64,000 nucleotides of DNA, taken from Bacteroidota bacterium (GTDB lineage: Bacteria; Bacteroidota; Ignavibacteria; Ignavibacteriales; Ignavibacteriaceae). Location: NCBI GenBank assembly GCA_021824145.1, contig JAKALM010000001.1, positions 310,001 to 374,000 of the forward strand, in the 5' to 3' direction. Below are positions 1 to 64,000 of this stretch, one piece after another (position 1 is the first letter of the stretch; every line of letters starts with the position of its first letter). The position numbers were made by a program, and so were the translations under genes. The notes under the pieces were generated by a model. The model did no database searches and had not been told where the DNA came from. It saw nothing but the letters and a program-made list of their open reading frames with translations.

Positions 1-731
1 GGGGTTAAAATAATTTCACTTATGTTTACATTTTCAGGCTGAGTTGCACAAAATAAAATTGTACGTGAAATATCTTCTGCTGATAAAGGCGTAACACCTT
101 CGTATACTTTATTTGCCCGTTCAACATTCCCGGAAAATCTTATATTGCTGAAATTTGTTAAAACCATTCCAGGGTCTACCGTGGTTACTCTAATATTTTT
201 ATCAATGGTTTCCATTCTTATTGCTTGAGTAAGTGCATTTACTGCAAATTTAGTTGCGCAATAAACATTTCCATTTGGATAAACTTCGTGTCCTGCAGTT
301 GAACCAATATTTATTACATGTCCGCTCATTCTTTGAATCATTAACGGAAGAATTTGGCGAGTTACGTAAAGTAATCCTTTAACATTTGTATCAATCATTT
401 CATCCCAATCTGAAATTTCACCATCTGCAATTTTGCTGTATCCACGAGCTAATCCTGCATTGTTAATAAGAATATCTATCTTTTTCCATTCATCAGGTAA
501 AGCTTCAATTGCTTTATTTACTTCAGATGAGTTTCTAACATCAAGCATAAATGAATAAACTTTAACTCCATATTTTTCAGTTAGTGATTTGCCGATTTCA
601 TTAATTTTATCAATTCGTCGTGCAGAAAGAATTAAATTAGAACCTTCTTTTGCAAAATCTTCAGCGCATGCTTTGCCTATTCCAGATGAAGCACCTGTAA
701 TAAAAGTAATTTTATTGTTTAAATTGCCCAT
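1..731 (-). CDS. SDR family NAD(P)-dependent oxidoreductase (3' end outside window)
   Basis: This gene reads leftward from ATG at 731 and runs off the window, so only about 243 N-terminal residues are visible. The Rossmann motif TGASSGIG lies at residues 12-19, NNAG at about 90-93, the catalytic Ser near 144, and the YxxxK pair is Tyr157/Lys161. The ARR segment after the second strand suggests NADP preference. The closest known type is the YdfG-like 3-hydroxy acid/serine dehydrogenase group of cytoplasmic oxidoreductases; the substrate cannot be read from the sequence. It is the last visible gene of a leftward group behind the GH20 enzyme and a small membrane protein (32 bp gap). The fold assignment is firm and the substrate is unknown. 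Confidence 0.9.
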   Translation of the reverse strand, partial: MGNLNNKITFITGASSGIGKACAEDFAKEGSNLILSARRIDKINEIGKSLTEKYGVKVYSFMLDVRNSSEVNKAIEALPDEWKKIDILINNAGLARGYSKIADGEISDWDEMIDTNVKGLLYVTRQILPLMIQRMSGHVINIGSTAGHEVYPNGNVYCATKFAVNALTQAIRMETIDKNIRVTTVDPGMVLTNFSNIRFSGNVERANKVYEGVTPLSAEDISRTILFCATQPENVNISEIILT

Positions 732-763
732 ATAAAAAAATACTCCGGGTTTTATTTGAAAAT

Positions 764-1288
764 TTATTTTCGTTCAATTGTTGGTATAGCTTTTTTTATT
801 CTCTTTGTTAAAATATTTATATAACCAAGCAGCAAAATTAAAACAAAAAGCATAAAAATTAATTTTTGATTATAAGATAAATTTTCTTGATTAAGTAATT
901 TAGTCCATTCTGTTGAAAATGATGAATCTAGTATTATTGATAATATTCCAATAAAAGCTGCGAATATAAGATAGCCAATATTAATTAATTGAAATATAAT
1001 TATCGAACTTCGTAAATGGTCATTTGCGGTCTTATTTAGCCATATAAAAGTGATTTCTATGAATAGAATATTAGCTATAAATGGTGTAATCAAAACTAAT
1101 AAATAAGTATAGAAACTATTTTGATTATTCATAGGAAAACTTATTTGAAGACTAATTCCATTAAAGGCTAAACTTATATTTTGTTTAATTAATAATAAAG
1201 CTGAAATACCTTTTACAAGTTCATTCAAATAAAGTACAGCAATTAATCCAGTTATAGTACCTAAAATAATCGCAAAAGTTTTATTCAT
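764..1288 (-). CDS. small integral membrane protein, unknown
   Basis: I do not recognise a family for this 174-residue protein. It has four hydrophobic stretches, at roughly residues 5-25, 62-85, 95-118 and 143-163, and ends in a basic tail (TKRIKKAIPTIERK). It is therefore an inner-membrane protein with no visible catalytic motif. The ATG at 1288 is preceded by AAGG at suitable spacing. It starts 16 bp after the GH20 gene ends and is followed after 32 bp by the dehydrogenase, so the three are probably co-transcribed. Coding status is supported by its length, start context and position. Confidence 0.7.
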   Translation of the reverse strand: MNKTFAIILGTITGLIAVLYLNELVKGISALLLIKQNISLAFNGISLQISFPMNNQNSFYTYLLVLITPFIANILFIEITFIWLNKTANDHLRSSIIIFQLINIGYLIFAAFIGILSIILDSSFSTEWTKLLNQENLSYNQKLIFMLFVLILLLGYINILTKRIKKAIPTIERK

Positions 1289-1304
1289 AATTTACCTTTT
1301 CAAT

Positions 1305-3755
1305 TTATCTTTCAATCCAGCTTGGCCTTTTGGTTTTGAAATTCGGTGCAATTATCTGATTTGAATATTCTTTAGAAACAACATTTCCCCAATTCCCATT
1401 CTCAGATTTTCCTTCCCATGAATCTTGCAAATTATCATCATTAGTATCAATGTTAAAATTATTATTGTCAATTGTAAACTGAGAAGAAATATTAACTCCG
1501 GCAGCACCATTGGGATTGAAGTTAATTACTTTTACGAAGAAAGTATTTTTACCACTCTTTAAATATTTTTTTACATCCAGCAGTTTTATTCTTTTATGCT
1601 CAACAGTTAGTGAAAGTGTTCTGCGGGCATAAACTTCATCTACAAATTTATTGTTGATATAAAGTTGAGCATACGTATCGCCCATTAATTGAATGTAAGC
1701 TTCTTGTGGAATTTCTTTTAATTCAATTGTCTTTTTAAATTCTGCATTAGATGCAAATGAATCATCGTTCACTTTTACATAAATCCATTTTGATTGAATA
1801 AGCGGGGAGTATAAATTTTTATCTCCACTATTTAATGAATCATTTACTTCTTCAAAGTATGATTCAAGCCGATTGAACTTATCATCTATTAGATTAAGAT
1901 TTGCTTTCTCGTAATATCTCAACCAAAGATTATCATATTCTTTATTTAATTTTTTAAGTGAAGAAATATTATCGGATAAACGGCTTATTAAATTTTTGAT
2001 ATTCTTTTTTGAAGCCAAATAATATTTATCATGAAGTAAATATTGAGTTTCAATTTTTGATTTATAAAATTCATCAAGTTTTATATTGAACCGAAGTAAA
2101 TCAAATTGATCTCTGTGTTTTTTTACTTTTGATTCAAGCATATTTATATCGCTTAAAGTTTGAGGAAGTGTCCAATTCATCCATTCAACTTTTGATGCTG
2201 ACATTAAATTTGGCCCGCGCTGATTCCGTTCTCTTTCGGGCAGTAATGGATGACGCCAAATTTCGCTCCAGGTCATTTGGTTAAGCGGGTTGCTCAACGT
2301 TTCATAAATTTTTGGTATTCTTTCATCATCAATACCATAAAAATCATAAAAGTAATTTTTACTGAATGAAGCAATATCACTCGCTTTGAAATTCCATGAG
2401 CATTGTGCCGACCAGGCATAGCCGAAGTAAATTAATTCTTTAAAAGTCTCTGCGCCAAAATCGCCCCAGTTGGAATTTATCATTCCTTCGGATCCATTTT
2501 CAATTCCGGCTTTTATAAAATATTGAATATTTGGGAGAGCATTAACATTTACAGGGAATGGAGAAGAATAATTTGATACTGACGGCGAAACAATGTATTT
2601 GAAGCCTGCATCCTTAAAAGTTTTTGTTGATGGATAATCAACAGTTGGAGCGTAATGCCAATCAACGATAGTAATATCCTTTGGAATCATAGAAAGAATT
2701 TCCGGGTGGCGAAGAATAATATCTCCGTACATCATTACTTTCTTTCCGTATTTTTTGCAGATGTCATAAATCTTTTTATAGTGATCGGCATGTACTTTCG
2801 CAATTCCGTATTTATCAACAAGAAATTTACTTGCGCCTAATCCAACGTCAAAACTTTCATCAGCGCCCATGTGATAATATTCTGAAGGAAATAATTTAAA
2901 TACTTCCTTCATCATAGATTCGAGAAAAACATAAGTGGAATCATTTGAAACATTTAACGATGCAGCTCCGGGGAATTCCGCGTACTTCAAATATTTTTTC
3001 TGAGAGAGAATATTTTCATAATGCCCAAGCGTTTGAAAGATTGGAATTATATCAACATAATACTGCTTTGCATAATTCACCAGCTCAATAATTTCTTTTT
3101 CGGAAAGTGCGCCTCTATTTTTCCCAATGTCGGGATATTGCGGGAATTGAATCATATCCTCAAGATAGGGCATATAAACATTCATTTTGTAACGGGCGAT
3201 ATTTCTAATAATCTTTTTGAAATTGTCGAGAGTAGAAACTTGACCACGGCTTATGTCATCCGAAATACCGCGCAATTTTATATCCGGCCAATCAATAATA
3301 TTTACAAATTGAATTTTGTTTGATTTAATTTTTTCAAGCAATTGAACTAAGCTCATAGTTCCGTAAAAAATTCCGCGTGCAGATGGAGAAGTAATTTTAA
3401 TACCATCTTTATCCACAACTAATTTATAAGATTGGTCTTTCGCATCAACCGGAATATTTTCCTCACTTTTGAAATCATCTATAGAAAGGACAATCCCAAA
3501 CGCTGCCGTATTATTTGAAATTATTTTAGCAGAAATGTTTAAATAGCTTTTAAGTGTTTCTTTTATTTGTTCTGCGGAAAATTTAAGCTGATCTGCATTT
3601 CCTTCCATTATAATGCTGAAATTTTTCTTAATCAAAAAATTACCATTATCAATTTTTACAATTTGCGGAATTGGAACAATAGGTAAATTATTTGTTTGTG
3701 CACGTGTTGTCTTCATAAAAATAATAGTGAGAAGGAACAGTAAAAGATATTTCAT
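1305..3755 (-). CDS. GH20 family beta-N-acetylhexosaminidase, secreted
   Basis: This 816-residue protein begins with a signal peptide (hydrophobic residues 3-15, Ala-Gln cleavage site near 19/20). An N-terminal Glyco_hydro_20b-like alpha/beta domain covers about residues 22-155, and a TIM-barrel catalytic domain follows. The GH20 catalytic pair is in HMGADES, with Asp299 the stabilising residue and Glu300 the general acid/base. The C-terminal 250 residues are partly coiled, then form a beta-rich domain that may bind carbohydrate. GH20 enzymes remove terminal GlcNAc or GalNAc from glycans or chitin fragments. The muropeptide-recycling operon at 24-29 kb could use the released GlcNAc, but this link is an inference. 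It is the first gene of its leftward operon. Confidence 0.88.
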   Translation of the reverse strand: MKYLLLFLLTIIFMKTTRAQTNNLPIVPIPQIVKIDNGNFLIKKNFSIIMEGNADQLKFSAEQIKETLKSYLNISAKIISNNTAAFGIVLSIDDFKSEENIPVDAKDQSYKLVVDKDGIKITSPSARGIFYGTMSLVQLLEKIKSNKIQFVNIIDWPDIKLRGISDDISRGQVSTLDNFKKIIRNIARYKMNVYMPYLEDMIQFPQYPDIGKNRGALSEKEIIELVNYAKQYYVDIIPIFQTLGHYENILSQKKYLKYAEFPGAASLNVSNDSTYVFLESMMKEVFKLFPSEYYHMGADESFDVGLGASKFLVDKYGIAKVHADHYKKIYDICKKYGKKVMMYGDIILRHPEILSMIPKDITIVDWHYAPTVDYPSTKTFKDAGFKYIVSPSVSNYSSPFPVNVNALPNIQYFIKAGIENGSEGMINSNWGDFGAETFKELIYFGYAWSAQCSWNFKASDIASFSKNYFYDFYGIDDERIPKIYETLSNPLNQMTWSEIWRHPLLPERERNQRGPNLMSASKVEWMNWTLPQTLSDINMLESKVKKHRDQFDLLRFNIKLDEFYKSKIETQYLLHDKYYLASKKNIKNLISRLSDNISSLKKLNKEYDNLWLRYYEKANLNLIDDKFNRLESYFEEVNDSLNSGDKNLYSPLIQSKWIYVKVNDDSFASNAEFKKTIELKEIPQEAYIQLMGDTYAQLYINNKFVDEVYARRTLSLTVEHKRIKLLDVKKYLKSGKNTFFVKVINFNPNGAAGVNISSQFTIDNNNFNIDTNDDNLQDSWEGKSENGNWGNVVSKEYSNQIIAPNFKTKRPSWIER

Positions 3756-4057
3756 ACATATTCTTCAAGATTATGGGAAAAAATAATTTCAAGTAAATTG
3801 ATAATTACTTCGCTAATATATTAAAACTTCAATTCAGTGATTAATAATTATTTTTTAATTCGCAGCGTTTCCAGGGAAAATACGTAGAGAAGCCTGCGTA
3901 AAATCCCTAGTAAAAAATACGTAGAACTACTGATTCGCAATTTAAAAAAATTTAATATATTGTTTTTGAGATATGAGATTATAAAAATTACCACATTACC
4001 GTGTAAGTTTTTTAGTTTTAAGATTTCTTCTAAAATCTAGGAATTAAAAGAGGATTT
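3756..4057. other. intergenic region between divergent genes
   Basis: This 302-bp gap separates the leftward GH20 gene from the rightward LuxR-type gene. It must hold both promoters. The only clear structure is the repeat/dyad at 3871-3925, annotated separately. No small ORF with a ribosome binding site was seen. Confidence 0.6.
3871..3925. promoter_or_regulatory. candidate operator: direct repeats of AAATACGTAGA plus imperfect dyad
   Basis: AAATACGTAGA occurs at 3878-3888 and again at 3915-3925, 37 bp apart. The first copy also sits in an imperfect inverted repeat, CCAGGGA (3871-3877) against TCCCTAG (3904-3910). It lies about 130-185 bp upstream of the lone LuxR-type HTH gene. The CAGGGAA half-site recurs as a perfect palindrome in front of the next gene (4302-4316). 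A role as binding site for the HTH protein is inferred. Confidence 0.4.
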
Positions 4058-4261
4058 ATGAAAAAACTACCATCTTGTAAAAGGGAAAAAATCGGCAAGC
4101 TAAGCAAAAGAGAAAACGAAATATTTGAATTTATATCTGACGGTTTTGAAAACAAAGCGATTGCCGATAAGATTAATATCAGTGTTAAGACTGTGGAAAG
4201 CCACAAGCAAAATATAAAGGAAAAGCTGGGATTACAGTCTATAAAAGAATTGTATAATTGA
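4058..4261 (+). CDS. stand-alone LuxR/GerE-type HTH protein
   Basis: This 67-residue protein is almost entirely a LuxR-type DNA-binding domain. LSKRENEIFEFISDG starts the HTH, and NKAIADKINISVKTVESHKQ is the scaffold and recognition helix. It has no receiver, PAS or autoinducer domain, so activity would depend on abundance or a partner. The ATG at 4058 has an AGAGGA ribosome binding site. The protein stops at KELYN, a few residues before the usual end of the fourth helix, so it may be slightly truncated. It is followed by a lipoprotein gene with a CAGGGAA palindrome overlapping its likely -35 box. Family assignment is firm; the regulated genes are inferred. Confidence 0.85.
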   Translation: MKKLPSCKREKIGKLSKRENEIFEFISDGFENKAIADKINISVKTVESHKQNIKEKLGLQSIKELYN

Positions 4262-4301
4262 GGTATTAAAAGGCGGTACTAAAAGACCCTGGACAAAAAA
4301 T

Positions 4302-4316
4302 CAGGGAATTTCCCTG
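4302..4316. promoter_or_regulatory. perfect palindrome CAGGGAAtTTCCCTG abutting a TTGACA box
   Basis: The 7-bp arms CAGGGAA (4302-4308) and TTCCCTG (4310-4316) flank a single T. TTGACA follows immediately at 4317-4322, resembling a -35 element, with an A/T-rich region about 17 bp further on. The site is about 60 bp upstream of the PD40 lipoprotein start. Such geometry fits an operator for a dimeric regulator; the adjacent LuxR-type protein is the obvious candidate by inference. A stem-loop is less likely because the loop would be one base. Confidence 0.45.
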
Positions 4317-4377
4317 TTGACAATCTATTAACAAAGAATATTTTAGTAACCGAGATTTTAATTAAAGGGCGTGCATA

Positions 4378-5460
4378 ATGAAAAGTTTGGCTAATATTTC
4401 TTTCCTATCTGTAACTGCAATTTTATTTTTGCATCTTGGCTGCAAAATAAACGACGTATCAACCGAAACAATGAACAAATTTGATTTATGCTTTAATAAA
4501 CAAATTAATAATAAATGGGCGGTCATTCTTTATAATTCAACTAATCAAAGTTCAAAGAATATTTCTTTAGATAATAATGATTACTTTCCGACTTGGTCTC
4601 CAGATGGCTCTTTAATAATATTTACTCGATATAAAAACGATGGGGGAACCGATATAATGTCTTATAACATTGAGAAAAACATTATAGTTAACATTACAAA
4701 TGGAAAAACAACAGAATCATACTATTCTCCAATTTGGACTAAAAGTGGAAATCAAATCATCTTTAATTATCATAAAATCGGTGAAAAAGAAAATACTCAA
4801 ATAATGAATAAAGATGGTTCAGATAAAAAAAAGATACTTGATTTTTGTGCCAACATATTTTTTTCCAATGACGACAATTCTTTTGTGTACCAGCCTAATG
4901 GTACGAATAGTGAAAATGATTATACAGTATTTAAGTATTCATTAATAAATAATAATCCCGATCTAATACTCGATTTGAAAACAGTTGGAGAAGAATACAC
5001 ACAATTATATGGATATAATCAATTACAAAATAAAATCTTGTTGTTGATAGCAAGTACACCAAGAATTACAGACTTAATAGCTACATATGACCTAAATTCG
5101 AAAACAATAGATACTATTTCGGTAGCTGATTCGGGATGGATTTATTTAAGACCTCAATATTCTAATGACTATTCAAAAATACTTTTTGAAAAAAAGAATT
5201 ACAATGGGAAAATAGATAAATTAATTCTATGTGAGAAGGTTAAAGAAAAGGAAATTATTTCTTTAGCAGACGGAAATTCATGGTTCGACTTTAATTCAAT
5301 TTCCTTTTCTGCTACAAACGATTTTCTTGCATATACAAAAAATATAAATCAATCCAGTCAGTGGGCCGCATGGGAATCTTATGTATATGTTGTTGATTTA
5401 AATACATTAAAAAATATTATCATAGATAGTGGGCACTCACCCCAATGGAATCCGAGATAA
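4378..5460 (+). CDS. PD40/TolB-like beta-propeller lipoprotein
   Basis: This 360-residue protein has a lipoprotein signal peptide with lipobox LHLGC near residue 22. It is then built of WD40-like PD40 repeats of the TolB type: PTWSPDGSLIIFTRY, then SPIWTKSGNQIIFNYHK, and later SFSATNDFLAYTKN and PQWNPR. The predicted fold is a periplasmic or surface-exposed propeller with no catalytic residues visible. Such lipoproteins are abundant in Bacteroidota and Ignavibacteria and most have no assigned role. It lies 116 bp after the LuxR-type gene, with its own palindromic promoter region. A hairpin at 5512-5547 follows it. Confidence 0.8.
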   Translation: MKSLANISFLSVTAILFLHLGCKINDVSTETMNKFDLCFNKQINNKWAVILYNSTNQSSKNISLDNNDYFPTWSPDGSLIIFTRYKNDGGTDIMSYNIEKNIIVNITNGKTTESYYSPIWTKSGNQIIFNYHKIGEKENTQIMNKDGSDKKKILDFCANIFFSNDDNSFVYQPNGTNSENDYTVFKYSLINNNPDLILDLKTVGEEYTQLYGYNQLQNKILLLIASTPRITDLIATYDLNSKTIDTISVADSGWIYLRPQYSNDYSKILFEKKNYNGKIDKLILCEKVKEKEIISLADGNSWFDFNSISFSATNDFLAYTKNINQSSQWAAWESYVYVVDLNTLKNIIIDSGHSPQWNPR

Positions 5461-5511
5461 ATTTACGAAATTAAAATTCATATTTAATTAGGGGGCTGAG
5501 CTTTTTAAATT

Positions 5512-5547
5512 TTAAGGCAGGTGATGTGTCAGTAACACCTGCCTTAA
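5512..5547 (+). terminator. 12-bp hairpin after the PD40 lipoprotein gene
   Basis: TTAAGGCAGGTG (5512-5523) pairs perfectly with CACCTGCCTTAA (5536-5547) across a 12-nt loop. There is no immediate T-run, so termination may be inefficient or need Rho. A second, weaker stem follows at 5581-5603 (ATTTCATT/AATGAAAT). Confidence 0.55.
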
Positions 5548-5664
5548 TATGAATAGCCTTAAGGTTGGCTGCCTTATTTTATTTCATTTTAATAGAATGA
5601 AATGTGGGCTATTCTTTATTTAAAACTAACAAAAATTTTTATCATTTACTAAAGGTGTACTTAC

Positions 5665-5892
5665 ATGAAAACATTATATTCAAGGTGTTTTACTATCCTT
5701 TTTATATTTCTATCTTCCTTATTATATGCTCAGGTCGATACCTTATTAGATTCTCCTAACATTAATGCACAAGTTAAGGTTGATTATCTCAATAAAAAAA
5801 TAAAAGAAAAGGGTTATAATTGGAAAGCTGCGATAACTTCTAAATCTCATTTAACTACTGACCAAATGAAAATTTATGCGGCGTGGATATAA
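5665..5892 (+). pseudogene. N-terminal part of the frameshifted papain-like peptidase (signal peptide and propeptide)
   Basis: This 75-residue reading frame has a clear signal peptide (hydrophobic core at residues 9-22, LYAQ cleavage) and a short prodomain-like segment ending KIYAAWI. It stops exactly where the downstream frame opens. The downstream frame lacks any signal peptide yet carries a secretion sorting domain. Adding one base near 5883 would read on from Tyr-Ala-Ala directly into Val-Asp-Ile-Asn-Glu-Val of the next frame. This is therefore best seen as the 5' part of one gene broken by a single-base loss, or by a sequencing error. No slippery heptamer was recognised. Confidence 0.75.
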
Positions 5893-8342
5893 ATGAGGTG
5901 AGGAAACAATCTATTATTAATCATACTGATTTATCCAATAATAAGTTTAGTAAGAAGAATAATTATAATATCATCCAAAGCGTACCGGACTGGAAAAGCT
6001 ATATGACCACACCTGGAAATCAAACGTGCGGAAATTGTTGGGCATTTGCCGCTACTGGAGTAACAGAAGGGTTATTGCAATATCAATATGGATCAAACAT
6101 TGGAATTAATTTGGACGAAGATTGGATTACGGATTATTCTCAATGTGGTAGTTGTAGCGGGGGATCCCCATACTGTGCGTTGAGTTATATACAAAATAAC
6201 AGGTGCATTAGCGATCAAAGTTTGAGCTCATTCCCAAATTTATCTAATACATATTGGGGGTTAAAAACAATTAGCAGCAATACACTTTCAGTTGATGGAA
6301 TAAAATCGTCTCTACAATATAGTCCAGTATTGGCCGTTATGTATGTCTTTAGTGATCTTTATTCATATTCATCTGGCATTTATAAACATACCACTGGCAC
6401 TAGTGTCGGATATCATGCTATAGTTATTGTAGGATATGATAATACTCAAAATTATTGGGTTTGCAAAAACAGTTGGGGTACAAATTGGGGAGAAGGTGGA
6501 TTTTTTAAAATAGCATTTGGTGAATGTGAAATTGAAATGAACGCTAATTATACAGCATCCGTTGATGAAAGTTGTTTCGGAAAGATAGTTCCAGATTTAA
6601 TTACTTCTTTAAACACTGCAATAAACTATAATTTTGCTAATAATGAAATGTTATATGCAAAAGGTACCTCATCGCTTTCTGGAAATCTTTCAATTTCTTC
6701 TGGAAAGCACTTAACACTTTTATCAACTTCTAATACCTATCTTGGTAACTATAATATTATTTCAAACGGCGGATCCATAATTATTAATAACGGTGCGTAT
6801 TTAAACGGATTGAAAGCATATTTAAAATCTGGTAGTACTGTAATCGGGTATTGCCCTTCTATACAGAATGCTATTAACAATGCATCAACTAATCAATCAG
6901 TAGAATTATTGTCTACAGCCTATTCCGAAAGCCCAAGCTTCAGCAGCAAATCAAATATTACTCTTTACGGACAAGGACAAGGCAGTACAACATTAAATGG
7001 AAGTATCTCCGTTACAAATTCAAGCTATATTACAATTTCAGATTTAACGATGAGCAATTCTTTGTCTGAAAATAACAGCACCTGGACACGTTTTTATAAT
7101 GCAACAATAAGCGGAACTACTATTGCAAATAACTACGGCGGCACTATGACCGAGATAGGCTTTGTTTCAGCAAGTAATATTGCGGCTTCATTTGGCGTAT
7201 CGGCATATGGAGGAACTGGCGATTTTTATGATTCCCAAGTCTCTAACGGCGATTGTGCAGTGTATTTAACAAACAGCGCTTCATATAACGTTGGATCCGA
7301 TAATACATTTTGCAGCAACGGTCTGGATATATATGTAACCGGAGGCGCCTATGCGTATGCAATATCTAACCTCTATAGCCGTCCGCTCCCTTCATCAATA
7401 AGCGGGAACATTTTTGTAACCGGTCAAAATGGTGTATGTAGTTCCCCTAAAGCTATAGTTGTAAATAACGATCAACCAGCAGAACAAATATCGCCGGAGT
7501 TAAAAGCGATAGATGAAGAATATTTAACTCTATTAAGAAAAATACATAAGGATAAGGAAGACAATAAATATGATGCAAAAAATTATACTCAAGATTACCA
7601 GCAGCTTATTGATGCATATAAGAAGTTGGTAAACACAGGCAAAGACAAAGACGTTATTAAAGCAGCATTGTCCAAGATATCAGATTTGTATAACGGGCAA
7701 GGCGACAAGATGGGTTTAAGTAATTATATAGCTGAATTATTATCAATTGGAAATTTAAAAACGTATGAGCCTTATATAAAGAGATATAATATCTGGAATT
7801 ATGTTGACAACAAAGATTATTCAAACTCTCTTAAGACAGCCGATGAAGTACTATCTTCAGCAAATGCTGACCAAGACTTGCAAGCAGAAATGCTTTATGA
7901 GAAAGGATTGATATATAAATATTACTTAGGTGATAAGGGTAAGGCAAATGATATGTATGCATCGATAATTAGCAAATACCCGGCAAGTCCTTTAACTATA
8001 TTTGCTTCTAATGAGATGGGAATTAAACCGGATTATTCGTTTAAGAAAGCAGCATCAGGATCAAACCAAAATGATAAGCCAGCAGGATATGAATTAAATA
8101 ATTATCCCAATCCTTTCAATCCTACAACGGTAATCTCTTTCAATCTGAAAGAAAAAGATCATGTTACAATTATTGTATTTGACATACTTGGCAAAGAGGT
8201 TGCAAGACTTATTGATGGTATCCAATTAGAAGGCGAGCACTCGATAAGCTTCGATGGCAGCAATCTTCCAAGTGGGATGTACATCTACCAATTGAAGGGA
8301 AGCAATTTTAATATAACTAAGAAGATGCTGCTCTTAAAATAA
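5883..8342 (+). CDS. C1A (papain-family) cysteine peptidase with beta-helix, helical repeats and T9SS sorting domain
   Basis: This frame opens at GTG without a ribosome binding site, so it is probably the body of the gene that begins at 5665. The peptidase domain has Cys52 in CGNCWAF, His178 in GYHAIVIVGY and Asn196 in KNSWGTNWGEGG, the full papain catalytic set. The glutamine before the Cys is one residue closer than in papain. After about residue 230 comes a Ser/Asn-rich repetitive region resembling a parallel beta-helix, then a charged alpha-helical TPR-like segment at about 535-715. A T9SS type A sorting domain occupies about 735-819 (NYPNPFNPTT to the basic C-terminus). Known T9SS logic predicts export by Sec, then T9SS, and surface attachment or release. 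Confidence 0.85.
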   Translation: MDINEVRKQSIINHTDLSNNKFSKKNNYNIIQSVPDWKSYMTTPGNQTCGNCWAFAATGVTEGLLQYQYGSNIGINLDEDWITDYSQCGSCSGGSPYCALSYIQNNRCISDQSLSSFPNLSNTYWGLKTISSNTLSVDGIKSSLQYSPVLAVMYVFSDLYSYSSGIYKHTTGTSVGYHAIVIVGYDNTQNYWVCKNSWGTNWGEGGFFKIAFGECEIEMNANYTASVDESCFGKIVPDLITSLNTAINYNFANNEMLYAKGTSSLSGNLSISSGKHLTLLSTSNTYLGNYNIISNGGSIIINNGAYLNGLKAYLKSGSTVIGYCPSIQNAINNASTNQSVELLSTAYSESPSFSSKSNITLYGQGQGSTTLNGSISVTNSSYITISDLTMSNSLSENNSTWTRFYNATISGTTIANNYGGTMTEIGFVSASNIAASFGVSAYGGTGDFYDSQVSNGDCAVYLTNSASYNVGSDNTFCSNGLDIYVTGGAYAYAISNLYSRPLPSSISGNIFVTGQNGVCSSPKAIVVNNDQPAEQISPELKAIDEEYLTLLRKIHKDKEDNKYDAKNYTQDYQQLIDAYKKLVNTGKDKDVIKAALSKISDLYNGQGDKMGLSNYIAELLSIGNLKTYEPYIKRYNIWNYVDNKDYSNSLKTADEVLSSANADQDLQAEMLYEKGLIYKYYLGDKGKANDMYASIISKYPASPLTIFASNEMGIKPDYSFKKAASGSNQNDKPAGYELNNYPNPFNPTTVISFNLKEKDHVTIIVFDILGKEVARLIDGIQLEGEHSISFDGSNLPSGMYIYQLKGSNFNITKKMLLLK

Positions 8343-8435
8343 TTTCAGATGCTTAGTAAGTAAATAAATGCAGGGCGAATAGACATTTGTTCAGCTTATA
8401 AATAACATAAATAATACAAACAAAATGAGGTTCTT

Positions 8436-8722
8436 ATGCCAGTAAACAAAGTAAGCGCAGTACTCGATCAAACTATAGTGGATGGAATGATCAATAACGT
8501 AGATACGGAAGAAGCAAAGCTTCCTTTTTTAATTAATCTTACCGATAAGGAACGGGATACACAACCTCGTTTTGGGCAGGACAGCATAGAATTCTTTAAT
8601 GAATCACTTGAAACTGTAAAGCAAACCCTGGAATGATGCCGGGAGATTTTAGCTTAGAAGAAATGACAAAAGATGTAACACTATATTCGCAGATGAATTC
8701 AATAGTCAAAATCTCGATTTAG
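8436..8722 (+). pseudogene. small conserved protein of Bacteroidota type, frameshifted and truncated
   Basis: The first frame (8436-8636) encodes 66 residues and stops after ETVKQTLE. The central text LPFLINLTDKERDTQPRFGQDS resembles a small cytoplasmic protein family common in Bacteroidota, which I know only as hypothetical. Shifting the frame by one base near 8624 continues as NPGMMPGDFSLEEMTKDV through QMNSIVKISI to a stop at 8720-8722. That looks like the continuation expected in the family. The remainder of the usual C-terminus is missing. I read this as a decayed gene; a short functional 66-residue product cannot be excluded. It lies 93 bp after the frameshifted peptidase gene. Confidence 0.5.
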
Positions 8723-8782
8723 TCATGATTGGGTATTTTCATATCTGTTCAATAGTCACAAATTGATTGCTTAAGTCAATTA

Positions 8783-8950
8783 ATGCTTTGAAAATAAGCT
8801 AAAAATGCTTTCGGCGAAGCATCGATGCTTGTTGTAAGAGGAAGAATGCTTCTCAGACAAGGGGCAATTCTTATCAGGCAAGGAATGATGCTTCTTAAAG
8901 AGGGAACTCTTCATCATGTGGCAGCATCAATGCTTATAAGCAAAGTGTTA
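8783..8950. repeat. eight degenerate 21-bp tandem repeats built on ATGCTT
   Basis: Unit starts are at 8783, 8805, 8825, 8846, 8867, 8888, 8909 and 8930, giving spacings of 22, 20, 21, 21, 21, 21 and 21 bp. Six units begin ATGCTT exactly, one is ATTCTT and one is CTTCAT. The period equals two helical turns, so repeated motifs fall on one face of the DNA. Read as protein from 8825, the array gives degenerate heptapeptides (MLLRQGA, ILIRQGM, MLLKEGT) to a stop at 8957. There is no ribosome binding site, so a coding role is doubtful. Confidence 0.6.
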
Positions 8951-8952
8951 TC

Positions 8953-8990
8953 CCTTTAAGTTAAAGGAATTTTTCCTCATCAATGAGGAA
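8953..8990. repeat. two adjacent perfect palindromes
   Basis: CCTTTAA-G-TTAAAGG spans 8953-8967 and TTCCTCAT-CA-ATGAGGAA spans 8973-8990. They sit directly after the 21-bp repeat array. Either could be a protein site or a stem-loop; neither is followed by a T-run on the plus strand. Confidence 0.5.
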
Positions 8991-9092
8991 TGACACTTCA
9001 TTCGGCAGAAAAGTTTCTTCCGCTGCCAGAATCTTTTTTATATGATAATGGTTTGCTTCATTTTAAAAATTGAAAATTCTTAACTGAAATAG

Positions 9093-9112
9093 CCCGGTCA
9101 TTAATGGCCGGG
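9093..9112. terminator. GC-rich hairpin in AT-rich context
   Basis: CCCGGTCAT and ATGGCCGGG form a 9-bp stem with one G-U pair and a 2-nt loop, followed by AAAATAATTT. It could end transcription from either side. The sequence resembles a class of intergenic hairpins common in related AT-rich genomes. Confidence 0.5.
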
Positions 9113-9262
9113 AAAATAATTTAAAGACAAGTGGGCTTACCACCTCGCTCCGCTTATCGAAGCAACCAGCCACATTATGAATTTTTAATACGGCTAAAGC
9201 CGGTTTTGTTTTTTCTAATTTGTCCCGGCTGAAGCCGAGGGCAATATTACCAGTTGTGTGAA

Positions 9263-10279
9263 TTAAAATCTTCCTTCAATTATTGTCCCGCATTTAAAGC
9301 ATTTTCCCTCTTTCATCTTGTTTGAATTTACCGAATGCCAATCTCTTTTTATTAACGGAGTTTTACAATTCGGGCAGTAAGTTGTTTGCCCTTCGGGATT
9401 ATGAATGTTGCCGGTGTAGCAGAATTTTATTCCCATAGATAAAGCAATTTCTCTTGCTGTTGTTAAAGTCCTTCCGGGTGTGCGTTCTTTGTTTGTCATT
9501 TTAAAATCCGGATGAAACGCAGTAAAGTGAAGTGGAACAGCATCGCCAAGATTTTTTAATATCCATTCGCATTCTTGTTTTATTTCTTCCGGCGCATCGT
9601 TCTCATCCGGGATGAGCAGCGTTGTAATTTCAAACCAAACATCAGTCTCTTTCTTCAGCCAGACAAGCGTATCCAGAATATCATTTAAGTGAGAGAATGT
9701 CAGCTTGAAATAAAACCTTTCCGTAAATCCTTTTAAATCAACATTAGCGGCATCAATATATTTGTAAACATCTTTGCGCGCTTCTTTATCTATGTAGCCG
9801 GCTGTAACCATCACGGTTTTTATTCCGGCTTCTCTTGCAATCTTAGAAATATCAATTACATATTCACCGAAGATTGTTGGATCGTTATATGTAAATGCAA
9901 TTGAAGGAACATTGTTTCGCATCGCAAGCTGCACGACTTCCTCAGGAGAAACGTTAAGTGAATTTAACTCATCAAGTTTTGCTTTGCTTATGGACCAGTT
10001 CTGGCAGAAGCGGCATCCAAGGTTGCAGCCTGCAGTTCCAAAGCTAAGTATTGAAGTACCGGGATAAAAATGATTAAGCGGTTTTTTTTCTACGGGATCA
10101 ATCGCAAATCCGGTTGGTCTGCCGTAGCCGATTGTATAAAGCTTTCCGCCGTGATTTTGTCTTATATAACAAAAGCCCGGCTGCCCTTCACCAATCTTGC
10201 AGTAGCGCGGGCAAAGCGTGCAGAGGATTTTTCCTTTCTCTGCCGGTTCCCACCAATCTGCCAATTTTAAATCTTTCAT
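9263..10279 (-). CDS. amrS: AmmeMemoRadiSam system radical SAM enzyme
   Basis: This protein of about 338 residues carries the radical SAM cluster motif CNLGCRFCQNW, preceded by a cysteine-rich N-terminus (CTLCPRYC). It ends in a zinc ribbon with CPNC and CFKC pairs. This order is characteristic of AmrS, the radical SAM partner of AMMECR1- and MEMO1-type proteins. Neither partner is encoded in this window. The enzyme is cytosolic and uses a 4Fe-4S cluster to cleave S-adenosylmethionine; I do not assign a product. ATG at 10279 is preferred to TTG at 10285 because GGA lies just before it. It is transcribed in the same direction as pyk, 208 bp downstream of that gene. Confidence 0.9.
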   Translation of the reverse strand: MKDLKLADWWEPAEKGKILCTLCPRYCKIGEGQPGFCYIRQNHGGKLYTIGYGRPTGFAIDPVEKKPLNHFYPGTSILSFGTAGCNLGCRFCQNWSISKAKLDELNSLNVSPEEVVQLAMRNNVPSIAFTYNDPTIFGEYVIDISKIAREAGIKTVMVTAGYIDKEARKDVYKYIDAANVDLKGFTERFYFKLTFSHLNDILDTLVWLKKETDVWFEITTLLIPDENDAPEEIKQECEWILKNLGDAVPLHFTAFHPDFKMTNKERTPGRTLTTAREIALSMGIKFCYTGNIHNPEGQTTYCPNCKTPLIKRDWHSVNSNKMKEGKCFKCGTIIEGRF

Positions 10280-10285
10280 TTCCAA

Positions 10286-10487
10286 AGCAATTCTGCAAAT
10301 TTAATTTGTTAACATTCGAATGAATTTGAATGCATGAACGCATGACTGCATGGTGAATGAAAAAATAGTAAGTTCGTTTTAATTGTTCTTATCATGCAAT
10401 TATGCATGCATGCAGCCAAGCTTCTATACCAAATGAAAAACTAACATGAATAAATCACGTAATAAAAATATTATACTTAATAAATGA
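10286..10487. repeat. short intergenic region with repeated GCATG/TGCATGCA words
   Basis: Between pyruvate kinase and the radical SAM gene, GCATG words recur at about 10330-10352 and again at 10397-10414, where TGCATGCATGC is self-complementary. The function is unknown. No gene was seen in the 202 bp. Confidence 0.35.
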
Positions 10488-11927
10488 TTAAATCGTTTCA
10501 AACCGTATCCAATTGGCGCGGCTTTTTTCGGAATAGGGGGCGCCTGCAGTAAAAATAACCAAATCACCTTCTTTAACAAGTCCGTTTTCCAGTATTAGTT
10601 TTTTTGCTTTATCGATTGCAATATGTTCCTTATCAATTTCTTCCATGAAGATAGAAGTAACTCCCCATCTTAAACAAAGATTGTTCATAGTATCAAAGCT
10701 GTTTGAAATTGCGATGATTTTTGACTTAGGCCTGAACTTGGCGAGGTTAATTGCTGTTCTTCCCTGCAAAGTAAATACAACTATCGCCGCTGCATTTACC
10801 TGTCTGCTCATTGATGTAATTGCTCTGCCGGTTGAATCAAAAAGATTTTCTTCAAGCTTGGTTGGAATAATAAGCTCATCGTCTTTTAGCGGTGAAAAAT
10901 ATTGACCGGCATTTTTAATTATCTCATTCATTATTGAAATAGTTTGAACTGGATATTTTCCCATCGCAGTTTCGCCGCTTAACATTACCACGTCGGTTCC
11001 ATCGAGTACGGCATTTGCAACATCAGATGCTTCTGCACGCGTCGGAATCGGGTTGTGTATCATCGATTCAAGCATTTGAGTTGCTGTAATTACAAGCTTG
11101 CCGATAGAATTGCATTTTTTAATAATACTTTTTTGAATAATCGGAACTTCCTGCGGAGGAAGCTCAACGCCAAGATCGCCTCGCGCAACCATTATTCCAT
11201 CAGATGCTTCAAGAATTTCTTCGAAATTATCTACAGCTTCTTTCTTTTCTATTTTTGCAATTATCGGTTTCGAAACATTTTTACTTTTAAGCCATTCACG
11301 AAGATGTAAAATATCTTTTGCAGATCGGACGAAAGACAGTGCGATAAAATCAACCCTAAACTGAAGTGCAAACTCAATATCATGGAAATCCTTTTCAGTT
11401 ACGGAAGGAGTTGATAAATTCATTCCCGGAAGATTCATTCCTTTTTTTGGGCGGAGAATCCCGCCGTCTTCAATTTCACAAACAACGGAATTATTTTTCT
11501 TGTCAATTATTTTCAGCCGGATAAGTCCATCGTCGATTAATACTGTTTCACCAATTTTCGAATCTTGCGGAAGCGGTTTGTAAGAAGTTGAAATTAAATC
11601 CTTTGTCCCTATTACTTCATTAGTTGTTATTTCAATTTTATCCCCGGAAAAAATTTCGATTTCAGGCCGGCTTAATTCTCCGATTCTAATTTTTGGACCT
11701 TGCAAATCCATGAGCACAGCAAGAGGTGTTTTTTCTTCAACACAGGCTAAATTAATTTCGTTAAAAAGTTTTGAGAAAGAATTGTAATCACTGTGAGAGA
11801 AATTTAACCGCACGCCGTCCATGCCTGCAAGAATCATCTTCTCTATTATTTCGGAAGAATTTGTTGAAGGTCCAAGAGTGCATAATATTTTTGTCTTTGC
11901 AAAATTATCTTCAGCTAAAATATTCAT
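10488..11927 (-). CDS. pyk: pyruvate kinase
   Basis: This 479-residue enzyme transfers phosphate from phosphoenolpyruvate to ADP in the last step of glycolysis. The N-terminal TKILCTLGPSTNSSEIIEKM and DGVRLNFSHSD are typical. The family signature IIAKIEKKEAVDNFEEIL is followed by VARGDLGVELP and TQMLESM. The C-terminal effector domain is present (AAIVVFTLQGRTA, then FTAGAP), so the length is normal for a bacterial type. Its ATG (11927) overlaps the stop of the upstream Lon-family gene by 4 bp, so translation is likely coupled. The GGAAA just before the start lies inside that gene. Confidence 0.97.
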   Translation of the reverse strand: MNILAEDNFAKTKILCTLGPSTNSSEIIEKMILAGMDGVRLNFSHSDYNSFSKLFNEINLACVEEKTPLAVLMDLQGPKIRIGELSRPEIEIFSGDKIEITTNEVIGTKDLISTSYKPLPQDSKIGETVLIDDGLIRLKIIDKKNNSVVCEIEDGGILRPKKGMNLPGMNLSTPSVTEKDFHDIEFALQFRVDFIALSFVRSAKDILHLREWLKSKNVSKPIIAKIEKKEAVDNFEEILEASDGIMVARGDLGVELPPQEVPIIQKSIIKKCNSIGKLVITATQMLESMIHNPIPTRAEASDVANAVLDGTDVVMLSGETAMGKYPVQTISIMNEIIKNAGQYFSPLKDDELIIPTKLEENLFDSTGRAITSMSRQVNAAAIVVFTLQGRTAINLAKFRPKSKIIAISNSFDTMNNLCLRWGVTSIFMEEIDKEHIAIDKAKKLILENGLVKEGDLVIFTAGAPYSEKSRANWIRFETI

Positions 11928-14392
11928 CGTTTCCTTTTCTTCTTTTTAACTTGAACATTATTATCATTATTAGGTTTGCTCGCTTTTGATTTTGCGTATA
12001 GGTCTTTTATCTTTTTCTCAACAAGATCGAAAACACTATTTTTTTCGTAGGTTCCTTTAGCATCCCGTTTCCCGACTTTAACACCGGTTAATATTTCAAT
12101 TCCTTCCTCAACTCTTGCAATTGGATAGATATGGAATTTGCCTTTGGCAACAGCTTCAATTAAATCTTCGCGAAGCATTAACTCTTTAATATTTTGAATT
12201 GGAATAATTACTCCCTGCTTTTTATTTAATCCTTGTGAATTGCAGACATCAAAAAATCCTTCGATCTTTTCATTTACGCCTCCAATAGGCTGAACATCGC
12301 CTTTTTGATTCAACGATCCTGTAACTGCAATTGATTGATTAATCGGTAAGCCTGAAAGTGTTGACAGCAGAGCATAAATTTCAGCGCATGATGCACTGTC
12401 GCCGTCAACTGTTCCGTAAGATTGTTCGAACACAAGATTTGCATTGAACGTCAGAGGTACATCTTGTCCGAATGTTTCTCTAAAATAACCTGAGATTATT
12501 AATACGCCTTTGTTGTAATGCCTTCCGCTCATGCCGGCTTCACGCTCAACGTTTATTATGCTTCCGCCGCCGAGCGAAACTGTAGCAGTAATTCGTGTCG
12601 GCCTTCCGAAGGAATAAAAATCAGCATCATAAACTGCGAGCCCGTTTATTTGTCCAATGCGTTCTCCTTCAGTATCAATCAAAACCATGTTTTCTTCTAT
12701 CATGTCGTTCACTTTTGATTCGAGCAAGCCGTGCCTTTCTTTTGCCGATTCATAAGCCTTTTTAACATGAGCAGCATTTACAATTTTAAATCCGTCATCA
12801 ATTGCCCAGAAGTTTGCCTCGCGCGCAATGTCCGCTATTTGAGAAAATCTTGCCGTTAGTTTTTCTTTATGTCCCGCAAACTTTGCCCCGATTTCAATAA
12901 GATAGGCAATCGCATTCTTTTCAAATTCCAGAAGATTTTCTTCTTTAATTAATTTTTTAATAACGCGTGCATATTGAATTAGAACTTCGTCGTTTCGTTT
13001 TATCTCATAATCAAAATCAGCTTTAATTTTGAAAATCTTTTTGAAGTCATCTTCGTACATTGCCAGAAGAGAATAGATATAATCATTTCCGATCAAGATA
13101 ACTTTCGTTTCAATTTCAATCGGCTCAGGCTTTAACATAGACGGCGCGATCTGCAGCATATTGTGCGAGTCTTGAATTTCCAATTTGCGGTATGTCAGCA
13201 CCCGTTTAAGAGTACGCCAAACACCCGGTTCTTCAAATAAATGTTTTACATTAAGAACCAAATATCCGCCGCTTGCTCTTAACAATGAGCCGGCTTTAAT
13301 CTTAGTGAAATCACTATACCATCCGCCTCTTTCATCATAAATTTTTTCAATTGTGCCGAAAAGATTTATGTACGTCGGTGATGTTTCAATAATTACCGGG
13401 CAATCTTTTGTCTCGCTGTTATCAAGAATGATGTTTACTTCATATTCTTTAAAATAATCTATTTGAAAACCTTCGGGATTAATTTCGCCTTGAGGTTTCA
13501 TCCCTTTGAAAATTTGAATATTGTCCAGAATACTTTCTTCGATCTGATCAATAAAGTCTAAAACTTTTTTATCGGAATAATTTTCTCTGAGATTTTCAAT
13601 TGCACCTTTAACAACAACCTCAGCAGTTTCTCTTTCCAAAAGATTAAGCTTTTCTTGAAACTCCTCGCTTATCTTCAAACCCTTCTTGAAAATCGTATGA
13701 AGATCTTGCTCATAGGAATTGTATTTCTTTAAAATTTCTTTAGCAGAATCTTCAGTAAGCTTTCCCTGCTTAACCAGCTCTTCAAGCTGATAAATAGGAA
13801 CGGGCTTTTGTTCCACAACAGGAAAAATTTCCGGACGTGCGGCTTCGCCTACCTTTACCTGTCCAAGAGAAAAATTCTGCTGCTTAAGCTTTTCCTCAAA
13901 AGAGTTCATCAATGTTTGCTCTTTATCATTGTAATGAGCGATGATTCTTTTCTTCCTGCTGATGTAAACTTCGCTTTCTAATGCCTGCGGAATTCTTTTC
14001 TTCAAAATATCTATTGCGTTGGAAATATCCTGCTTAAATAGTTTTGCTTTGCCGATTTGAAAAGTAAGAAGAAGAGGCCTGTCGTTATCCTTAAAATTAT
14101 TTACATAAGCATAATCAAACAGCGGCGGGCAGTTTGAGCTTATTGTTTCGAGCATCTTTTTAACGGTGGTTGCCTTACCGGTTCCGGAAAGCCCTGCAAT
14201 AAAAATATTGTAGCCTGGGCTTCTGAGATCAACTCCTAATCTCAATGCTTTTAATGCTCTTTCTTGACCGAGAATTCCTTCAATAGGTTTTAGATCGATG
14301 GTTGAATCGAATGCAAAAACTTCCGGGCTGCATCGCCATCTTAAATCTTCCGGTTTTAATTCTTTATGTTTGGGTGCTTTTAGGTATGCCAT
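11924..14392 (-). CDS. Lon-family ATP-dependent protease (YcbZ/LonB-like)
   Basis: This 822-residue AAA+ protease has an N-terminal AAA_32-type region with Walker A GLSGTGKAT near residue 70. A long coiled insertion covers about 140-330, and an S16 peptidase domain ends the protein. The catalytic dyad is Ser666 (in GDSAS) and Lys709 (in GGVNEKIEGF). Their 43-residue spacing matches Lon. It lacks the LonA substrate-binding N-domain and any membrane segment, which fits the COG1067 group that includes E. coli YcbZ. The basic tail is KKKKRKR. Pyruvate kinase overlaps its 3' end by 4 bp. Its substrates are unknown. Confidence 0.9.
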   Translation of the reverse strand: MAYLKAPKHKELKPEDLRWRCSPEVFAFDSTIDLKPIEGILGQERALKALRLGVDLRSPGYNIFIAGLSGTGKATTVKKMLETISSNCPPLFDYAYVNNFKDNDRPLLLTFQIGKAKLFKQDISNAIDILKKRIPQALESEVYISRKKRIIAHYNDKEQTLMNSFEEKLKQQNFSLGQVKVGEAARPEIFPVVEQKPVPIYQLEELVKQGKLTEDSAKEILKKYNSYEQDLHTIFKKGLKISEEFQEKLNLLERETAEVVVKGAIENLRENYSDKKVLDFIDQIEESILDNIQIFKGMKPQGEINPEGFQIDYFKEYEVNIILDNSETKDCPVIIETSPTYINLFGTIEKIYDERGGWYSDFTKIKAGSLLRASGGYLVLNVKHLFEEPGVWRTLKRVLTYRKLEIQDSHNMLQIAPSMLKPEPIEIETKVILIGNDYIYSLLAMYEDDFKKIFKIKADFDYEIKRNDEVLIQYARVIKKLIKEENLLEFEKNAIAYLIEIGAKFAGHKEKLTARFSQIADIAREANFWAIDDGFKIVNAAHVKKAYESAKERHGLLESKVNDMIEENMVLIDTEGERIGQINGLAVYDADFYSFGRPTRITATVSLGGGSIINVEREAGMSGRHYNKGVLIISGYFRETFGQDVPLTFNANLVFEQSYGTVDGDSASCAEIYALLSTLSGLPINQSIAVTGSLNQKGDVQPIGGVNEKIEGFFDVCNSQGLNKKQGVIIPIQNIKELMLREDLIEAVAKGKFHIYPIARVEEGIEILTGVKVGKRDAKGTYEKNSVFDLVEKKIKDLYAKSKASKPNNDNNVQVKKKKRKR

Positions 14393-14602
14393 TTAATGCC
14401 TGCAAAATTGTTTTTTATGTGAGAATTTAACTCAACCGCAAAATTATTTTTTGCTTAAATCCTCAAATAAAATCTAACCATTATCGGGAAGAATTTCAAA
14501 ACAATAACATGGAAGTTTAAATGATAATTGCAGTGAAAAAAATGATAATATCTTTAATTTGAATTAGTTAATTTATGCTGACAAAAAAAATAATATTTAG
14601 AT

Positions 14603-15739
14603 ATGATTATGGATATAAACAAAGCAAGAGAACAATTTCCTTATCTTAGTCACGGTAAAATTTATTTTAACCATGCGTCAACCGGCCCGCTATGCACGCC
14701 TGTGCTGGAGAATATCGCAAGAGTTCTTTATGAAAAAAGCGAAACTAATATTGATGAATATCTTGGACTGCAGTCAATCATAAAAGAAACAAAATCTGAT
14801 TTGGGCGATTTGATAAACGCTTTACCGGATAGAATTGCTTTTCTAGATAATACATCAAATGGAATAAATGTTTTAGCCTCCGGAATAAAATGGAAGGAAG
14901 GCGACCGTATAATTTTAAATGACCTAGAATTTCCGGCTAATGTTTATCCGTTCCTTAATTTGAAAAAATTAGGCGTTGAAGTTGACATTGTTAAATCGCA
15001 TAACGGAATTGTTACTGCTGATGATATAATTGAAATGATAAAGCCCGAAACAAAACTAATTTCAATCAGTCAAGTACAGTTTCTAACTGGTTATAGAGTT
15101 GATTTGGAAAAGATTGGAAAAGTTTGCAAGGAAAAAGAAATCATTTTTTCTGTAGATGCAATTCAAGGCCTTGGTGCAGTTAGATTAGATGTTGTAAAAG
15201 ATAATATCGATTTTATTTCTGCAGGAAGTCAGAAATGGCTGCTGGGACTTCAAGGTTTAAGTTTTATTTATGTTTCTCAAAAACTTCAAGATAAAATTGA
15301 GCAAGATTATGTTGGCTGGCTTTCAGTCGATAACGCTTGGGATTTTTTAAATTATGAATTAAAGTTGAAAAGTAATGCTGATAGATTTCAAGGTGGTACT
15401 TTAAACTCAATTGGAATTTATGCGCTAAATGCTTCATTAAAATTTTTCAAACAATTTGGCTTTGATGAGATTGAAGAATCGGTAACATCTAATTCAAACT
15501 ACTTTATTAAGAAATTAGAAGAAATCGGAATGAATCTTGTGTTAAGCGGCTTAGGCAAAAAAAACATTGCTGGAATTGTCAGCTTTAAGCACGATAATTC
15601 TCAAAAAATTTTTGATTCATTATCTCAAAAGAAAATTCATTGTGCAGTGCGTTCTGGCTATGTAAGACTATCTCCTCATTTTTACAATACTAAAGAAGAA
15701 ATTGAAATTGTTGTGAATGAATTGAAAAAAATTATTTAA
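14603..15739 (+). CDS. class V aminotransferase (cysteine desulfurase/epimerase-like)
   Basis: The protein is 376-378 residues (ATG at 14603 or 14609) and has the PLP fold type I core. YFNHASTGPL begins the N-terminal arm, DNTSNGINVLA binds phosphate, and SVDAIQGLG gives the Asp contacting the PLP ring. The Schiff-base lysine is in SAGSQKWLLG (residue 211 from the first ATG). The C-terminus has the usual small domain. No mobile-loop cysteine of NifS/SufS type is evident, so it may act as a lyase, epimerase or transaminase and not as a desulfurase. It is divergent from the Lon gene and convergent with the deformylase. The family is firm and the substrate unknown. Confidence 0.85.
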   Translation: MIMDINKAREQFPYLSHGKIYFNHASTGPLCTPVLENIARVLYEKSETNIDEYLGLQSIIKETKSDLGDLINALPDRIAFLDNTSNGINVLASGIKWKEGDRIILNDLEFPANVYPFLNLKKLGVEVDIVKSHNGIVTADDIIEMIKPETKLISISQVQFLTGYRVDLEKIGKVCKEKEIIFSVDAIQGLGAVRLDVVKDNIDFISAGSQKWLLGLQGLSFIYVSQKLQDKIEQDYVGWLSVDNAWDFLNYELKLKSNADRFQGGTLNSIGIYALNASLKFFKQFGFDEIEESVTSNSNYFIKKLEEIGMNLVLSGLGKKNIAGIVSFKHDNSQKIFDSLSQKKIHCAVRSGYVRLSPHFYNTKEEIEIVVNELKKII

Positions 15740-15754
15740 TTTGAATTCGAAAGA

Positions 15755-16255
15755 TTATTTTAAAAATTCTTTCTGGCTTCTCAGCGCAAATGATTTACCA
15801 TCAATCGCTCTTGATATCGCAAGAATTCCATTAAGATGATCAACTTCATGCTGAATTAATTCTGACAGTTCATTTTCAAATTGTAATGATTGGTTATGCC
15901 AATCTAAATCTTTATAAGAAATATGGCATCGCTTGTGTCGTTTTACTTTAACTAAAATATCTGGAAAACTCATACAATCATCCCAGAGTTCAAACATTTC
16001 AGCGCTTAAAATATCTAGTACAGGATTTATGAAAACTATTGGTTTGTCAATGTTCATATATATTACTCTTTTCATATACCCGATTTGAGGGGCGGCAATG
16101 GCTCTTCCAGCATTATATTTTTTTCTAAAATCCATTAAAGTGTCATGCAAGTCTTCAATAATGCTTTTTACTTCTTCTATCTCTTCTTTGTTTACCGGCT
16201 TGCATACCTCGTAAAGTTTAGGATTGCCGAGTAATAAAATTTCTTTAACTGACAT
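15755..16255 (-). CDS. def: peptide deformylase-like protein
   Basis: This 166-residue protein has all three deformylase motifs. They are GRAIAAPQIGY, DDCMSFPD with metal ligand Cys94, and QHEVDHLNG with His136, Glu137 and His140. The Cys-to-first-His spacing of 42 equals that of the E. coli enzyme. Motif II departs from the EGCLS consensus (Asp-Asp-Cys-Met-Ser), and the region after it is rich in Lys and His. Peptide deformylase removes the formyl group from the N-terminal Met of new proteins. The divergent motif suggests a second, specialised copy, but no other copy is in this window. The metal site is intact. Confidence 0.85.
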   Translation of the reverse strand: MSVKEILLLGNPKLYEVCKPVNKEEIEEVKSIIEDLHDTLMDFRKKYNAGRAIAAPQIGYMKRVIYMNIDKPIVFINPVLDILSAEMFELWDDCMSFPDILVKVKRHKRCHISYKDLDWHNQSLQFENELSELIQHEVDHLNGILAISRAIDGKSFALRSQKEFLK

Positions 16256-16382
16256 AATTTTTGTTAATAAGTTATATTGAAAGATGAAATTTAAGTAATA
16301 ATTTATAAATTTATCTTATATATTATATTTTCAAATTATTAAGCAAGTTTAACTAAAAGTTAATTTATTTTTTGGAGTTTTA

Positions 16383-17015
16383 ATGAAATCAAAAATAATT
16401 TATACGAATTCAATTTTAATCATCAGTTTAGTGTTTCTATCTTTTTCTGTTGCTAACGCTCAGCAAAATAAAAAATCTGAAAAAAATAATAAAAAACAAA
16501 CGATGGAAAATCAGCAGGGAACAAATGATTACCATAAGGTAGTAAGAGTTAGTCCCAAAGCGTCAATCACAGAAACAATTGGTTTAACCGATGTCAGTGT
16601 TTCATATAGCCGCCCTGGTGTAAAAGGTAGAAAAATTTGGGGTAGCTTGGTGCCTTATGATAAAGTATGGAGAGCTGGTGCTAATGAAGCAACTAAAATT
16701 ATATTTAGCAGTGATGTTTGGGTTGAAGGCAAAAAATTATCGGCTGGTTCTTATAGCTTTTTCGTCATTCCCAAAGCTAAAGCTTGGATTGTAATATTTA
16801 ATAAGGTTGCAGATCAATGGGGAGCTTTTGAGTACAACGAATCTGAAGATGCGCTGCGACTGGATATTACACCGCAATCAAGAAATTTTATTGAATGGCT
16901 TAATTATTCTTTTTCAGATTTGAAAGTAAATACCCACGGCAAAAATTCTGCTGTGCTAAATCTAAATTGGGAAAAAGTTAGACTTCCAATTAAAATTGAA
17001 ACTGAAGTGAAATAA
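16383..17015 (+). CDS. DUF2911 domain protein, exported
   Basis: This 210-residue protein starts with a signal peptide (hydrophobic residues 8-24, ending VANAQQ), then a Lys/Asn/Gln-rich linker at about 28-48. The DUF2911 domain follows, with VSYSRPGVKGRKIWG, PYDKVWRAGANEATKI, GKKLSAGSYSFFVIP and WGAFEYNES. This family is common in Bacteroidota and predicted to be periplasmic; its function is not established. The RBS GGAG sits at proper spacing before the ATG. A strong inverted repeat that can terminate transcription follows at 17031-17064. Confidence 0.88.
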   Translation: MKSKIIYTNSILIISLVFLSFSVANAQQNKKSEKNNKKQTMENQQGTNDYHKVVRVSPKASITETIGLTDVSVSYSRPGVKGRKIWGSLVPYDKVWRAGANEATKIIFSSDVWVEGKKLSAGSYSFFVIPKAKAWIVIFNKVADQWGAFEYNESEDALRLDITPQSRNFIEWLNYSFSDLKVNTHGKNSAVLNLNWEKVRLPIKIETEVK

Positions 17016-17030
17016 TTTATTCGATTATAA

Positions 17031-17064
17031 AATGGTTGATAAAATATATTTTTTATCAACCATT
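17031..17064. terminator. 14-bp hairpin between convergent genes
   Basis: AATGGTTGATAAAA (17031-17044) pairs perfectly with TTTTATCAACCATT (17051-17064) across a 6-nt AT loop. It lies between the DUF2911 gene and the convergent phosphohexomutase gene, so it probably serves both as a bidirectional terminator. Confidence 0.75.
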
Positions 17065-17068
17065 CATT

Positions 17069-18415
17069 TTAACTTCTAATGTTATCTAAAAGTTCTTCAG
17101 TCTTAACTTCCATTAATTTAATATTGCCTTTGCTTTCAACATTTAATCTAATAATTGGTTCAGTGTTAGACATTCTTAAATTAAATCGCCAGTCATCAAA
17201 CTCAACGCTAACTCCGTCAAGATGGTCAATCTTTCCACTGGAATATTGTTTTTCAATTTCTTTAATTTTTTTTGCCGGATTATCGATTGTTGAATTTATT
17301 TCACCTGAGCATGGATAAGCTTGAATCATTTCTTCAACAAGCAGTGAGAGTGGTTTGTTTTCTTCAGACATTAACTGCATAATTAATAAGAATGGAATCA
17401 TTCCGCTATCGGAGTATGCATTATCTCTAAAGTAATGATGAGCTGACATTTCGCCGCCGTATACTGCATTTACTTCGCGCATTTTTTGTTTGATGAATGC
17501 ATGTCCGCTTTTTGAAAGGACAGGCATTCCACCGCTGTTTTTTACAACCTCAACAGTGTTCCAAATTAATCTTGGATCGTGTACAATTTTTTCTCCAGGA
17601 TTTTTTTTCAAGATTGATTTTGCCAGCAAACCAACGATGTAATAACCTTCAATAAAATTTCCTCTTTCATCAAAGAAAAAGCATCGGTCATAATCGCCAT
17701 CCCATGCTACGCCAAGATCAGCTCTATTTGATAACACTGCATCAATAGTTGCTTGCCGATTTTCTGGTAGAAGAGGGTTTGGCACGCCATTAGGAAAATC
17801 TGAATTTGGTTCAATAAAAATTTTTATCATTTTTATTGGCAAGTTATTTTCAATTGCATTTAATGCAAGACCGGCGCAACCGTTCCCGGCATTTACAACA
17901 ACTTTCAGCGGTTTTATTTTTTGTGGATCATAGAATTTTTTAAGATTGTTTATGAAATCATTCATTACATCTTTTTTAGCAATATTCCCTTTGTTTGGAT
18001 TAGACTTCGGTAAGTCATTGTTTAAGATCATTTTTTCAACTGTGTTTAGACCAGAATCGTATCCAATAGGAACAGAACTTTTTCCAACAAATTTCATCCC
18101 ATTGTATTCGGGTGGATTGTGACTGGCTGTAATCATAATTCCTCCATCAGCATTTAAAGCTGGAGTAGCATAATAAATCATCTCTGTTCCGCATAATCCA
18201 ATATCAATTACATCGGCACCGAAATCATTGAGGCCTTTAATAAGTGCATTAGAGAGTTCTTCAGAAGATTTTCTTACATCATGCCCAATAACAACTTTTT
18301 TAGCATCAATAAATTTTCCGTAAGCTAATCCAATTTTATAAGCTAGATCTGGATTAAGTTCGGAAGGCACTTTCCCTCTAATATCATAAGCTTTGAAACA
18401 ATTAATCTTATCCAT
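17069..18415 (-). CDS. manB: phosphomannomutase/phosphoglucomutase
   Basis: This 448-residue alpha-D-phosphohexomutase interconverts hexose 1- and 6-phosphates for sugar nucleotide synthesis. The phosphoserine loop is TASHNPPEYNGMK, the Mg loop DGDYDRC, the sugar-binding loop GGEMSAHHYF, and the C-terminal phosphate-binding loop RMSNTEPIIRL. N-terminal KAYDIRGKVPSEL is typical of the AlgC/ManB group. All four domains are present at normal length. The gene is alone and convergent with the DUF2911 gene. Preference between glucose and mannose cannot be read from the sequence. Confidence 0.93.
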   Translation of the reverse strand: MDKINCFKAYDIRGKVPSELNPDLAYKIGLAYGKFIDAKKVVIGHDVRKSSEELSNALIKGLNDFGADVIDIGLCGTEMIYYATPALNADGGIMITASHNPPEYNGMKFVGKSSVPIGYDSGLNTVEKMILNNDLPKSNPNKGNIAKKDVMNDFINNLKKFYDPQKIKPLKVVVNAGNGCAGLALNAIENNLPIKMIKIFIEPNSDFPNGVPNPLLPENRQATIDAVLSNRADLGVAWDGDYDRCFFFDERGNFIEGYYIVGLLAKSILKKNPGEKIVHDPRLIWNTVEVVKNSGGMPVLSKSGHAFIKQKMREVNAVYGGEMSAHHYFRDNAYSDSGMIPFLLIMQLMSEENKPLSLLVEEMIQAYPCSGEINSTIDNPAKKIKEIEKQYSSGKIDHLDGVSVEFDDWRFNLRMSNTEPIIRLNVESKGNIKLMEVKTEELLDNIRS

Positions 18416-18637
18416 TCAAACTCCAATTTTATAAATTTTGAAAACAAATTGAAAAATTATTCAAGGAATTTATTCTGAATTACTTTAAGAATTATTTATA
18501 GATATTTTTGAAAACAAAGATCAGAAAAAAAAAAATTCGGTTCAATTAGGATAAAAATTTTTAGAGAATTATTTTTCAATGGACTTTTTAGAAAGAACTT
18601 TTTACTTTTAACAATTAAAAATATAAGGGAACATAAT

Positions 18638-18946
18638 ATCGCTACTAAAGATACTGTTAAATGGCACTTCGCAAAATGCAACAATTCAAAATGTAACTCT
18701 ATTTTCTTGGTGAATCCTGAAGAAACACCAGGGGAATTAGGGTTTATTTGTCCGGAATGCAGTTCTAAAACTACAACGTCGCATATTGTTCAATGTTCAA
18801 GTTGTAAAACAATTTTGAACTTTGTACGTGCAACTCCAAATGAAGAAAAAGTAGTTTTCAGCGTTCCTAAATGTTCACATTGTGTGGGCACTGTTGAAGA
18901 TGAATGGGAAATAGAACCTCTGTATCAACCAGATTCATATATTTAA
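18638..18946 (+). CDS. small four-cysteine-pair zinc-ribbon protein, apparent AUC start
   Basis: The reading frame has cysteine pairs CNNSKC, CPEC, CSSC and CSHC, enough for two zinc ribbons. It is probably cytosolic and of unknown function. The first conventional start is TTG at 18707, but starting there removes the first cysteine pair. The open frame extends back to 18512 with no ATG, GTG or TTG. An AAGGGA ribosome binding site at 18625-18630 is spaced 7 bp from ATC at 18638, giving (M)ATKDTVKWHFAKC as a natural N-terminus. I therefore propose ATC as start (102 residues). A recent ATG-to-ATC mutation or a read error is the alternative. Confidence 0.65.
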   Translation: MATKDTVKWHFAKCNNSKCNSIFLVNPEETPGELGFICPECSSKTTTSHIVQCSSCKTILNFVRATPNEEKVVFSVPKCSHCVGTVEDEWEIEPLYQPDSYI

Positions 18947-19378
18947 TTCCATTTATTATTCACAAGCGCTTTAATTGTAGGAGATTTTGATTTTTGCAAT
19001 CCCTTAGATCTTTAACTTTTTTAGTTGAAGGTTTTGGGGATTTTTTTCTTTTAATTTTGCTCGTCTGTTTTTATATCAAAGAAAATATACATCAAGCACT
19101 GCTAAATATTAAAAGTGATAGATGGTTAAATAATATGATGATTTTATTGCTGGCCTTCGTAAAAGAATATAACTTTATTAACTTTTTATGGATTATTTCA
19201 TAATTTTAGATAAATATAAAATAATCCTTTTTTAATAAGAATTATTTTAATGAGTTCGTAATAAAATGGTATACCTTTCAAATTAGATGTAAATCTCAAA
19301 AAACTTTATTCAAAACTTTTTGTTCGTTATATAAATATATATTAATTCAATAATGTTATACTTATCAAAGGGAATAAT
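18947..19378. other. 432-bp intergenic region, no confident gene
   Basis: A TTG-initiated frame at 18994-19203 (69 codons) has an AGGAG 10 bp upstream and two hydrophobic stretches. Its composition is low-complexity and I do not recognise it. The remainder is AT-rich and presumably holds the promoter of the S46 peptidase gene. No strong hairpin was seen. Confidence 0.4.
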
Positions 19379-21565
19379 ATGAAAAACTTATTCACAAGAT
19401 TAAGCATTTATGCTGTTGTTATTTACACAATTATAATAGCAGCAGGATGTTCATCTACTTCCCAAATGCAGCAGAGTTCAAACAATAGCCAAAGTAATTA
19501 TAGCTGGCTAAATTTAGATACTGTTAAAGCTGGGAAATTTGATACTGGGAAAATGTGGACATTTGATTACCCACCATTAGATTATTTTCAAAAAGAATAT
19601 CATTTTAGACCTTCTGAAGAATGGCTGAACAATGTTCGGATGTCAGCACTGCGTTTTGCAAACTATTGCTCAGCTTCATTTGTATCTGCAGATGGATTGG
19701 TAATGACAAATCATCACTGCGGAAGAGAATCTGTAAGTAAAGTTACTAAACCAGGAGAAGATCTTTTTGACAATGGTTTCTATGCAAAAACTTTAGAAGA
19801 TGAAAGACCAGTACCAGGATTATACGTCGATCAGTTAGTATTAATAAAAGATGTAACAAATGAAATTCAGTCAGCAATGGATAAAGGAAAAACTCCAGAA
19901 GAAAAAGTTGCTGATCAAAGAAAAGCAATGCAGGAACTTGAAGCTAAAGAAGGAAAAGAAACAGGGCTAAGAATTCAGATTGTTACTTTTTATAATGGCG
20001 GAAAGTACGCGTTGTATGGATATAAAAGATATAATGATGTTCGTTTAGTATTTTCACCTGAAGCTTCTCTTGGATATTTCGGTGGAGATTATGATAATTT
20101 TACTTATCCACGTTATGATTTGGATTGTAATTTCTTTAGAGTTTATGATAATGGAAAACCATTAAAGACCGAACATTATTTTCATTGGAGTCCAAATGGT
20201 GCTGAGCCCGGCGAACCAGTTTTTGTAGTTGGAAACCCTGGAAGAACTGATCGTTTGAAAACTGTTTCTCAATTGGAATTCTTACGCGATGTTCAATATC
20301 CAAGAACATTAGATATGCTAAATGATTTAGTAAATCTTTATACAGATTTAATCGAAAAACATCCTGAAAGAAAAGCTGAACTTCAGAACCGTTTATTTGG
20401 TTTTTCAAATTCTCAAAAAGCATATACTGGAATGCTTGCTGGCTTGAGAGATCCTATCTTAATGCAAAAGAAAATTGACTTTGAAAACAAATTTAAAGAA
20501 GCAGTTAAAGCAAACAGTGAATTAAATTCTAAATACGGCGGTCTATGGGATAAGATAGCTGATATTCAAAAACAGATGGAATCAATCTCTAATGAATATT
20601 TTGCAATCAGCACAAATCCATATACAAGCTCACAATATTTTATGATTGCCGGCGAAGTTATTCATCTTGCAAACCAATTGAAGCTTCCTGAAGATCAAAG
20701 ATCTGAAGATTATAAAGGTGCAAAACTTGATTCTACTATCAATGAAATTATTCCGGCAAAATTTGATACCGAAATGCAGGATGCAATGTTGAAAGATCAA
20801 GTTGCTAGATTAGAAAAATATCTTGGAACAAATAATGAAATAGTTGCAAAGATGACTGCTGGAAAGACAGGCGAAGATGCAGTAAATTATATGTTAAGCA
20901 ATTCATATTTAACTAGCACTGATAAATTGAAAGAATTGATTAGCCAAGGGCCTGATGCAATTTTGAATTCAAACGATCCTTTCATTTATTTTATGGTTCA
21001 CACAGATGCAAGAAAAACCGAGCTTCAGAATAAAATAAAAGAATTGTCATCAGCAGATGCAACATATTCGCAAGAGTTGGGTAAAGCATTGTTTGAAGTT
21101 TATGGAACCTCAATTCCACCAGATGCAACATTTACTTTGCGTATTTCCGATGGTGTTGTAAAAGGTTATCCATACAATGGAACAATTGCTCCGCCGTTTA
21201 CAACTTTTTATGGATTGTATGACAGATATTATTCTTTCGATAAGAAATATCCTTATAATTTACCAAAGGATTGGCAAAATCCTCCAGCAGATTTCAAATT
21301 AGAAACTCCAATGGATTTTGTTGCAACCAACGATATAATCGGCGGTAATTCAGGCAGTCCAGTTATTAATGAAAAAGCACAAATTGTAGGTCTTGCTTTT
21401 GACGGAAACATCGAAAGCTTGCCTGGCAATTTTATATTCACAACCGAAGCAAATAGAACTGTTGCTGTTCATTCCGCTGGAATGATGGAAGCAATTAAAG
21501 ATTTGTATAAAGCTACACGTTTAAGTGATGAGCTTCAAGCAGGAAAAATAGTATCTGACAAATGA
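19379..21565 (+). CDS. S46 family dipeptidyl-peptidase, lipoprotein
   Basis: This 728-residue enzyme has a lipoprotein signal peptide with lipobox IAAGC near residue 24, so it is membrane anchored. The S46 chymotrypsin-like core is visible, with catalytic His in TNHHCGRESV (residues 112-113) and nucleophile Ser658 in GGNSGSPV. A helical cap lies between them (about 330-600). S46 members (DPP7, DPP11) release dipeptides from the N-termini of oligopeptides in Bacteroidota and relatives. The FDGN segment after the Ser resembles the DPP7-type pocket with Gly, which would favour hydrophobic P1 residues; that is inferred. Length is normal. A strong terminator follows. Confidence 0.92.
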   Translation: MKNLFTRLSIYAVVIYTIIIAAGCSSTSQMQQSSNNSQSNYSWLNLDTVKAGKFDTGKMWTFDYPPLDYFQKEYHFRPSEEWLNNVRMSALRFANYCSASFVSADGLVMTNHHCGRESVSKVTKPGEDLFDNGFYAKTLEDERPVPGLYVDQLVLIKDVTNEIQSAMDKGKTPEEKVADQRKAMQELEAKEGKETGLRIQIVTFYNGGKYALYGYKRYNDVRLVFSPEASLGYFGGDYDNFTYPRYDLDCNFFRVYDNGKPLKTEHYFHWSPNGAEPGEPVFVVGNPGRTDRLKTVSQLEFLRDVQYPRTLDMLNDLVNLYTDLIEKHPERKAELQNRLFGFSNSQKAYTGMLAGLRDPILMQKKIDFENKFKEAVKANSELNSKYGGLWDKIADIQKQMESISNEYFAISTNPYTSSQYFMIAGEVIHLANQLKLPEDQRSEDYKGAKLDSTINEIIPAKFDTEMQDAMLKDQVARLEKYLGTNNEIVAKMTAGKTGEDAVNYMLSNSYLTSTDKLKELISQGPDAILNSNDPFIYFMVHTDARKTELQNKIKELSSADATYSQELGKALFEVYGTSIPPDATFTLRISDGVVKGYPYNGTIAPPFTTFYGLYDRYYSFDKKYPYNLPKDWQNPPADFKLETPMDFVATNDIIGGNSGSPVINEKAQIVGLAFDGNIESLPGNFIFTTEANRTVAVHSAGMMEAIKDLYKATRLSDELQAGKIVSDK

Positions 21566-21590
21566 TTTAATAAAAATGTTTATTATCAGA

Positions 21591-21623
21591 AGCCGTTCCA
21601 TAAAAAGAACGGCTTTTGTTTTT
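21591..21623 (+). terminator. Rho-independent terminator of the S46 peptidase gene
   Basis: AGCCGTTC (21591-21598) pairs with GAACGGCT (21607-21614) over an 8-nt loop, followed by TTTGTTTTT. This is a textbook intrinsic terminator on the plus strand. Confidence 0.9.
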
Positions 21624-21632
21624 AATATACAA

Positions 21633-22178
21633 TTAAAAATAAAATTCAGTTTGAAGGTGAATAGAAAAATACCAAACATTTGTATTAGTAAAAGTTAATC
21701 CGTATTCAGTTCCAACACCAAGTTTAAAACCTCTTTTTAACTCATCACGAAAATCAATTCCGGGCAAAATGGAAAATGCAGCGCCGAAATCCCATTCGTT
21801 AATATTTTCAAAAGTTCTATCATTTAGAAATAAAAGCCCAAGCCCTTCTTCAAGGTATAAATTGTTTAAGATTTTTTGCGATTCAATTCCTTTTAAAGTA
21901 AAGCATTTTATAAATGGATAATTTCTGTTCGGATTTTGAGGGAAAAGAATATTGCTGTCGGTTATGTAAACAAAACTAATACGAAATATTAAATCTCTGC
22001 TAAAACCAGGATTTGCTTCAATAAAAAAACTTGAAGCAAATCCAGTTTGGGTTGTTAAATTTCCTCCGAATGATCCACCGCCAAGATTTATTCCTACACC
22101 AAAATTGCTTTGTGCTTTTGTAGCTGAAGAAAATATTAGAAAAAAAGATATTACAAAAAATCGAAGATAATTTTTCAA
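21633..22178 (-). CDS. small outer-membrane beta-barrel-like protein
   Basis: This 181-residue protein has a signal peptide (ending TKAQS) and then Gly- and aromatic-rich alternating segments such as FGVGINLGGGSFGG and LGVGTEYGLTF. It ends in Phe (LQTEFYF), as many outer-membrane barrels do. An eight-strand OmpA/PorT-like barrel is plausible from length. No specific function can be assigned. It starts with TTG at 22178, chosen because AAAGGAA lies about 10 bp upstream and no ATG is available. It is convergent with the S46 peptidase gene. Confidence 0.65.
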   Translation of the reverse strand: MKNYLRFFVISFFLIFSSATKAQSNFGVGINLGGGSFGGNLTTQTGFASSFFIEANPGFSRDLIFRISFVYITDSNILFPQNPNRNYPFIKCFTLKGIESQKILNNLYLEEGLGLLFLNDRTFENINEWDFGAAFSILPGIDFRDELKRGFKLGVGTEYGLTFTNTNVWYFSIHLQTEFYF

Positions 22179-22377
22179 AGTAAAAATTTCCTTTCGGATT
22201 CTGATATTTAATTTGTTTTAAAATAACATTCATATATTAAATTAGTTTTTAATAAATAAAAATTCAAAACGTATAACTTTGTTTTCTTTACTTTTATAAA
22301 AATGTATTCTTCGATAAAATAATTTTAAGATTATTTTTTATTTTTAATAGTATAATTAAAAAAATGAAGGTTGTATT

Positions 22378-22719
22378 ATGTCTAAGACTTCTGAAATTAA
22401 ATTTGCAATTGAACTAGATGACAAAAATGTTCCGAAGAAAATTGAATGGGAAGCAACTGACGGCGGATTTGAAGGAAAGAAAGCCTGCAACTCAATGATG
22501 ATTTCAATTTGGGATAAACAGGAAAAAGTTACAATGGGAATTGATTTATGGACAAAAGAGATGTTAGTTGATGATATGAATATACATTTTTATCAGATAT
22601 TTACTAAAATGGCAGATACTTACTTGCGCTCAACAAACAATAACGAAGTTTCAAAAATGATTCAAGATTTTAGTTTTGAATTTGGAACTAAACTAGGAAT
22701 TTTCAAAAATGTAAAATAA
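22378..22719 (+). CDS. gldC: GldC-like gliding motility protein
   Basis: This 113-residue cytosolic protein matches GldC along its length. SEIKFAIELDDKNVPKKIEW opens it, IDLWTKEMLVDDM is the central signature, and YQIFTKMADTYLRST follows. GldC was identified with gliding motility in Flavobacterium but also occurs in non-gliding Bacteroidota; its molecular role is unclear. It stands alone here, away from gldB or the T9SS core genes. The RBS is AAGG. The T9SS cargo at 5883-8342 shows that the organism has that secretion route, but GldC is not itself a secretion component. Confidence 0.85.
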   Translation: MSKTSEIKFAIELDDKNVPKKIEWEATDGGFEGKKACNSMMISIWDKQEKVTMGIDLWTKEMLVDDMNIHFYQIFTKMADTYLRSTNNNEVSKMIQDFSFEFGTKLGIFKNVK

Positions 22720-22730
22720 TTAAATTATTC

Positions 22731-23666
22731 TTATTTAAATCTTTCCTTCAACTTGGATGCATACCGCCTGCTCATTTGAAAAGGATCTTGAATGTTTTGA
22801 ATATAAACTCGGTATGAAGCGTTGAACCATTTTTCTACTTTTTCTACGCATTCTAAATTTACAATTGTCGATCTGTGTATTCTTACAAAATGTTTCGGAG
22901 TTAGTCGTTCTTCCCATTCAACCATTGGCTTTAGAACAAGCAATTTTTTACCTCCCAAAAGATAAATGTAAGAATAATCTTTTTCTGCCGTTATGCACTG
23001 AATGTTGCTGATCTTTATAAATTTTGAAATTCCGTCTGTGGTTATAAATAATCTGTCGTCATAATCTAATTTTTTCTTTGAATCTCCATTATTGTATTCA
23101 TTTTTTTCTTCATCATCAGAAATTTCCAATTCATCAAAATCTTCAACTTCATCATCTTCAATTTGCTGTTGGTCATGCAAAGATTTTTCATTTTGCTTTA
23201 ATAATGTACTACTAAATTTTTCAGCCAAAACTTGTGAAGGAGAATCTTCCCAATTTTTATCCAGGCTGTTATTAGCTATTCCGTTTTTCGTTGCAAGAAG
23301 TCTAGTGATTGCTTTTGCAAGCCTTTCTTTCTCAATTGGTTTTTTAATGTAATCAAGAGCATTAACTTCAAAAGCTCGGAGTGCATAATCATCATAAGCG
23401 CTTACGAAAATAACTTTAGCCTCGCATGTAATTTTGTCAACCAATTCGAATCCGCTATTTGCACCAAGCCTAATATCTAGGAAAACACTATCTGGTTTTG
23501 TTTGTTTAATTATATCTAAAGCGCTTTTAATATTTGATGCTTCTCCAACAACTTTAATTTGGGGGAATTTTTTTAACAAAATTCCTAATAATTTTCTTGA
23601 TTGAAGATCGTCATCAACTATTACTGTATTTACTGTATTTTGGTCGTTTGAACCTTTGGTCGACAT
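22731..23666 (-). CDS. LytTR family response regulator
   Basis: This 311-residue protein has an N-terminal receiver domain (TVIVDDDLQSRKLL; phospho-acceptor Asp in VFLDIRLG; SAYDDYALRAFE; KPIEKERL). An acidic Asp/Glu-rich linker lies at about residues 165-195, and a C-terminal LytTR DNA-binding domain follows (CITAEKDYSYIYL, HFVRIHRSTIVNL). LytTR regulators bind direct repeats and usually pair with a LytS-type kinase. No kinase is adjacent, so it is an orphan in this window. The long acidic linker is unusual for the family. It is convergent with gldC, 11 bp apart. Confidence 0.93.
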   Translation of the reverse strand: MSTKGSNDQNTVNTVIVDDDLQSRKLLGILLKKFPQIKVVGEASNIKSALDIIKQTKPDSVFLDIRLGANSGFELVDKITCEAKVIFVSAYDDYALRAFEVNALDYIKKPIEKERLAKAITRLLATKNGIANNSLDKNWEDSPSQVLAEKFSSTLLKQNEKSLHDQQQIEDDEVEDFDELEISDDEEKNEYNNGDSKKKLDYDDRLFITTDGISKFIKISNIQCITAEKDYSYIYLLGGKKLLVLKPMVEWEERLTPKHFVRIHRSTIVNLECVEKVEKWFNASYRVYIQNIQDPFQMSRRYASKLKERFK

Positions 23667-23887
23667 AAATTGCCTCTAATCTAATAATTAGTAACCTTAT
23701 TCAATTACTGTTCCAATCAGTAAATTATTTTAATTTCAATTTGTAATTGAAAAATGGCTTAAATCGGTTGAATTTAAATGAATTGAGAGATTGAAAAATT
23801 GAGAAGATATTAATTTGAGATTAGAAATAAAGATTTGTTCAAGATTGAAACAACTATTTTTATCTAAAAATTTTCATGGTTGTTATT

Positions 23888-24187
23888 TTAATTTTTAGTA
23901 ATCCACTCATCAAGTATTGATTGATGTTTTACTGGGTCAAATTCTATAAATTCGTATTTGGCATAACTGTTTATCATATATGGATCATTTTCGAAAAAAG
24001 TTTTTAATTCTTCTATTGAATTTGCACGCGCCGCAACAATTCCGCCAGTCCGTGGATTTCGAGGACCAGAGAATAAAAGTAATCCATTGTTATATCCAAC
24101 TTGTAAAAATTTTCTATGTTCAGAAAGAATTTCATCAATCTTTGTTAATGGAACTATGTAATTAATATTTATTATAAAGTGTTTCAT
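23888..24187 (-). CDS. YciI family protein
   Basis: This 99-residue protein has the ferredoxin-like YciI fold. Recognisable parts are the N-terminal FIININYIVPLTKIDEIL, then HRKFLQVGYNNG, SGPRNPRTGGIVAARA and FENDPYMINSYAKYE. YciI proteins are small dimeric proteins with a conserved His-Asp pair, and most have no known reaction. It begins 2 bp after the GH3 gene ends, so it is the last gene of the muropeptide operon. Whether it takes part in that pathway is unknown. Confidence 0.88.
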   Translation of the reverse strand: MKHFIININYIVPLTKIDEILSEHRKFLQVGYNNGLLLFSGPRNPRTGGIVAARANSIEELKTFFENDPYMINSYAKYEFIEFDPVKHQSILDEWITKN

Positions 24188-24189
24188 TT

Positions 24190-25902
24190 TTATGTTCTAT
24201 TTATTTTATTGATTTGAATTCCGTCACCAATTTTGCAATTGGTCTTTGGAATTGAAATTGGCAGTTTGCCGGAAATATTTATCTCGCCCAAAATAGCTTT
24301 CATAATTGCTTGTTGAGAAACAGTTGAATCTCCATAAGCGCATAAATAAGTTTTAGCATTGGGGAAAAGTGATAACAAATATGGATTGCCCAAACTGATT
24401 AATACAGAAGGAATTTTTAGTTGAATAATCTTATTTATAAAATCAGTATTTCTTTTTGAAAGTTTAACAGTTCCCTGATATGCTTTTACTCTTACGAACG
24501 ATGGTAATAAAATTAAGTTAGAAGATTTTGCAATTTGGTAAGCTCGGATATAATCTTTTGTTGTGCTTTTTTTGTTTAGCACAACCGAATAAATTTTGTC
24601 AAAATTTTCTTTAGCAATTTTTTGGAAAAACATTTCAGATTCCGTCCCGATTTCATCAGTTATAGTTATACAAGCTGCGGTGCGAACTTTGTATGCATCA
24701 ACTGGAATTATTTTTTTATCATTTTTAACCAAAGTGATTGATTTTTCTGCAATTTCTTCAGCTAGTCTTAAATGAGTTTTGCTGTTTATAACTTTCCCCA
24801 GCTCTTCTAATTTAATTGGCTTCCATTCATTTAACTTAAGCCATTTTTTTGCAGCAAAAATTTTTCTAACACTATAGTTAATTCGTTCTTCACTAATCAT
24901 TCTAGATTTTACGGCGTTATAAATAGAGTTGATTGTAACTTCTTCATCTGGTGACATAAGAATTAAATCAATCCCAGCTTCAACAGCTTTTACAGCAGCT
25001 TCGCCGGCAGAAAAATATTTTGTAACTGCACTCATGTTCATTGCATCGGTCGCAATCAGTCCATCAAATCCTAATTTATTTTTAAGCAATCCTGTAATTA
25101 TAGGTTTGGATAAAGTAGCCGGAAGATTTTTAGTTGAATCGAAAGTTGGGACATTTAAGTGTCCAATCATTATACAATGAACACCCGAGTCAATCAATTT
25201 TTTAAAAGGGAAAAATTCGTTATTCATTAATTCATTTGAATTGCCATCAATGATTGGAATATCTTGATGGGAATCTATTTTTGTATTTCCATGGCCGGGG
25301 AAATGTTTTGCAGTTGTTAAAATATATTCTTCTTCAGCGCCTTTAATAAATGCATCGCAAAACTCGGTTACAATTTTTTTATCTTCTGAATATGAGCGGA
25401 TATTAATTATTGGATTATCGGCATTGTTATTTATATCAGCAACAGGCGCATAATTTTGAAATACACCAAGCGCTCTACATTCTTTTGAAATTTCTTTCCC
25501 CATTAAATAAGCGTAATGTGGATCGCCGGTTGCAGCAATCGCCATGTTGTATGGAAATTCAATTGCATCTGTCAACCTCATTCCTAAACCGCGCTCAAAG
25601 TCTGAAGCAATAAGTAAAGGAACATCAGCAATTTTTTGCATTTTATTAATCAGCATTGCTTCATTCAGAATGTTCCCTCTGAAAAAAATTAAGCCGCCAA
25701 CTTTCTCATCTTTAACAAGCCGCGTCAATCTAGAAAATTCAATTGAATCATCAGCTATGTATTCGCCAAGAACCCATGGCATTACCATTTGTGCGCATTT
25801 TTCTCTTAAAGATAATTTCAATAATTGTTTTTCAATCCAAAGTTTATCACTTTCATTCAAGTTAAAAACATTTGGATACGAAATTGAATTTACTTTTTTC
25901 AT
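24190..25902 (-). CDS. GH3 beta-N-acetylhexosaminidase (NagZ-like)
   Basis: This 570-residue enzyme has the GH3 N-terminal barrel with the NagZ signature KHFPGHGNTKIDSHQDIP, whose Asp-His dyad acts as acid/base. The nucleophile Asp is in GLIATDAMNMSAV. A C-terminal GH3 domain at about 370-560 makes it longer than proteobacterial NagZ (about 340). It would remove GlcNAc from muropeptides or other GlcNAc glycosides. No signal peptide is apparent, so a cytoplasmic site fits recycling after AmpG import. The gene starts 13 bp after the serine hydrolase gene; many Bacteroidota carry these two activities as one fused polypeptide. Confidence 0.9.
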   Translation of the reverse strand: MKKVNSISYPNVFNLNESDKLWIEKQLLKLSLREKCAQMVMPWVLGEYIADDSIEFSRLTRLVKDEKVGGLIFFRGNILNEAMLINKMQKIADVPLLIASDFERGLGMRLTDAIEFPYNMAIAATGDPHYAYLMGKEISKECRALGVFQNYAPVADINNNADNPIINIRSYSEDKKIVTEFCDAFIKGAEEEYILTTAKHFPGHGNTKIDSHQDIPIIDGNSNELMNNEFFPFKKLIDSGVHCIMIGHLNVPTFDSTKNLPATLSKPIITGLLKNKLGFDGLIATDAMNMSAVTKYFSAGEAAVKAVEAGIDLILMSPDEEVTINSIYNAVKSRMISEERINYSVRKIFAAKKWLKLNEWKPIKLEELGKVINSKTHLRLAEEIAEKSITLVKNDKKIIPVDAYKVRTAACITITDEIGTESEMFFQKIAKENFDKIYSVVLNKKSTTKDYIRAYQIAKSSNLILLPSFVRVKAYQGTVKLSKRNTDFINKIIQLKIPSVLISLGNPYLLSLFPNAKTYLCAYGDSTVSQQAIMKAILGEINISGKLPISIPKTNCKIGDGIQINKINRT

Positions 25903-25915
25903 TCGGATATTTTAA

Positions 25916-27100
25916 TTATTTCTCAATAGCTTCTATAATTGCGTCATGTACTTCAGGACGAACTCTCATAATCTTCGAATTATTTCTTGTTGGATAAACT
26001 CTGTTTGTTAAAAATATTACAAATAATTTTCTTGTCGGATCTGTCCACATTGATGTCCCTGTAAAGCCGGTATGCCCGTAAGAAATATCGCTGAAATAAT
26101 GTCCGGCTGAAGAATGTTCCGGAGATTTTGTATCCCAACCAAGAGCACGCGTGCTTAATTCAGATTGCTTCTTCACAAACATTTCAACTGTAGAAGCTTT
26201 TATAAACCTTTTGCCGCCGTATTTTCCTTTTTGTAAAAGCATTTGAAGAAGTTTTGCAAGATCACCAACAGTTGAAAACAAACCTGCGTGTCCAGCAACT
26301 CCGCCAAGTAATTGAGAAGTTTCATCGTGAACTGTACCTCTGATTAATCGATGTCTCCAATAATTATCAATCTCAGTTGGTGCAATTCTGCCTATTAAAG
26401 ATGCTGGCGGATTGAACATCGTGCTTTTCATTCCAAGCGGCTTGAAAATATTTTTTTCACAAAATTTATCCAGCGGCTGTTTGGTTACTTTCTCAATTAT
26501 TTTTCCCATCAAAATAAAATTTAAATCTGAATAAACCATTTTTGTACCAGTTGGATAAACAAGAGTATCATTATAAATTTCATTCATTACTGCTTGTGTT
26601 TTATTGGCAACTGTGTCATAAGCTTTGTAAGATTTTATATCTGGCCTTAAACCGCTGTCATGAACTAGCAAATTTCTAATCGTTACATTTTCTTTTCCAT
26701 TTTTCCCAAAGTCTGGAAGATACTTTGCGACCTTATCATCGAGTTTGAACAAACCCTTATCGTAGCACATCATTGCGGCAGTTGTTGTTGCAGTAACTTT
26801 TGTGCATGAAGCCATGTCCCACATTGTATTTAATTTAATTGATCCGGAAGCCGGATCATAAGTATAATTGCCGTACGCTTTCCGATAAATAATTTTACCA
26901 TCCTTGGCTACAAGAAGATCAGCGCCAGGAAATGCAGAATCTCTGATAGCTGCATTAACTACACTATCAACCTTTGTAAATTTTTTATTTTCAAGTTTTA
27001 ATTTTAATTGTGCAAAGGAATTATCAATTAAAATAAAATTTAATAAAAAAATAACCGCTAGAAATATCAAACTATGAAAAGATAAAATAAATTTTTTCAT
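25916..27100 (-). CDS. beta-lactamase-family serine hydrolase
   Basis: This protein of about 394 residues belongs to the class C beta-lactamase/DD-peptidase fold. It has the SxxK motif (SCTK in MWDMASCTKVTAT), a YxN-like Tyr-Ser-Asp (MVYSDLNFIL) and the third motif HTG in GHTGFTGTSMW. The N-terminus (hydrophobic residues 8-28, ending NSFAQ) is a signal peptide, so it acts in the periplasm. It may be an esterase or peptidase on cell-wall fragments and not a resistance enzyme. ATG at 27100 is preferred over TTG 27103 because GGAG sits 8 bp away. It begins 5 bp after the AmpG-like gene ends and precedes GH3 by 13 bp. Confidence 0.88.
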   Translation of the reverse strand: MKKFILSFHSLIFLAVIFLLNFILIDNSFAQLKLKLENKKFTKVDSVVNAAIRDSAFPGADLLVAKDGKIIYRKAYGNYTYDPASGSIKLNTMWDMASCTKVTATTTAAMMCYDKGLFKLDDKVAKYLPDFGKNGKENVTIRNLLVHDSGLRPDIKSYKAYDTVANKTQAVMNEIYNDTLVYPTGTKMVYSDLNFILMGKIIEKVTKQPLDKFCEKNIFKPLGMKSTMFNPPASLIGRIAPTEIDNYWRHRLIRGTVHDETSQLLGGVAGHAGLFSTVGDLAKLLQMLLQKGKYGGKRFIKASTVEMFVKKQSELSTRALGWDTKSPEHSSAGHYFSDISYGHTGFTGTSMWTDPTRKLFVIFLTNRVYPTRNNSKIMRVRPEVHDAIIEAIEK

Positions 27101-27105
27101 CAAAA

Positions 27106-28398
27106 TTACTCCTTAGCTTTTTCAACTTTCTTTCCGAATTCGGGATCTATTTTAATAGATTTTACAATAAAGAATCCTGGAATCATTGTTAGAAGAACCC
27201 AAACAAAAAAATGCTGATAACCGAGCATCTCTTGAATTACTCCACTGAACAATCTTGGAATCATCATACTTAAAGCCATAAATCCGGTTGCAATTGCATA
27301 GTGTGAAGTTTTGAATTCACCGGAAACAATATATATCATATAAAGCATGTATGCGGTGAAACCAAATCCATAACAAAATTGTTCGATTGCAACTAAACCG
27401 GAAATTACATAAAAACTTGTAGGCATAAGATAAGAAAGTGTTATATAAACCAAAGCAGGTATATTAATTGCAATGAACATTGGCCACAGCCAAAACTTTA
27501 AACCGTTTTTTGCAGCAACCAAGCCACCAATAATTCCGCCGATAGATAAAGCAATAACTCCAACTGTGCCGTAGACAAATCCTATTTGAATTGTTGTCAA
27601 TCCTAATCCGCCTACGCTTCTTGGATCTTTTAAGAAAGGCTGTGCAATAGTTATAAGCTGTGCTTCACCAAGTCGATAAATTAAAAGGAAAGCTATAATT
27701 AGTATAATATTATCTCGCTTAAAGAAGAGTACAAAAGTTCTAAAAAAATTTTTTATTGGGCTGTCAGTTTCAGTATTTGTAACAGGTTTATCTGATTTAG
27801 GATACGGAAGAATAAATTGGTGATAAATAAAAAACAGAAAAAATAAACCAGTTAAAATAAGAAAAACTGTTTGCCAAGCTTGAGGTATACCTTTTGATTT
27901 TTCTAGTTCACCAGCAATTATTACAAGCACACCTTGAGCTGTAATAATTGCAATTCTATAAAATGTGCTTCTAATTCCTGTAAAATATGCTTGTTGATGG
28001 ACATCCAATCCAAGCATATAAAATCCGTCAGCGGCAATATCATGAGTTGCAGAACTGAATGCCATTAGGAAGAAAAAGATAAGAGTATATAAAAGAAAAT
28101 TTGAAGTAGGAATGGATAGTGAAACACCCAGCAATCCCATTCCAACAATAAATTGCATTATTATAATCCAAAATCTTTTTTTCTTTAGCATGTCAATGAT
28201 AGGGCTCCACAAAGGTTTGATAACCCAAGGTAAATATAAAATACCGGTATAAAAACCTATCTCAGCATTCGAAATGCCTAGGCGTTTATACATAATTACA
28301 GAAACCAGCATTACTAAAGCATACGGTACTCCTTCAGCATAATAAAGTGAAGGAACCCACGCCCAAGGATTTCTAACTACAGCTTTTTCTTTCGACAT
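27106..28398 (-). CDS. AmpG-like MFS muropeptide permease
   Basis: This 430-residue protein has about twelve hydrophobic segments. The AmpG/PAT-type signature near its N-terminus is YYAEGVPYALV, followed by LPWVIKPLWSPIIDMLKKKR. SSATHDIAADGFY in the fourth helix is also typical. AmpG carries GlcNAc-anhydromuropeptides into the cytoplasm for recycling. Its position between a GlcNAc kinase gene and serine hydrolase plus NagZ genes supports that role. It could instead import another GlcNAc saccharide. It starts 145 bp after the kinase gene, so it may have its own promoter. Confidence 0.88.
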   Translation of the reverse strand: MSKEKAVVRNPWAWVPSLYYAEGVPYALVMLVSVIMYKRLGISNAEIGFYTGILYLPWVIKPLWSPIIDMLKKKRFWIIIMQFIVGMGLLGVSLSIPTSNFLLYTLIFFFLMAFSSATHDIAADGFYMLGLDVHQQAYFTGIRSTFYRIAIITAQGVLVIIAGELEKSKGIPQAWQTVFLILTGLFFLFFIYHQFILPYPKSDKPVTNTETDSPIKNFFRTFVLFFKRDNIILIIAFLLIYRLGEAQLITIAQPFLKDPRSVGGLGLTTIQIGFVYGTVGVIALSIGGIIGGLVAAKNGLKFWLWPMFIAINIPALVYITLSYLMPTSFYVISGLVAIEQFCYGFGFTAYMLYMIYIVSGEFKTSHYAIATGFMALSMMIPRLFSGVIQEMLGYQHFFVWVLLTMIPGFFIVKSIKIDPEFGKKVEKAKE

Positions 28399-28543
28399 AT
28401 AATTTTCTTTCCATTAAAACTAAAAATTAATAATAAATGATATGAACCTGATGAAGTTGAATTGCTTAAGATCAGATTGCTTAGATAAAATCCTAAATAC
28501 CAATTGATATGTTGCTCTTATTAAAATAATCAACTATAAGTTT

Positions 28544-29458
28544 TTAAATTTCTTTTGCCATTAAAACAGCACCAAAAGCTGGCGAGTTTTCGGGTTCTTT
28601 AACTTTTATGTTTGGCAATTTTAATGCTATTTTTTTTCGCAAAGTTTTTGAATAAATATTGTCGTGGGTTATTATTCCACCAATAAATGCAACATTCATT
28701 TCCGCTTGATTTAATTTTTTTAACATTGCGGAAAGATGAAATAAAAGTTCATCTGTTTCTTCATCAATTATTTTTAATGCCACAGCATCGTCTTGCTCAG
28801 CAGCCTCGATTACTAATGGCGCTGCCGAAGCAATATCAAAATTATTTTTATAAATTTCATTAATTAATTTTTCGGAAGAATCAATTCCAAATTTTTCTTT
28901 TACAAGTTTTGAAATATTTGTGGGATTGCCGCGCCCATCAAATTCTTTTGAAACTGCTGCCAATCCCTTTTTACCAATTACAAAACCGCTTCCTTCATCT
29001 CCTAAAAATCTTCCGAAACCGCCGACGCGATGTATGCGTCCTTCCGAATCTTTTCCAAACATTATTGAGCCAGTTCCCGCAATTAAAATGCTGCCTGGTT
29101 TTCCTGAAAAAGCGCCTTCAAGCGCAATTCGTGCATCACTTTCAACATGAAAAAAATTTAAGTTGGCGCCATGATTTTGAGAATATTCTTTAAATGCATT
29201 TTCCAATTTTTCGGCATCGTTTCTTCTGCCTGCACCAGTAGTGCCAAGAACAATTGAACTGATATCCGAAAACGAAATTCCTAATTGATTCTTACAGCTT
29301 TGAATAAGATTGAAAATTGTTTCCGAAACTTTTTCTGTGCCAATGACTAAAAAGTTTGAAGCGCCGCCCGTGCATTCATACAAAATTTTTCCATCTAAAT
29401 TTGTAATTAAACAGTGAGTCTTTGTGCCTCCCCCGTCCATTCCTATTATGTATTGCAT
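28544..29458 (-). CDS. N-acetylglucosamine kinase (BadF/BadG/BcrA/BcrD ATPase family)
   Basis: This protein of about 304 residues has the ASKHA fold: phosphate-1 loop MDGGGTKTHCLI, phosphate-2 LIAGTGSIMFG, RFLGDEGSGFVIG, and the adenosine site FIGGIITHD. The length and spacing match N-acetylglucosamine kinases of the NAGK/MurK type, which phosphorylate GlcNAc or MurNAc. In this operon it would capture GlcNAc released by the NagZ-like enzyme. ATG at 29458 is preferred to TTG at 29464, although neither has a strong ribosome site. It is the promoter-proximal gene, divergent from the aminotransferase at 29641. Confidence 0.88.
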   Translation of the reverse strand: MQYIIGMDGGGTKTHCLITNLDGKILYECTGGASNFLVIGTEKVSETIFNLIQSCKNQLGISFSDISSIVLGTTGAGRRNDAEKLENAFKEYSQNHGANLNFFHVESDARIALEGAFSGKPGSILIAGTGSIMFGKDSEGRIHRVGGFGRFLGDEGSGFVIGKKGLAAVSKEFDGRGNPTNISKLVKEKFGIDSSEKLINEIYKNNFDIASAAPLVIEAAEQDDAVALKIIDEETDELLFHLSAMLKKLNQAEMNVAFIGGIITHDNIYSKTLRKKIALKLPNIKVKEPENSPAFGAVLMAKEI

Positions 29459-29640
29459 ATTCAAATAAAGGTTTTAATGAATTAACTTGTTTCAAAAATA
29501 GAAAAAAAAAGAGCAATTAGAAACTTTATGCTCTCTGAATATTTTTTGTAATTTTTTTATTGCTATTTGGTTTTTTAATTTCATCAAAATTTTGTTGGTA
29601 ATTCCAAGCTGATTATTTAAGTTTGGCACTAGAGGATAAA

Positions 29641-31116
29641 ATGAGTCATTTAGAAACATATTTTAGTAAGTTCAGAAGTAATACTGTCGGAATAAATCAA
29701 ACATTTTTATCTCCATATGGCGAAAAGAAAATCATATATGCCGATTGGATTGCTAGCGGAAGATTGTATGCGCCAATTGAGAAAAAAATGGTTGAGACAT
29801 TTGGACCACTTGTAGGAAATACTCATTCAGAATCTTCTATAACTGGTACAATGATGACTCATTCTTACCATTATGCCCATGAATATATTAAGAAGCATGT
29901 TAATGCAGCAAAGGATGATGTTATAATTACAGCCGGTTCTGGAATGACGGCATTGATTAACAAGTTTCAGAGAATTTTAGGATTGAAAATTCCAGAACAA
30001 CTAAAAACATACGTCAACTTGCCGAAGGAATTAACCCCTGTAGTTTTTTTAACTCATATGGAACATCATTCGAATCAAACATCATGGCTGGAAACAATTG
30101 CTGACGTGGTTTGTATTAACCCCAACAAAGAAGGATTAATAGATTTTGATGATTTTCAAAAACAGCTTGAAAAATATAAAGACCGAAAATTAAAAATTGG
30201 TTCTTTTACTGCTTGTTCAAATGTTACGGGTATTAAAACTCCATACCACAAATTAGCAAAGTTGATGCATGAAAATGGCGGTTTTTGTTTTGTAGACTTT
30301 GCCTGCTCAGCGCCTTATGTTGATATTAATATGCACCCTAAAGATTCATTAGAAAGATTAGATGCAATTTTCTTTTCGCCGCATAAATTTCTTGGTGGGC
30401 CAGGCACTGCCGGAGTAATTATTTTTGATTCAAAACTCTATCATAATCGCGTTCCGGATAATCCTGGCGGTGGAACTGTAGATTGGACAAACCCTTGGGG
30501 TGAACATAAATTTATTAATAATATTGAACTTCGTGAAGACGGAGGCACGCCTGCATTCCTTCAAACAATTAAAGCAGGATTGTGTGTTGAATTGAAAGAA
30601 ATGATGGGAACATCAAATATTGAGGAAAGGGAATCTGAACTTATCAAAATTGTTTTTGAAAAATTATCAAAGATTTCTCATCTTCATATTCTTGCTGGAA
30701 ATGTTAGAGATCGGCTTGGAGCAATTTCATTTTATATTGATAATATTCATTATAACCTTGTTGTAAAACTTTTAAATGATAGATTTGGAATTCAAACAAG
30801 AGGCGGCTGTTCTTGCGCGGGAACTTATGGCCATTACCTTTTGCATGTAAGTCCGGCGCAGTCTCATCATATTACTGAAAAAATTAATCATGGAGATTAT
30901 TCAGAAAAACCAGGCTGGGTAAGATTATCGCTTCATCCAACAATGACAGACGACGAAGTTGATTTTATAATTGATTCAATTGATGAGATTGTAAAAAATA
31001 TTTCTAAATGGGAAATGGATTATCAATATAATTCTTCCCAAAATGAATTTTATAATTTGCACTCCAAGAGTGATGAACGAGAAAAAATAAAAGAATTATT
31101 TAAAATTTCTTTATAG
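29641..31116 (+). CDS. class V aminotransferase, long form
   Basis: This 491-residue PLP enzyme is longer than NifS/SufS. ADWIASGRLYAPIEKKM begins it, CFVDFACSAPYVD carries the ring Asp, and FFSPHKFLGGPGTAGVI contains the Schiff-base Lys. A cysteine-rich loop, RGGCSCAGTYGHYLL, lies where desulfurases have their catalytic Cys. It may be a cysteine desulfurase-like enzyme or a selenocysteine lyase relative; the product is not known. The start is set at ATG 29641 because AGAGGA lies just upstream; a TTG six codons earlier gives 497 residues. It stands alone, divergent from the GlcNAc kinase gene. Confidence 0.87.
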   Translation: MSHLETYFSKFRSNTVGINQTFLSPYGEKKIIYADWIASGRLYAPIEKKMVETFGPLVGNTHSESSITGTMMTHSYHYAHEYIKKHVNAAKDDVIITAGSGMTALINKFQRILGLKIPEQLKTYVNLPKELTPVVFLTHMEHHSNQTSWLETIADVVCINPNKEGLIDFDDFQKQLEKYKDRKLKIGSFTACSNVTGIKTPYHKLAKLMHENGGFCFVDFACSAPYVDINMHPKDSLERLDAIFFSPHKFLGGPGTAGVIIFDSKLYHNRVPDNPGGGTVDWTNPWGEHKFINNIELREDGGTPAFLQTIKAGLCVELKEMMGTSNIEERESELIKIVFEKLSKISHLHILAGNVRDRLGAISFYIDNIHYNLVVKLLNDRFGIQTRGGCSCAGTYGHYLLHVSPAQSHHITEKINHGDYSEKPGWVRLSLHPTMTDDEVDFIIDSIDEIVKNISKWEMDYQYNSSQNEFYNLHSKSDEREKIKELFKISL

Positions 31117-31415
31117 TTTCATAAAAAAATTTTCTTTGCCTTATCTTTAATCAATTCAAATCATTCTAAGAAATTTTGACACTTCAATCATTACAATAAT
31201 TTTCTAAAATATGAATTTCGAAGACTAAGCATATTGTTGCTATTATCAACAAATAAAAATAAAATATCCCAAACTTGAGAATAGGTTTTTAATTAATTTC
31301 TCATATGTGGATTTTTTTGCAAATTTTTAACGTTCTGGTAATATTATTGTAAAATAGTTTACGGCATATTCTTTGTTTTTGCCGGTACGGATTTTATAAA
31401 TTTAATAGTAAAAAG

Positions 31416-31922
31416 ATGCAAAAAATTGATAAAATATTATTCCATTTAGATTTTACAACTTATTCTTTGCCTTCTTTGGATTACGCACTTACAATTTCAA
31501 AATTATATAATGCAAAATTATATATCCTTCACGTAATTGATAATTCTCCATTCGAAATTATACCAAGAGAAAGTCATGAAATGGATGAATTATTTTTGAA
31601 TGAAGAAGAAAATGCAAGAGTAGAATTGAATCGTTACATTAGAGAGAAATTAAATTATTATCAAAATATAATTCAAGTAATTAAATGTGGAAATGTAACC
31701 GAAGAAGTTAAAAAATTTGCTGAGGAAGAAAATATTAATTTTATAATTTCTGAAGAATATGGTGAGGTTGGAATATTTGAGCTAGGCAGTTCAATTGAAA
31801 GAAAGTCCTTGCAGAATGTTTCCTGCTCGAATAATAATGGAACAATAAAAATTTCTGATAAGCAACATGTAATTGATGTCGATAATTTTTATAACAATTT
31901 CACCATAACTTTTTTTAATTAA
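31416..31922 (+). CDS. UspA-like stress protein, degenerate
   Basis: This 168-residue protein begins like a universal stress protein: KILFHLDFTTYSLPSLDYAL and KLYILHVIDNS. It then has the second strand region (IQVIKCGNVTEEVKKFAEEEN) and the ERKSLQNVSCS segment. The glycines of the usual ATP-binding G-x2-G-x9-G motif are mostly lost (GEVGIFELGSSIERK), and the C-terminus has about 30 extra residues. It may not bind ATP. It lies 424 bp upstream of the cytochrome operon in the same direction, and a link to redox stress is only a guess. Confidence 0.7.
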   Translation: MQKIDKILFHLDFTTYSLPSLDYALTISKLYNAKLYILHVIDNSPFEIIPRESHEMDELFLNEEENARVELNRYIREKLNYYQNIIQVIKCGNVTEEVKKFAEEENINFIISEEYGEVGIFELGSSIERKSLQNVSCSNNNGTIKISDKQHVIDVDNFYNNFTITFFN

Positions 31923-32345
31923 ACATTTGAAAAAATAATTTATTAATGAGTTTGTAAATAAGAAATTAAGTGAAAGAAAGAAGATTAGAAAAATGAAAAA
32001 TATAATAATCTACTTACTTTTTGTTTTTAGTGTAGTTGCTTTGTTTGGATTTGCATTTGTAATTTAATAATAGAAGATCTTGTTTTAAGGGAAAATATTT
32101 TTTCCCCAAAAATTTCAAATAGGATGACTTTTTAAAATAGAAATTATTTTAAGAAAGAATTCCTAGCAAAGTTTAGAACAAGGCAAAAGAAAAATAAAGT
32201 TTCATTATTTAGCCAGGATGGATTAAATTCTATGACAAAAGGTTTAAAACGCCTGTGGATAATTCGATTAAACTTTGAGCTAAATGAAACGTATCAATAT
32301 AATTTATCAAAATACAGAATTACTCTAAATTTCAGGTAGGAAACC
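31923..32345. other. 423-bp upstream region of the cytochrome operon
   Basis: Apart from a candidate 24-residue membrane peptide at 31993-32067, no gene is seen. The sequence is very AT-rich and has no strong hairpin. It presumably holds the main promoter for the electron-transfer operon beginning at 32346. Confidence 0.5.
31993..32067 (+). CDS. candidate 24-residue single-helix membrane peptide
   Basis: ATG at 31993 opens a frame that starts MKNIIIYLLFVFSVVALFG and ends in FAFVI at a TAA. It would form one transmembrane helix with a positive N-terminus. A purine-rich stretch (AAGAAAGAAGA) lies about 10 bp upstream. Single-helix subunits of this size are common in bc-, cbb3- and b6f-type complexes, and this one sits just before a cytochrome operon. 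The frame is short enough to arise by chance in AT-rich DNA. Confidence 0.3.
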   Translation: MKNIIIYLLFVFSVVALFGFAFVI

Positions 32346-34556
32346 ATGTTTGTTTTTAGTCCGCAAAAAGTTAGCTCAAATATCAAGTTAAGTTCATATC
32401 TAAAAAGAATACTAAAAAAAGATTTTTACTTCATCATTCTTATCTTAATTTTATTAATAACAAGTACAGATAAGCTTAATGCTCAATCTAATGATGACTG
32501 TTTAACTTGTCATAGTGACAGTACTTTGACAATGGAAAAGAATAAAAAAACAGTTTCACTTTATGTTGATGCTGATGTACTTTCTCATTCAGCCCACGCA
32601 AAATTGCAATGTATAGCTTGTCATGTTGGATTTGATATTAACAATACGCCACACAAGGAAAATATTCAACCGATAGATTGTAAATCATGCCATAAAGATG
32701 CAGCACTAAAGCATCCTTTCCATCCGCAAATGTTAAAAGCTAATACAGTTACTGGTAAAGAAGATGTTAATTGTAAGGGCTGTCATGGTACTCATGATGT
32801 AATTTCACCTAAAGTTCCTGGCTCAAAATTTTATAATACAAATTTAGTTGAAGCTTGCGGTAATTGTCATAAAAAAGAAAAACAAGAATTTTTAACTTCT
32901 GCACATGCAAATGGTTTAAGAGAAAATGTTAAAGGTGCGCCTAATTGTTTTACATGTCATAAAAATCAAATTACATCTGTAACAATAAAAAGAGATTCAA
33001 CTCAAGTTAAGATAGCGCAAGAAAAACTTTGCGTTTCTTGTCATCTTGATAATGCTGAAATAAGAGAGAGGACATCTCCATCGGCTGGATTTATAGCTTC
33101 ATATGAGCATAGCATCCATGGCAAACTATTGAGCGAGGGAAACGGCAAAGTTGCTAATTGCGTTAATTGCCATACCGCTCATAGAATGAAAGCTCCAAGC
33201 GATCCAACTTCTACTGTAAACAAATTTAATATACCAAACACTTGCGGCCAATGCCATAAAGAGATTGCTGCTGAGTATAAACAAAGTATACATGGAATTG
33301 CAGTCTTACAAAAAGGTCATATTGATGCGCCGGTTTGTACAGACTGTCATGGTGAGCATAATATTTTAAGACCGACAAATCCGAAAGCTCCAACTTCATA
33401 TGCAAATCTTGCACAACAAGTTTGTTCTAAATGCCATAGCTCTATGGCACTTTCGGCTAAGTTTGGTTTAAACCCAAATCGATGGAGTACTTTTAAAGAT
33501 AGTTATCATGGTTTAGCTTTGCAAGGCGGCGCAACCACGGTTGCAAATTGTGCTAGCTGCCATACTGCTCATAATATTTTACCGCCTAATGATCCAAGGT
33601 CTAGCGTTTACAAGGGAAATTTAGCAAAGACTTGTGGAAAATGTCATCCTGGAGCTAATGAAAAATTTGCTGTCGGAAACATTCATGCTACAACTACAAA
33701 TGCTAAAACTGATCCGATTCTTTATTGGATAGCCTCTATTTACATTGTAATGATTCTCTCTATTATTGGCGCAATGTTCCTTCATAATATTTTGGATTTC
33801 ATAAAGAAAGCTAAAATTAAAAAGCTAAAACAAATGGGAATGATGGCTGAAGAAAGACATACGCATGCTCTTTATCTGCGAATGAATGTTAACGAAAGAA
33901 TTCAGCATATTTTATTTGCTTTAAGCTTTATCACTTTAGTTATTACTGGATTTATGCTTCAATATCCAAATTCTTGGTGGGTTTCACATATTAGAGATTT
34001 AAGTGAAAATGCGTTTGAGTATCGTAGTTATCTACACAGAATTGCTGCCGTAATTATGGTTGTAGTTAGTTTATATCATATTTATTACATTTCATTTACC
34101 GAACGGGGAAGACAACTAATAAAAGATTTATTGCCAAAACGCCAAGATTTATTTGATGCAATTGGAGTTGCTAAATTTAATTTAGGTATTTCAAAAACAA
34201 AACCAAAATTAAATCGTTTTAGCTATGTTGAAAAAGCTGAATACTGGGCTCTAATATGGGGAACAATTATAATGACCGCAACCGGAATTATAATGTGGTT
34301 TGATAATACTTTCATTGGATTGTTTACAAAACTTGGATGGGATATTGCAAGAACAATTCATTTCTATGAGGCTTGGCTTGCAACTTTAGCAATTATTGTA
34401 TGGCACTTTTATTTCGTAATCTTCAATCCAGAAATATATCCAATGAACACTTCTTGGATTACCGGAACTTTGACTGAAGAAGAAATGAAAGAAGAACATC
34501 CTTTGGAATTAGAAAAAATAAAACAAAAACAAACTGAAGATAAAAATAAATCATAG
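32346..34556 (+). CDS. 13-haem cytochrome c fused to b-type membrane cytochrome domain
   Basis: This 736-residue protein has an N-terminal membrane anchor or signal (hydrophobic residues about 30-42, then LNAQ). A periplasmic domain with 13 CxxCH motifs follows (CLTCH, CIACH, CKSCH, CKGCH, CGNCH, CFTCH, CVSCH, CVNCH, CGQCH, CTDCH, CSKCH, CASCH, CGKCH). From about residue 450 there is a transmembrane helix and a b561-like four-helix domain with helix His residues (NERIQHILFAL, YLHRIAAVIM, TIHFYEAWLA). It should pass electrons between quinol and periplasmic haems. The architecture recalls Geobacter CbcL, which has fewer c haems. It is the first gene of the operon. Confidence 0.9.
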   Translation: MFVFSPQKVSSNIKLSSYLKRILKKDFYFIILILILLITSTDKLNAQSNDDCLTCHSDSTLTMEKNKKTVSLYVDADVLSHSAHAKLQCIACHVGFDINNTPHKENIQPIDCKSCHKDAALKHPFHPQMLKANTVTGKEDVNCKGCHGTHDVISPKVPGSKFYNTNLVEACGNCHKKEKQEFLTSAHANGLRENVKGAPNCFTCHKNQITSVTIKRDSTQVKIAQEKLCVSCHLDNAEIRERTSPSAGFIASYEHSIHGKLLSEGNGKVANCVNCHTAHRMKAPSDPTSTVNKFNIPNTCGQCHKEIAAEYKQSIHGIAVLQKGHIDAPVCTDCHGEHNILRPTNPKAPTSYANLAQQVCSKCHSSMALSAKFGLNPNRWSTFKDSYHGLALQGGATTVANCASCHTAHNILPPNDPRSSVYKGNLAKTCGKCHPGANEKFAVGNIHATTTNAKTDPILYWIASIYIVMILSIIGAMFLHNILDFIKKAKIKKLKQMGMMAEERHTHALYLRMNVNERIQHILFALSFITLVITGFMLQYPNSWWVSHIRDLSENAFEYRSYLHRIAAVIMVVVSLYHIYYISFTERGRQLIKDLLPKRQDLFDAIGVAKFNLGISKTKPKLNRFSYVEKAEYWALIWGTIIMTATGIIMWFDNTFIGLFTKLGWDIARTIHFYEAWLATLAIIVWHFYFVIFNPEIYPMNTSWITGTLTEEEMKEEHPLELEKIKQKQTEDKNKS

Positions 34557-34596
34557 TATCTGGAAGGGGTACGTAAAAAGTGGGTTTAAAATATTG

Positions 34597-36603
34597 ATGA
34601 GAGAGTATTTTGAAATTTTAGAAGAGAAAAATGTAATAAAGTTCCTTTTTAATATTTGGAGATTTTCATTTTTCTATATGATGCTGGCATTTTCTGCTTC
34701 TGCATATGCACAGGATAATAGTGATTGTTTAGGGTGCCATGAAGACAAGACATTAAAAGGCACTAAGAACGGAAAAGAAATTTCTGTATATGTAGATTCA
34801 AAGAAATTAGCTGCCTCAGTTCATGCCGGTAATAAATGTATTGACTGCCATGTTGATTTAAAAAACTCTGACTTCCCGCATAAAGAAAATGTTGATAGAG
34901 CAAAATGTACAAACTGTCATAAAGAAGAAAACCAAGATTACGCAATAAGCCTTCATGGAACTTCTGCTGCGAAGGGTGATAAATTAGCTCCAGTTTGTCA
35001 AACATGTCATGGCTCTCATGAAATTCTACCAGTTAAAAATCCAAAGTCTGCGGTAGCACCTTTAAATATTCCATATGTTTGCGGAAGCTGCCATCGCGAA
35101 GGATCACCTGTACAAGTGCAAAGACATATTCCTCAATCAAACATATTAGAAAATTATACAGAAAGTATTCATGGCGAAGCATTGCTAAAAAAAGGACTTG
35201 TTGTTGTTGCAACTTGCGCTTCATGTCATACTCCACACAGAGTATTGCCGCACACAGATCCTCGCTCATCAATTTCAAGAAAAAATATAGCTGCAACTTG
35301 TACTCAATGCCATGCTGGTATAGAAAACGTTCACAGAAAAATTATTCGCGGAGAACTTTGGGAGAAAGAAGCAAATGTTCTGCCTGCTTGCGTTGATTGC
35401 CATCAGCCGCATAAAATTAGAAACGTTTATTATGAGCAAGGTATGGCTGATCAAGATTGTTTAAGATGCCATAGCAAGCCAAATTTGAAATCGGCTAGTG
35501 GGAAATCAATGTTTGTCGATTATTCAAAACTTGCCGGATCAATGCATCAAAAAGTTGCATGCAGCCAATGCCATACACAAGTAAATCCATCTCATCTAAG
35601 ACCATGTGAAGGAATTACAGATACTGTTGATTGTACAGCTTGCCATGCTGAAATTGGAGATGAATATAAATCGAGTATACACGGTCAATTGTATGCAAAG
35701 AATAATTCTAATGCACCATTCTGTACTGATTGTCATGGTTCTCACCATGTTTTAGGGAAAAAAGATCCGAAGTCACCAACATTTGCTATAAATGTTCCTT
35801 ACCTTTGCGCTAAATGTCATCGTGAAGGTCAAAAAGCAGCTGTTAGATACACCGGTACCGAACATAATATTGTTGAAAAGTACACAGAAAGTATTCACGG
35901 AAAAGGATTATTGAAAAGCGGCATGACAATAACTGCAACCTGTGCAGACTGCCATACTGCACATCATGAATTACCGCATACAGATCCCGCATCAAGTGTA
36001 AATAGAAAAAATGTAAGTTCAACTTGCGGGCAGTGTCATTATGGAATTCAAGAACAGTTTGATAAAAGCGTTCATTCTCCACTTGTAACAAAAACTGATA
36101 AAGAACTGCCATCATGTAACGATTGCCATACTGCGCATACAATTCGCAGAACAGATCAAGATACATTTAAGCTTACAATAATGAATCAATGCGGCAGATG
36201 CCATGCAGAAATTGCAAAAACATATTTCGATACATATCACGGTAAAGTATCGCAGCTAGGTTATACTAAAACAGCTAAATGTTATGATTGCCATGGTGCC
36301 CATGATATTTTAAAAGTAACAGATCCAAATTCTCATTTAAGTTACCAGAATGTTGTTAAAACTTGTCAAAAGTGCCACGCTGGCGCAAATAGACAATTTG
36401 CAGGTTATTTTACTCATGCTACTCATCATGATCCTAATAAATATCCATGGCTTTATTGGACATTTGCAGGAATGACTGCACTTTTGATTGGAACATTTTT
36501 GTTGGCAGGAATTCATACTTTATTATGGCTGCCTCGTTCTATAAAATATAGAAAAGAACTAAAGGAAAAATTATCTCATAATAATGAAGAAGAAATCGAA
36601 TAA
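34597..36603 (+). CDS. 19-haem cytochrome c with C-terminal membrane anchor
   Basis: This protein of about 668 residues has an N-terminal signal or anchor (hydrophobic about 18-40, ending AYAQ). It carries 19 CxxCH motifs and a C-terminal transmembrane helix (MTALLIGTFLLAGIHTLLWL) with a basic cytoplasmic tail. The haem region contains an internal duplication: residues near 158-250 (PYVCGSCHRE, ENYTESIHGEALLKKG, LPHTDPRSS) recur about 243 residues later (PYLCAKCHRE, EKYTESIHGKGLLKSG, LPHTDPASS). ATG 34597 is used; a TTG precedes it directly. The b-type subunit follows after 18 bp, so the two probably make one complex equivalent to the fusion encoded upstream. Confidence 0.9.
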   Translation: MREYFEILEEKNVIKFLFNIWRFSFFYMMLAFSASAYAQDNSDCLGCHEDKTLKGTKNGKEISVYVDSKKLAASVHAGNKCIDCHVDLKNSDFPHKENVDRAKCTNCHKEENQDYAISLHGTSAAKGDKLAPVCQTCHGSHEILPVKNPKSAVAPLNIPYVCGSCHREGSPVQVQRHIPQSNILENYTESIHGEALLKKGLVVVATCASCHTPHRVLPHTDPRSSISRKNIAATCTQCHAGIENVHRKIIRGELWEKEANVLPACVDCHQPHKIRNVYYEQGMADQDCLRCHSKPNLKSASGKSMFVDYSKLAGSMHQKVACSQCHTQVNPSHLRPCEGITDTVDCTACHAEIGDEYKSSIHGQLYAKNNSNAPFCTDCHGSHHVLGKKDPKSPTFAINVPYLCAKCHREGQKAAVRYTGTEHNIVEKYTESIHGKGLLKSGMTITATCADCHTAHHELPHTDPASSVNRKNVSSTCGQCHYGIQEQFDKSVHSPLVTKTDKELPSCNDCHTAHTIRRTDQDTFKLTIMNQCGRCHAEIAKTYFDTYHGKVSQLGYTKTAKCYDCHGAHDILKVTDPNSHLSYQNVVKTCQKCHAGANRQFAGYFTHATHHDPNKYPWLYWTFAGMTALLIGTFLLAGIHTLLWLPRSIKYRKELKEKLSHNNEEEIE

Positions 36604-36621
36604 TAAAAGGTGAGTTAGTTA

Positions 36622-37515
36622 ATGGACAATAATTTTGAAAATATTGTTGAAGATATAAAACCAATTGAGGTTCAGCAGGTTAAGCGTCCAAAACTTCAGT
36701 TTCAAAGATTTACAAGACTAAATCGTGTGCTTCATATTTTGATGATAGTTAGTTTTATTAGTTTAGCACTAACTGGTATGACTTTGAAATTCTCATACAC
36801 TGGTTGGGCTGTAATTCTTTCACATCTTCTTGGTGGCTTTGAATCTGCTGGATATATCCATCGTTTTTTTGCTCTTGTTATGGTAAGCATTTTTGTTACA
36901 CACATAATAGATTTAACAAAAATGAAAAAGAGAGAAAATAAATCTTGGATAAAACTGATCTTTGATCCAGGCAGTATGATGTTTAATAAAAAAGATTTAA
37001 AAGATATTTTGGGAACTTTAAAGTGGTTTATCGGTGTTGGTGAAAGGCCGGAATACGGCCGTTGGACATATTGGGAAAAGTTCGATTACTTTGCAGTATT
37101 TTGGGGGATATTTGTTATTGGTTCTACAGGAATAACATTATGGTTCCCAGAACTTTTAACAAGAATATTACCAGGTTGGGCAATTAATGTGGCTACTATT
37201 ATTCATAGCGATGAAGCGCTTTTAGCAACTGGTTTTATTTTTACTGTTCACTTTTTTAATACACATCTTCGCCCGGAGAAATTCCCGATGGATATTGTAA
37301 TCTTTTCTGGAAGAATTCCCCTCGAAGAATTTAAAATTGACAGGCCAACAGAATATAAAGAACTTGTTGAAAAAGGTGAGCTTGAAAATTATTTAGTAGA
37401 GCCCTATCCGCAAATTGTAATTCGAGCAATTAAAGTTTTTGGTTGGATTGCATTATCCATGGGTTTCAGCATAATAGTATGGATTATTTATGCAATGATC
37501 TTTGCTTACAGATAG
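36622..37515 (+). CDS. b-type cytochrome membrane subunit (b561/FdnI-like)
   Basis: This 297-residue integral membrane protein has four main helices plus a C-terminal helix. Haem-ligand candidates are in LNRVLHILMIVSF, GYIHRFFALVMV and FVTHIIDL, and in ATIIHSDEALLATGFIFTVH. It aligns in motif order with the membrane half of the 13-haem fusion protein (for example TYWEKFDYFAVFWG against SYVEKAEYWALIWG, and LRPEKFPMD against FNPEIYPMN). It is therefore the unfused version of the same quinone-reactive module. It follows the 19-haem cytochrome by 18 bp, with AAGGTGAG as ribosome site. No c-type haem motif is present. Confidence 0.88.
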   Translation: MDNNFENIVEDIKPIEVQQVKRPKLQFQRFTRLNRVLHILMIVSFISLALTGMTLKFSYTGWAVILSHLLGGFESAGYIHRFFALVMVSIFVTHIIDLTKMKKRENKSWIKLIFDPGSMMFNKKDLKDILGTLKWFIGVGERPEYGRWTYWEKFDYFAVFWGIFVIGSTGITLWFPELLTRILPGWAINVATIIHSDEALLATGFIFTVHFFNTHLRPEKFPMDIVIFSGRIPLEEFKIDRPTEYKELVEKGELENYLVEPYPQIVIRAIKVFGWIALSMGFSIIVWIIYAMIFAYR

Positions 37516-37564
37516 AAATAAGAATTGAAGAAAAATTAAAAATAGAAAGTAGAGTGTTTTTTAA

Positions 37565-39058
37565 ATGAGAAAATGGCTACCGTCATCGTTTTATAATACT
37601 ATTACGATTGCAGGGGCGGCAATTGCAGCAATTAGCTTTGGACTTATTCTTTTCTTGATACTTCTAGAAACTTTGGCTGCAGAACAAAAACCATACATGG
37701 GAATAATTGCATTTGTAATTCTTCCTGCGTTTTTAATTGTTGGATTAATTTTAGTTGCTTTTGGTATTTTTCGCGAACACCGAAGAGATTTAAAGGGCAA
37801 ACATAGAGATCATATTCTTCCAAGAATTGACTTAAACGATCCAAAGCATAGAAGAGCATTTACTATTTTTTCAATTGGAACAATTCTTCTTCTTATGTTT
37901 TCAGCTTTTGGAAGTTATAAAGCTTATGAATATACTGATTCAGATCAGTTTTGCGGAACGATTTGTCATAAAGTAATGACGCCAGAATATACAGCTTATC
38001 AAAATTCTCCACATGCAAGAGTAGGCTGCGTTAAATGCCATATCGGTTCTGGTGCCGATTGGTACGTTCGTTCAAAAATTTCTGGGGCTTACCAAATTTA
38101 TTCTGTCTTATTCAATAAGTATTCTAGGCCGATTGAAACTCCAATTACAAATTTGCGCCCTGCAAGGGAAACCTGCGAACAATGTCATTGGCCAAAAGTT
38201 TTTTATAGCAAGATGGAAAAAGTAAAAAATTATTATTTGTCCGACGAAGATAATTCTAAGATGTCACTAACACTTTCAATTAATATAGGAGGGGGAAATG
38301 AAGAATCAGGGGTTACAACTGGAATACATTGGCATATGAACATTGCAAATGATATCTCTTATATTGCAACAGACCGTGCCAGACAAGTTATTCCTTGGGT
38401 GAAAATAAAATCATTAGATGGAAAAGAAACTGTATACAAAAGCACTGATGTCAAAATTCCTAATAGTTTAATCAATGATAAAAATATTAGAAAAATGGAC
38501 TGTATTGACTGCCATAATAGACCTACACATATTTACCATCCTCCAGCCTCATCTGTTAACGATGCAATGGCGGCAAATTTAATTGACCCTCAATTGCCTT
38601 ATGTTAAAAGCATTTCTGTTGATGCACTCGAAGCAGGTTATACAAAAAAAGATATAGCTTTAGACAGCATAAAAACAAAAATAGAGGAGTTTTATAACCT
38701 GAATTATCCAAACACTGCCTCAAAAATGAAAGATAAAATAGAACAAGCGATTCAAGAAGTACAAAAAATATATGCGCGGAATTATTTCCCTGAGATGAAT
38801 GTAAGTTGGAAAAAATTTCCTAACAACATCGGCCATTTATATTCACCTGGGTGTTTCCGCTGCCACGATGGAAAACACGTTAGCAGTGACGGTAAAGTAA
38901 TCTCAAAAGATTGCAATATCTGTCATACAATTTTCTCTGAACAATTTGGAAATGAAAAGCCGGAAGTATCATTAACTGGCGTTAAATATCGTCATCCAAT
39001 AAATATCGGAGATTCCTGGAAGGAGATGAATTGTAGCGATTGTCATAGTAAAAATTAA
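37565..39058 (+). CDS. NapC/NirT-type heptahaem cytochrome c, ImcH-like
   Basis: This 497-residue protein has three hydrophobic segments (about 12-36, 42-66 and 98-118). A periplasmic domain follows with one CxxxCH site (CGTICHKVM) and six CxxCH sites (CVKCH, CEQCHWP, CIDCH, CFRCH, CNICH, CSDCH), seven in total. NapC/NirT proteins take electrons from quinol and pass them to periplasmic partners. Seven haems with N-terminal helices matches ImcH of Geobacter, needed there for high-potential extracellular acceptors; this comparison is from memory of the architecture. It lies between the b-type subunit gene and the Rieske gene in the same operon. Confidence 0.87.
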   Translation: MRKWLPSSFYNTITIAGAAIAAISFGLILFLILLETLAAEQKPYMGIIAFVILPAFLIVGLILVAFGIFREHRRDLKGKHRDHILPRIDLNDPKHRRAFTIFSIGTILLLMFSAFGSYKAYEYTDSDQFCGTICHKVMTPEYTAYQNSPHARVGCVKCHIGSGADWYVRSKISGAYQIYSVLFNKYSRPIETPITNLRPARETCEQCHWPKVFYSKMEKVKNYYLSDEDNSKMSLTLSINIGGGNEESGVTTGIHWHMNIANDISYIATDRARQVIPWVKIKSLDGKETVYKSTDVKIPNSLINDKNIRKMDCIDCHNRPTHIYHPPASSVNDAMAANLIDPQLPYVKSISVDALEAGYTKKDIALDSIKTKIEEFYNLNYPNTASKMKDKIEQAIQEVQKIYARNYFPEMNVSWKKFPNNIGHLYSPGCFRCHDGKHVSSDGKVISKDCNICHTIFSEQFGNEKPEVSLTGVKYRHPINIGDSWKEMNCSDCHSKN

Positions 39059-39190
39059 TTCGGTTGCAATAACTACATTTCAACTTAATTAGTCTGTTCA
39101 ATAGACAAGTTGGATATTTAGCACGTACTCTTATTCCTGGTCAGATGAATTACGGCTCATTGGAATTTACTTAACAAAAGGTGAAGTAAT
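39059..39190. other. 132-bp gap inside the cytochrome operon
   Basis: This is the longest gap in the operon. It contains no hairpin strong enough to call and no credible ORF. It may hold an internal promoter separating the first four genes from the Rieske/cytochrome b/11-haem trio, or simply be a spacer. Confidence 0.35.
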
Positions 39191-39646
39191 ATGGACAATG
39201 TTCAAAATCAGCCGGTTCAAAAAAGCAGACGGGATTTCTTGAAATACCTATTAAATTTAGGTATTGTAGGATTCGCTGCTTCAATTTTCTATCCTCTAAT
39301 TGCCTACCTTAAACCTCCTAAACAAAATGAAGTTGTAGTTACAAGTGTAAGCGCTGGCAAACTAAGCGCATTTGAAAAAGACAGCGGAAAAATTATTCGC
39401 TTCGGCAGTAAACCAGTTATTGTTATTCGTACTGCAAGCGGTGATGTTCGCGCCTTTTCTGCAATTTGTACTCACCTTGGATGCACTGTTCAATTTCGTA
39501 AAGACCTTGGGACAATCTGGTGTGCATGTCATAATGGAAAATACGATTTGAATGGAAAAAATATCTCAGGCCCTCCGCCTCGTCCTTTAGACGTTTACAA
39601 AGCTATAATTAAAGGCGATGAAATAATAATTTCAAAAATGACGTGA
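39191..39646 (+). CDS. Rieske 2Fe-2S protein of a bc-type complex
   Basis: This 151-residue protein has the Rieske cluster motifs CTHLGC and CACHNGKYD, each giving one Cys and one His ligand, plus the disulfide cysteines. The N-terminus has a twin-arginine-like KSRRDFLKYL followed by a hydrophobic helix (GIVGFAASIFYPLIAYL), which matches Tat-dependent, membrane-anchored Rieske proteins. The Pro-rich loop SGPPPRPLD follows the cluster as expected. It accepts electrons from quinol at the Qo site of the cytochrome b encoded 7 bp downstream. The RBS is AAGGTGA. Confidence 0.95.
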   Translation: MDNVQNQPVQKSRRDFLKYLLNLGIVGFAASIFYPLIAYLKPPKQNEVVVTSVSAGKLSAFEKDSGKIIRFGSKPVIVIRTASGDVRAFSAICTHLGCTVQFRKDLGTIWCACHNGKYDLNGKNISGPPPRPLDVYKAIIKGDEIIISKMT

Positions 39647-39653
39647 GGCAGAA

Positions 39654-40733
39654 ATGAAAAATATTTTTACTAAAATTTATAATTGGGTTGACGAGCGGGT
39701 TAAGCTTGAAGACTTAGTTAAGTTCATGGGGAAAAAGTATGTGCCGGTTCATCGACATTCCATCTGGTATTATTTTGGCGGAGTGTCACTTTTCTTTTTC
39801 ATCATTCAAGTAACAACCGGAATTCTTCTTCTTTTTTATTATAAAGGAAGTTCTGATCTTGCTTTTGAAAGTGTTCAATTTATAATGTCAAAAGTCCAAT
39901 TTGGTTGGTTGGTAAGATCAATTCATGCATGGGCAGCAAATCTTTTTATACTTTCAGCATTCATTCACATGTTTAGTGTTTATTTTGAAAAAGCATACAG
40001 AAAACCTAGGGAAATAACCTGGGTAACTGGTATGCTGATGTTTTTTATGTGTCTTGGTTTTGGTTTCAGCGGATATCTTTTACCTTGGAATACCCTCTCA
40101 TTTTTTGCAACAAAAGTAGGAACTGATATCGCCGGCGCAGTGCCAATTATTGGTGAACCTCTTAGAACTTTTATTCGCGGCGGCGATGATGTCTCTGGTG
40201 CAACACTTTCAAGATTATTTGGATTTCATGTTGCTTTGTTCCCTGGAATTTTTACTATTCTTCTTGCAATACATTTAATATTGATTCAAAGGCAAGGAAT
40301 TAGCGAGCCGATGCACTTTGAAGAACAACATTCATCAGAAAAAAAGACAATGCCTTTTTTTCCTAATTTTCTTTTACGTGATCTTTTACTATGGCTTATT
40401 GTTTTAAATGTTCTTGCAATACTTGCGGTATTTTTTCCGGCAGATCTTGGAGTGAAAGCCGATCCTTTTTCATCTGCACCAGCGGGAATAAAACCCGAAT
40501 GGTATTTTTTATTCATGTTTCAAAGTCTTAAATATTTCCCCTCACATATTTTATTTGCAGAAGGCGAAGTTGTTGGCATTTTATTATTTGGAGCAGCTGG
40601 CTTATTATGGCTGCTTATTCCTTTTTGGGATAGAAAAAGTTCAAGAGGTGAGCAAAATAGATTTGTAAATTATCTAGGAATCTTTGCTGTTATATTTATT
40701 ATTATCTTAACAATCTTGGGGTGGCGGTCATGA
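39654..40733 (+). CDS. cytochrome b (b6-type core with subunit IV region)
   Basis: This 359-residue protein combines the cytochrome b6 and subunit IV parts of a bc-type complex. Haem b ligands are in SIHAWAANLFILSAFIH (His pair 14 apart) and FHVALFPGIFTILLAIH (His pair 15 apart, the b6-type spacing). The Qo-site PEWY motif is in KPEWYFLFMFQS. After it come about two or three helices, so there are about seven or eight in all, fewer than mitochondrial cytochrome b. No cytochrome c1 or f gene is present; the adjacent 11-haem cytochrome probably takes that role. It overlaps that gene by 4 bp. Confidence 0.95.
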   Translation: MKNIFTKIYNWVDERVKLEDLVKFMGKKYVPVHRHSIWYYFGGVSLFFFIIQVTTGILLLFYYKGSSDLAFESVQFIMSKVQFGWLVRSIHAWAANLFILSAFIHMFSVYFEKAYRKPREITWVTGMLMFFMCLGFGFSGYLLPWNTLSFFATKVGTDIAGAVPIIGEPLRTFIRGGDDVSGATLSRLFGFHVALFPGIFTILLAIHLILIQRQGISEPMHFEEQHSSEKKTMPFFPNFLLRDLLLWLIVLNVLAILAVFFPADLGVKADPFSSAPAGIKPEWYFLFMFQSLKYFPSHILFAEGEVVGILLFGAAGLLWLLIPFWDRKSSRGEQNRFVNYLGIFAVIFIIILTILGWRS

Positions 40734-42202
40734 ATAAAATAATTTTATCTGTTATGCTTTTGATTTCCAGTTTTATGCTTGCTGCCCAAGACAAAGGAAA
40801 AAAGGTTGTGGATCAATGCTACGTTTGTCATGAATCTTTAGGTAGTGATGAAGCGACATTGTTTAAGAAAGATATTCATTTTCAAAAAGGAATTTCTTGC
40901 GCTGATTGTCATGGAGGTGATAGACAATCAGATGATATGGATAAAGCGATGAGCAAGGAAGCTGGATATAAAGGAGTTCCAAAAGGAAACGAAATTACTC
41001 AAGCTTGCATAAGATGTCATGCAAGTAGTGAAATGATGAAGAAATACGGTTCAAAAATTCCAACAAATCAATTTGAACTGTTAAAAGGAAGTGTTCATGG
41101 AAAACTTGCAATAGACGGAGCTGAAAGAATTGTTCAATGTATAACTTGCCATAATGCTCATGGAATTGTTGAAGTTACAAATCCTAATTCTCCAGTTTAT
41201 CCAACTAATGTTCCGAAAACTTGTGGAAAGTGCCATGACAATCCAGTTTATATGCGATCTTATAATCCTTCTTTGCCGGTAGATCAATTGCAGAAATATA
41301 GAACAAGTGTGCATGGAATGCGTAATGCAAAGGGAGATCCTAAACCAGCAGAATGTGCAAGCTGCCATGGAAGCCACGATATAAAAAATGTAAAAGATGT
41401 AAGATCAAAAGTATATCCAACAAATATTCCCGAGACATGTTCAAAGTGTCATAGCGATCCTCAATACATGAAAGAATATAAAATTCCTACAAATCAATAT
41501 GCATTATACAAAAAAAGTGTGCATGGAGTTGCGCTTTTTGAGAAGCATGATTTAAGCGCGCCGGTATGCAATAGCTGTCATGGAAATCATGGTGCTACGC
41601 CTCCTGGAGTTGAATCTATTTCTGAGGTTTGTGGGACATGCCATGCCTTAAATGCGGAATTATTCTCTTCCAGCCCGCATAAAAAAGCATTTGATAAACA
41701 AAAACTTCCAGAGTGCGAAACATGCCATAGCAACCATGATATTGAAAAACCAACAAGTAAGTTTCTTGGTGTTACACCTGATGCAATTTGTTCAAAATGC
41801 CATAAACCAGATGATAAATCAAAAGGATATATGGTTGCTAAAGAAATGCGTTTAATGATTGACAGTTTGGCATCAACTGAAAAAATTGATTCTGCTCTAG
41901 TTGAGGAAGCTGAGCAAAAAGGTATGGAGATTAATGAAGCTAAATTCAAATTAAGAGATGCAACTCAAGCAAGTATGGAAGCTCGGACAATGGTGCATTC
42001 TTTTGATGAAGCAAAATTTAATGAAGTAGTTAATAAAGGACTGACTGTTACTTCTTCAGTTAAAGCAGACGCTTCTGCAGCAATACATGAATATTATTTT
42101 CGTAGAATCGGTTTAGGAATTTCAGTTGTAATAATTAGTTTTTTGGCATTAATGCTTTATCTATTTATTAGGAGAATTGAAAAAAAGAACGCTAATAATT
42201 AA
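40730..42202 (+). CDS. 11-haem cytochrome c with C-terminal membrane anchor
   Basis: The start is placed at ATG 40730, which overlaps the cytochrome b stop (ATGA); GTG at 40721 is the alternative. The protein of about 490 residues has a signal peptide ending MLAAQ. It has 11 CxxCH motifs (CYVCH, CADCH, CIRCH, CITCH, CGKCH, CASCH, CSKCH, CNSCH, CGTCH, CETCH, CSKCH), then a haem-free helical stretch (about 370-450) and a C-terminal transmembrane helix (ISVVIISFLALMLYLFI) with a basic tail. Repeated S-V-H-G sequences precede several haem sites, as in NrfB/MtrA-like chains. By position it replaces cytochrome c1 or f as acceptor from the Rieske protein. Confidence 0.92.
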   Translation: MNKIILSVMLLISSFMLAAQDKGKKVVDQCYVCHESLGSDEATLFKKDIHFQKGISCADCHGGDRQSDDMDKAMSKEAGYKGVPKGNEITQACIRCHASSEMMKKYGSKIPTNQFELLKGSVHGKLAIDGAERIVQCITCHNAHGIVEVTNPNSPVYPTNVPKTCGKCHDNPVYMRSYNPSLPVDQLQKYRTSVHGMRNAKGDPKPAECASCHGSHDIKNVKDVRSKVYPTNIPETCSKCHSDPQYMKEYKIPTNQYALYKKSVHGVALFEKHDLSAPVCNSCHGNHGATPPGVESISEVCGTCHALNAELFSSSPHKKAFDKQKLPECETCHSNHDIEKPTSKFLGVTPDAICSKCHKPDDKSKGYMVAKEMRLMIDSLASTEKIDSALVEEAEQKGMEINEAKFKLRDATQASMEARTMVHSFDEAKFNEVVNKGLTVTSSVKADASAAIHEYYFRRIGLGISVVIISFLALMLYLFIRRIEKKNANN

Positions 42203-42256
42203 AGTATATAGACTTGTATTAGCATATGTTTTTTAATTCTAAAAGTGTAAAACAAA

Positions 42257-42290
42257 CTTCTGCTGAGCTAATTAAAGAGCTCAGCAGAAG
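42257..42290. terminator. 13-bp perfect hairpin after the cytochrome operon
   Basis: CTTCTGCTGAGCT (42257-42269) pairs perfectly with AGCTCAGCAGAAG (42278-42290), with an 8-nt loop. It ends the operon or separates it from the next gene. The downstream side is A-rich, not T-rich, so plus-strand termination may not be purely intrinsic. Confidence 0.7.
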
Positions 42291-42333
42291 AATTAATAAA
42301 TGGTAGATAAATAACTAAAAGATGAGGTAAGTT

Positions 42334-43995
42334 ATGCGGGAACAAATCAATTCGGGAGATATGTCCGCTGAAACACCTGATAATGAAGAGATTCTTTCTG
42401 CGATCAAAAAACTTGAAGAACGAATATCTCGGCTAGAAGATTATCTTAACATTGAGCCGCTTACTGAAACTGTAAAAGATGATTTGCAAGAAAATATTAA
42501 AAATGAAGATAAAGAAGAACAGCTCGAATATCGTATAGGTGAATACTGGTTCGCAAAAGTAGGAGTTATTACATTAGTGGTAGGTATGGCTTTCTTCTTA
42601 ACCTTTCCATATAAAAATCTTCCCACAATATTTCCTGCAATTTTTGGATATTTTCTAGCTTCAACTTTTTTTGCTGCTGAATATTTTAGCAGGAAAAATT
42701 TTCATTATATCTCTGGATTTTTACTTGGGGATGGCTTAGCTCTTCTTTATTTCACAACCATGAGATTATTTTTTTTCGGTCACGAGAATTTAGTAAATGA
42801 TATTACAACAGAAATTGTATTATTAACGATTGTTTCGATTATTAATCTTGTTATTACAATTAGAAGAAAGTCAATATATCTAACAGCACTTAGTCTACTG
42901 TTTGGTTTTGCCACTGCAATAATCAGCGATCAGCCTTATTTTATTTTTACAATGATTTCATTGATATCAATATTAGTTGTCTTTTTGAAACTGAAGTATA
43001 AATGGACAGGTTTAATTTTTTTCGGAATAATTTTTTCATATTTGACTCACCTTGTTTGGTTTATTAATAATCCACTTATTGGAAAATCAATTCAAACATT
43101 ATCTTCACCGCAATTAAATTTAATTTTTATTCTCATTTATGCTTCTATTTATGCATTTGGAAATTTTTTAAGAAACAGGGAAGAACCAGAAAATATAAAT
43201 ATTATTCTTTCTTCTGGATTAAATGTATTTATGGGTTATGCTTTGTTCAGCTTAATTACATTATCTACAAAAACAGAGTTTTTATTTTTTTACTATTTAC
43301 TTGCTTCAATTGAATTTTTAGTTTTTGCTTTTATGTTTTGGATAAAGGAAAAAAGCAAATACTCAACATTTTTTTATGCAATGTTTGGATACTTAGCACT
43401 AAGCGTTGCAATAGTAATTCAATTTCCATCTCCATTATTATTTATTTGGTTGTGTTGGCAAAGTTTACTTGTAATTTCCACTGCTGTTTGGTTTAGATCC
43501 AAATTTATTGTTGTTGCCAATTTCATAATTTATGCAATTATTTTTATTACTTATCTTGCTGTAGAAGGAAAAGTTGATTTAATAAGTATAAGTTTTGGTA
43601 TAGTAGCTCTTTTAAGTGCAAGAGTTCTTAATTGGAAAAAAGACAGGCTTGAATTAAAGACCGAACAAATGCGAAATGCTTATTTGCTTTCTGCATTATT
43701 CATAATCCCTTATGCACTTTATTTTGCAATGCCCGAAAGCCTAATCAGCGTTTCATGGATTGTTGTTGCTATTATTTATTATGTTCTAAGTTTAATTTTA
43801 AAAAATAAAAAATATAGATGGATGGCTTTACTAACGCTGTTATTAACAGTGGGTTATGTTTTTATAATTGGTATAACAAATTCAGATGCAACATATAAAA
43901 TAGTTTCATTCATTGCTTTGGGAACTGTTTTAATTGTTGTTTCATTAACATATACAAAGCTGCGGAAATCATTAAAAAATATTTTGAAAATGTAA
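42334..43995 (+). CDS. DUF2339-like polytopic membrane protein
   Basis: This 553-residue protein begins with a soluble coiled-coil segment (EEILSAIKKLEERISRLEDY, about residues 14-35). An acidic linker and then some 14 to 16 hydrophobic helices follow from residue 75 to the end. The first membrane segment contains GEYWFAKVGVITLVVGMAFFL, which fits the DUF2339 family of predicted membrane proteins with N-terminal coiled coils. The function is not known. It lies 131 bp after the cytochrome operon, beyond a strong hairpin, so it is probably a separate unit. The ribosome site is GAGGTAAG. Confidence 0.8.
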   Translation: MREQINSGDMSAETPDNEEILSAIKKLEERISRLEDYLNIEPLTETVKDDLQENIKNEDKEEQLEYRIGEYWFAKVGVITLVVGMAFFLTFPYKNLPTIFPAIFGYFLASTFFAAEYFSRKNFHYISGFLLGDGLALLYFTTMRLFFFGHENLVNDITTEIVLLTIVSIINLVITIRRKSIYLTALSLLFGFATAIISDQPYFIFTMISLISILVVFLKLKYKWTGLIFFGIIFSYLTHLVWFINNPLIGKSIQTLSSPQLNLIFILIYASIYAFGNFLRNREEPENINIILSSGLNVFMGYALFSLITLSTKTEFLFFYYLLASIEFLVFAFMFWIKEKSKYSTFFYAMFGYLALSVAIVIQFPSPLLFIWLCWQSLLVISTAVWFRSKFIVVANFIIYAIIFITYLAVEGKVDLISISFGIVALLSARVLNWKKDRLELKTEQMRNAYLLSALFIIPYALYFAMPESLISVSWIVVAIIYYVLSLILKNKKYRWMALLTLLLTVGYVFIIGITNSDATYKIVSFIALGTVLIVVSLTYTKLRKSLKNILKM

Positions 43996-43998
43996 ATC

Positions 43999-44036
43999 AA
44001 GAAAGAATCACAAGTTATTCTTTCTTAATATATTTT
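43999..44036. terminator. terminator between convergent genes
   Basis: AAGAAAGAAT (43999-44008) and ATTCTTTCTT (44017-44026) form a 10-bp stem with an 8-nt loop, followed by AATATATTTTTT on the plus strand. It terminates the DUF2339-like gene and may serve the convergent PAP2 gene. Confidence 0.8.
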
Positions 44037-45032
44037 TTAGAATTGGAATGTTAAATTAATCCCAATTGGATTTTCCCTAGGCATTAATTTTGGCGAAATG
44101 TTTCCGCTAGAATTTGATGAGTCATATAATTTTCTGTAATATTTACCCACAGTTGAACCTACCGCATAGGACATTAGCGCTGCGGCAATAGCATCAGAAA
44201 ACCAGTGCATTCCACCGCGGTTTACCGATGAAACTCCAAAAATTGTATATGCAACCCAAGAATAACCAACTATTTTTAACCAAGTACTATTTGAATAATA
44301 ATTTGTTAGAGCAGAAATTACAGCCATTGTGGCGGATGTATGGCCAGATGGCCAACCCCAAAAAATTCCTCCACGTAAAAAACCAAAACGAAATGTTTTA
44401 CTTAACTTTTCCATATCGGAATTATCTCTCCAATGAGGTCCAGGCCTTCCGGTAATTGCTTTTAAAGCTGAGTTGTAAAGAAATTCGATCAAACTTGCTT
44501 GTAGCACTGCAAATGAAGCACCAACAGCTTCTTGATTATTATATAATTTCCCATAAGCAAAAAGTCCTCCTCCAACAGCAAATGGAAGAAATTGCCCGGT
44601 AAACAAAATTGGTCTTGCCCACTTCCCATATTCTTCATGCTGATTAAAAAAATGTTCTACTTTATAATCAATATCTTGAGTAACTAAAACAGTTGTAACA
44701 GCAATTGCAGTTAAATGTAAATATAGGTTATTTCCCTTGAAACTGTCTAAAATATTATTACCGAAATTTCCGAACAGATTGAAGTTGGGTGAATAATTAT
44801 TCGATGTTGAAAGCGAATTCAATTTTAGAGGAAATGTTATGCTATTTTGATTTAATCTTTCTCCACTAAAATTCTCATTAGAATAATCATTTATATTTAA
44901 TGGAATATTTATTTTTACTTGTCCATCTAAGTATTTACAATTTGTTATTATAAAAAAAGAAAAAATTAATAATGAATTTTTAATAAATGAAAATCTGTTT
45001 TTTATTTTGATTTTTCTTTTTTGCATATACAA
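44037..45032 (-). CDS. PAP2 superfamily membrane phosphatase
   Basis: This 331-residue protein has the three acid-phosphatase motifs. KAITGRPGPHW matches KxxxxxxRP, WPSGHTSATMA matches PSGH, and VNRGGMHWFSDAIAA gives the R-x5-H-x3-D site. An N-terminal hydrophobic anchor (about residues 17-33) precedes an extracytoplasmic segment and then the membrane helices. PAP2 enzymes dephosphorylate lipid phosphates such as undecaprenyl pyrophosphate or phosphatidic acid; the substrate here is unknown. It is monocistronic and convergent with the upstream gene. Confidence 0.9.
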   Translation of the reverse strand: MYMQKRKIKIKNRFSFIKNSLLIFSFFIITNCKYLDGQVKINIPLNINDYSNENFSGERLNQNSITFPLKLNSLSTSNNYSPNFNLFGNFGNNILDSFKGNNLYLHLTAIAVTTVLVTQDIDYKVEHFFNQHEEYGKWARPILFTGQFLPFAVGGGLFAYGKLYNNQEAVGASFAVLQASLIEFLYNSALKAITGRPGPHWRDNSDMEKLSKTFRFGFLRGGIFWGWPSGHTSATMAVISALTNYYSNSTWLKIVGYSWVAYTIFGVSSVNRGGMHWFSDAIAAALMSYAVGSTVGKYYRKLYDSSNSSGNISPKLMPRENPIGINLTFQF

Positions 45033-45451
45033 AATTTTAACTAGATTTATTATAACGAAAAAGTTTATGTGTTTTTCACTGCAAAATTTAAATTATTAAA
45101 TAAAATAATAAAAAGAATTTTTGCTCTTCACTTTTTAAGATCGTTCGTGTAAAAAGATTAATTTGACTATTTATAATTATAAAAGTGACAACTATATTTA
45201 CCATCCATTTTAATATAAAGTAGTTGTCATCAAACTAAAACAGCAAAATAAACGGGAATAAACATGGTTAAAACATATTCTGAAAATAGAATTTTATTCT
45301 TCTGTAAACCCAAAGTAATGTAACTTAAATAAAGTTAATTCTTTTTAAACTAAGACAAGAAAAGAATTGTCAAATTATGACGATGATCAAATCAAGATTT
45401 TAACCGTAAGTTTATATGACCATTAATTTGTATAGGTAATAGAGTAATCAA
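45033..45451. other. 419-bp intergenic region between divergent genes
   Basis: This stretch separates the leftward PAP2 gene from the rightward efflux operon and should contain both promoters. It is AT-rich. No hairpin, tRNA or gene was recognised; the longest ATG frame (from 45265) is only 17 codons. No efflux repressor gene lies nearby. Confidence 0.5.
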
Positions 45452-46567
45452 ATGCAAAAAAAGAAAAGAAATTCTTATATAATAACGGCAATAATTTTAA
45501 TTCTTTTTGTTATTGCTGCTGTTTTAAGAATAAATAATAATGCATCAGAATCTGCAAAACGGCAATCAGTTATTCCGGTTGTTAAATTAGGGAAAGCAAT
45601 TATTGGAGATATTACACAGACGGAATCTTTAACTGGAGATATTTTACCAATTCAGCAAGCAAACATTTATTCCAAGGTCAGTGGTAATATTGAGAAGGTT
45701 TATGTAGATATAGGAGATCATGTTTTCAAAGACCAATTATTGGCATTAATTGATACGACTATTTATTCACAAAATGCTAAACAAGCTCATGCAAACTATA
45801 TTCAAGTAGTTGCAAATCTAGAAAATACAAAACTAAATTATAATCGGAATAAAACTCTTCTTTCACAAAATTTAATTTCACAGCAAGATCTTGATAATTC
45901 CAAAACAGCATACGATGTTGCACTTGCTCAAGAAGAAGCAGCCCACGCAAGTTATTCAAATGCACTTACACAATTAAGTTATTGCAAAGTTACAGCTCCT
46001 TTTTCGGGATATATTACAAAAAGATTTCTTGATCCGGGTGCGTATGTAACTTCTTCAACAACTTCTGCAAGCTCAACTCTTTTTACACTGATGGATGTAG
46101 ATAATTTAAAAGCGATAATAAATTTACCTGAAAAAGATGTTCCTTTAATCTCTCAAGTTTCAAACGTTCAGGTAATTGCTGATGCACTTCCAGGCAAAAT
46201 ATTTAATGCAAAATTGAAAAAAATTAGTGAAGCCGTAGATCTTTCAACACGAACAATGGCAATTGAAGTAGATATTGAGAATCCAGGAAAACTGCTTAAG
46301 CCGGGGATGTTCGCAACAATAAATATTCAACTTGGAAAAAAATCTGGTGTCTTATTACTTCCTAATTATTCAGTATTAAATGATGAAAACGGGAATTATG
46401 TCTTTGTTTTAAATTCAGATAACTCGGTTTCTCAAGAATATGTCCAAGTTGGTATCCAACAAAATAATATGGACGAAATTATTTCGGGAGTAGATACTTC
46501 TAAAAAAATTATTTTTGTTGGACAGACTTTAGTTAAAAATGGATCAAAGGTTAAAATAGCAAAGTAA
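45452..46567 (+). CDS. RND efflux periplasmic adaptor (HlyD/MFP family)
   Basis: This 371-residue protein has an N-terminal membrane anchor (about 10-27). The biotinyl-lipoyl half-motif is ILPIQQANIYSKVSGNIEKV, an alpha-helical hairpin rich in Gln and Asn lies at about 110-165, and the second lipoyl half is YCKVTAPFSGYITKR. Beta-barrel and membrane-proximal domains follow to the end. It joins an inner-membrane RND pump to an outer-membrane TolC channel. The pump gene begins 4 bp after it and TolC is next, giving a complete tripartite system. It has no lipobox, so it is anchored by the helix. The substrate is unknown. Confidence 0.93.
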   Translation: MQKKKRNSYIITAIILILFVIAAVLRINNNASESAKRQSVIPVVKLGKAIIGDITQTESLTGDILPIQQANIYSKVSGNIEKVYVDIGDHVFKDQLLALIDTTIYSQNAKQAHANYIQVVANLENTKLNYNRNKTLLSQNLISQQDLDNSKTAYDVALAQEEAAHASYSNALTQLSYCKVTAPFSGYITKRFLDPGAYVTSSTTSASSTLFTLMDVDNLKAIINLPEKDVPLISQVSNVQVIADALPGKIFNAKLKKISEAVDLSTRTMAIEVDIENPGKLLKPGMFATINIQLGKKSGVLLLPNYSVLNDENGNYVFVLNSDNSVSQEYVQVGIQQNNMDEIISGVDTSKKIIFVGQTLVKNGSKVKIAK

Positions 46568-46571
46568 TTTT

Positions 46572-49500
46572 ATGTGGCTTACACGTCTTGCGCTTAAATA
46601 TCCTATTTCAACAATGATGGCAGCAATTGCAATATTTGTGTTAGGATTAGTTTCGTTTATGCAGCTGCCTATAGATATGTTGCCGGATATTCAAATTCCA
46701 GTTGTTAGTGTTATATCTTATTATAACGGTGCAAGTCCAATCGATATGGAAAAAAGTGTTACGGTACCGATTGAAAGAGCAGTAAGCTCTACTAATGATG
46801 TAAGCTATGTTCAGTCTTCAACTCGTGAAGGTATTTCACAGGTACGAGTTAATTTAAATTGGGAAACGAATACTGATATAGCAATGATTGATGTCTTGCA
46901 AAAAGTAAATCGAGTTTTAAATCTTCTTCCAGCAGCAGTTTCTCAACCGCTTGTTTTAAGATTTGATATAACAAACGTTCCAGTATGTACGGTTGCACTT
47001 AACGGAAATTTGGATCAAAGAGCTCTTTATGATTTAGCTTATAATGTAATTGAACCACAATTAGAACATATTGATGGTGTAGCCAGCGCTCAAGTAGTTG
47101 GTGGAAAAATTCGAGAGATTCATATTAATGTAGATAGAAATAGACTTGAAGCGCTTAATGTTTCACTTCAGGAAGTTTATAATGCAGTCGCTTCATCTAA
47201 TTTGATTGTTCCTTCTGGAGATTTAAAATCTGGGGTTTATGATTATTCGCTGAAAACAGAAAGTGAATTCAATGTTGTTGAACCAATTGGCAATGTTGTT
47301 ATAAAAACAGTCAACGGCGTTCCGATAAGAATTAGAGATCTTGCTTCTGTTGAAGATTCTTTTCAAGAACAAACAGAAATTGTAAGAAATAATGGGAAAC
47401 CAGGTGTTATACTTAGAGTGCAAAAAGCTTCTGGTGCAAACACAGTTGCAGTTGTTGATGCTATTGTGAAAGCATTGAAAAATTTAAGAGAAGTACCAAA
47501 ATCTGTTAAGGCGTCTCTCGCGCTCGATCAAAGTTTATATATTCGACAATCAATTTCCGGTTTAATGCAAGAGGCTATTTTAGGCGCTCTGCTGGCTACT
47601 TTAGTAATACTTTTATTTTTAAGAAACGCTAAGAGTGCTGTTATAATTTTCCTTGCAATTCCGCTGTCAATACTTGTTACATTTATATTTTTTAGGTTTA
47701 GTGGAACAACATTAAACATTATGACGTTCGGCGGTCTTGCGCTTGGAATAGGAAGGCTTGTTGATGATTCAATTGTTGAACTTGAAGCAATAACTCGGCA
47801 CTATGGAATTATGAAGCAGCAAAAAGTAACAAAAATGCAAGCCACTTTAGATGCTGCTCTAGAAGTTGCTTCTCCAATTTTCATATCAACTTTAACAACT
47901 GTAATTGTTTTTCTTCCGGTAATTTTTCTAACTGGTATTGCAAAACTTTTGTTTATTCCTTTAGTACTTACAATTACAGTAGCTTTGTTTTCTTCGTTTT
48001 TTGTTTCAAGAACAGTTACACCTTTGATGTGCTACAAATATTTAGGTGCTGAGCGTGAGCCTGATCCAGATTCGAAAAAATGGTCGCATCGAATCCAAAT
48101 AAAAACAAAAAATTATTTAGATCGAATTGACAATTCATATCAGAATGCTTTGGCCTATGCACTTAAACATAGAAAAACTATAATTTTTAGTATTGTTGGC
48201 TTTGCACTCCTATCATTATTTATTTTCAAATTTATTGGAACAGAATTTTTCCCAGATGCTGATGAAGGTCAATTCAACATTTCAATTAGACTGCCAGTTG
48301 GTACCAGAATTGAAGAAACTACTAAGTTTGTAGAAAATGTAGAGGACATGATAAAGAAAAATGTTTCCGAGGCACAAACTATAATTTCCGATATAGGAGT
48401 ACCATCTGCACGCGGCGGAAACTTATTTGGAAGCAATTCCGGCAGCCATGCGGCAAGTGTAAGTGTAACATTAATTTCTAGCGACAAAAGGAAACGTTCT
48501 GTTTTTGATATTATAAAGGACCTCAGACCTAAATTGATGAGCCTTCCAGGAGCTCAAATATTTTTGAATACTGGTGGCTTTCTCCATTTTCTCCTAAACT
48601 TCGGATCATCTGCACCAATTGATGTTATAATAAGCGGCGAAGATTTTAAAACTTCAAATAAACTTGCGCAAGAAGTTTTAGAAGCTGTTAAATCGACTCC
48701 TGGTGCTACGGATGTTCAATTATCCAGAGAACTAAATCTGCCTGAGCTAAGAGTTATTATTGATCGTGAAAAAGCAGGGGCGCTTGGCATAAATGTTCAG
48801 CAAATTTCAAATACAATTGCAACAGCTATCAGCGGTTCGGTTGCGTCTGTTTTTACTGATCCTTCCAGTGGCAATCAATATAATATGTTGGTAAGACTTA
48901 ACGAAGATTACAGAAATAAAATTGATGACATAAAAAATTTAACTGTTCAAAATTCACAGGGGCAGTTAATTCAATTAGGAAATATTGTTACTGTAGTTAT
49001 GGATAAAGCCCCGATTCAAATTGATAGAAGATATCAGCAAAGAATTGTTGAAGTTACCGCAAATGTAAGCGGGCGAGATTTAGGCAGCGTTGCTAGTGAT
49101 ATTAGAACTAAACTTGAAGGCATAAGTGTTCCGCCTGGATTTCAGATTCAACAGAGTGGAAATGTGGAGCAGCAGCAGCAAGTTTTTGGAAACCTTGCAC
49201 TTGCATTATTGCTGGCAATTATACTCGTTTATATGGTAATGGCTTCACAATTCCAATCACTTATTGATCCTTTTTTAATAATGTTTACTGTTCCTCTTGG
49301 AATGGTTGGAGTTATTTGGGCATTATTTTTAACAAATACAACTCTATCGGTTACTTCGTTTGAAGGTGTAATTGTTATGATTGGTATTGTTGTTTCAAAT
49401 GGAATTTTGCTTGTAGATTATACAAATAAACTTAGAAGAACTGGAATTGAATTACATGATGCAGTTGTTAAAGCCGGTAGAACAAGATTAAAACCAATTT

Positions 49501-49715
49501 TGATGACAACACTTGCAACTGTTCTCGGATTAATTCCACTTGCAATGGGAATGGGCGGTGAAAAATCTCAAGCTCCATTAGCAATTGCAGTAATAGGAGG
49601 TTTGACAGTATCGACTTTGTTAACGCTGTTCTTTGTCCCAACGCTTTACACTATTTTCGAAGAAAGATTCAGTAAAAAAAAATTTACAGATGAAGAGACT
49701 CTTAAAAATGTATAG
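46572..49715 (+). CDS. RND efflux transporter permease (AcrB/HAE family)
   Basis: This 1047-residue protein has the twelve-helix RND fold with two large periplasmic loops. The helix-4 proton site is GIGRLVDDSIVELEA with Asp398 and Asp399. In helix 10 the lysine found in AcrB (SAKNAIL) is replaced (VVSNGILLVDY), as in many environmental RND pumps, so proton coupling may use other residues. The N-terminus (FPIS-like KYPISTMMAAI, QLPIDMLPDI) is typical. It is proton-driven export through TolC with the preceding adaptor. It overlaps the TolC gene by a few bases. The substrate is not predictable. Confidence 0.95.
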   Translation: MWLTRLALKYPISTMMAAIAIFVLGLVSFMQLPIDMLPDIQIPVVSVISYYNGASPIDMEKSVTVPIERAVSSTNDVSYVQSSTREGISQVRVNLNWETNTDIAMIDVLQKVNRVLNLLPAAVSQPLVLRFDITNVPVCTVALNGNLDQRALYDLAYNVIEPQLEHIDGVASAQVVGGKIREIHINVDRNRLEALNVSLQEVYNAVASSNLIVPSGDLKSGVYDYSLKTESEFNVVEPIGNVVIKTVNGVPIRIRDLASVEDSFQEQTEIVRNNGKPGVILRVQKASGANTVAVVDAIVKALKNLREVPKSVKASLALDQSLYIRQSISGLMQEAILGALLATLVILLFLRNAKSAVIIFLAIPLSILVTFIFFRFSGTTLNIMTFGGLALGIGRLVDDSIVELEAITRHYGIMKQQKVTKMQATLDAALEVASPIFISTLTTVIVFLPVIFLTGIAKLLFIPLVLTITVALFSSFFVSRTVTPLMCYKYLGAEREPDPDSKKWSHRIQIKTKNYLDRIDNSYQNALAYALKHRKTIIFSIVGFALLSLFIFKFIGTEFFPDADEGQFNISIRLPVGTRIEETTKFVENVEDMIKKNVSEAQTIISDIGVPSARGGNLFGSNSGSHAASVSVTLISSDKRKRSVFDIIKDLRPKLMSLPGAQIFLNTGGFLHFLLNFGSSAPIDVIISGEDFKTSNKLAQEVLEAVKSTPGATDVQLSRELNLPELRVIIDREKAGALGINVQQISNTIATAISGSVASVFTDPSSGNQYNMLVRLNEDYRNKIDDIKNLTVQNSQGQLIQLGNIVTVVMDKAPIQIDRRYQQRIVEVTANVSGRDLGSVASDIRTKLEGISVPPGFQIQQSGNVEQQQQVFGNLALALLLAIILVYMVMASQFQSLIDPFLIMFTVPLGMVGVIWALFLTNTTLSVTSFEGVIVMIGIVVSNGILLVDYTNKLRRTGIELHDAVVKAGRTRLKPILMTTLATVLGLIPLAMGMGGEKSQAPLAIAVIGGLTVSTLLTLFFVPTLYTIFEERFSKKKFTDEETLKNV

Positions 49716-51006
49716 AAAAATATTTTTAATATTCTTCCTTATTATGTTTTTTACAACAAAGGCTTGGAGCCAACAAGAAGATTCTTTAATAAAATCTGAT
49801 TCTATAACTTTGCGGGATTGTATAAATATTGCTTTACAAAAAAATCCTCAAATAAAAATTGCCGAAGGAAATTACGAATTTAATTCTTCATCTCTTACTG
49901 AAACTAAATCTATTTTATTCCCGCAGCTTTCATTTCAAACTGGATTATCAAGAAATGGCGGGACTTCATTTATCGGTCCAATTGTTCGAGAAGGATATTA
50001 CAATAATTTCTTTTACGGAATTCAAGCAAACCAACTAATTTTTGATTTTGGAAAATCATACACTAAAGTTTCAGCCTCTGCTGATATTAAATACGCATCC
50101 GAACAAGATTTGATAAGCGCAAAGCAGAACTTAATTTTATCTACAGAAACTGCGTTCTTCAATTTCCTTCAAGCAAAGAGAATTAATGAAGTAAGTTTGG
50201 AAGTGTTAAAACAAGCGCAAGAACATCTTAAACAAGCAGAAGCTTTTTATAAAGTTGGACGAGTGGCAAAATATGATGTTCTTGTTGCTCAAACTGATGT
50301 TGCGAATGCGAAGGTAAATTTAATTTCTTCAGAAAACAATATTAGAATCAGTAAACTTCAATTAGAAAATATTCTTAGCCAAAAGATTCCAGGAAATGTT
50401 CAGTTGAAGGATAATCTTGAAGTAAATCAAGATAGTATCGGATTGGAATCTGCTATCGAAACATCGCTTCAAAACAGGCCAGAAGTTATTTCAAGCAAAT
50501 TTAAAGTTGATGCAAATAAAGAACTTGTTACTTCAGCGTGGCTGGCAAATCTTCCTCTAATTAGCGCTACTGCTGGTTACAATTGGAGAACATACGCAAC
50601 TGATGTCCCTTTCCAAAACTCATGGAATGTTGGGCTTACTTTATCGGTTCCTATTTTTCAAGGATTTGCACTTGATGCAGGAATTGAACAAGCAAAAGCA
50701 AATTTAAAATCTGCACAAGGCTCTGATGAAGCGTTAATTCAAGCTGTAAAATTAGATGTGCAGCAGCAATTTTCAAGTCTTGAAGAAGCAAAGGAAAGAA
50801 TTGAAGCAACACGTTCACTTGTTGAGCAAGCAGAAGAAACATTGAAGCTTGCAGAAGGGAGATATAATCAAGGAGTTGGAAGCGCAGTGGAAATTACCGA
50901 TGCAAGAGTTACTGTTTACAATGCGAGGACTTCTTATATCCAATCGCTTTATGATTATCAAGTGGCTTATGCTCGGCTAAAACGTGCAATGGGAATATTG
51001 AAATAA
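49708..51006 (+). CDS. TolC family outer-membrane efflux channel
   Basis: This protein of about 432 residues begins at ATG 49708, inside the end of the RND gene and 8 bp before that gene stops, with AAGAGA upstream. ATG 49690 is an alternative. A signal peptide ends KAWSQ. The TolC repeat structure is visible as two related helical halves, with LRDCINIALQKNPQIKIAE at the first and KLAEGRYNQGVGSAVEITDA near the end, the latter a hallmark of the family. Trimers form the outer-membrane and periplasmic tunnel. It can serve both the RND pump and the MacAB-like system that follows, since no second TolC gene is present here. Confidence 0.93.
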   Translation: MYRKIFLIFFLIMFFTTKAWSQQEDSLIKSDSITLRDCINIALQKNPQIKIAEGNYEFNSSSLTETKSILFPQLSFQTGLSRNGGTSFIGPIVREGYYNNFFYGIQANQLIFDFGKSYTKVSASADIKYASEQDLISAKQNLILSTETAFFNFLQAKRINEVSLEVLKQAQEHLKQAEAFYKVGRVAKYDVLVAQTDVANAKVNLISSENNIRISKLQLENILSQKIPGNVQLKDNLEVNQDSIGLESAIETSLQNRPEVISSKFKVDANKELVTSAWLANLPLISATAGYNWRTYATDVPFQNSWNVGLTLSVPIFQGFALDAGIEQAKANLKSAQGSDEALIQAVKLDVQQQFSSLEEAKERIEATRSLVEQAEETLKLAEGRYNQGVGSAVEITDARVTVYNARTSYIQSLYDYQVAYARLKRAMGILK

Positions 51007-51136
51007 GAATTTAATTTTGAATTATAGAAGTTTAATTAAATAATATTTTGAAGAAAATTTACATTTATGGTTCGATAAAATTTCTTCAAATTTAAATAAT
51101 TCTGTTTATTTATCAGAAAAACTTTATGGATAAGTT

Positions 51137-52714
51137 ATGAAAAAAATAATTATAATTTCGTCAATAATTATTGTACTAGCGATAGCAGTTTATCTAATAT
51201 TTTTTACGGGAAGTAAAAATGAATATACTTTTAGATATGACAAAATTGCTAAAGGAGATTTAACAGTTTTTGTTACCGCAACAGGAACTTTAAATGCAGT
51301 AACTAGCGTTGATGTTGGAACGCAAGTCTCTGGTATAATTTCAAAGCTTTATGCAGATTTTAATTCCGTTGTAAAAGCTGGCGATATTATAGCTCAAATT
51401 GATCCTACTTTTTTGGATCAAGCTGTAAAAGATGCACAAGCTAGTTTAGATAGAGCTGCTGCGCAGGCAAATGAATCTCAAAGGACTTTTGAAAGAACAA
51501 AAGTCTTATATGATAAAAAGCTTGAGTCGCAGGCAAATTATGACATCGCTCTTGCGAATGCAGAAGGCGATAAAGCAAGTTTGAAATCTGCACAAGCACA
51601 GCTTGATAAAGCAAAATTAAATCTTCAGTATGCAACAATCTATGCACCAATAAATGGTGTTGTTATTAATAGGCAGGTATCTGTTGGGCAAACAGTTGCA
51701 GCTAGTTTTTCTTCACCAACATTGTTTACCATTGCAAACGATTTAAGTAAAATGCAAGTTGAAGCTACTGTTGATGAATCAGATATAGGAAGCGTTAGCG
51801 TTGGTCAACAAGCTACTTTTACTGTTGATGCATATCCGAATGATAATTTCACCGGAACTGTTTCACAGATAAGATTAGCGCCGCAGGTTATATCAAATGT
51901 TGTAAATTATACAGTCATAATCAGCGTTGAAAATGATAACTTAAAGCTTATGCCAGGCATGACGGCAAACGTTAAAATTCTTGTTGGAGAAAAGAAAAAT
52001 GTTTTAGAAGTTTCCAATCTTGCATTAAGATTTCAACCACCAGCAGAATTGATTGATACAACTTATTTAAATCAAATGAGAAATATGTTTAAAAATAGAT
52101 CGCACGAACAAATGGCGGAAATGGAGCAATCTGATAACAAGCCGTCTACAAATAATAGAAATCAAAATCCTGCCGATCCCAAAAAAATGCAAAAGCAATC
52201 AAATGTTAATCGGCAAGAAAATACTCCAAGTCAAATGACGTCTGCTAATTTTGATAGGAATAAATTTCAAGCAATTCGTGATTCAATTATAAAATCTCAT
52301 GGTGGAAAAATGAGCAGGGAAGAAATGATGTCTGAATTTAAGAAAGCATTTGATAAAATGAACGTTGCTCAGCAAATGAAAAAAAATCAAACACAGCAGC
52401 AACAGAACGGTGGAATTAATCAATACACAATTATTAATAACTACCCGCAATATGAAAAAAGTTCGTTTGTTCCGGCAAATCAAGTTGGAAGAGGAAGGGT
52501 TTGGATATTGAATTCAAAAGGAAAGCTTGAGCCAATTTTTGTGCGCACTGGTTTGAATGATGGTAAGTCGACTGAGATAATATCTGATAAGATAAAAGAA
52601 GGAGATCAAATTGTAATTGGCGCAGATTCAAACGAACAAGATAGCAATCAATCTAGAAATCCATTATCGGGACAGCAGCAAAGGGGCGGAAACCGAATGT
52701 TTATGGGAAGGTAA
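51137..52714 (+). CDS. MacA-like periplasmic adaptor with Gln/Asn-rich insertion
   Basis: This 525-residue adaptor has an N-terminal helix (about 4-23), a lipoyl half ([20 protein letters not shown]), an alpha-hairpin (about 95-165), the second lipoyl half ([20 protein letters not shown]) and a barrel domain. Between about residues 310 and 440, in the membrane-proximal region, is an insertion rich in Gln, Asn, Met and Lys that normal MacA proteins lack. The C-terminal strand ([15 protein letters not shown]) then resumes, with a Gln/Gly-rich tail. It should connect the MacB-like transporter to TolC. The ATP-binding gene follows 4 bp after the stop. Confidence 0.9.
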
Positions 52715-52718
52715 AATA

Positions 52719-53555
52719 ATGGAAACAAATAATTCATCTCATCTTTCAGGTGACGTTAGTTCTTCTAAAGTAAATTCTGTATTGTCCGGAGAAACTAAAA
52801 ACGTAAACGGCAAGTTAATTGAAATTGAAAAACTTTTTAGAACTTACTTATTAGGTGAAGTTGAAGTTCATGCGCTTAGAGGTGTTTCTATAGAAGTTTC
52901 TAAGGGAGAATTCGTTGCAATAATGGGCGCTTCCGGTTCTGGAAAATCTACATTTATGAATATACTTGGCTGTCTTGACAAACCAACGAAAGGAAACTAT
53001 AAGCTTGATAACATTGATGTTGGGAATCTATCTAGAGATGAGCTGGCTTTAATAAGAAATAAAAAAATTGGATTTGTTTTTCAAGGGTTTAATTTGCTAA
53101 GCAGAACAACTGCAATGGAAAATGTTGAGCTCCCTTTATTTTATAGTACAGTTTCTAATAAGGAAAGAAAAGAAAAATCCATTGAAGCATTAAAAAAAGT
53201 AGGATTGGAAGAAAGAATTTATCATTACCCTAATCAACTATCTGGCGGCCAGCAGCAGCGTGTGGCAATTGCCAGGGCTCTTGTTAATGATCCTTCAATT
53301 GTTCTTGCAGATGAACCAACTGGAAACCTTGATAGTAGGACAAGCGTAGAGGTAATGGAAATTTTCCAAAAACTTAATGAGCAGGGTATTACAATTATTC
53401 TTGTTACTCATGAACCAGATATTGCAGCATTTGCAAAAAGACACGTCGTTTTTAAAGATGGAAGAATTAAATCTGATAAAATTAATTCTAATACAAAAAA
53501 TGCTTCAGAAGTGATAAAAACAATTCCTTCAATAGATGAGGAGGATGAAGAATGA
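52719..53555 (+). CDS. MacB-type ABC transporter ATP-binding protein
   Basis: The start is ATG 52719, with GGGAAGG just upstream, giving 278 residues. The ABC motifs are complete: Walker [11 protein letters not shown]-loop VFQGFNLL, signature LSGGQQQR, Walker [12 protein letters not shown] and H-loop [24 protein letters not shown] is typical of the MacB/LolD family. About 35 Ser/Asn-rich residues precede the domain and an acidic tail follows it. The ATPase is separate from the permease, whose gene overlaps by 4 bp (ATGA). Together they form a mechanotransmission-type exporter, with the adaptor and TolC upstream. Confidence 0.95.
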
Positions 53556-54769
53556 AAATTTTAAATATAATTCTGGCCGCATTCCGAGCTCTTCGGCGAA
53601 ATAAAATGCGTTCGTTTCTTACAATGCTTGGAATTATAATTGGCGTTGCTGCAGTTATTACGATGCTTGCTATCGGACAAGGCGCTGAATATTCTGTTAA
53701 GCAGCAAATTGCGTCACTTGGAACTAATGTGCTAATAATTTTCCCAGGATCGCAGCAGCAAAGCGGAATTAGAGTCGGTGCCGGTTCAATGACAACCCTG
53801 ACAGAAGATGATGCCCAGGCAATTAGTACTGATTGCCCTGCAGTTGCTTATGTATCTCCTGGTACTTTTGCAGGCGGGCAGGTTATTGCTGGAAATTTAA
53901 ATTGGGCAACGCAAATTCAAGGTGTTGGTGTTGATTATATACAAATTAGAGATTGGATTGTACAATACGGAAGCTTTTTTTCCGATCAAGATATAAAAGG
54001 TGCAACTAAAGTTTGTGTTCTAGGAAAAACTGTTGCTGATAATCTTTTCCCGGATTCTGATCCCGTAGGGCAAAATATTAGAATTAGAAATGTTCCATTC
54101 AAAGTTATTGGCGTTCTTACAAGGAAGGGACAAAATGCAATGGGTCAAGATCAAGATGATGTTATACTTGCGCCATATACAACAGTTCAAAATAGACTTT
54201 CTCATTTCCCATACATTAGGCAAATTCTTGTTTCGGCAACCAGTTCTAAAAGTATTGAGACTGCTCAAAAACAAATTACTGAATTACTAAGAATGAGGCA
54301 CAAAATTGCCAGATTTGAAGGAGACGATTTTACAATAAGAAATCAATCAGACCTTGCAAATGCAGCCACTGCAACGTCACAAATTCTTACAATTCTTTTA
54401 GCAAGCATTGCATCTGTTTCATTACTCGTAGGTGGAATTGGAATAATGAATATTATGCTTGTTTCGGTTACAGAACGTACAAGAGAAATTGGTATTAGAA
54501 TGTCAGTAGGGGCAAGAGGCAGAGATATTTTAACTCAATTTTTAATTGAAGCACTTGTACTTAGTTTGCTTGGCGGTATAATCGGAATTCTATTTGGGGT
54601 TGCTGGATCAAAATTAATTTCAAGCTTTGCAGAATGGCCTACATTCATAACTGCATTTTCCATTTTGCTTTCATTTGGATTTTCTATTTTAGTTGGTTTA
54701 TTCTTCGGATTTTATCCCGCAAGAAAAGCAGCGTTGCTTAATCCAATTGATGCTTTAAGATATGAATAA
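53552..54769 (+). CDS. MacB-type ABC transporter permease (FtsX family)
   Basis: This 405-residue protein has one N-terminal helix preceded by [20 protein letters not shown], a periplasmic MacB-core domain (about 45-265), and three C-terminal FtsX helices ending with [21 protein letters not shown]. That end sequence is a hallmark of the family. It couples ATP hydrolysis by its partner to periplasmic conformational change, pushing substrates such as peptides, lipopeptides or antibiotics toward TolC. The ATG overlaps the ATPase stop, with GAGGA upstream. It is the last gene of the six-gene operon; a REP-like palindrome follows. Confidence 0.95.
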
Positions 54770-54775
54770 ATTATT

Positions 54776-54803
54776 GTAGAGACGGGATATATCCCGCCTC
54801 TAC
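54776..54803. repeat. REP-like palindrome
   Basis: GTAGAG and CTCTAC flank CGGGATATATCCCG, with single unpaired A and C between the stems, making a nearly perfect 28-bp palindrome. The GTAGAGACG word is typical of dispersed palindromic repeats in many bacteria. It lies between the convergent MacB permease and nitroreductase genes and may also act as a bidirectional terminator. Confidence 0.7.
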
Positions 54804-54806
54804 CAC

Positions 54807-55316
54807 CTACCATTTGTTTAAATGAATTTTATCTTTATTAAATCTATTTTCAGTTGATTTTTCCTCTGCGGGGTAGCCCAAAGCAATTATTGAAACCGGT
54901 ACAATATTTTTTGGAATTCCATAATAATTTCTTAATCCATCAATTGTTTCTTTATTTGGATATGAGCTTACCCAAACACCTCCAAGTCCAAGATCGTGAA
55001 TTGCTAATAAAGCATTTTGAGTTGCAGCTGAGCAATCTTGAACAAGATAATCGATATTCATTTCAATTTTCAGGTCGCCGCAAATAATGATAGCAAGTGG
55101 CGCTAGTTTTACCATTTCTGCATGTGGATTAATTATGAAAATCTGATCAATATCTTTTCTTTCACTCAAAACAATAAAGTGCCAAGGCTGGTAATTCATT
55201 GCTGATGGTGCGTACATTGCCGCTTCTAATATTTTATCTATTTTTTCTTGAGGAATTTTTTCATGCTTATAGCTGCGAATGCTTCTTCGCGTAAGAATTG
55301 ATTTTAACGTCTCCAT
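54807..55316 (-). CDS. nitroreductase family protein
   Basis: This 169-residue FMN-dependent oxidoreductase has the N-terminal motif TRRSIRSYKHEKIP, the FMN-binding APSAMNYQPWHFIVL, and the later DLGLGGVWVSSYP. It is a short form of the family. It would reduce nitro or quinone compounds with NAD(P)H in the cytoplasm as a dimer; the natural substrate is unknown. The gene appears to stand alone, ending 37 bp from the convergent MacB permease. Confidence 0.92.
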   Translation of the reverse strand: METLKSILTRRSIRSYKHEKIPQEKIDKILEAAMYAPSAMNYQPWHFIVLSERKDIDQIFIINPHAEMVKLAPLAIIICGDLKIEMNIDYLVQDCSAATQNALLAIHDLGLGGVWVSSYPNKETIDGLRNYYGIPKNIVPVSIIALGYPAEEKSTENRFNKDKIHLNKW

Positions 55317-55402
55317 ATCTAACCTATTGAATAATTTACAATGCTAAATTAGCCAAACTTATAGTGATTGGCTAATAATGAAAATTTTACAGAAAATAAT
55401 TT

Positions 55403-56245
55403 CTAAACTTCTACTACCGTATTAATTAATTCCCCAATTCCTTTGATCCAGGTTTTTACAACATCACCATGTTTAAGAAAGATTGGCGGCTTTCTAGAAA
55501 ACCCAACTCCACTCGGAGTTCCGGTTGCAATTATATCTCCTGGCTCAAAGGTGAATGAATGAGAAAGCCTTGAAATTATTTCTGCTATACTAAAGATCAT
55601 ATTTTTTGTGTTGTCTTGCTGAAGTATTTCTCCGTTTACTTCGCAGCCAATTTCTAAATTTTGCGGATCAGTAATTTCATCTTTTGTTACAATCACCGGA
55701 CCAATTGGGCAAAATGTATCCAGCGATTTTCCCCTTACCCACTGCCTATCTCCAAATTGAATGTCCCTTGCAGAAATATCATTTAAAACTGTATAGCCGA
55801 AAACATAATCAAGCGCATCTTCCTTTGAAATATTTTTTGCGCGCTTTCCGATTACTACCCCAAGTTCAGCTTCATAATCGACTTCTTTTGTAATTTCTTT
55901 CGGAATAATTATCGGATCCGTTGGGCCAGTAATTGAATTATTAAACTTTGCAAAAACCAAAGGAGATTTTGGGATGTCCAACTTAGCTTCTTTTGCATGA
56001 TCATAATAGTTTAAGCCAATTGCTACAATTTTTGATGGATTTGTTATTGGTGCTGCGAATGAATTTGCTTCAATAAAATTTTCATTATTAATTTCTTCAA
56101 TTGAATTTTTGATACGCTCAATTTTTTCAACTCCAGAATTAATTAAATCAAGCATACTGCCTTTAAAGCCTAACCTTTCAATCGGAATTATTCCCTTCTT
56201 AGAAACAATTACAAGCGTATTATTTTTTAAAGTTGCAAATCTCAT
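55403..56245 (-). CDS. fumarylacetoacetate hydrolase family protein
   Basis: This 280-residue protein has the FAH fold signatures. They are IGLNYYDHAKEAKL, DYEAELGVVIGKRAKNIS (the metal-binding Glu pair), GYTVLNDISARDIQ, KSLDTFCPIGP and PGDIIATGTPSGVG. Members hydrolyse, decarboxylate or isomerise acyl-pyruvates such as 2-hydroxyhepta-2,4-diene-1,7-dioate, or hydrolyse fumarylpyruvate. An N-terminal domain of about 55 residues is present, as in the fumarylpyruvate hydrolase and oxaloacetate-related group. Its substrate is not predictable, and no aromatic degradation genes are adjacent. Confidence 0.9.
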   Translation of the reverse strand: MRFATLKNNTLVIVSKKGIIPIERLGFKGSMLDLINSGVEKIERIKNSIEEINNENFIEANSFAAPITNPSKIVAIGLNYYDHAKEAKLDIPKSPLVFAKFNNSITGPTDPIIIPKEITKEVDYEAELGVVIGKRAKNISKEDALDYVFGYTVLNDISARDIQFGDRQWVRGKSLDTFCPIGPVIVTKDEITDPQNLEIGCEVNGEILQQDNTKNMIFSIAEIISRLSHSFTFEPGDIIATGTPSGVGFSRKPPIFLKHGDVVKTWIKGIGELINTVVEV

Positions 56246-56309
56246 TTAACAAGTCTTAGGAAATTATTCTTACATTCATGCTTGAACTTACTCGTGAACT
56301 TGAACTTCC

Positions 56310-57794
56310 TTAATGATTTCCTTTATATTTTATCAAACCTCCGCCGTTCGTAACAATCCAAATGTTCCCGTAGGAATCTTCGGCAACTCCAGTAACATTT
56401 AAAATGTTTAAGCCGGTGTTATCAAAAGTAAAAGTTGTTGTGGTTGATTGTGACGGTGCAGAAAATTTTACAAGCCCTTGATCAGTAGCAACCCATTTAT
56501 TGTTTAAGTGATCAATCAAAATACTATTGGTTTTACTTGATGCTGGAATTGTATAAACATTGCTCCATTTAGAATTTGTATAATTCGATAACCCGCTACC
56601 GAATACAGTGTTCTTATCAAAACCTACCCAAATTTCACCAAGTGGTGATGCAGCAATTGCAGTTACGTTATTGCTTATTATTTGGCTGTTGGATTGATCA
56701 AAAGTATAACTTGAACCAAGACTTGTAATTCTTACAATTCCAGAATTACTAGTTCCAGCCCAGATATTATTGTTATTATCTACTGTTAGTGAAGTAATAA
56801 TTGGATCTGGTACCATCTCAGAGTTATATGTTGACCACAGTCCAGTTTTATCAACTTTAGTTAATCCAGCGTGAGTTCCGATATACCAATTGTCGGATTT
56901 ATCGATAGCAATTGATAAAACATAAAAGTCAGGCAAACCTGATGTTTGATAACCATAAAAATGCATATTAGAACCATCGAATGTTACAAAACCTCGCATG
57001 GTACCAACGAACTTTGTATTATTATTTTTATCTACTACGATTGTAGACACATTATTATCAGGCAGTACAGTGCCGCTTTGAGTATATTCTTTCCAGCTTT
57101 GCCCATCATATTTTATAAATCCTTGGTCATAGGTTCCCATCCAAATAACATTATCTTTATCAATTGCTATGCAAGATAAATTATTTGTTTGTATTTGGGA
57201 ATTTTTAGTTGTGAAAGATTCCCAAAGAGTCGTATCTACTAAAGTCATTTGAAGATTTGAAACATTACTGCTGCTTACAGTTACGGTTGAACTATCGTCA
57301 AGAGAATTTATTAGATGATATTTTATTTCATACTGGCCGGGTAAAACATTTTGTAAAGTATAAGGAGTAAAATGTCCAGTGCTGGAATCGTTAAGAAAAA
57401 TTTCAGCTTTATCAGGTTTGCTTGTGCAGTTAATACTGCCAAGCATTAAAGGATTTTTAGAGAAATCAACAAAAAAAGATTTCTTTACTCCTTCAACTAC
57501 ATTAATAGTAAAAGTAGTATCTCTAAATAGATCTTTTTTTAATGTAATTTGATATGAACCTGTACTTAGCCAAGTTAAACTATCGGGGGTAGCTCTTCTT
57601 CTAGCTTTGGAATCAAGATAAATATGAAATCCGGAAGGGTATGAATCAATGAAAACATAACCATTCGGCGGAGGAGAATCCGGAGGAGTAACTGAGACGT
57701 CTTTATTGCAAGAATAAAAAAATATTCCGCCGAAGAGAACAATTATCAGTTTTAAATAAAACTTTTTTACAATCTTTTTTGAAGTACAATTCAT
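56310..57794 (-). CDS. PEGA-domain and beta-propeller lipoprotein
   Basis: This 494-residue protein has an uncleaved N-terminal extension, then a lipoprotein signal with lipobox FFYSC near residue 29. Two PEGA-type domains follow: one at about 42-115 (VFIDSYPSGFHIYLDSK) and one at about 118-185 (CTSKPDKAEIFLNDSSTG). A seven-bladed two-component-regulator-type propeller then has repeated NNIWAGTSNSGIVR-like and NWYIGTHAGLTKVD blades. It has no kinase or HTH, so it is a stand-alone surface or periplasmic protein. It lies 5 bp after the DUF4249 gene and is the last gene of the TonB-receptor operon. A ligand-binding accessory role is inferred. Confidence 0.88.
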   Translation of the reverse strand: MNCTSKKIVKKFYLKLIIVLFGGIFFYSCNKDVSVTPPDSPPPNGYVFIDSYPSGFHIYLDSKARRRATPDSLTWLSTGSYQITLKKDLFRDTTFTINVVEGVKKSFFVDFSKNPLMLGSINCTSKPDKAEIFLNDSSTGHFTPYTLQNVLPGQYEIKYHLINSLDDSSTVTVSSSNVSNLQMTLVDTTLWESFTTKNSQIQTNNLSCIAIDKDNVIWMGTYDQGFIKYDGQSWKEYTQSGTVLPDNNVSTIVVDKNNNTKFVGTMRGFVTFDGSNMHFYGYQTSGLPDFYVLSIAIDKSDNWYIGTHAGLTKVDKTGLWSTYNSEMVPDPIITSLTVDNNNNIWAGTSNSGIVRITSLGSSYTFDQSNSQIISNNVTAIAASPLGEIWVGFDKNTVFGSGLSNYTNSKWSNVYTIPASSKTNSILIDHLNNKWVATDQGLVKFSAPSQSTTTTFTFDNTGLNILNVTGVAEDSYGNIWIVTNGGGLIKYKGNH

Positions 57795-57799
57795 ACAAA

Positions 57800-58753
57800 T
57801 TAATAATAACCCAGTGCTTTTAAATAATCTGCCGTAAATTTTATGTAGAAGTCTTGCCTAACATAAGAACCAAACATACCATAACCACCGGAGATATTGG
57901 AAAAGTCCGGTTGATCTAATCTCACAGTAAATGCATCAACACCAGTTTGAAGTGATGAATAATAAGTTGTTAGTGTTTCATCATAAACAATCATTTGAAC
58001 ATCAATGTTTGCAATGGTGTATTGTAATTTATCATTATTACCTTGTGGAATTTCATTCAGCGCTCTATTTATAGTTCCAAGATCAATATCTACAAAAGTA
58101 ATTTTTGTTTGAGTTGGATAAATTGGCGTTGATGATCCATTAATGTTTTCATAATAAAGCGGGACTTCTTTTTCTTGTTTTGTGGTATCGCCTTTAACAT
58201 AATAGGTAATTACAATTTTTGGTTGATATAAAATATTTGGGAATTGCTGCCAGCCAACATGGATATAATTTCTTCCATCTGCCGGAGGAATTGTTCTGTC
58301 GTCATCGCTATTGAAAAAACCGTAACTTTCAGCATCAGGCAACTGAGTTGTAGACTGAAGCAATAACCCATTAGGAAGCAATGCCTCGATATCTATATAT
58401 TCGCCTGGCTGCGGCTGCAGATTTTTTATATAATAAAAATGAACTGAATCTTTATATTGAGAAGTATCAGTTCGTGCAATTGTGGTATCTCTTAATTCAT
58501 ATAGAGTATCTCTATACCACATATTTACTTCAGCGCCAATTACGGCTGGATCAGTTGTGTTTGTAAGTGGATTTAATCCATCAGACGGCTGGTAACTTTT
58601 TGTGAGTGTTACTATTTGCACCGAAGTATCATTTCTCATAATTCCAGTAAGAGCATATCTTTGCCTAAATGGTGCGTTTGGATTTAACGCAACATCGCAC
58701 GAGTAAAATTCAACAGCTATTATGAAAAGTATAAATATAGAAAAGTTTTTCAT
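57800..58753 (-). CDS. DUF4249 family lipoprotein
   Basis: This 317-residue protein starts with a lipoprotein signal peptide (lipobox EFYSC near residue 19). The body is the DUF4249 type: RYALTGIMRNDTSVQIVTLTKS near the start of the domain, PAVIGAEVNMW, QPGEYIDIEALLPNG and a late DFSNISGGYGMFGSY. DUF4249 proteins are usually encoded beside TonB-dependent receptors in Bacteroidota and are thought to be surface lipoproteins. That pattern holds here: its ATG overlaps the receptor stop by 4 bp. Its biochemical function is unknown. Confidence 0.83.
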   Translation of the reverse strand: MKNFSIFILFIIAVEFYSCDVALNPNAPFRQRYALTGIMRNDTSVQIVTLTKSYQPSDGLNPLTNTTDPAVIGAEVNMWYRDTLYELRDTTIARTDTSQYKDSVHFYYIKNLQPQPGEYIDIEALLPNGLLLQSTTQLPDAESYGFFNSDDDRTIPPADGRNYIHVGWQQFPNILYQPKIVITYYVKGDTTKQEKEVPLYYENINGSSTPIYPTQTKITFVDIDLGTINRALNEIPQGNNDKLQYTIANIDVQMIVYDETLTTYYSSLQTGVDAFTVRLDQPDFSNISGGYGMFGSYVRQDFYIKFTADYLKALGYY

Positions 58754-61014
58754 ATTTCTACTTTCAATGTTGCTGTTGGTAAAAATGGAAGCATATTCAC
58801 TCTCTCGCCGGTATCTCGTTTAAAGTAAAATAAATTTTTTCTGTTATAAACATTGATTATGCTTATATCAAGACTGAAATTGAAATCAGAGATTTTAAAT
58901 TTTTTAGTTAAATTTAAATCCAAGCGATGATAGTCCGGAAGCCTTCCCAAATTTTTATCAGAAAGAATTGCGAAAGGTTTATAATCTTCTAAAATAGACC
59001 ACTCTGCATACAAATCATTAAAATAAAATTTATTATAATATCCCATGTTTTGTGTAAATGGAAGTCCTGAATTAAATATCCAAACTGCCGAGGCGCTCCA
59101 GCCTTTTCCAAGATTTGCATTCAATATTAAATTTAGAGCATTGCGAACATCATAGCGTGGATAATATATCCAGCCAGCAACATCTTTGTAAGTCCAGCTT
59201 AAAGAATATGAACCCATAAAGCTGAAAGGATCACCAGTATAATTTAAAAGAAATTCCCAACCATAAGATTCCCCGCTTGCAGGAACAAGGTCAGGATCGC
59301 TGTCTAAAATTTTATTATCATTCAAAGTCGGAATATTCTGCATAACTTTATAATAACCTTGAACATCAAGAGATAAATTTTCCGTAAAATCAGTTTTCAT
59401 ACCAATAGTATAATGAATTGCCGTTGAAGGTTTTAAATAATTGGGAGTGATAATCCACGGTTCAAATAGTGAAATAATCTCATTTTCATCCGATAAAGTT
59501 GTAACTTGCTGAGTGTAAATTCCCCAAGCAGCTTTTAGTGCAATTGTTGGTATTAAACGATATGTCAAACTCAATCTTGGCCCAATTTGAAATGCGCTGC
59601 CAGGAGCTTGAGAAAGGCCTGTCAAATCAATTGTGGTTCCAATGTTAGCGCCAAAATTATCATAACGCATCAATTTATAAAGCGCATAAACATTTATGTT
59701 CGTACCGTGCGAACCAATATCTGAAGTAGCACCTAACGAATTTTCCAATAATAATTTTGTGTCAAGATCTTGAACGTTTAATCCAACTTCCATTTCGTCT
59801 TTAGAATCATAAATATATGTGAAGCTGGTTCGTAAAGAAAGATCATTAACTTGATTTGTTTTTGGTTTAGCGTTAGAAAGATTAGGTGTAACAGCGCCGC
59901 TGAAATTACTCCAATTTAATCCCATGTTAAAAAACAAAGGCGAGTCCGTTATTTGCGACCAATTGACTCCAAAAATATTGTTGTACCAGTTTACGTTTTC
60001 AACAAGAGGATTTGTACTTTCAATTTTGTCACCACTTGAAAATCCTTGAATATCAAATTTTGACCCTTTAATAAAATTGGGGTTCTCATAATCAAGTTTG
60101 TAGGAAAGATCATAAAAATTAATTGGTACATCTTGATTATCAAGAAATTTTTTTAAAATCTCTGTTGAAAAACTTTTTCTTCCAGTGATTATGAATGATC
60201 CGTTTGGTATTGGGCCTTCAACTAATGCTTTGCCAGAAAGAAAACTTGCACTAGCTTTTGCATCGTAATTATTTTTGTTGCCATCTTTGGTAATTATATT
60301 AAGAACAGAAGAAAGTCTTCCGTTGTACTGAGCAGGAAAACCTCCTTTGTAAAATTCAATGCTATTTATCATGTCCGGATCAATTACGCTAAAAATTCCA
60401 AGTGCATGAAATGGATTATAAATTGTAGCGCCATTTATCAATACAAGATTTTCGTTACTCGGGCTTCCTCTTACATAATATCTTGCTGAAACATCTCCAG
60501 TCGATTGAACCCCGGGAATATATTGAAGTGAACGAAAGACATCGGATTCGACGCCTTTGGGAAGCATTTCAAGTTCTTTTACAGAAATTCTTTGAAGTCC
60601 GATATCTGTTGCATTCTTTTCAATAGTTCTAACTCCAACTCGTTCGACAGGCTTTAGTAAAATATTTGTAGGAACAAGTTTGATTTCCAGATCTGTAATT
60701 TTATCGGGTGCAATAAACACTTTGATCTTTTTTGCAGCGTATCCAACAAACGAAACAATAAGATTATAATTTTTTTTTGCTGGAATGGAAGGAATTAAAA
60801 AATATCCGTTTGTATTTGTTGTCGCACCCATTTTGGTGTTTTCAATTACAGCATTGCAAAAAGGAAGAACCTCACCATTAGTAGAATCAACAACAATTCC
60901 TCTTAAAGTTCCTTTTTCTTGAGCGAACAAGTTTATATTTAAAGAGAATATCAAAGATAGAAGACAGAAGAAAATAAAGAATGATTCACCTTTATTATTA
61001 AAATTTTTCTTCAT
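58750..61014 (-). CDS. TonB-dependent receptor with carboxypeptidase-regulatory-like domain
   Basis: This outer-membrane receptor has about 754 residues. The signal peptide ends NLFAQ, then comes a CarboxypepD_reg-like domain (GTLRGIVVDSTNGEVLPFC, about 35-115). A plug domain carries LQYIPGVQSTGDVSARYYVRG, VLINGATIYNPFH and FPAQYNGRLSSVLN, and a 22-strand-type barrel runs to the C-terminus. ATG 61014 is chosen because AAAGG lies just upstream; GTG 61020 is possible. It imports a ligand with energy from TonB-ExbBD, which are not in this window. Being upstream of DUF4249 rather than SusD suggests a non-glycan ligand, but that is inferred. Confidence 0.92.
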   Translation of the reverse strand: MKKNFNNKGESFFIFFCLLSLIFSLNINLFAQEKGTLRGIVVDSTNGEVLPFCNAVIENTKMGATTNTNGYFLIPSIPAKKNYNLIVSFVGYAAKKIKVFIAPDKITDLEIKLVPTNILLKPVERVGVRTIEKNATDIGLQRISVKELEMLPKGVESDVFRSLQYIPGVQSTGDVSARYYVRGSPSNENLVLINGATIYNPFHALGIFSVIDPDMINSIEFYKGGFPAQYNGRLSSVLNIITKDGNKNNYDAKASASFLSGKALVEGPIPNGSFIITGRKSFSTEILKKFLDNQDVPINFYDLSYKLDYENPNFIKGSKFDIQGFSSGDKIESTNPLVENVNWYNNIFGVNWSQITDSPLFFNMGLNWSNFSGAVTPNLSNAKPKTNQVNDLSLRTSFTYIYDSKDEMEVGLNVQDLDTKLLLENSLGATSDIGSHGTNINVYALYKLMRYDNFGANIGTTIDLTGLSQAPGSAFQIGPRLSLTYRLIPTIALKAAWGIYTQQVTTLSDENEIISLFEPWIITPNYLKPSTAIHYTIGMKTDFTENLSLDVQGYYKVMQNIPTLNDNKILDSDPDLVPASGESYGWEFLLNYTGDPFSFMGSYSLSWTYKDVAGWIYYPRYDVRNALNLILNANLGKGWSASAVWIFNSGLPFTQNMGYYNKFYFNDLYAEWSILEDYKPFAILSDKNLGRLPDYHRLDLNLTKKFKISDFNFSLDISIINVYNRKNLFYFKRDTGERVNMLPFLPTATLKVEI

Positions 61015-61287
61015 CAACACCTTTCTGAAGATTTTGAACTTCCCCTTGCTTCCGTTTATTAAAAGAGGAAATAATTTAGCTGCAAATATATAAATTTTTA
61101 ATTGCTAGGAAACAAAAATATTTTGAATGGTAAATTTTTAATTTTTGAAAAATTAATATTCAAAGTCTCATGTAATAGTATTCCTTTGTATTTGAAGAAT
61201 TAAAAATTATAAATTTACTTGCTTTAATAATTTTCAAAAGTTATCATTCATTTAGGGTTAAAATAATATTAAAAGGAGAATCAATTT

Positions 61288-63204
61288 ATGAATCAAACAA
61301 TCCCTCGGCTTTTCGAAGAGAGCGTAAAAAAATATCCCAATAATGCTTTGATGTGGGAGAAAAATAATTCCCAATATAGTTCTATTTCATACAACCAAAT
61401 GCAAAAATTGGTTTATAAGTTTGCTGCAGGATTAATTAAATTAGGTTTTAACACTGGCGATAGAGCAGCACTAATTTCCGAAGGAAGAAATTATTGGGTA
61501 ATGAGCGAATTGGGGATATTATTTTCCGGCGGTATAAATGTCCCTATTTCTGTTAAGCTTGATGAGCTGACGGATTTGAAATTTAGGCTTGCACATTCTG
61601 GATGTAAGTTTGTAATTGTATCTGAAACACAGCTTCAAAAAATTCGAAAAATAAAAAATGATCTGCCTGATCTTGAAAAAATAATTCTTCTCGATTCATC
61701 GGAAAAATATGAAACAGACGAAATTTTTGTTGATCAACTTCTAAAACTTGGCGAAGATTATTTGGTAAAAAATAAAGATGAATTTGACGAACGATGGCAA
61801 AATATAAAAGAAGGAGATTATGCAAATATTTGTTATACCTCTGGCACTACTGCAGATCCCAAAGGAATTATTTTAACTCATCGGAATTATACTTCGAATG
61901 TTGAACAAGCCTCTAAGATATTGGATATTCCAGAGAGTTATATTTCACTTTTAATTTTGCCATGGGATCATGCATTTGCACATACTGCAGGAATTTATAC
62001 TTTAATGAAAAACGGCGCAAGCATGGCTTCAGTGCAATTGGGTAAATCAGCTATAGAGACGCTAAAAAACATTCCGCTTAATATTAAAGAAATAAAACCA
62101 ACTTTTTTATTAAGTGTTCCGGTACTGGCTAAAAATTTTAGAAAAAGTATTGAAAAAGGAATTCATGATAAAGGCACAAGAGTGGAAAAGCTTTTTAAGA
62201 AAGCGCTTAAATTTGCTTACAGTTATAATAAAGAAGGATGGAACAGAGGAAATGGAAGTCAAAAATTTTTAAAACCATTGTACATTTTTTATGATAAATT
62301 AATCTTCAGCAAAATAAGAGAAAACTTTGGCGGAAGATTAGAATTTTTTATTGGAGGCGGCGCTTTGCTTGATATTGAATTGCAGCGTTTTTTTTATGCC
62401 ATCGGAATACCAATGTTTCAAGGTTATGGTTTGACTGAAGCTGCACCTATAATTTCAGCTAATGTTCCAAAGAAACATAAACTTGGTTCGTCTGGGAAAA
62501 TTGTGCCGGATTTACAATTAAAAATTTGCGATGAAAAAGGAACTGAACTACCGATTGGTGAAAAAGGAGAGGTTGTTGTAAAAGGTGAAAATGTAATGGC
62601 TGGCTACTGGAAAAATGAAAAAGCAACAAAGGAAGTTCTTAAAGATGGCTGGCTGTTTACGGGCGATTTAGGCTATCTTGATAAAGATGGATTTTTATTT
62701 GTGTTGGGTCGAAATAAGAGTTTGTTAATAAGCAGTGATGGTGAGAAATTTAGTCCTGAAGGAATTGAAGAAGCAATTTCGGAGCATTCAATTTTTATTG
62801 ATCAAGTTATGCTTTATAATAATCAGTCGCCATATACCGCAGCGTTGGTTGTTTTAAATAAAGATGCTATTATTAAATTTTTGAAGACAAATAATTATTC
62901 TGTTGATGAAAGAGAAGGCCACGAATTTATTCTAAAAACTATTCAAGAAGAAATTAACCAATACAATGATGGAGGAAAGTATGGAGAGCTTTTCCCAAAA
63001 CGCTGGATACCTTCTGCAATAGCAATTCTTGGTGAGCCATTTACAGAACAAAATCATTTTTTAAACAGCACTTTAAAAATGGTTAGAGGGAAGATTACTG
63101 AATATTACCGCAATAGAATTGATTTTCTTTATACACAAGAAGGAAAAAACATACTCAACCATCAAAATTTAACAATTATGGGGAGATTATGCCAAGGTGA
63201 ATAA
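61288..63204 (+). CDS. long-chain fatty-acid-CoA ligase (AMP-dependent synthetase)
   Basis: This 638-residue adenylate-forming enzyme has the P-loop-like ICYTSGTTADPKGIILTHRN, the GYGLTEAAPIIS motif, GWLFTGDLGYLDKDG with the ribose-binding Asp, and LGRNKSLLISSDGEKFSPE of the C-terminal domain. The long linker and insertions (KSIEKGIHDKG) match FadD15/FAA1-like long-chain acyl-CoA synthetases. It activates fatty acids with ATP and CoA at the membrane. The start has a strong AAGGAG site. It is divergent from the TonB receptor gene, 273 bp apart, and monocistronic in appearance. Confidence 0.94.
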   Translation: MNQTIPRLFEESVKKYPNNALMWEKNNSQYSSISYNQMQKLVYKFAAGLIKLGFNTGDRAALISEGRNYWVMSELGILFSGGINVPISVKLDELTDLKFRLAHSGCKFVIVSETQLQKIRKIKNDLPDLEKIILLDSSEKYETDEIFVDQLLKLGEDYLVKNKDEFDERWQNIKEGDYANICYTSGTTADPKGIILTHRNYTSNVEQASKILDIPESYISLLILPWDHAFAHTAGIYTLMKNGASMASVQLGKSAIETLKNIPLNIKEIKPTFLLSVPVLAKNFRKSIEKGIHDKGTRVEKLFKKALKFAYSYNKEGWNRGNGSQKFLKPLYIFYDKLIFSKIRENFGGRLEFFIGGGALLDIELQRFFYAIGIPMFQGYGLTEAAPIISANVPKKHKLGSSGKIVPDLQLKICDEKGTELPIGEKGEVVVKGENVMAGYWKNEKATKEVLKDGWLFTGDLGYLDKDGFLFVLGRNKSLLISSDGEKFSPEGIEEAISEHSIFIDQVMLYNNQSPYTAALVVLNKDAIIKFLKTNNYSVDEREGHEFILKTIQEEINQYNDGGKYGELFPKRWIPSAIAILGEPFTEQNHFLNSTLKMVRGKITEYYRNRIDFLYTQEGKNILNHQNLTIMGRLCQGE

Positions 63205-63335
63205 TCTTTAGTAAGGATTGTTTAGATATTAAAAATAATTTAATGATATTTCCCAAATGAATAATAATTCTGGTATATATTATATAAAAAATCTTTTGTT
63301 TTTTTATAAATTCCATTTATTCTTATTAATTCTTA

Positions 63336-64000
63336 ATGAATAAAACCTTAATAATAGCTCACCGAGGCGAATCTTATGAAGCTCCTGAAAATACACTTGC
63401 TTCAATTAATCTTGCATGGAATAGAAATGCCGATGCTGTTGAGATAGATGTTCATTTAACTAGTGATAATAAAATTGCAGTCATTCACGACAGTAATACA
63501 AGCAGAACAGGAAATTGCAATAAAAAAATAAAATCTGTAACACTTGATGAACTAAAAAAAATAGATGTTGGTAAGTTTAAAGGTGATCAATGGATAGATG
63601 AGAATATACCATCGCTTGACGAAGTATTTGAAACAATTCCAGACAATAAAAAAATATTTATAGAAATTAAATGTGGTAAAGAAATTATATCTGCACTTTC
63701 TCAAATATTATTACAATCAAAACTAAAAGCGGATCAGATTAGATTTATATGTTTTAATTTAGAAACACTTTCAGAATTGAAAAAAATATTTCCTCAATAC
63801 GAAATGTACTGGCTTCGAAATATCGAACGCAAAAAAATTATATTTTGGAGATTAAACTCAGATAAAATGATTAAAAAAGTTTTAGAAAATAAACTTGATG
63901 GCTTGAATATTAGAGGCAGCAAATTAATTAATAAAAATTTTGTAGAAAAAGTTAAAAAAGCTGGATTAAAATTGTTTGTGTGGACAATTAACAATCCAGC
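63336..64000 (+). CDS. glycerophosphodiester phosphodiesterase (3' end outside window)
   Basis: ATG at 63336 opens a frame that runs past the window end; 221 residues are visible. The GDPD signatures are IIAHRGESYEAPENT (His and Arg plus Glu of the active site), AVEIDVHLTSDNKIAVIHD (metal-binding Glu and Asp, then His) and IPSLDEVFETIP. KIFIEIKCGKEI gives the next Glu/Lys pair and FVWTINNP the conserved C-terminal Trp segment. No signal peptide is present, so it is predicted to be cytoplasmic. It hydrolyses glycerophosphodiesters to glycerol 3-phosphate and an alcohol. The visible part covers nearly the whole domain. Confidence 0.92.
   Translation, partial: MNKTLIIAHRGESYEAPENTLASINLAWNRNADAVEIDVHLTSDNKIAVIHDSNTSRTGNCNKKIKSVTLDELKKIDVGKFKGDQWIDENIPSLDEVFETIPDNKKIFIEIKCGKEIISALSQILLQSKLKADQIRFICFNLETLSELKKIFPQYEMYWLRNIERKKIIFWRLNSDKMIKKVLENKLDGLNIRGSKLINKNFVEKVKKAGLKLFVWTINNP

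Follow-up and report, generated by a model that had tools for sequence, protein, structure and literature searches.

An AUH start codon in a small, putative zinc-ribbon gene of the order Ignavibacteriales, compared with infC and other genes with non-canonical starts

Conserved non-canonical start codons are already known in infC, pcnB, sigR, cvfC1 and ccpN. In Escherichia coli, the output of pcnB is limited by its AUU start. Very few bacterial genes that start with codons other than AUG, GUG or UUG have been characterised, and both the autoregulation of infC and the repression by IF3 of sigR, which starts with GTC, are documented (PMC5472188). In Staphylococcus aureus, cvfC1, which has a conserved AUU start, encodes a protein of 61 residues with a putative zinc finger; the AUU of cvfC1 and the AUA of ccpN come with extended Shine-Dalgarno (SD) sites, and in poor medium non-canonical starts in this species reached about 10% of what AUG yields (PMC13009471). 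A study in a cell-free system found that IF3 prefers Watson-Crick and G/U pairs at the third base and that more IF3 led to less product from weak third-base pairs including AUU/CAU, although AUC/CAU is not named in the available text of that study (PMC10158994). Given the genes described in PMC13009471 and PMC5472188, the first-pass annotation of our locus took too narrow a view in treating infC as the main known case of AUC and AUU starts.

The window that we analysed is a stretch of 64,000 nucleotides from an Ignavibacteriaceae genome (contig JAKALM010000001.1, 667 kb). It contains a small gene with four Cys pairs at 18638..18946 (+), which we call the zinc-ribbon gene and which comprises 102 codons with an AUC start at 18638-18640, 101 further residues and a TAA stop at 18944-18946. 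The reading frame is open from TGA 18509-18511 up to this TAA. As the first-pass annotation had described, there is no in-frame ATG, GTG or TTG in 18512-18706, so that TTG 18707 is the first start in the sense of table 11, and the Cys codons at 18677 and 18692 precede it. The ATC stands in the context T-ATC-G, and the SD site AAGGGA at 18625..18630 (+) was also found as claimed, 7 nt ahead of ATC 18638. The divergent neighbour at 17069..18415 (-), which we take to be a phosphomannomutase-type gene, and the downstream neighbour at 19379..21565 (+), presumably an S46-peptidase-type gene, flank homologues too; both lie beside the gene in at least 81 of 110 loci, a lower bound because the loci are short. 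With one neighbour divergent and the start of the other lying 430 nt downstream in the window, the zinc-ribbon gene looks like a unit of its own.

Homologues of the protein, taken from the ATC on, were found in 117 of 146 related genomes. The start codon was read in 116 of these (110 + 6), leaving out G065 with its 28-residue piece at a contig end; two alignment rows were corrected by eye (L063, L093) and two were placed by eye (L200, L204). ATH occupied the aligned first codon in 101 of the 116 genomes, as ATC in 83, ATA in 14 and ATT in 4, which supports the AUC start proposed in the first-pass annotation. Because ATC, ATA or ATT stands at the homologous place in so many genomes, a sequencing error is not the cause of the missing ATG, and a read error at 18638 is excluded in the same way, as the genomes of relatives carry ATH too. 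Among 56 public records, which are largely from the same genomes, the first matched codon was ATC in 47 and ATA in one, and the match in the remaining eight begins later than the start codon. As for the codon usage, 172 of the 1685 Ile codons in 41 window ORFs (10%) and 143 of the 725 within the homologous genes (20%) are ATC, compared with 83 of 101 codons at the start position. When we mapped the start codon on a phosphomannomutase tree of 95 rows, using the 90 rows with a start state, leaving out five without one and including one g50 genome only, it had changed at least 13 times with a single ATG tip, G138. The third base thus varies but rarely becomes G, and Ignavibacteria seem to have retained this weak start signal over a very long time.

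The 16S rRNA of the window genome ends with GGATCACCTCCTTTCT, a canonical anti-SD. An SD core of at least 4 bases within 18 nt precedes 100 of the 101 ATH starts, at a distance of 4-10 nt that is 5-6 nt in 78 of them. Such a core was found in 14 of 41 window ORFs, a number that may be low considering that the starts of these ORFs were set mechanically, and 32% of mRNAs in Ignavibacteria were calculated to have a functional SD (PMC10783764). Over 98 aligned starts, G prevails at -10 (86%), -9 (85%) and +4 (90%), as does T at -1 (90%). By eye we also spotted a putative -7 box in the aligned upstream regions, at 18603..18610 (+) and roughly 30 nt ahead of the start; it was not counted, and we take it to be the TAnnTTTG-type promoter element of Bacteroidota. 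With this box as the promoter, the 5' leader would measure some 20-30 nt and would have no room for an upstream start. Another conserved element, TTTTTCAATGGACTTTTT, lies at 18572..18589 (+), about 60 nt ahead of the start; it was aligned by eye, appears by eye as TTTTTnCATRG in other families, and is a possible -33 region or operator. It has one exact match in the genome and, at up to 2 mismatches, 11 matches vs 7 for the reversed control. A promoter element common to other genes was considered for TTTTTCAATGGACTTTTT and rejected, as the ten other near matches do not show the same arrangement. RNA structure over 60 nt around the start was nothing striking, with a mean folding energy of -5.1 kcal/mol for 97 ATH starts vs -4.3 kcal/mol for 93 phosphomannomutase starts.

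Fifteen of the 116 genomes lack ATH and are counted against the AUH reading: five of genus g50, four of g20, two of g7 and four single genomes. The first-pass annotation had suggested looking for ATG at the same place in relatives; it stands exactly there in two genomes, G133 and G138, both of genus g50. In the same genus, ATG directly follows a stop in G136, and G108 and G115 have in-frame ATGs farther away. In genus g20 (L048, L049, L050 and L053) TAGGAG is kept and neither ATH nor a canonical codon is found at the right distance; a common ACG-AAA lies 9 nt after GGAG in L049, L050 and L053, and at about this distance in L048, which makes ACG a possible start codon of these homologues. The two loci of genus g7 (L066, L068) have TATCG out of frame and then an in-frame ATG, with AUC-GAA-UGA overlapping the AUG. 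Genomes G035 and G099 have no clear ATH at the start, and the G099 locus, L103, looks altered there. The copies L202 (G110) and L205 (G102) are broken by in-frame stops. Judging from L202, L205 and L103, parts of family f2 seem to be losing the gene.

Outside the order, an in-frame TTG stands ahead of the conserved part in all six outgroup homologues (6/6), and hence a weak start need not be AUH. A class sample of 294 genomes held six carriers, all of family f13, and a weak partial match in G281 (E 1.4e-4) within a frame of 514 residues. In a phylum sample of 395 genomes we obtained seven weak partial matches in frames of about 800 residues.

As controls, we read the start codons of other genes. 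Phosphomannomutase, read in the same genomes by alignment to its first residue, starts with ATG in 93 of 96; of the other three, one has GTG and two have a different codon. For pyruvate kinase, with matches in 54 genomes, a canonical codon was present near the N-terminus in 28 of 30 loci read. Two pyruvate kinase loci, L371 (G001) and L372 (G007), both of the window's genus and homologues of the window ORF 10488-11927 (-), show ATT behind GGAG, and this seems to be a lineage-bound AUU start. The start of rpsU was TTG in all 15 loci caught by the pattern, of 30. For infC, the positive control, 36 of 38 loci had ATH preceded by an SD-like site (ATC 32, ATT 3, ATA 1); of the other two, L115 has ATC without the required SD-like site and L124 has just a TTG-ATA, 15-16 codons ahead. 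In six of the 36 ATH loci of infC there is a canonical codon as well, no more than nine codons from the conserved part. We also compared contig G000:C27 with 520 kb of G001:C23, where 122 of 203 homologous pairs have a common canonical start near the N-terminus; among the other 81, three have ATH and an SD-like core in both genomes, namely the zinc-ribbon gene, pyruvate kinase (ATG in G000) and a codon inside a conserved coding stretch. This comparison is a rough control because many of the 81 pairs are partial matches.

The initiator tRNA was searched with an anticodon-stem pattern, GGGCTNNNAACCC, to which the test is confined. The window genome has one match, with anticodon CAT, confirmed as tRNA-Met of the initiator type, and 13 genomes together have 29 matches, 11 of them with CAT. 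Within this pattern, a special initiator tRNA that reads AUH was considered and rejected; of the 18 non-CAT matches, the three examined, L331, L333 and L347, hold no tRNA according to ARAGORN.

The AUH start itself is strongly supported by genome comparison. Taken together, ATH in 101 of 116 genomes, the SD sites, the changes on the tree, the control genes and the start type of infC argue that the zinc-ribbon gene joins infC as a second case of this start type and that selection keeps its start weak.

In an alignment of 52 sequences, eight Cys residues in four pairs, His49, Glu69 and the start-codon column were all invariant. The first pair, C14 and C19 (18677..18694, +), is located upstream of TTG 18707; the pairs C38/C41, C53/C56 and C79/C82 with His49 (18749..18883, +) are putative zinc ligands. 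The protein is slightly acidic, with a calculated pI of 5.3, 9 Lys/Arg and 13 Asp/Glu, and its structure model is of fair confidence, with a pLDDT of 80 and a pTM of 0.62, but weak over the 10 residues at the N-terminus and the 20 at the C-terminus. The window protein reached no curated cut-off in Pfam or NCBIfam, and the Pfam search over 52 members gave a best E of 8.8e-5 (DUF7129) among the matches listed, 25 of 58 families. A sequence search of the PDB gave a best E of 0.019 and no assignment, Foldseek gave a best E of 0.29 with no match at E 0.001 or below, and VIA-align placed 0 of 336 chains at Z 2. In these searches the protein matches no family or fold. The IF3 family was absent among the matches listed for the protein in the Pfam and NCBIfam searches, and the idea that the gene is infC was discarded, as infC sits at another locus of the same genome (G000:C7). 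Based on the conserved residues, the protein is probably zinc-binding, probably with two zinc sites. Considering its size, its cysteines and the weak start, our guess at the likeliest role is a low-copy regulatory or adaptor protein. We found no paper that links Ignavibacteria to non-AUG start codons, and among the matches listed in the literature on zinc ribbons, Ignavibacteria and Melioribacter, no title concerned the zinc-ribbon gene.

The reading that we prefer, with a probability of roughly 0.8, is that of a protein-coding gene whose AUH start would be used as fMet with the help of the SD site and whose output would be kept low by IF3. The ordinary initiator tRNA would decode the AUH codon, AUC in the window, as fMet even with a mismatch at its third base. 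The SD site, 4-10 and mostly 5-6 nt upstream on a presumably short leader, would bring the 30S subunit to this codon, and the SD helix would offset the third-base mismatch. IF3 would reject most of the AUH complexes, leaving the output low, and the output would rise when IF3 proofreading falls. The reason for the low output is something that we infer.

The AUH start could also be real and yet be a fixed low-output setting, with no regulation through IF3 levels, and this resembles what has been proposed for pcnB. The AUU and AUA starts of S. aureus, at about 10% of the AUG level in poor medium, speak for such a setting, as does cvfC1, on which the medium had no effect (PMC13009471). However, infC has the same start type in this order, and a change in IF3 should reach both genes, so we consider a fixed setting unlikely, if a serious alternative. 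In the opposite direction, the protein might itself influence which start codons are selected, perhaps as a binding partner of IF3 or of the 30S subunit, and thereby control its own AUH start. This is a quite improbable extension of the preferred reading; if true, there would be a second IF3-like feedback loop, with two partners in initiation fidelity in the order, both started by AUH.

If translation began instead at an upstream in-frame ATG, GTG or TTG, such as the NTG overlapping GGAG, the ATH would be an ordinary Ile codon. A canonical codon does lie somewhere upstream in frame in 61 of the 101 ATH homologues and within 12 codons of ATH in 51, which we counted against the AUH start; the nearest one is at -4 in 23 of 101, mostly as NTG overlapping GGAG. 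However, in the other 40, with the window included, there is none in frame between the upstream stop and ATH, so that the window sequence already excludes such a start, and the upstream stop is at most 6 codons from ATH in 25 of 101. The SD spacing suits ATH, and if this were an ordinary Ile codon, the usual share of 10-20% would not give ATC in 83 of 101 cases, which makes an upstream start very unlikely. Genus g7, with its out-of-frame ATCGA adjoining an in-frame ATG, brings to mind initiation at an AUG outside the frame of the gene and a programmed frameshift into it. We hold this to be extremely unlikely, given that the putative promoter box would leave a leader of only 20-30 nt and that SD and ATH are spaced as for initiation. 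Lastly, automatic annotation would have the protein begin at TTG 18707, the first table-11 start in frame. As the first-pass annotation had pointed out, this would clip the first Cys pair, and C14 and C19 are invariant in 52 of 52 aligned sequences; no canonical codon occurs between ATH and this pair in 92 of 101 homologues. The TTG is not kept as a start by orthologues either, the other point raised there: the Leu codon in question is TTG in just 12 of 110 homologues, TTG, GTG or ATG is found at this codon or the next in 23 of 110, and no SD core lies ahead of it. The probability left for TTG 18707 is close to negligible.

Starting thus from AUH as the preferred reading, one order keeps this codon in a gene unrelated to infC, with a third base that shifts repeatedly and rarely to G, which lets selection on a weak start codon be studied as a natural experiment. 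The family is probably truncated or missing in databases, because gene callers that allow only ATG, GTG and TTG would clip or miss it. The comparison also gives a recipe for finding more such genes: a third base that is free except for G, a strong SD and a stop just upstream.

In the features that are visible in the sequence, the zinc-ribbon gene fits the genes with conserved non-canonical starts. One close likeness lies within the same order, where infC, at 36 of 38 loci, also has AUH behind an SD at the usual spacing. Unlike infC, the product is not IF3, and direct autoregulation is impossible unless the protein acts on initiation. It differs from pcnB as well, since the proteins are unrelated. 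Like sigR of Streptomyces, which is held down by its GTC start, it is a gene other than infC with a non-canonical start; the codon is AUH here vs GUC there, and the control of sigR by IF3 is experimental, whereas ours is inferred (PMC5472188). With cvfC1 and ccpN it shares a conserved AUH and a strong SD, and cvfC1 is in addition small and a putative zinc finger; these genes belong to another phylum, and their starts were shown by ribosome profiling and reporters, whereas the start here is read from sequence (PMC13009471). Next to these systems, the depth across a whole order and infC as a twin case stand out.
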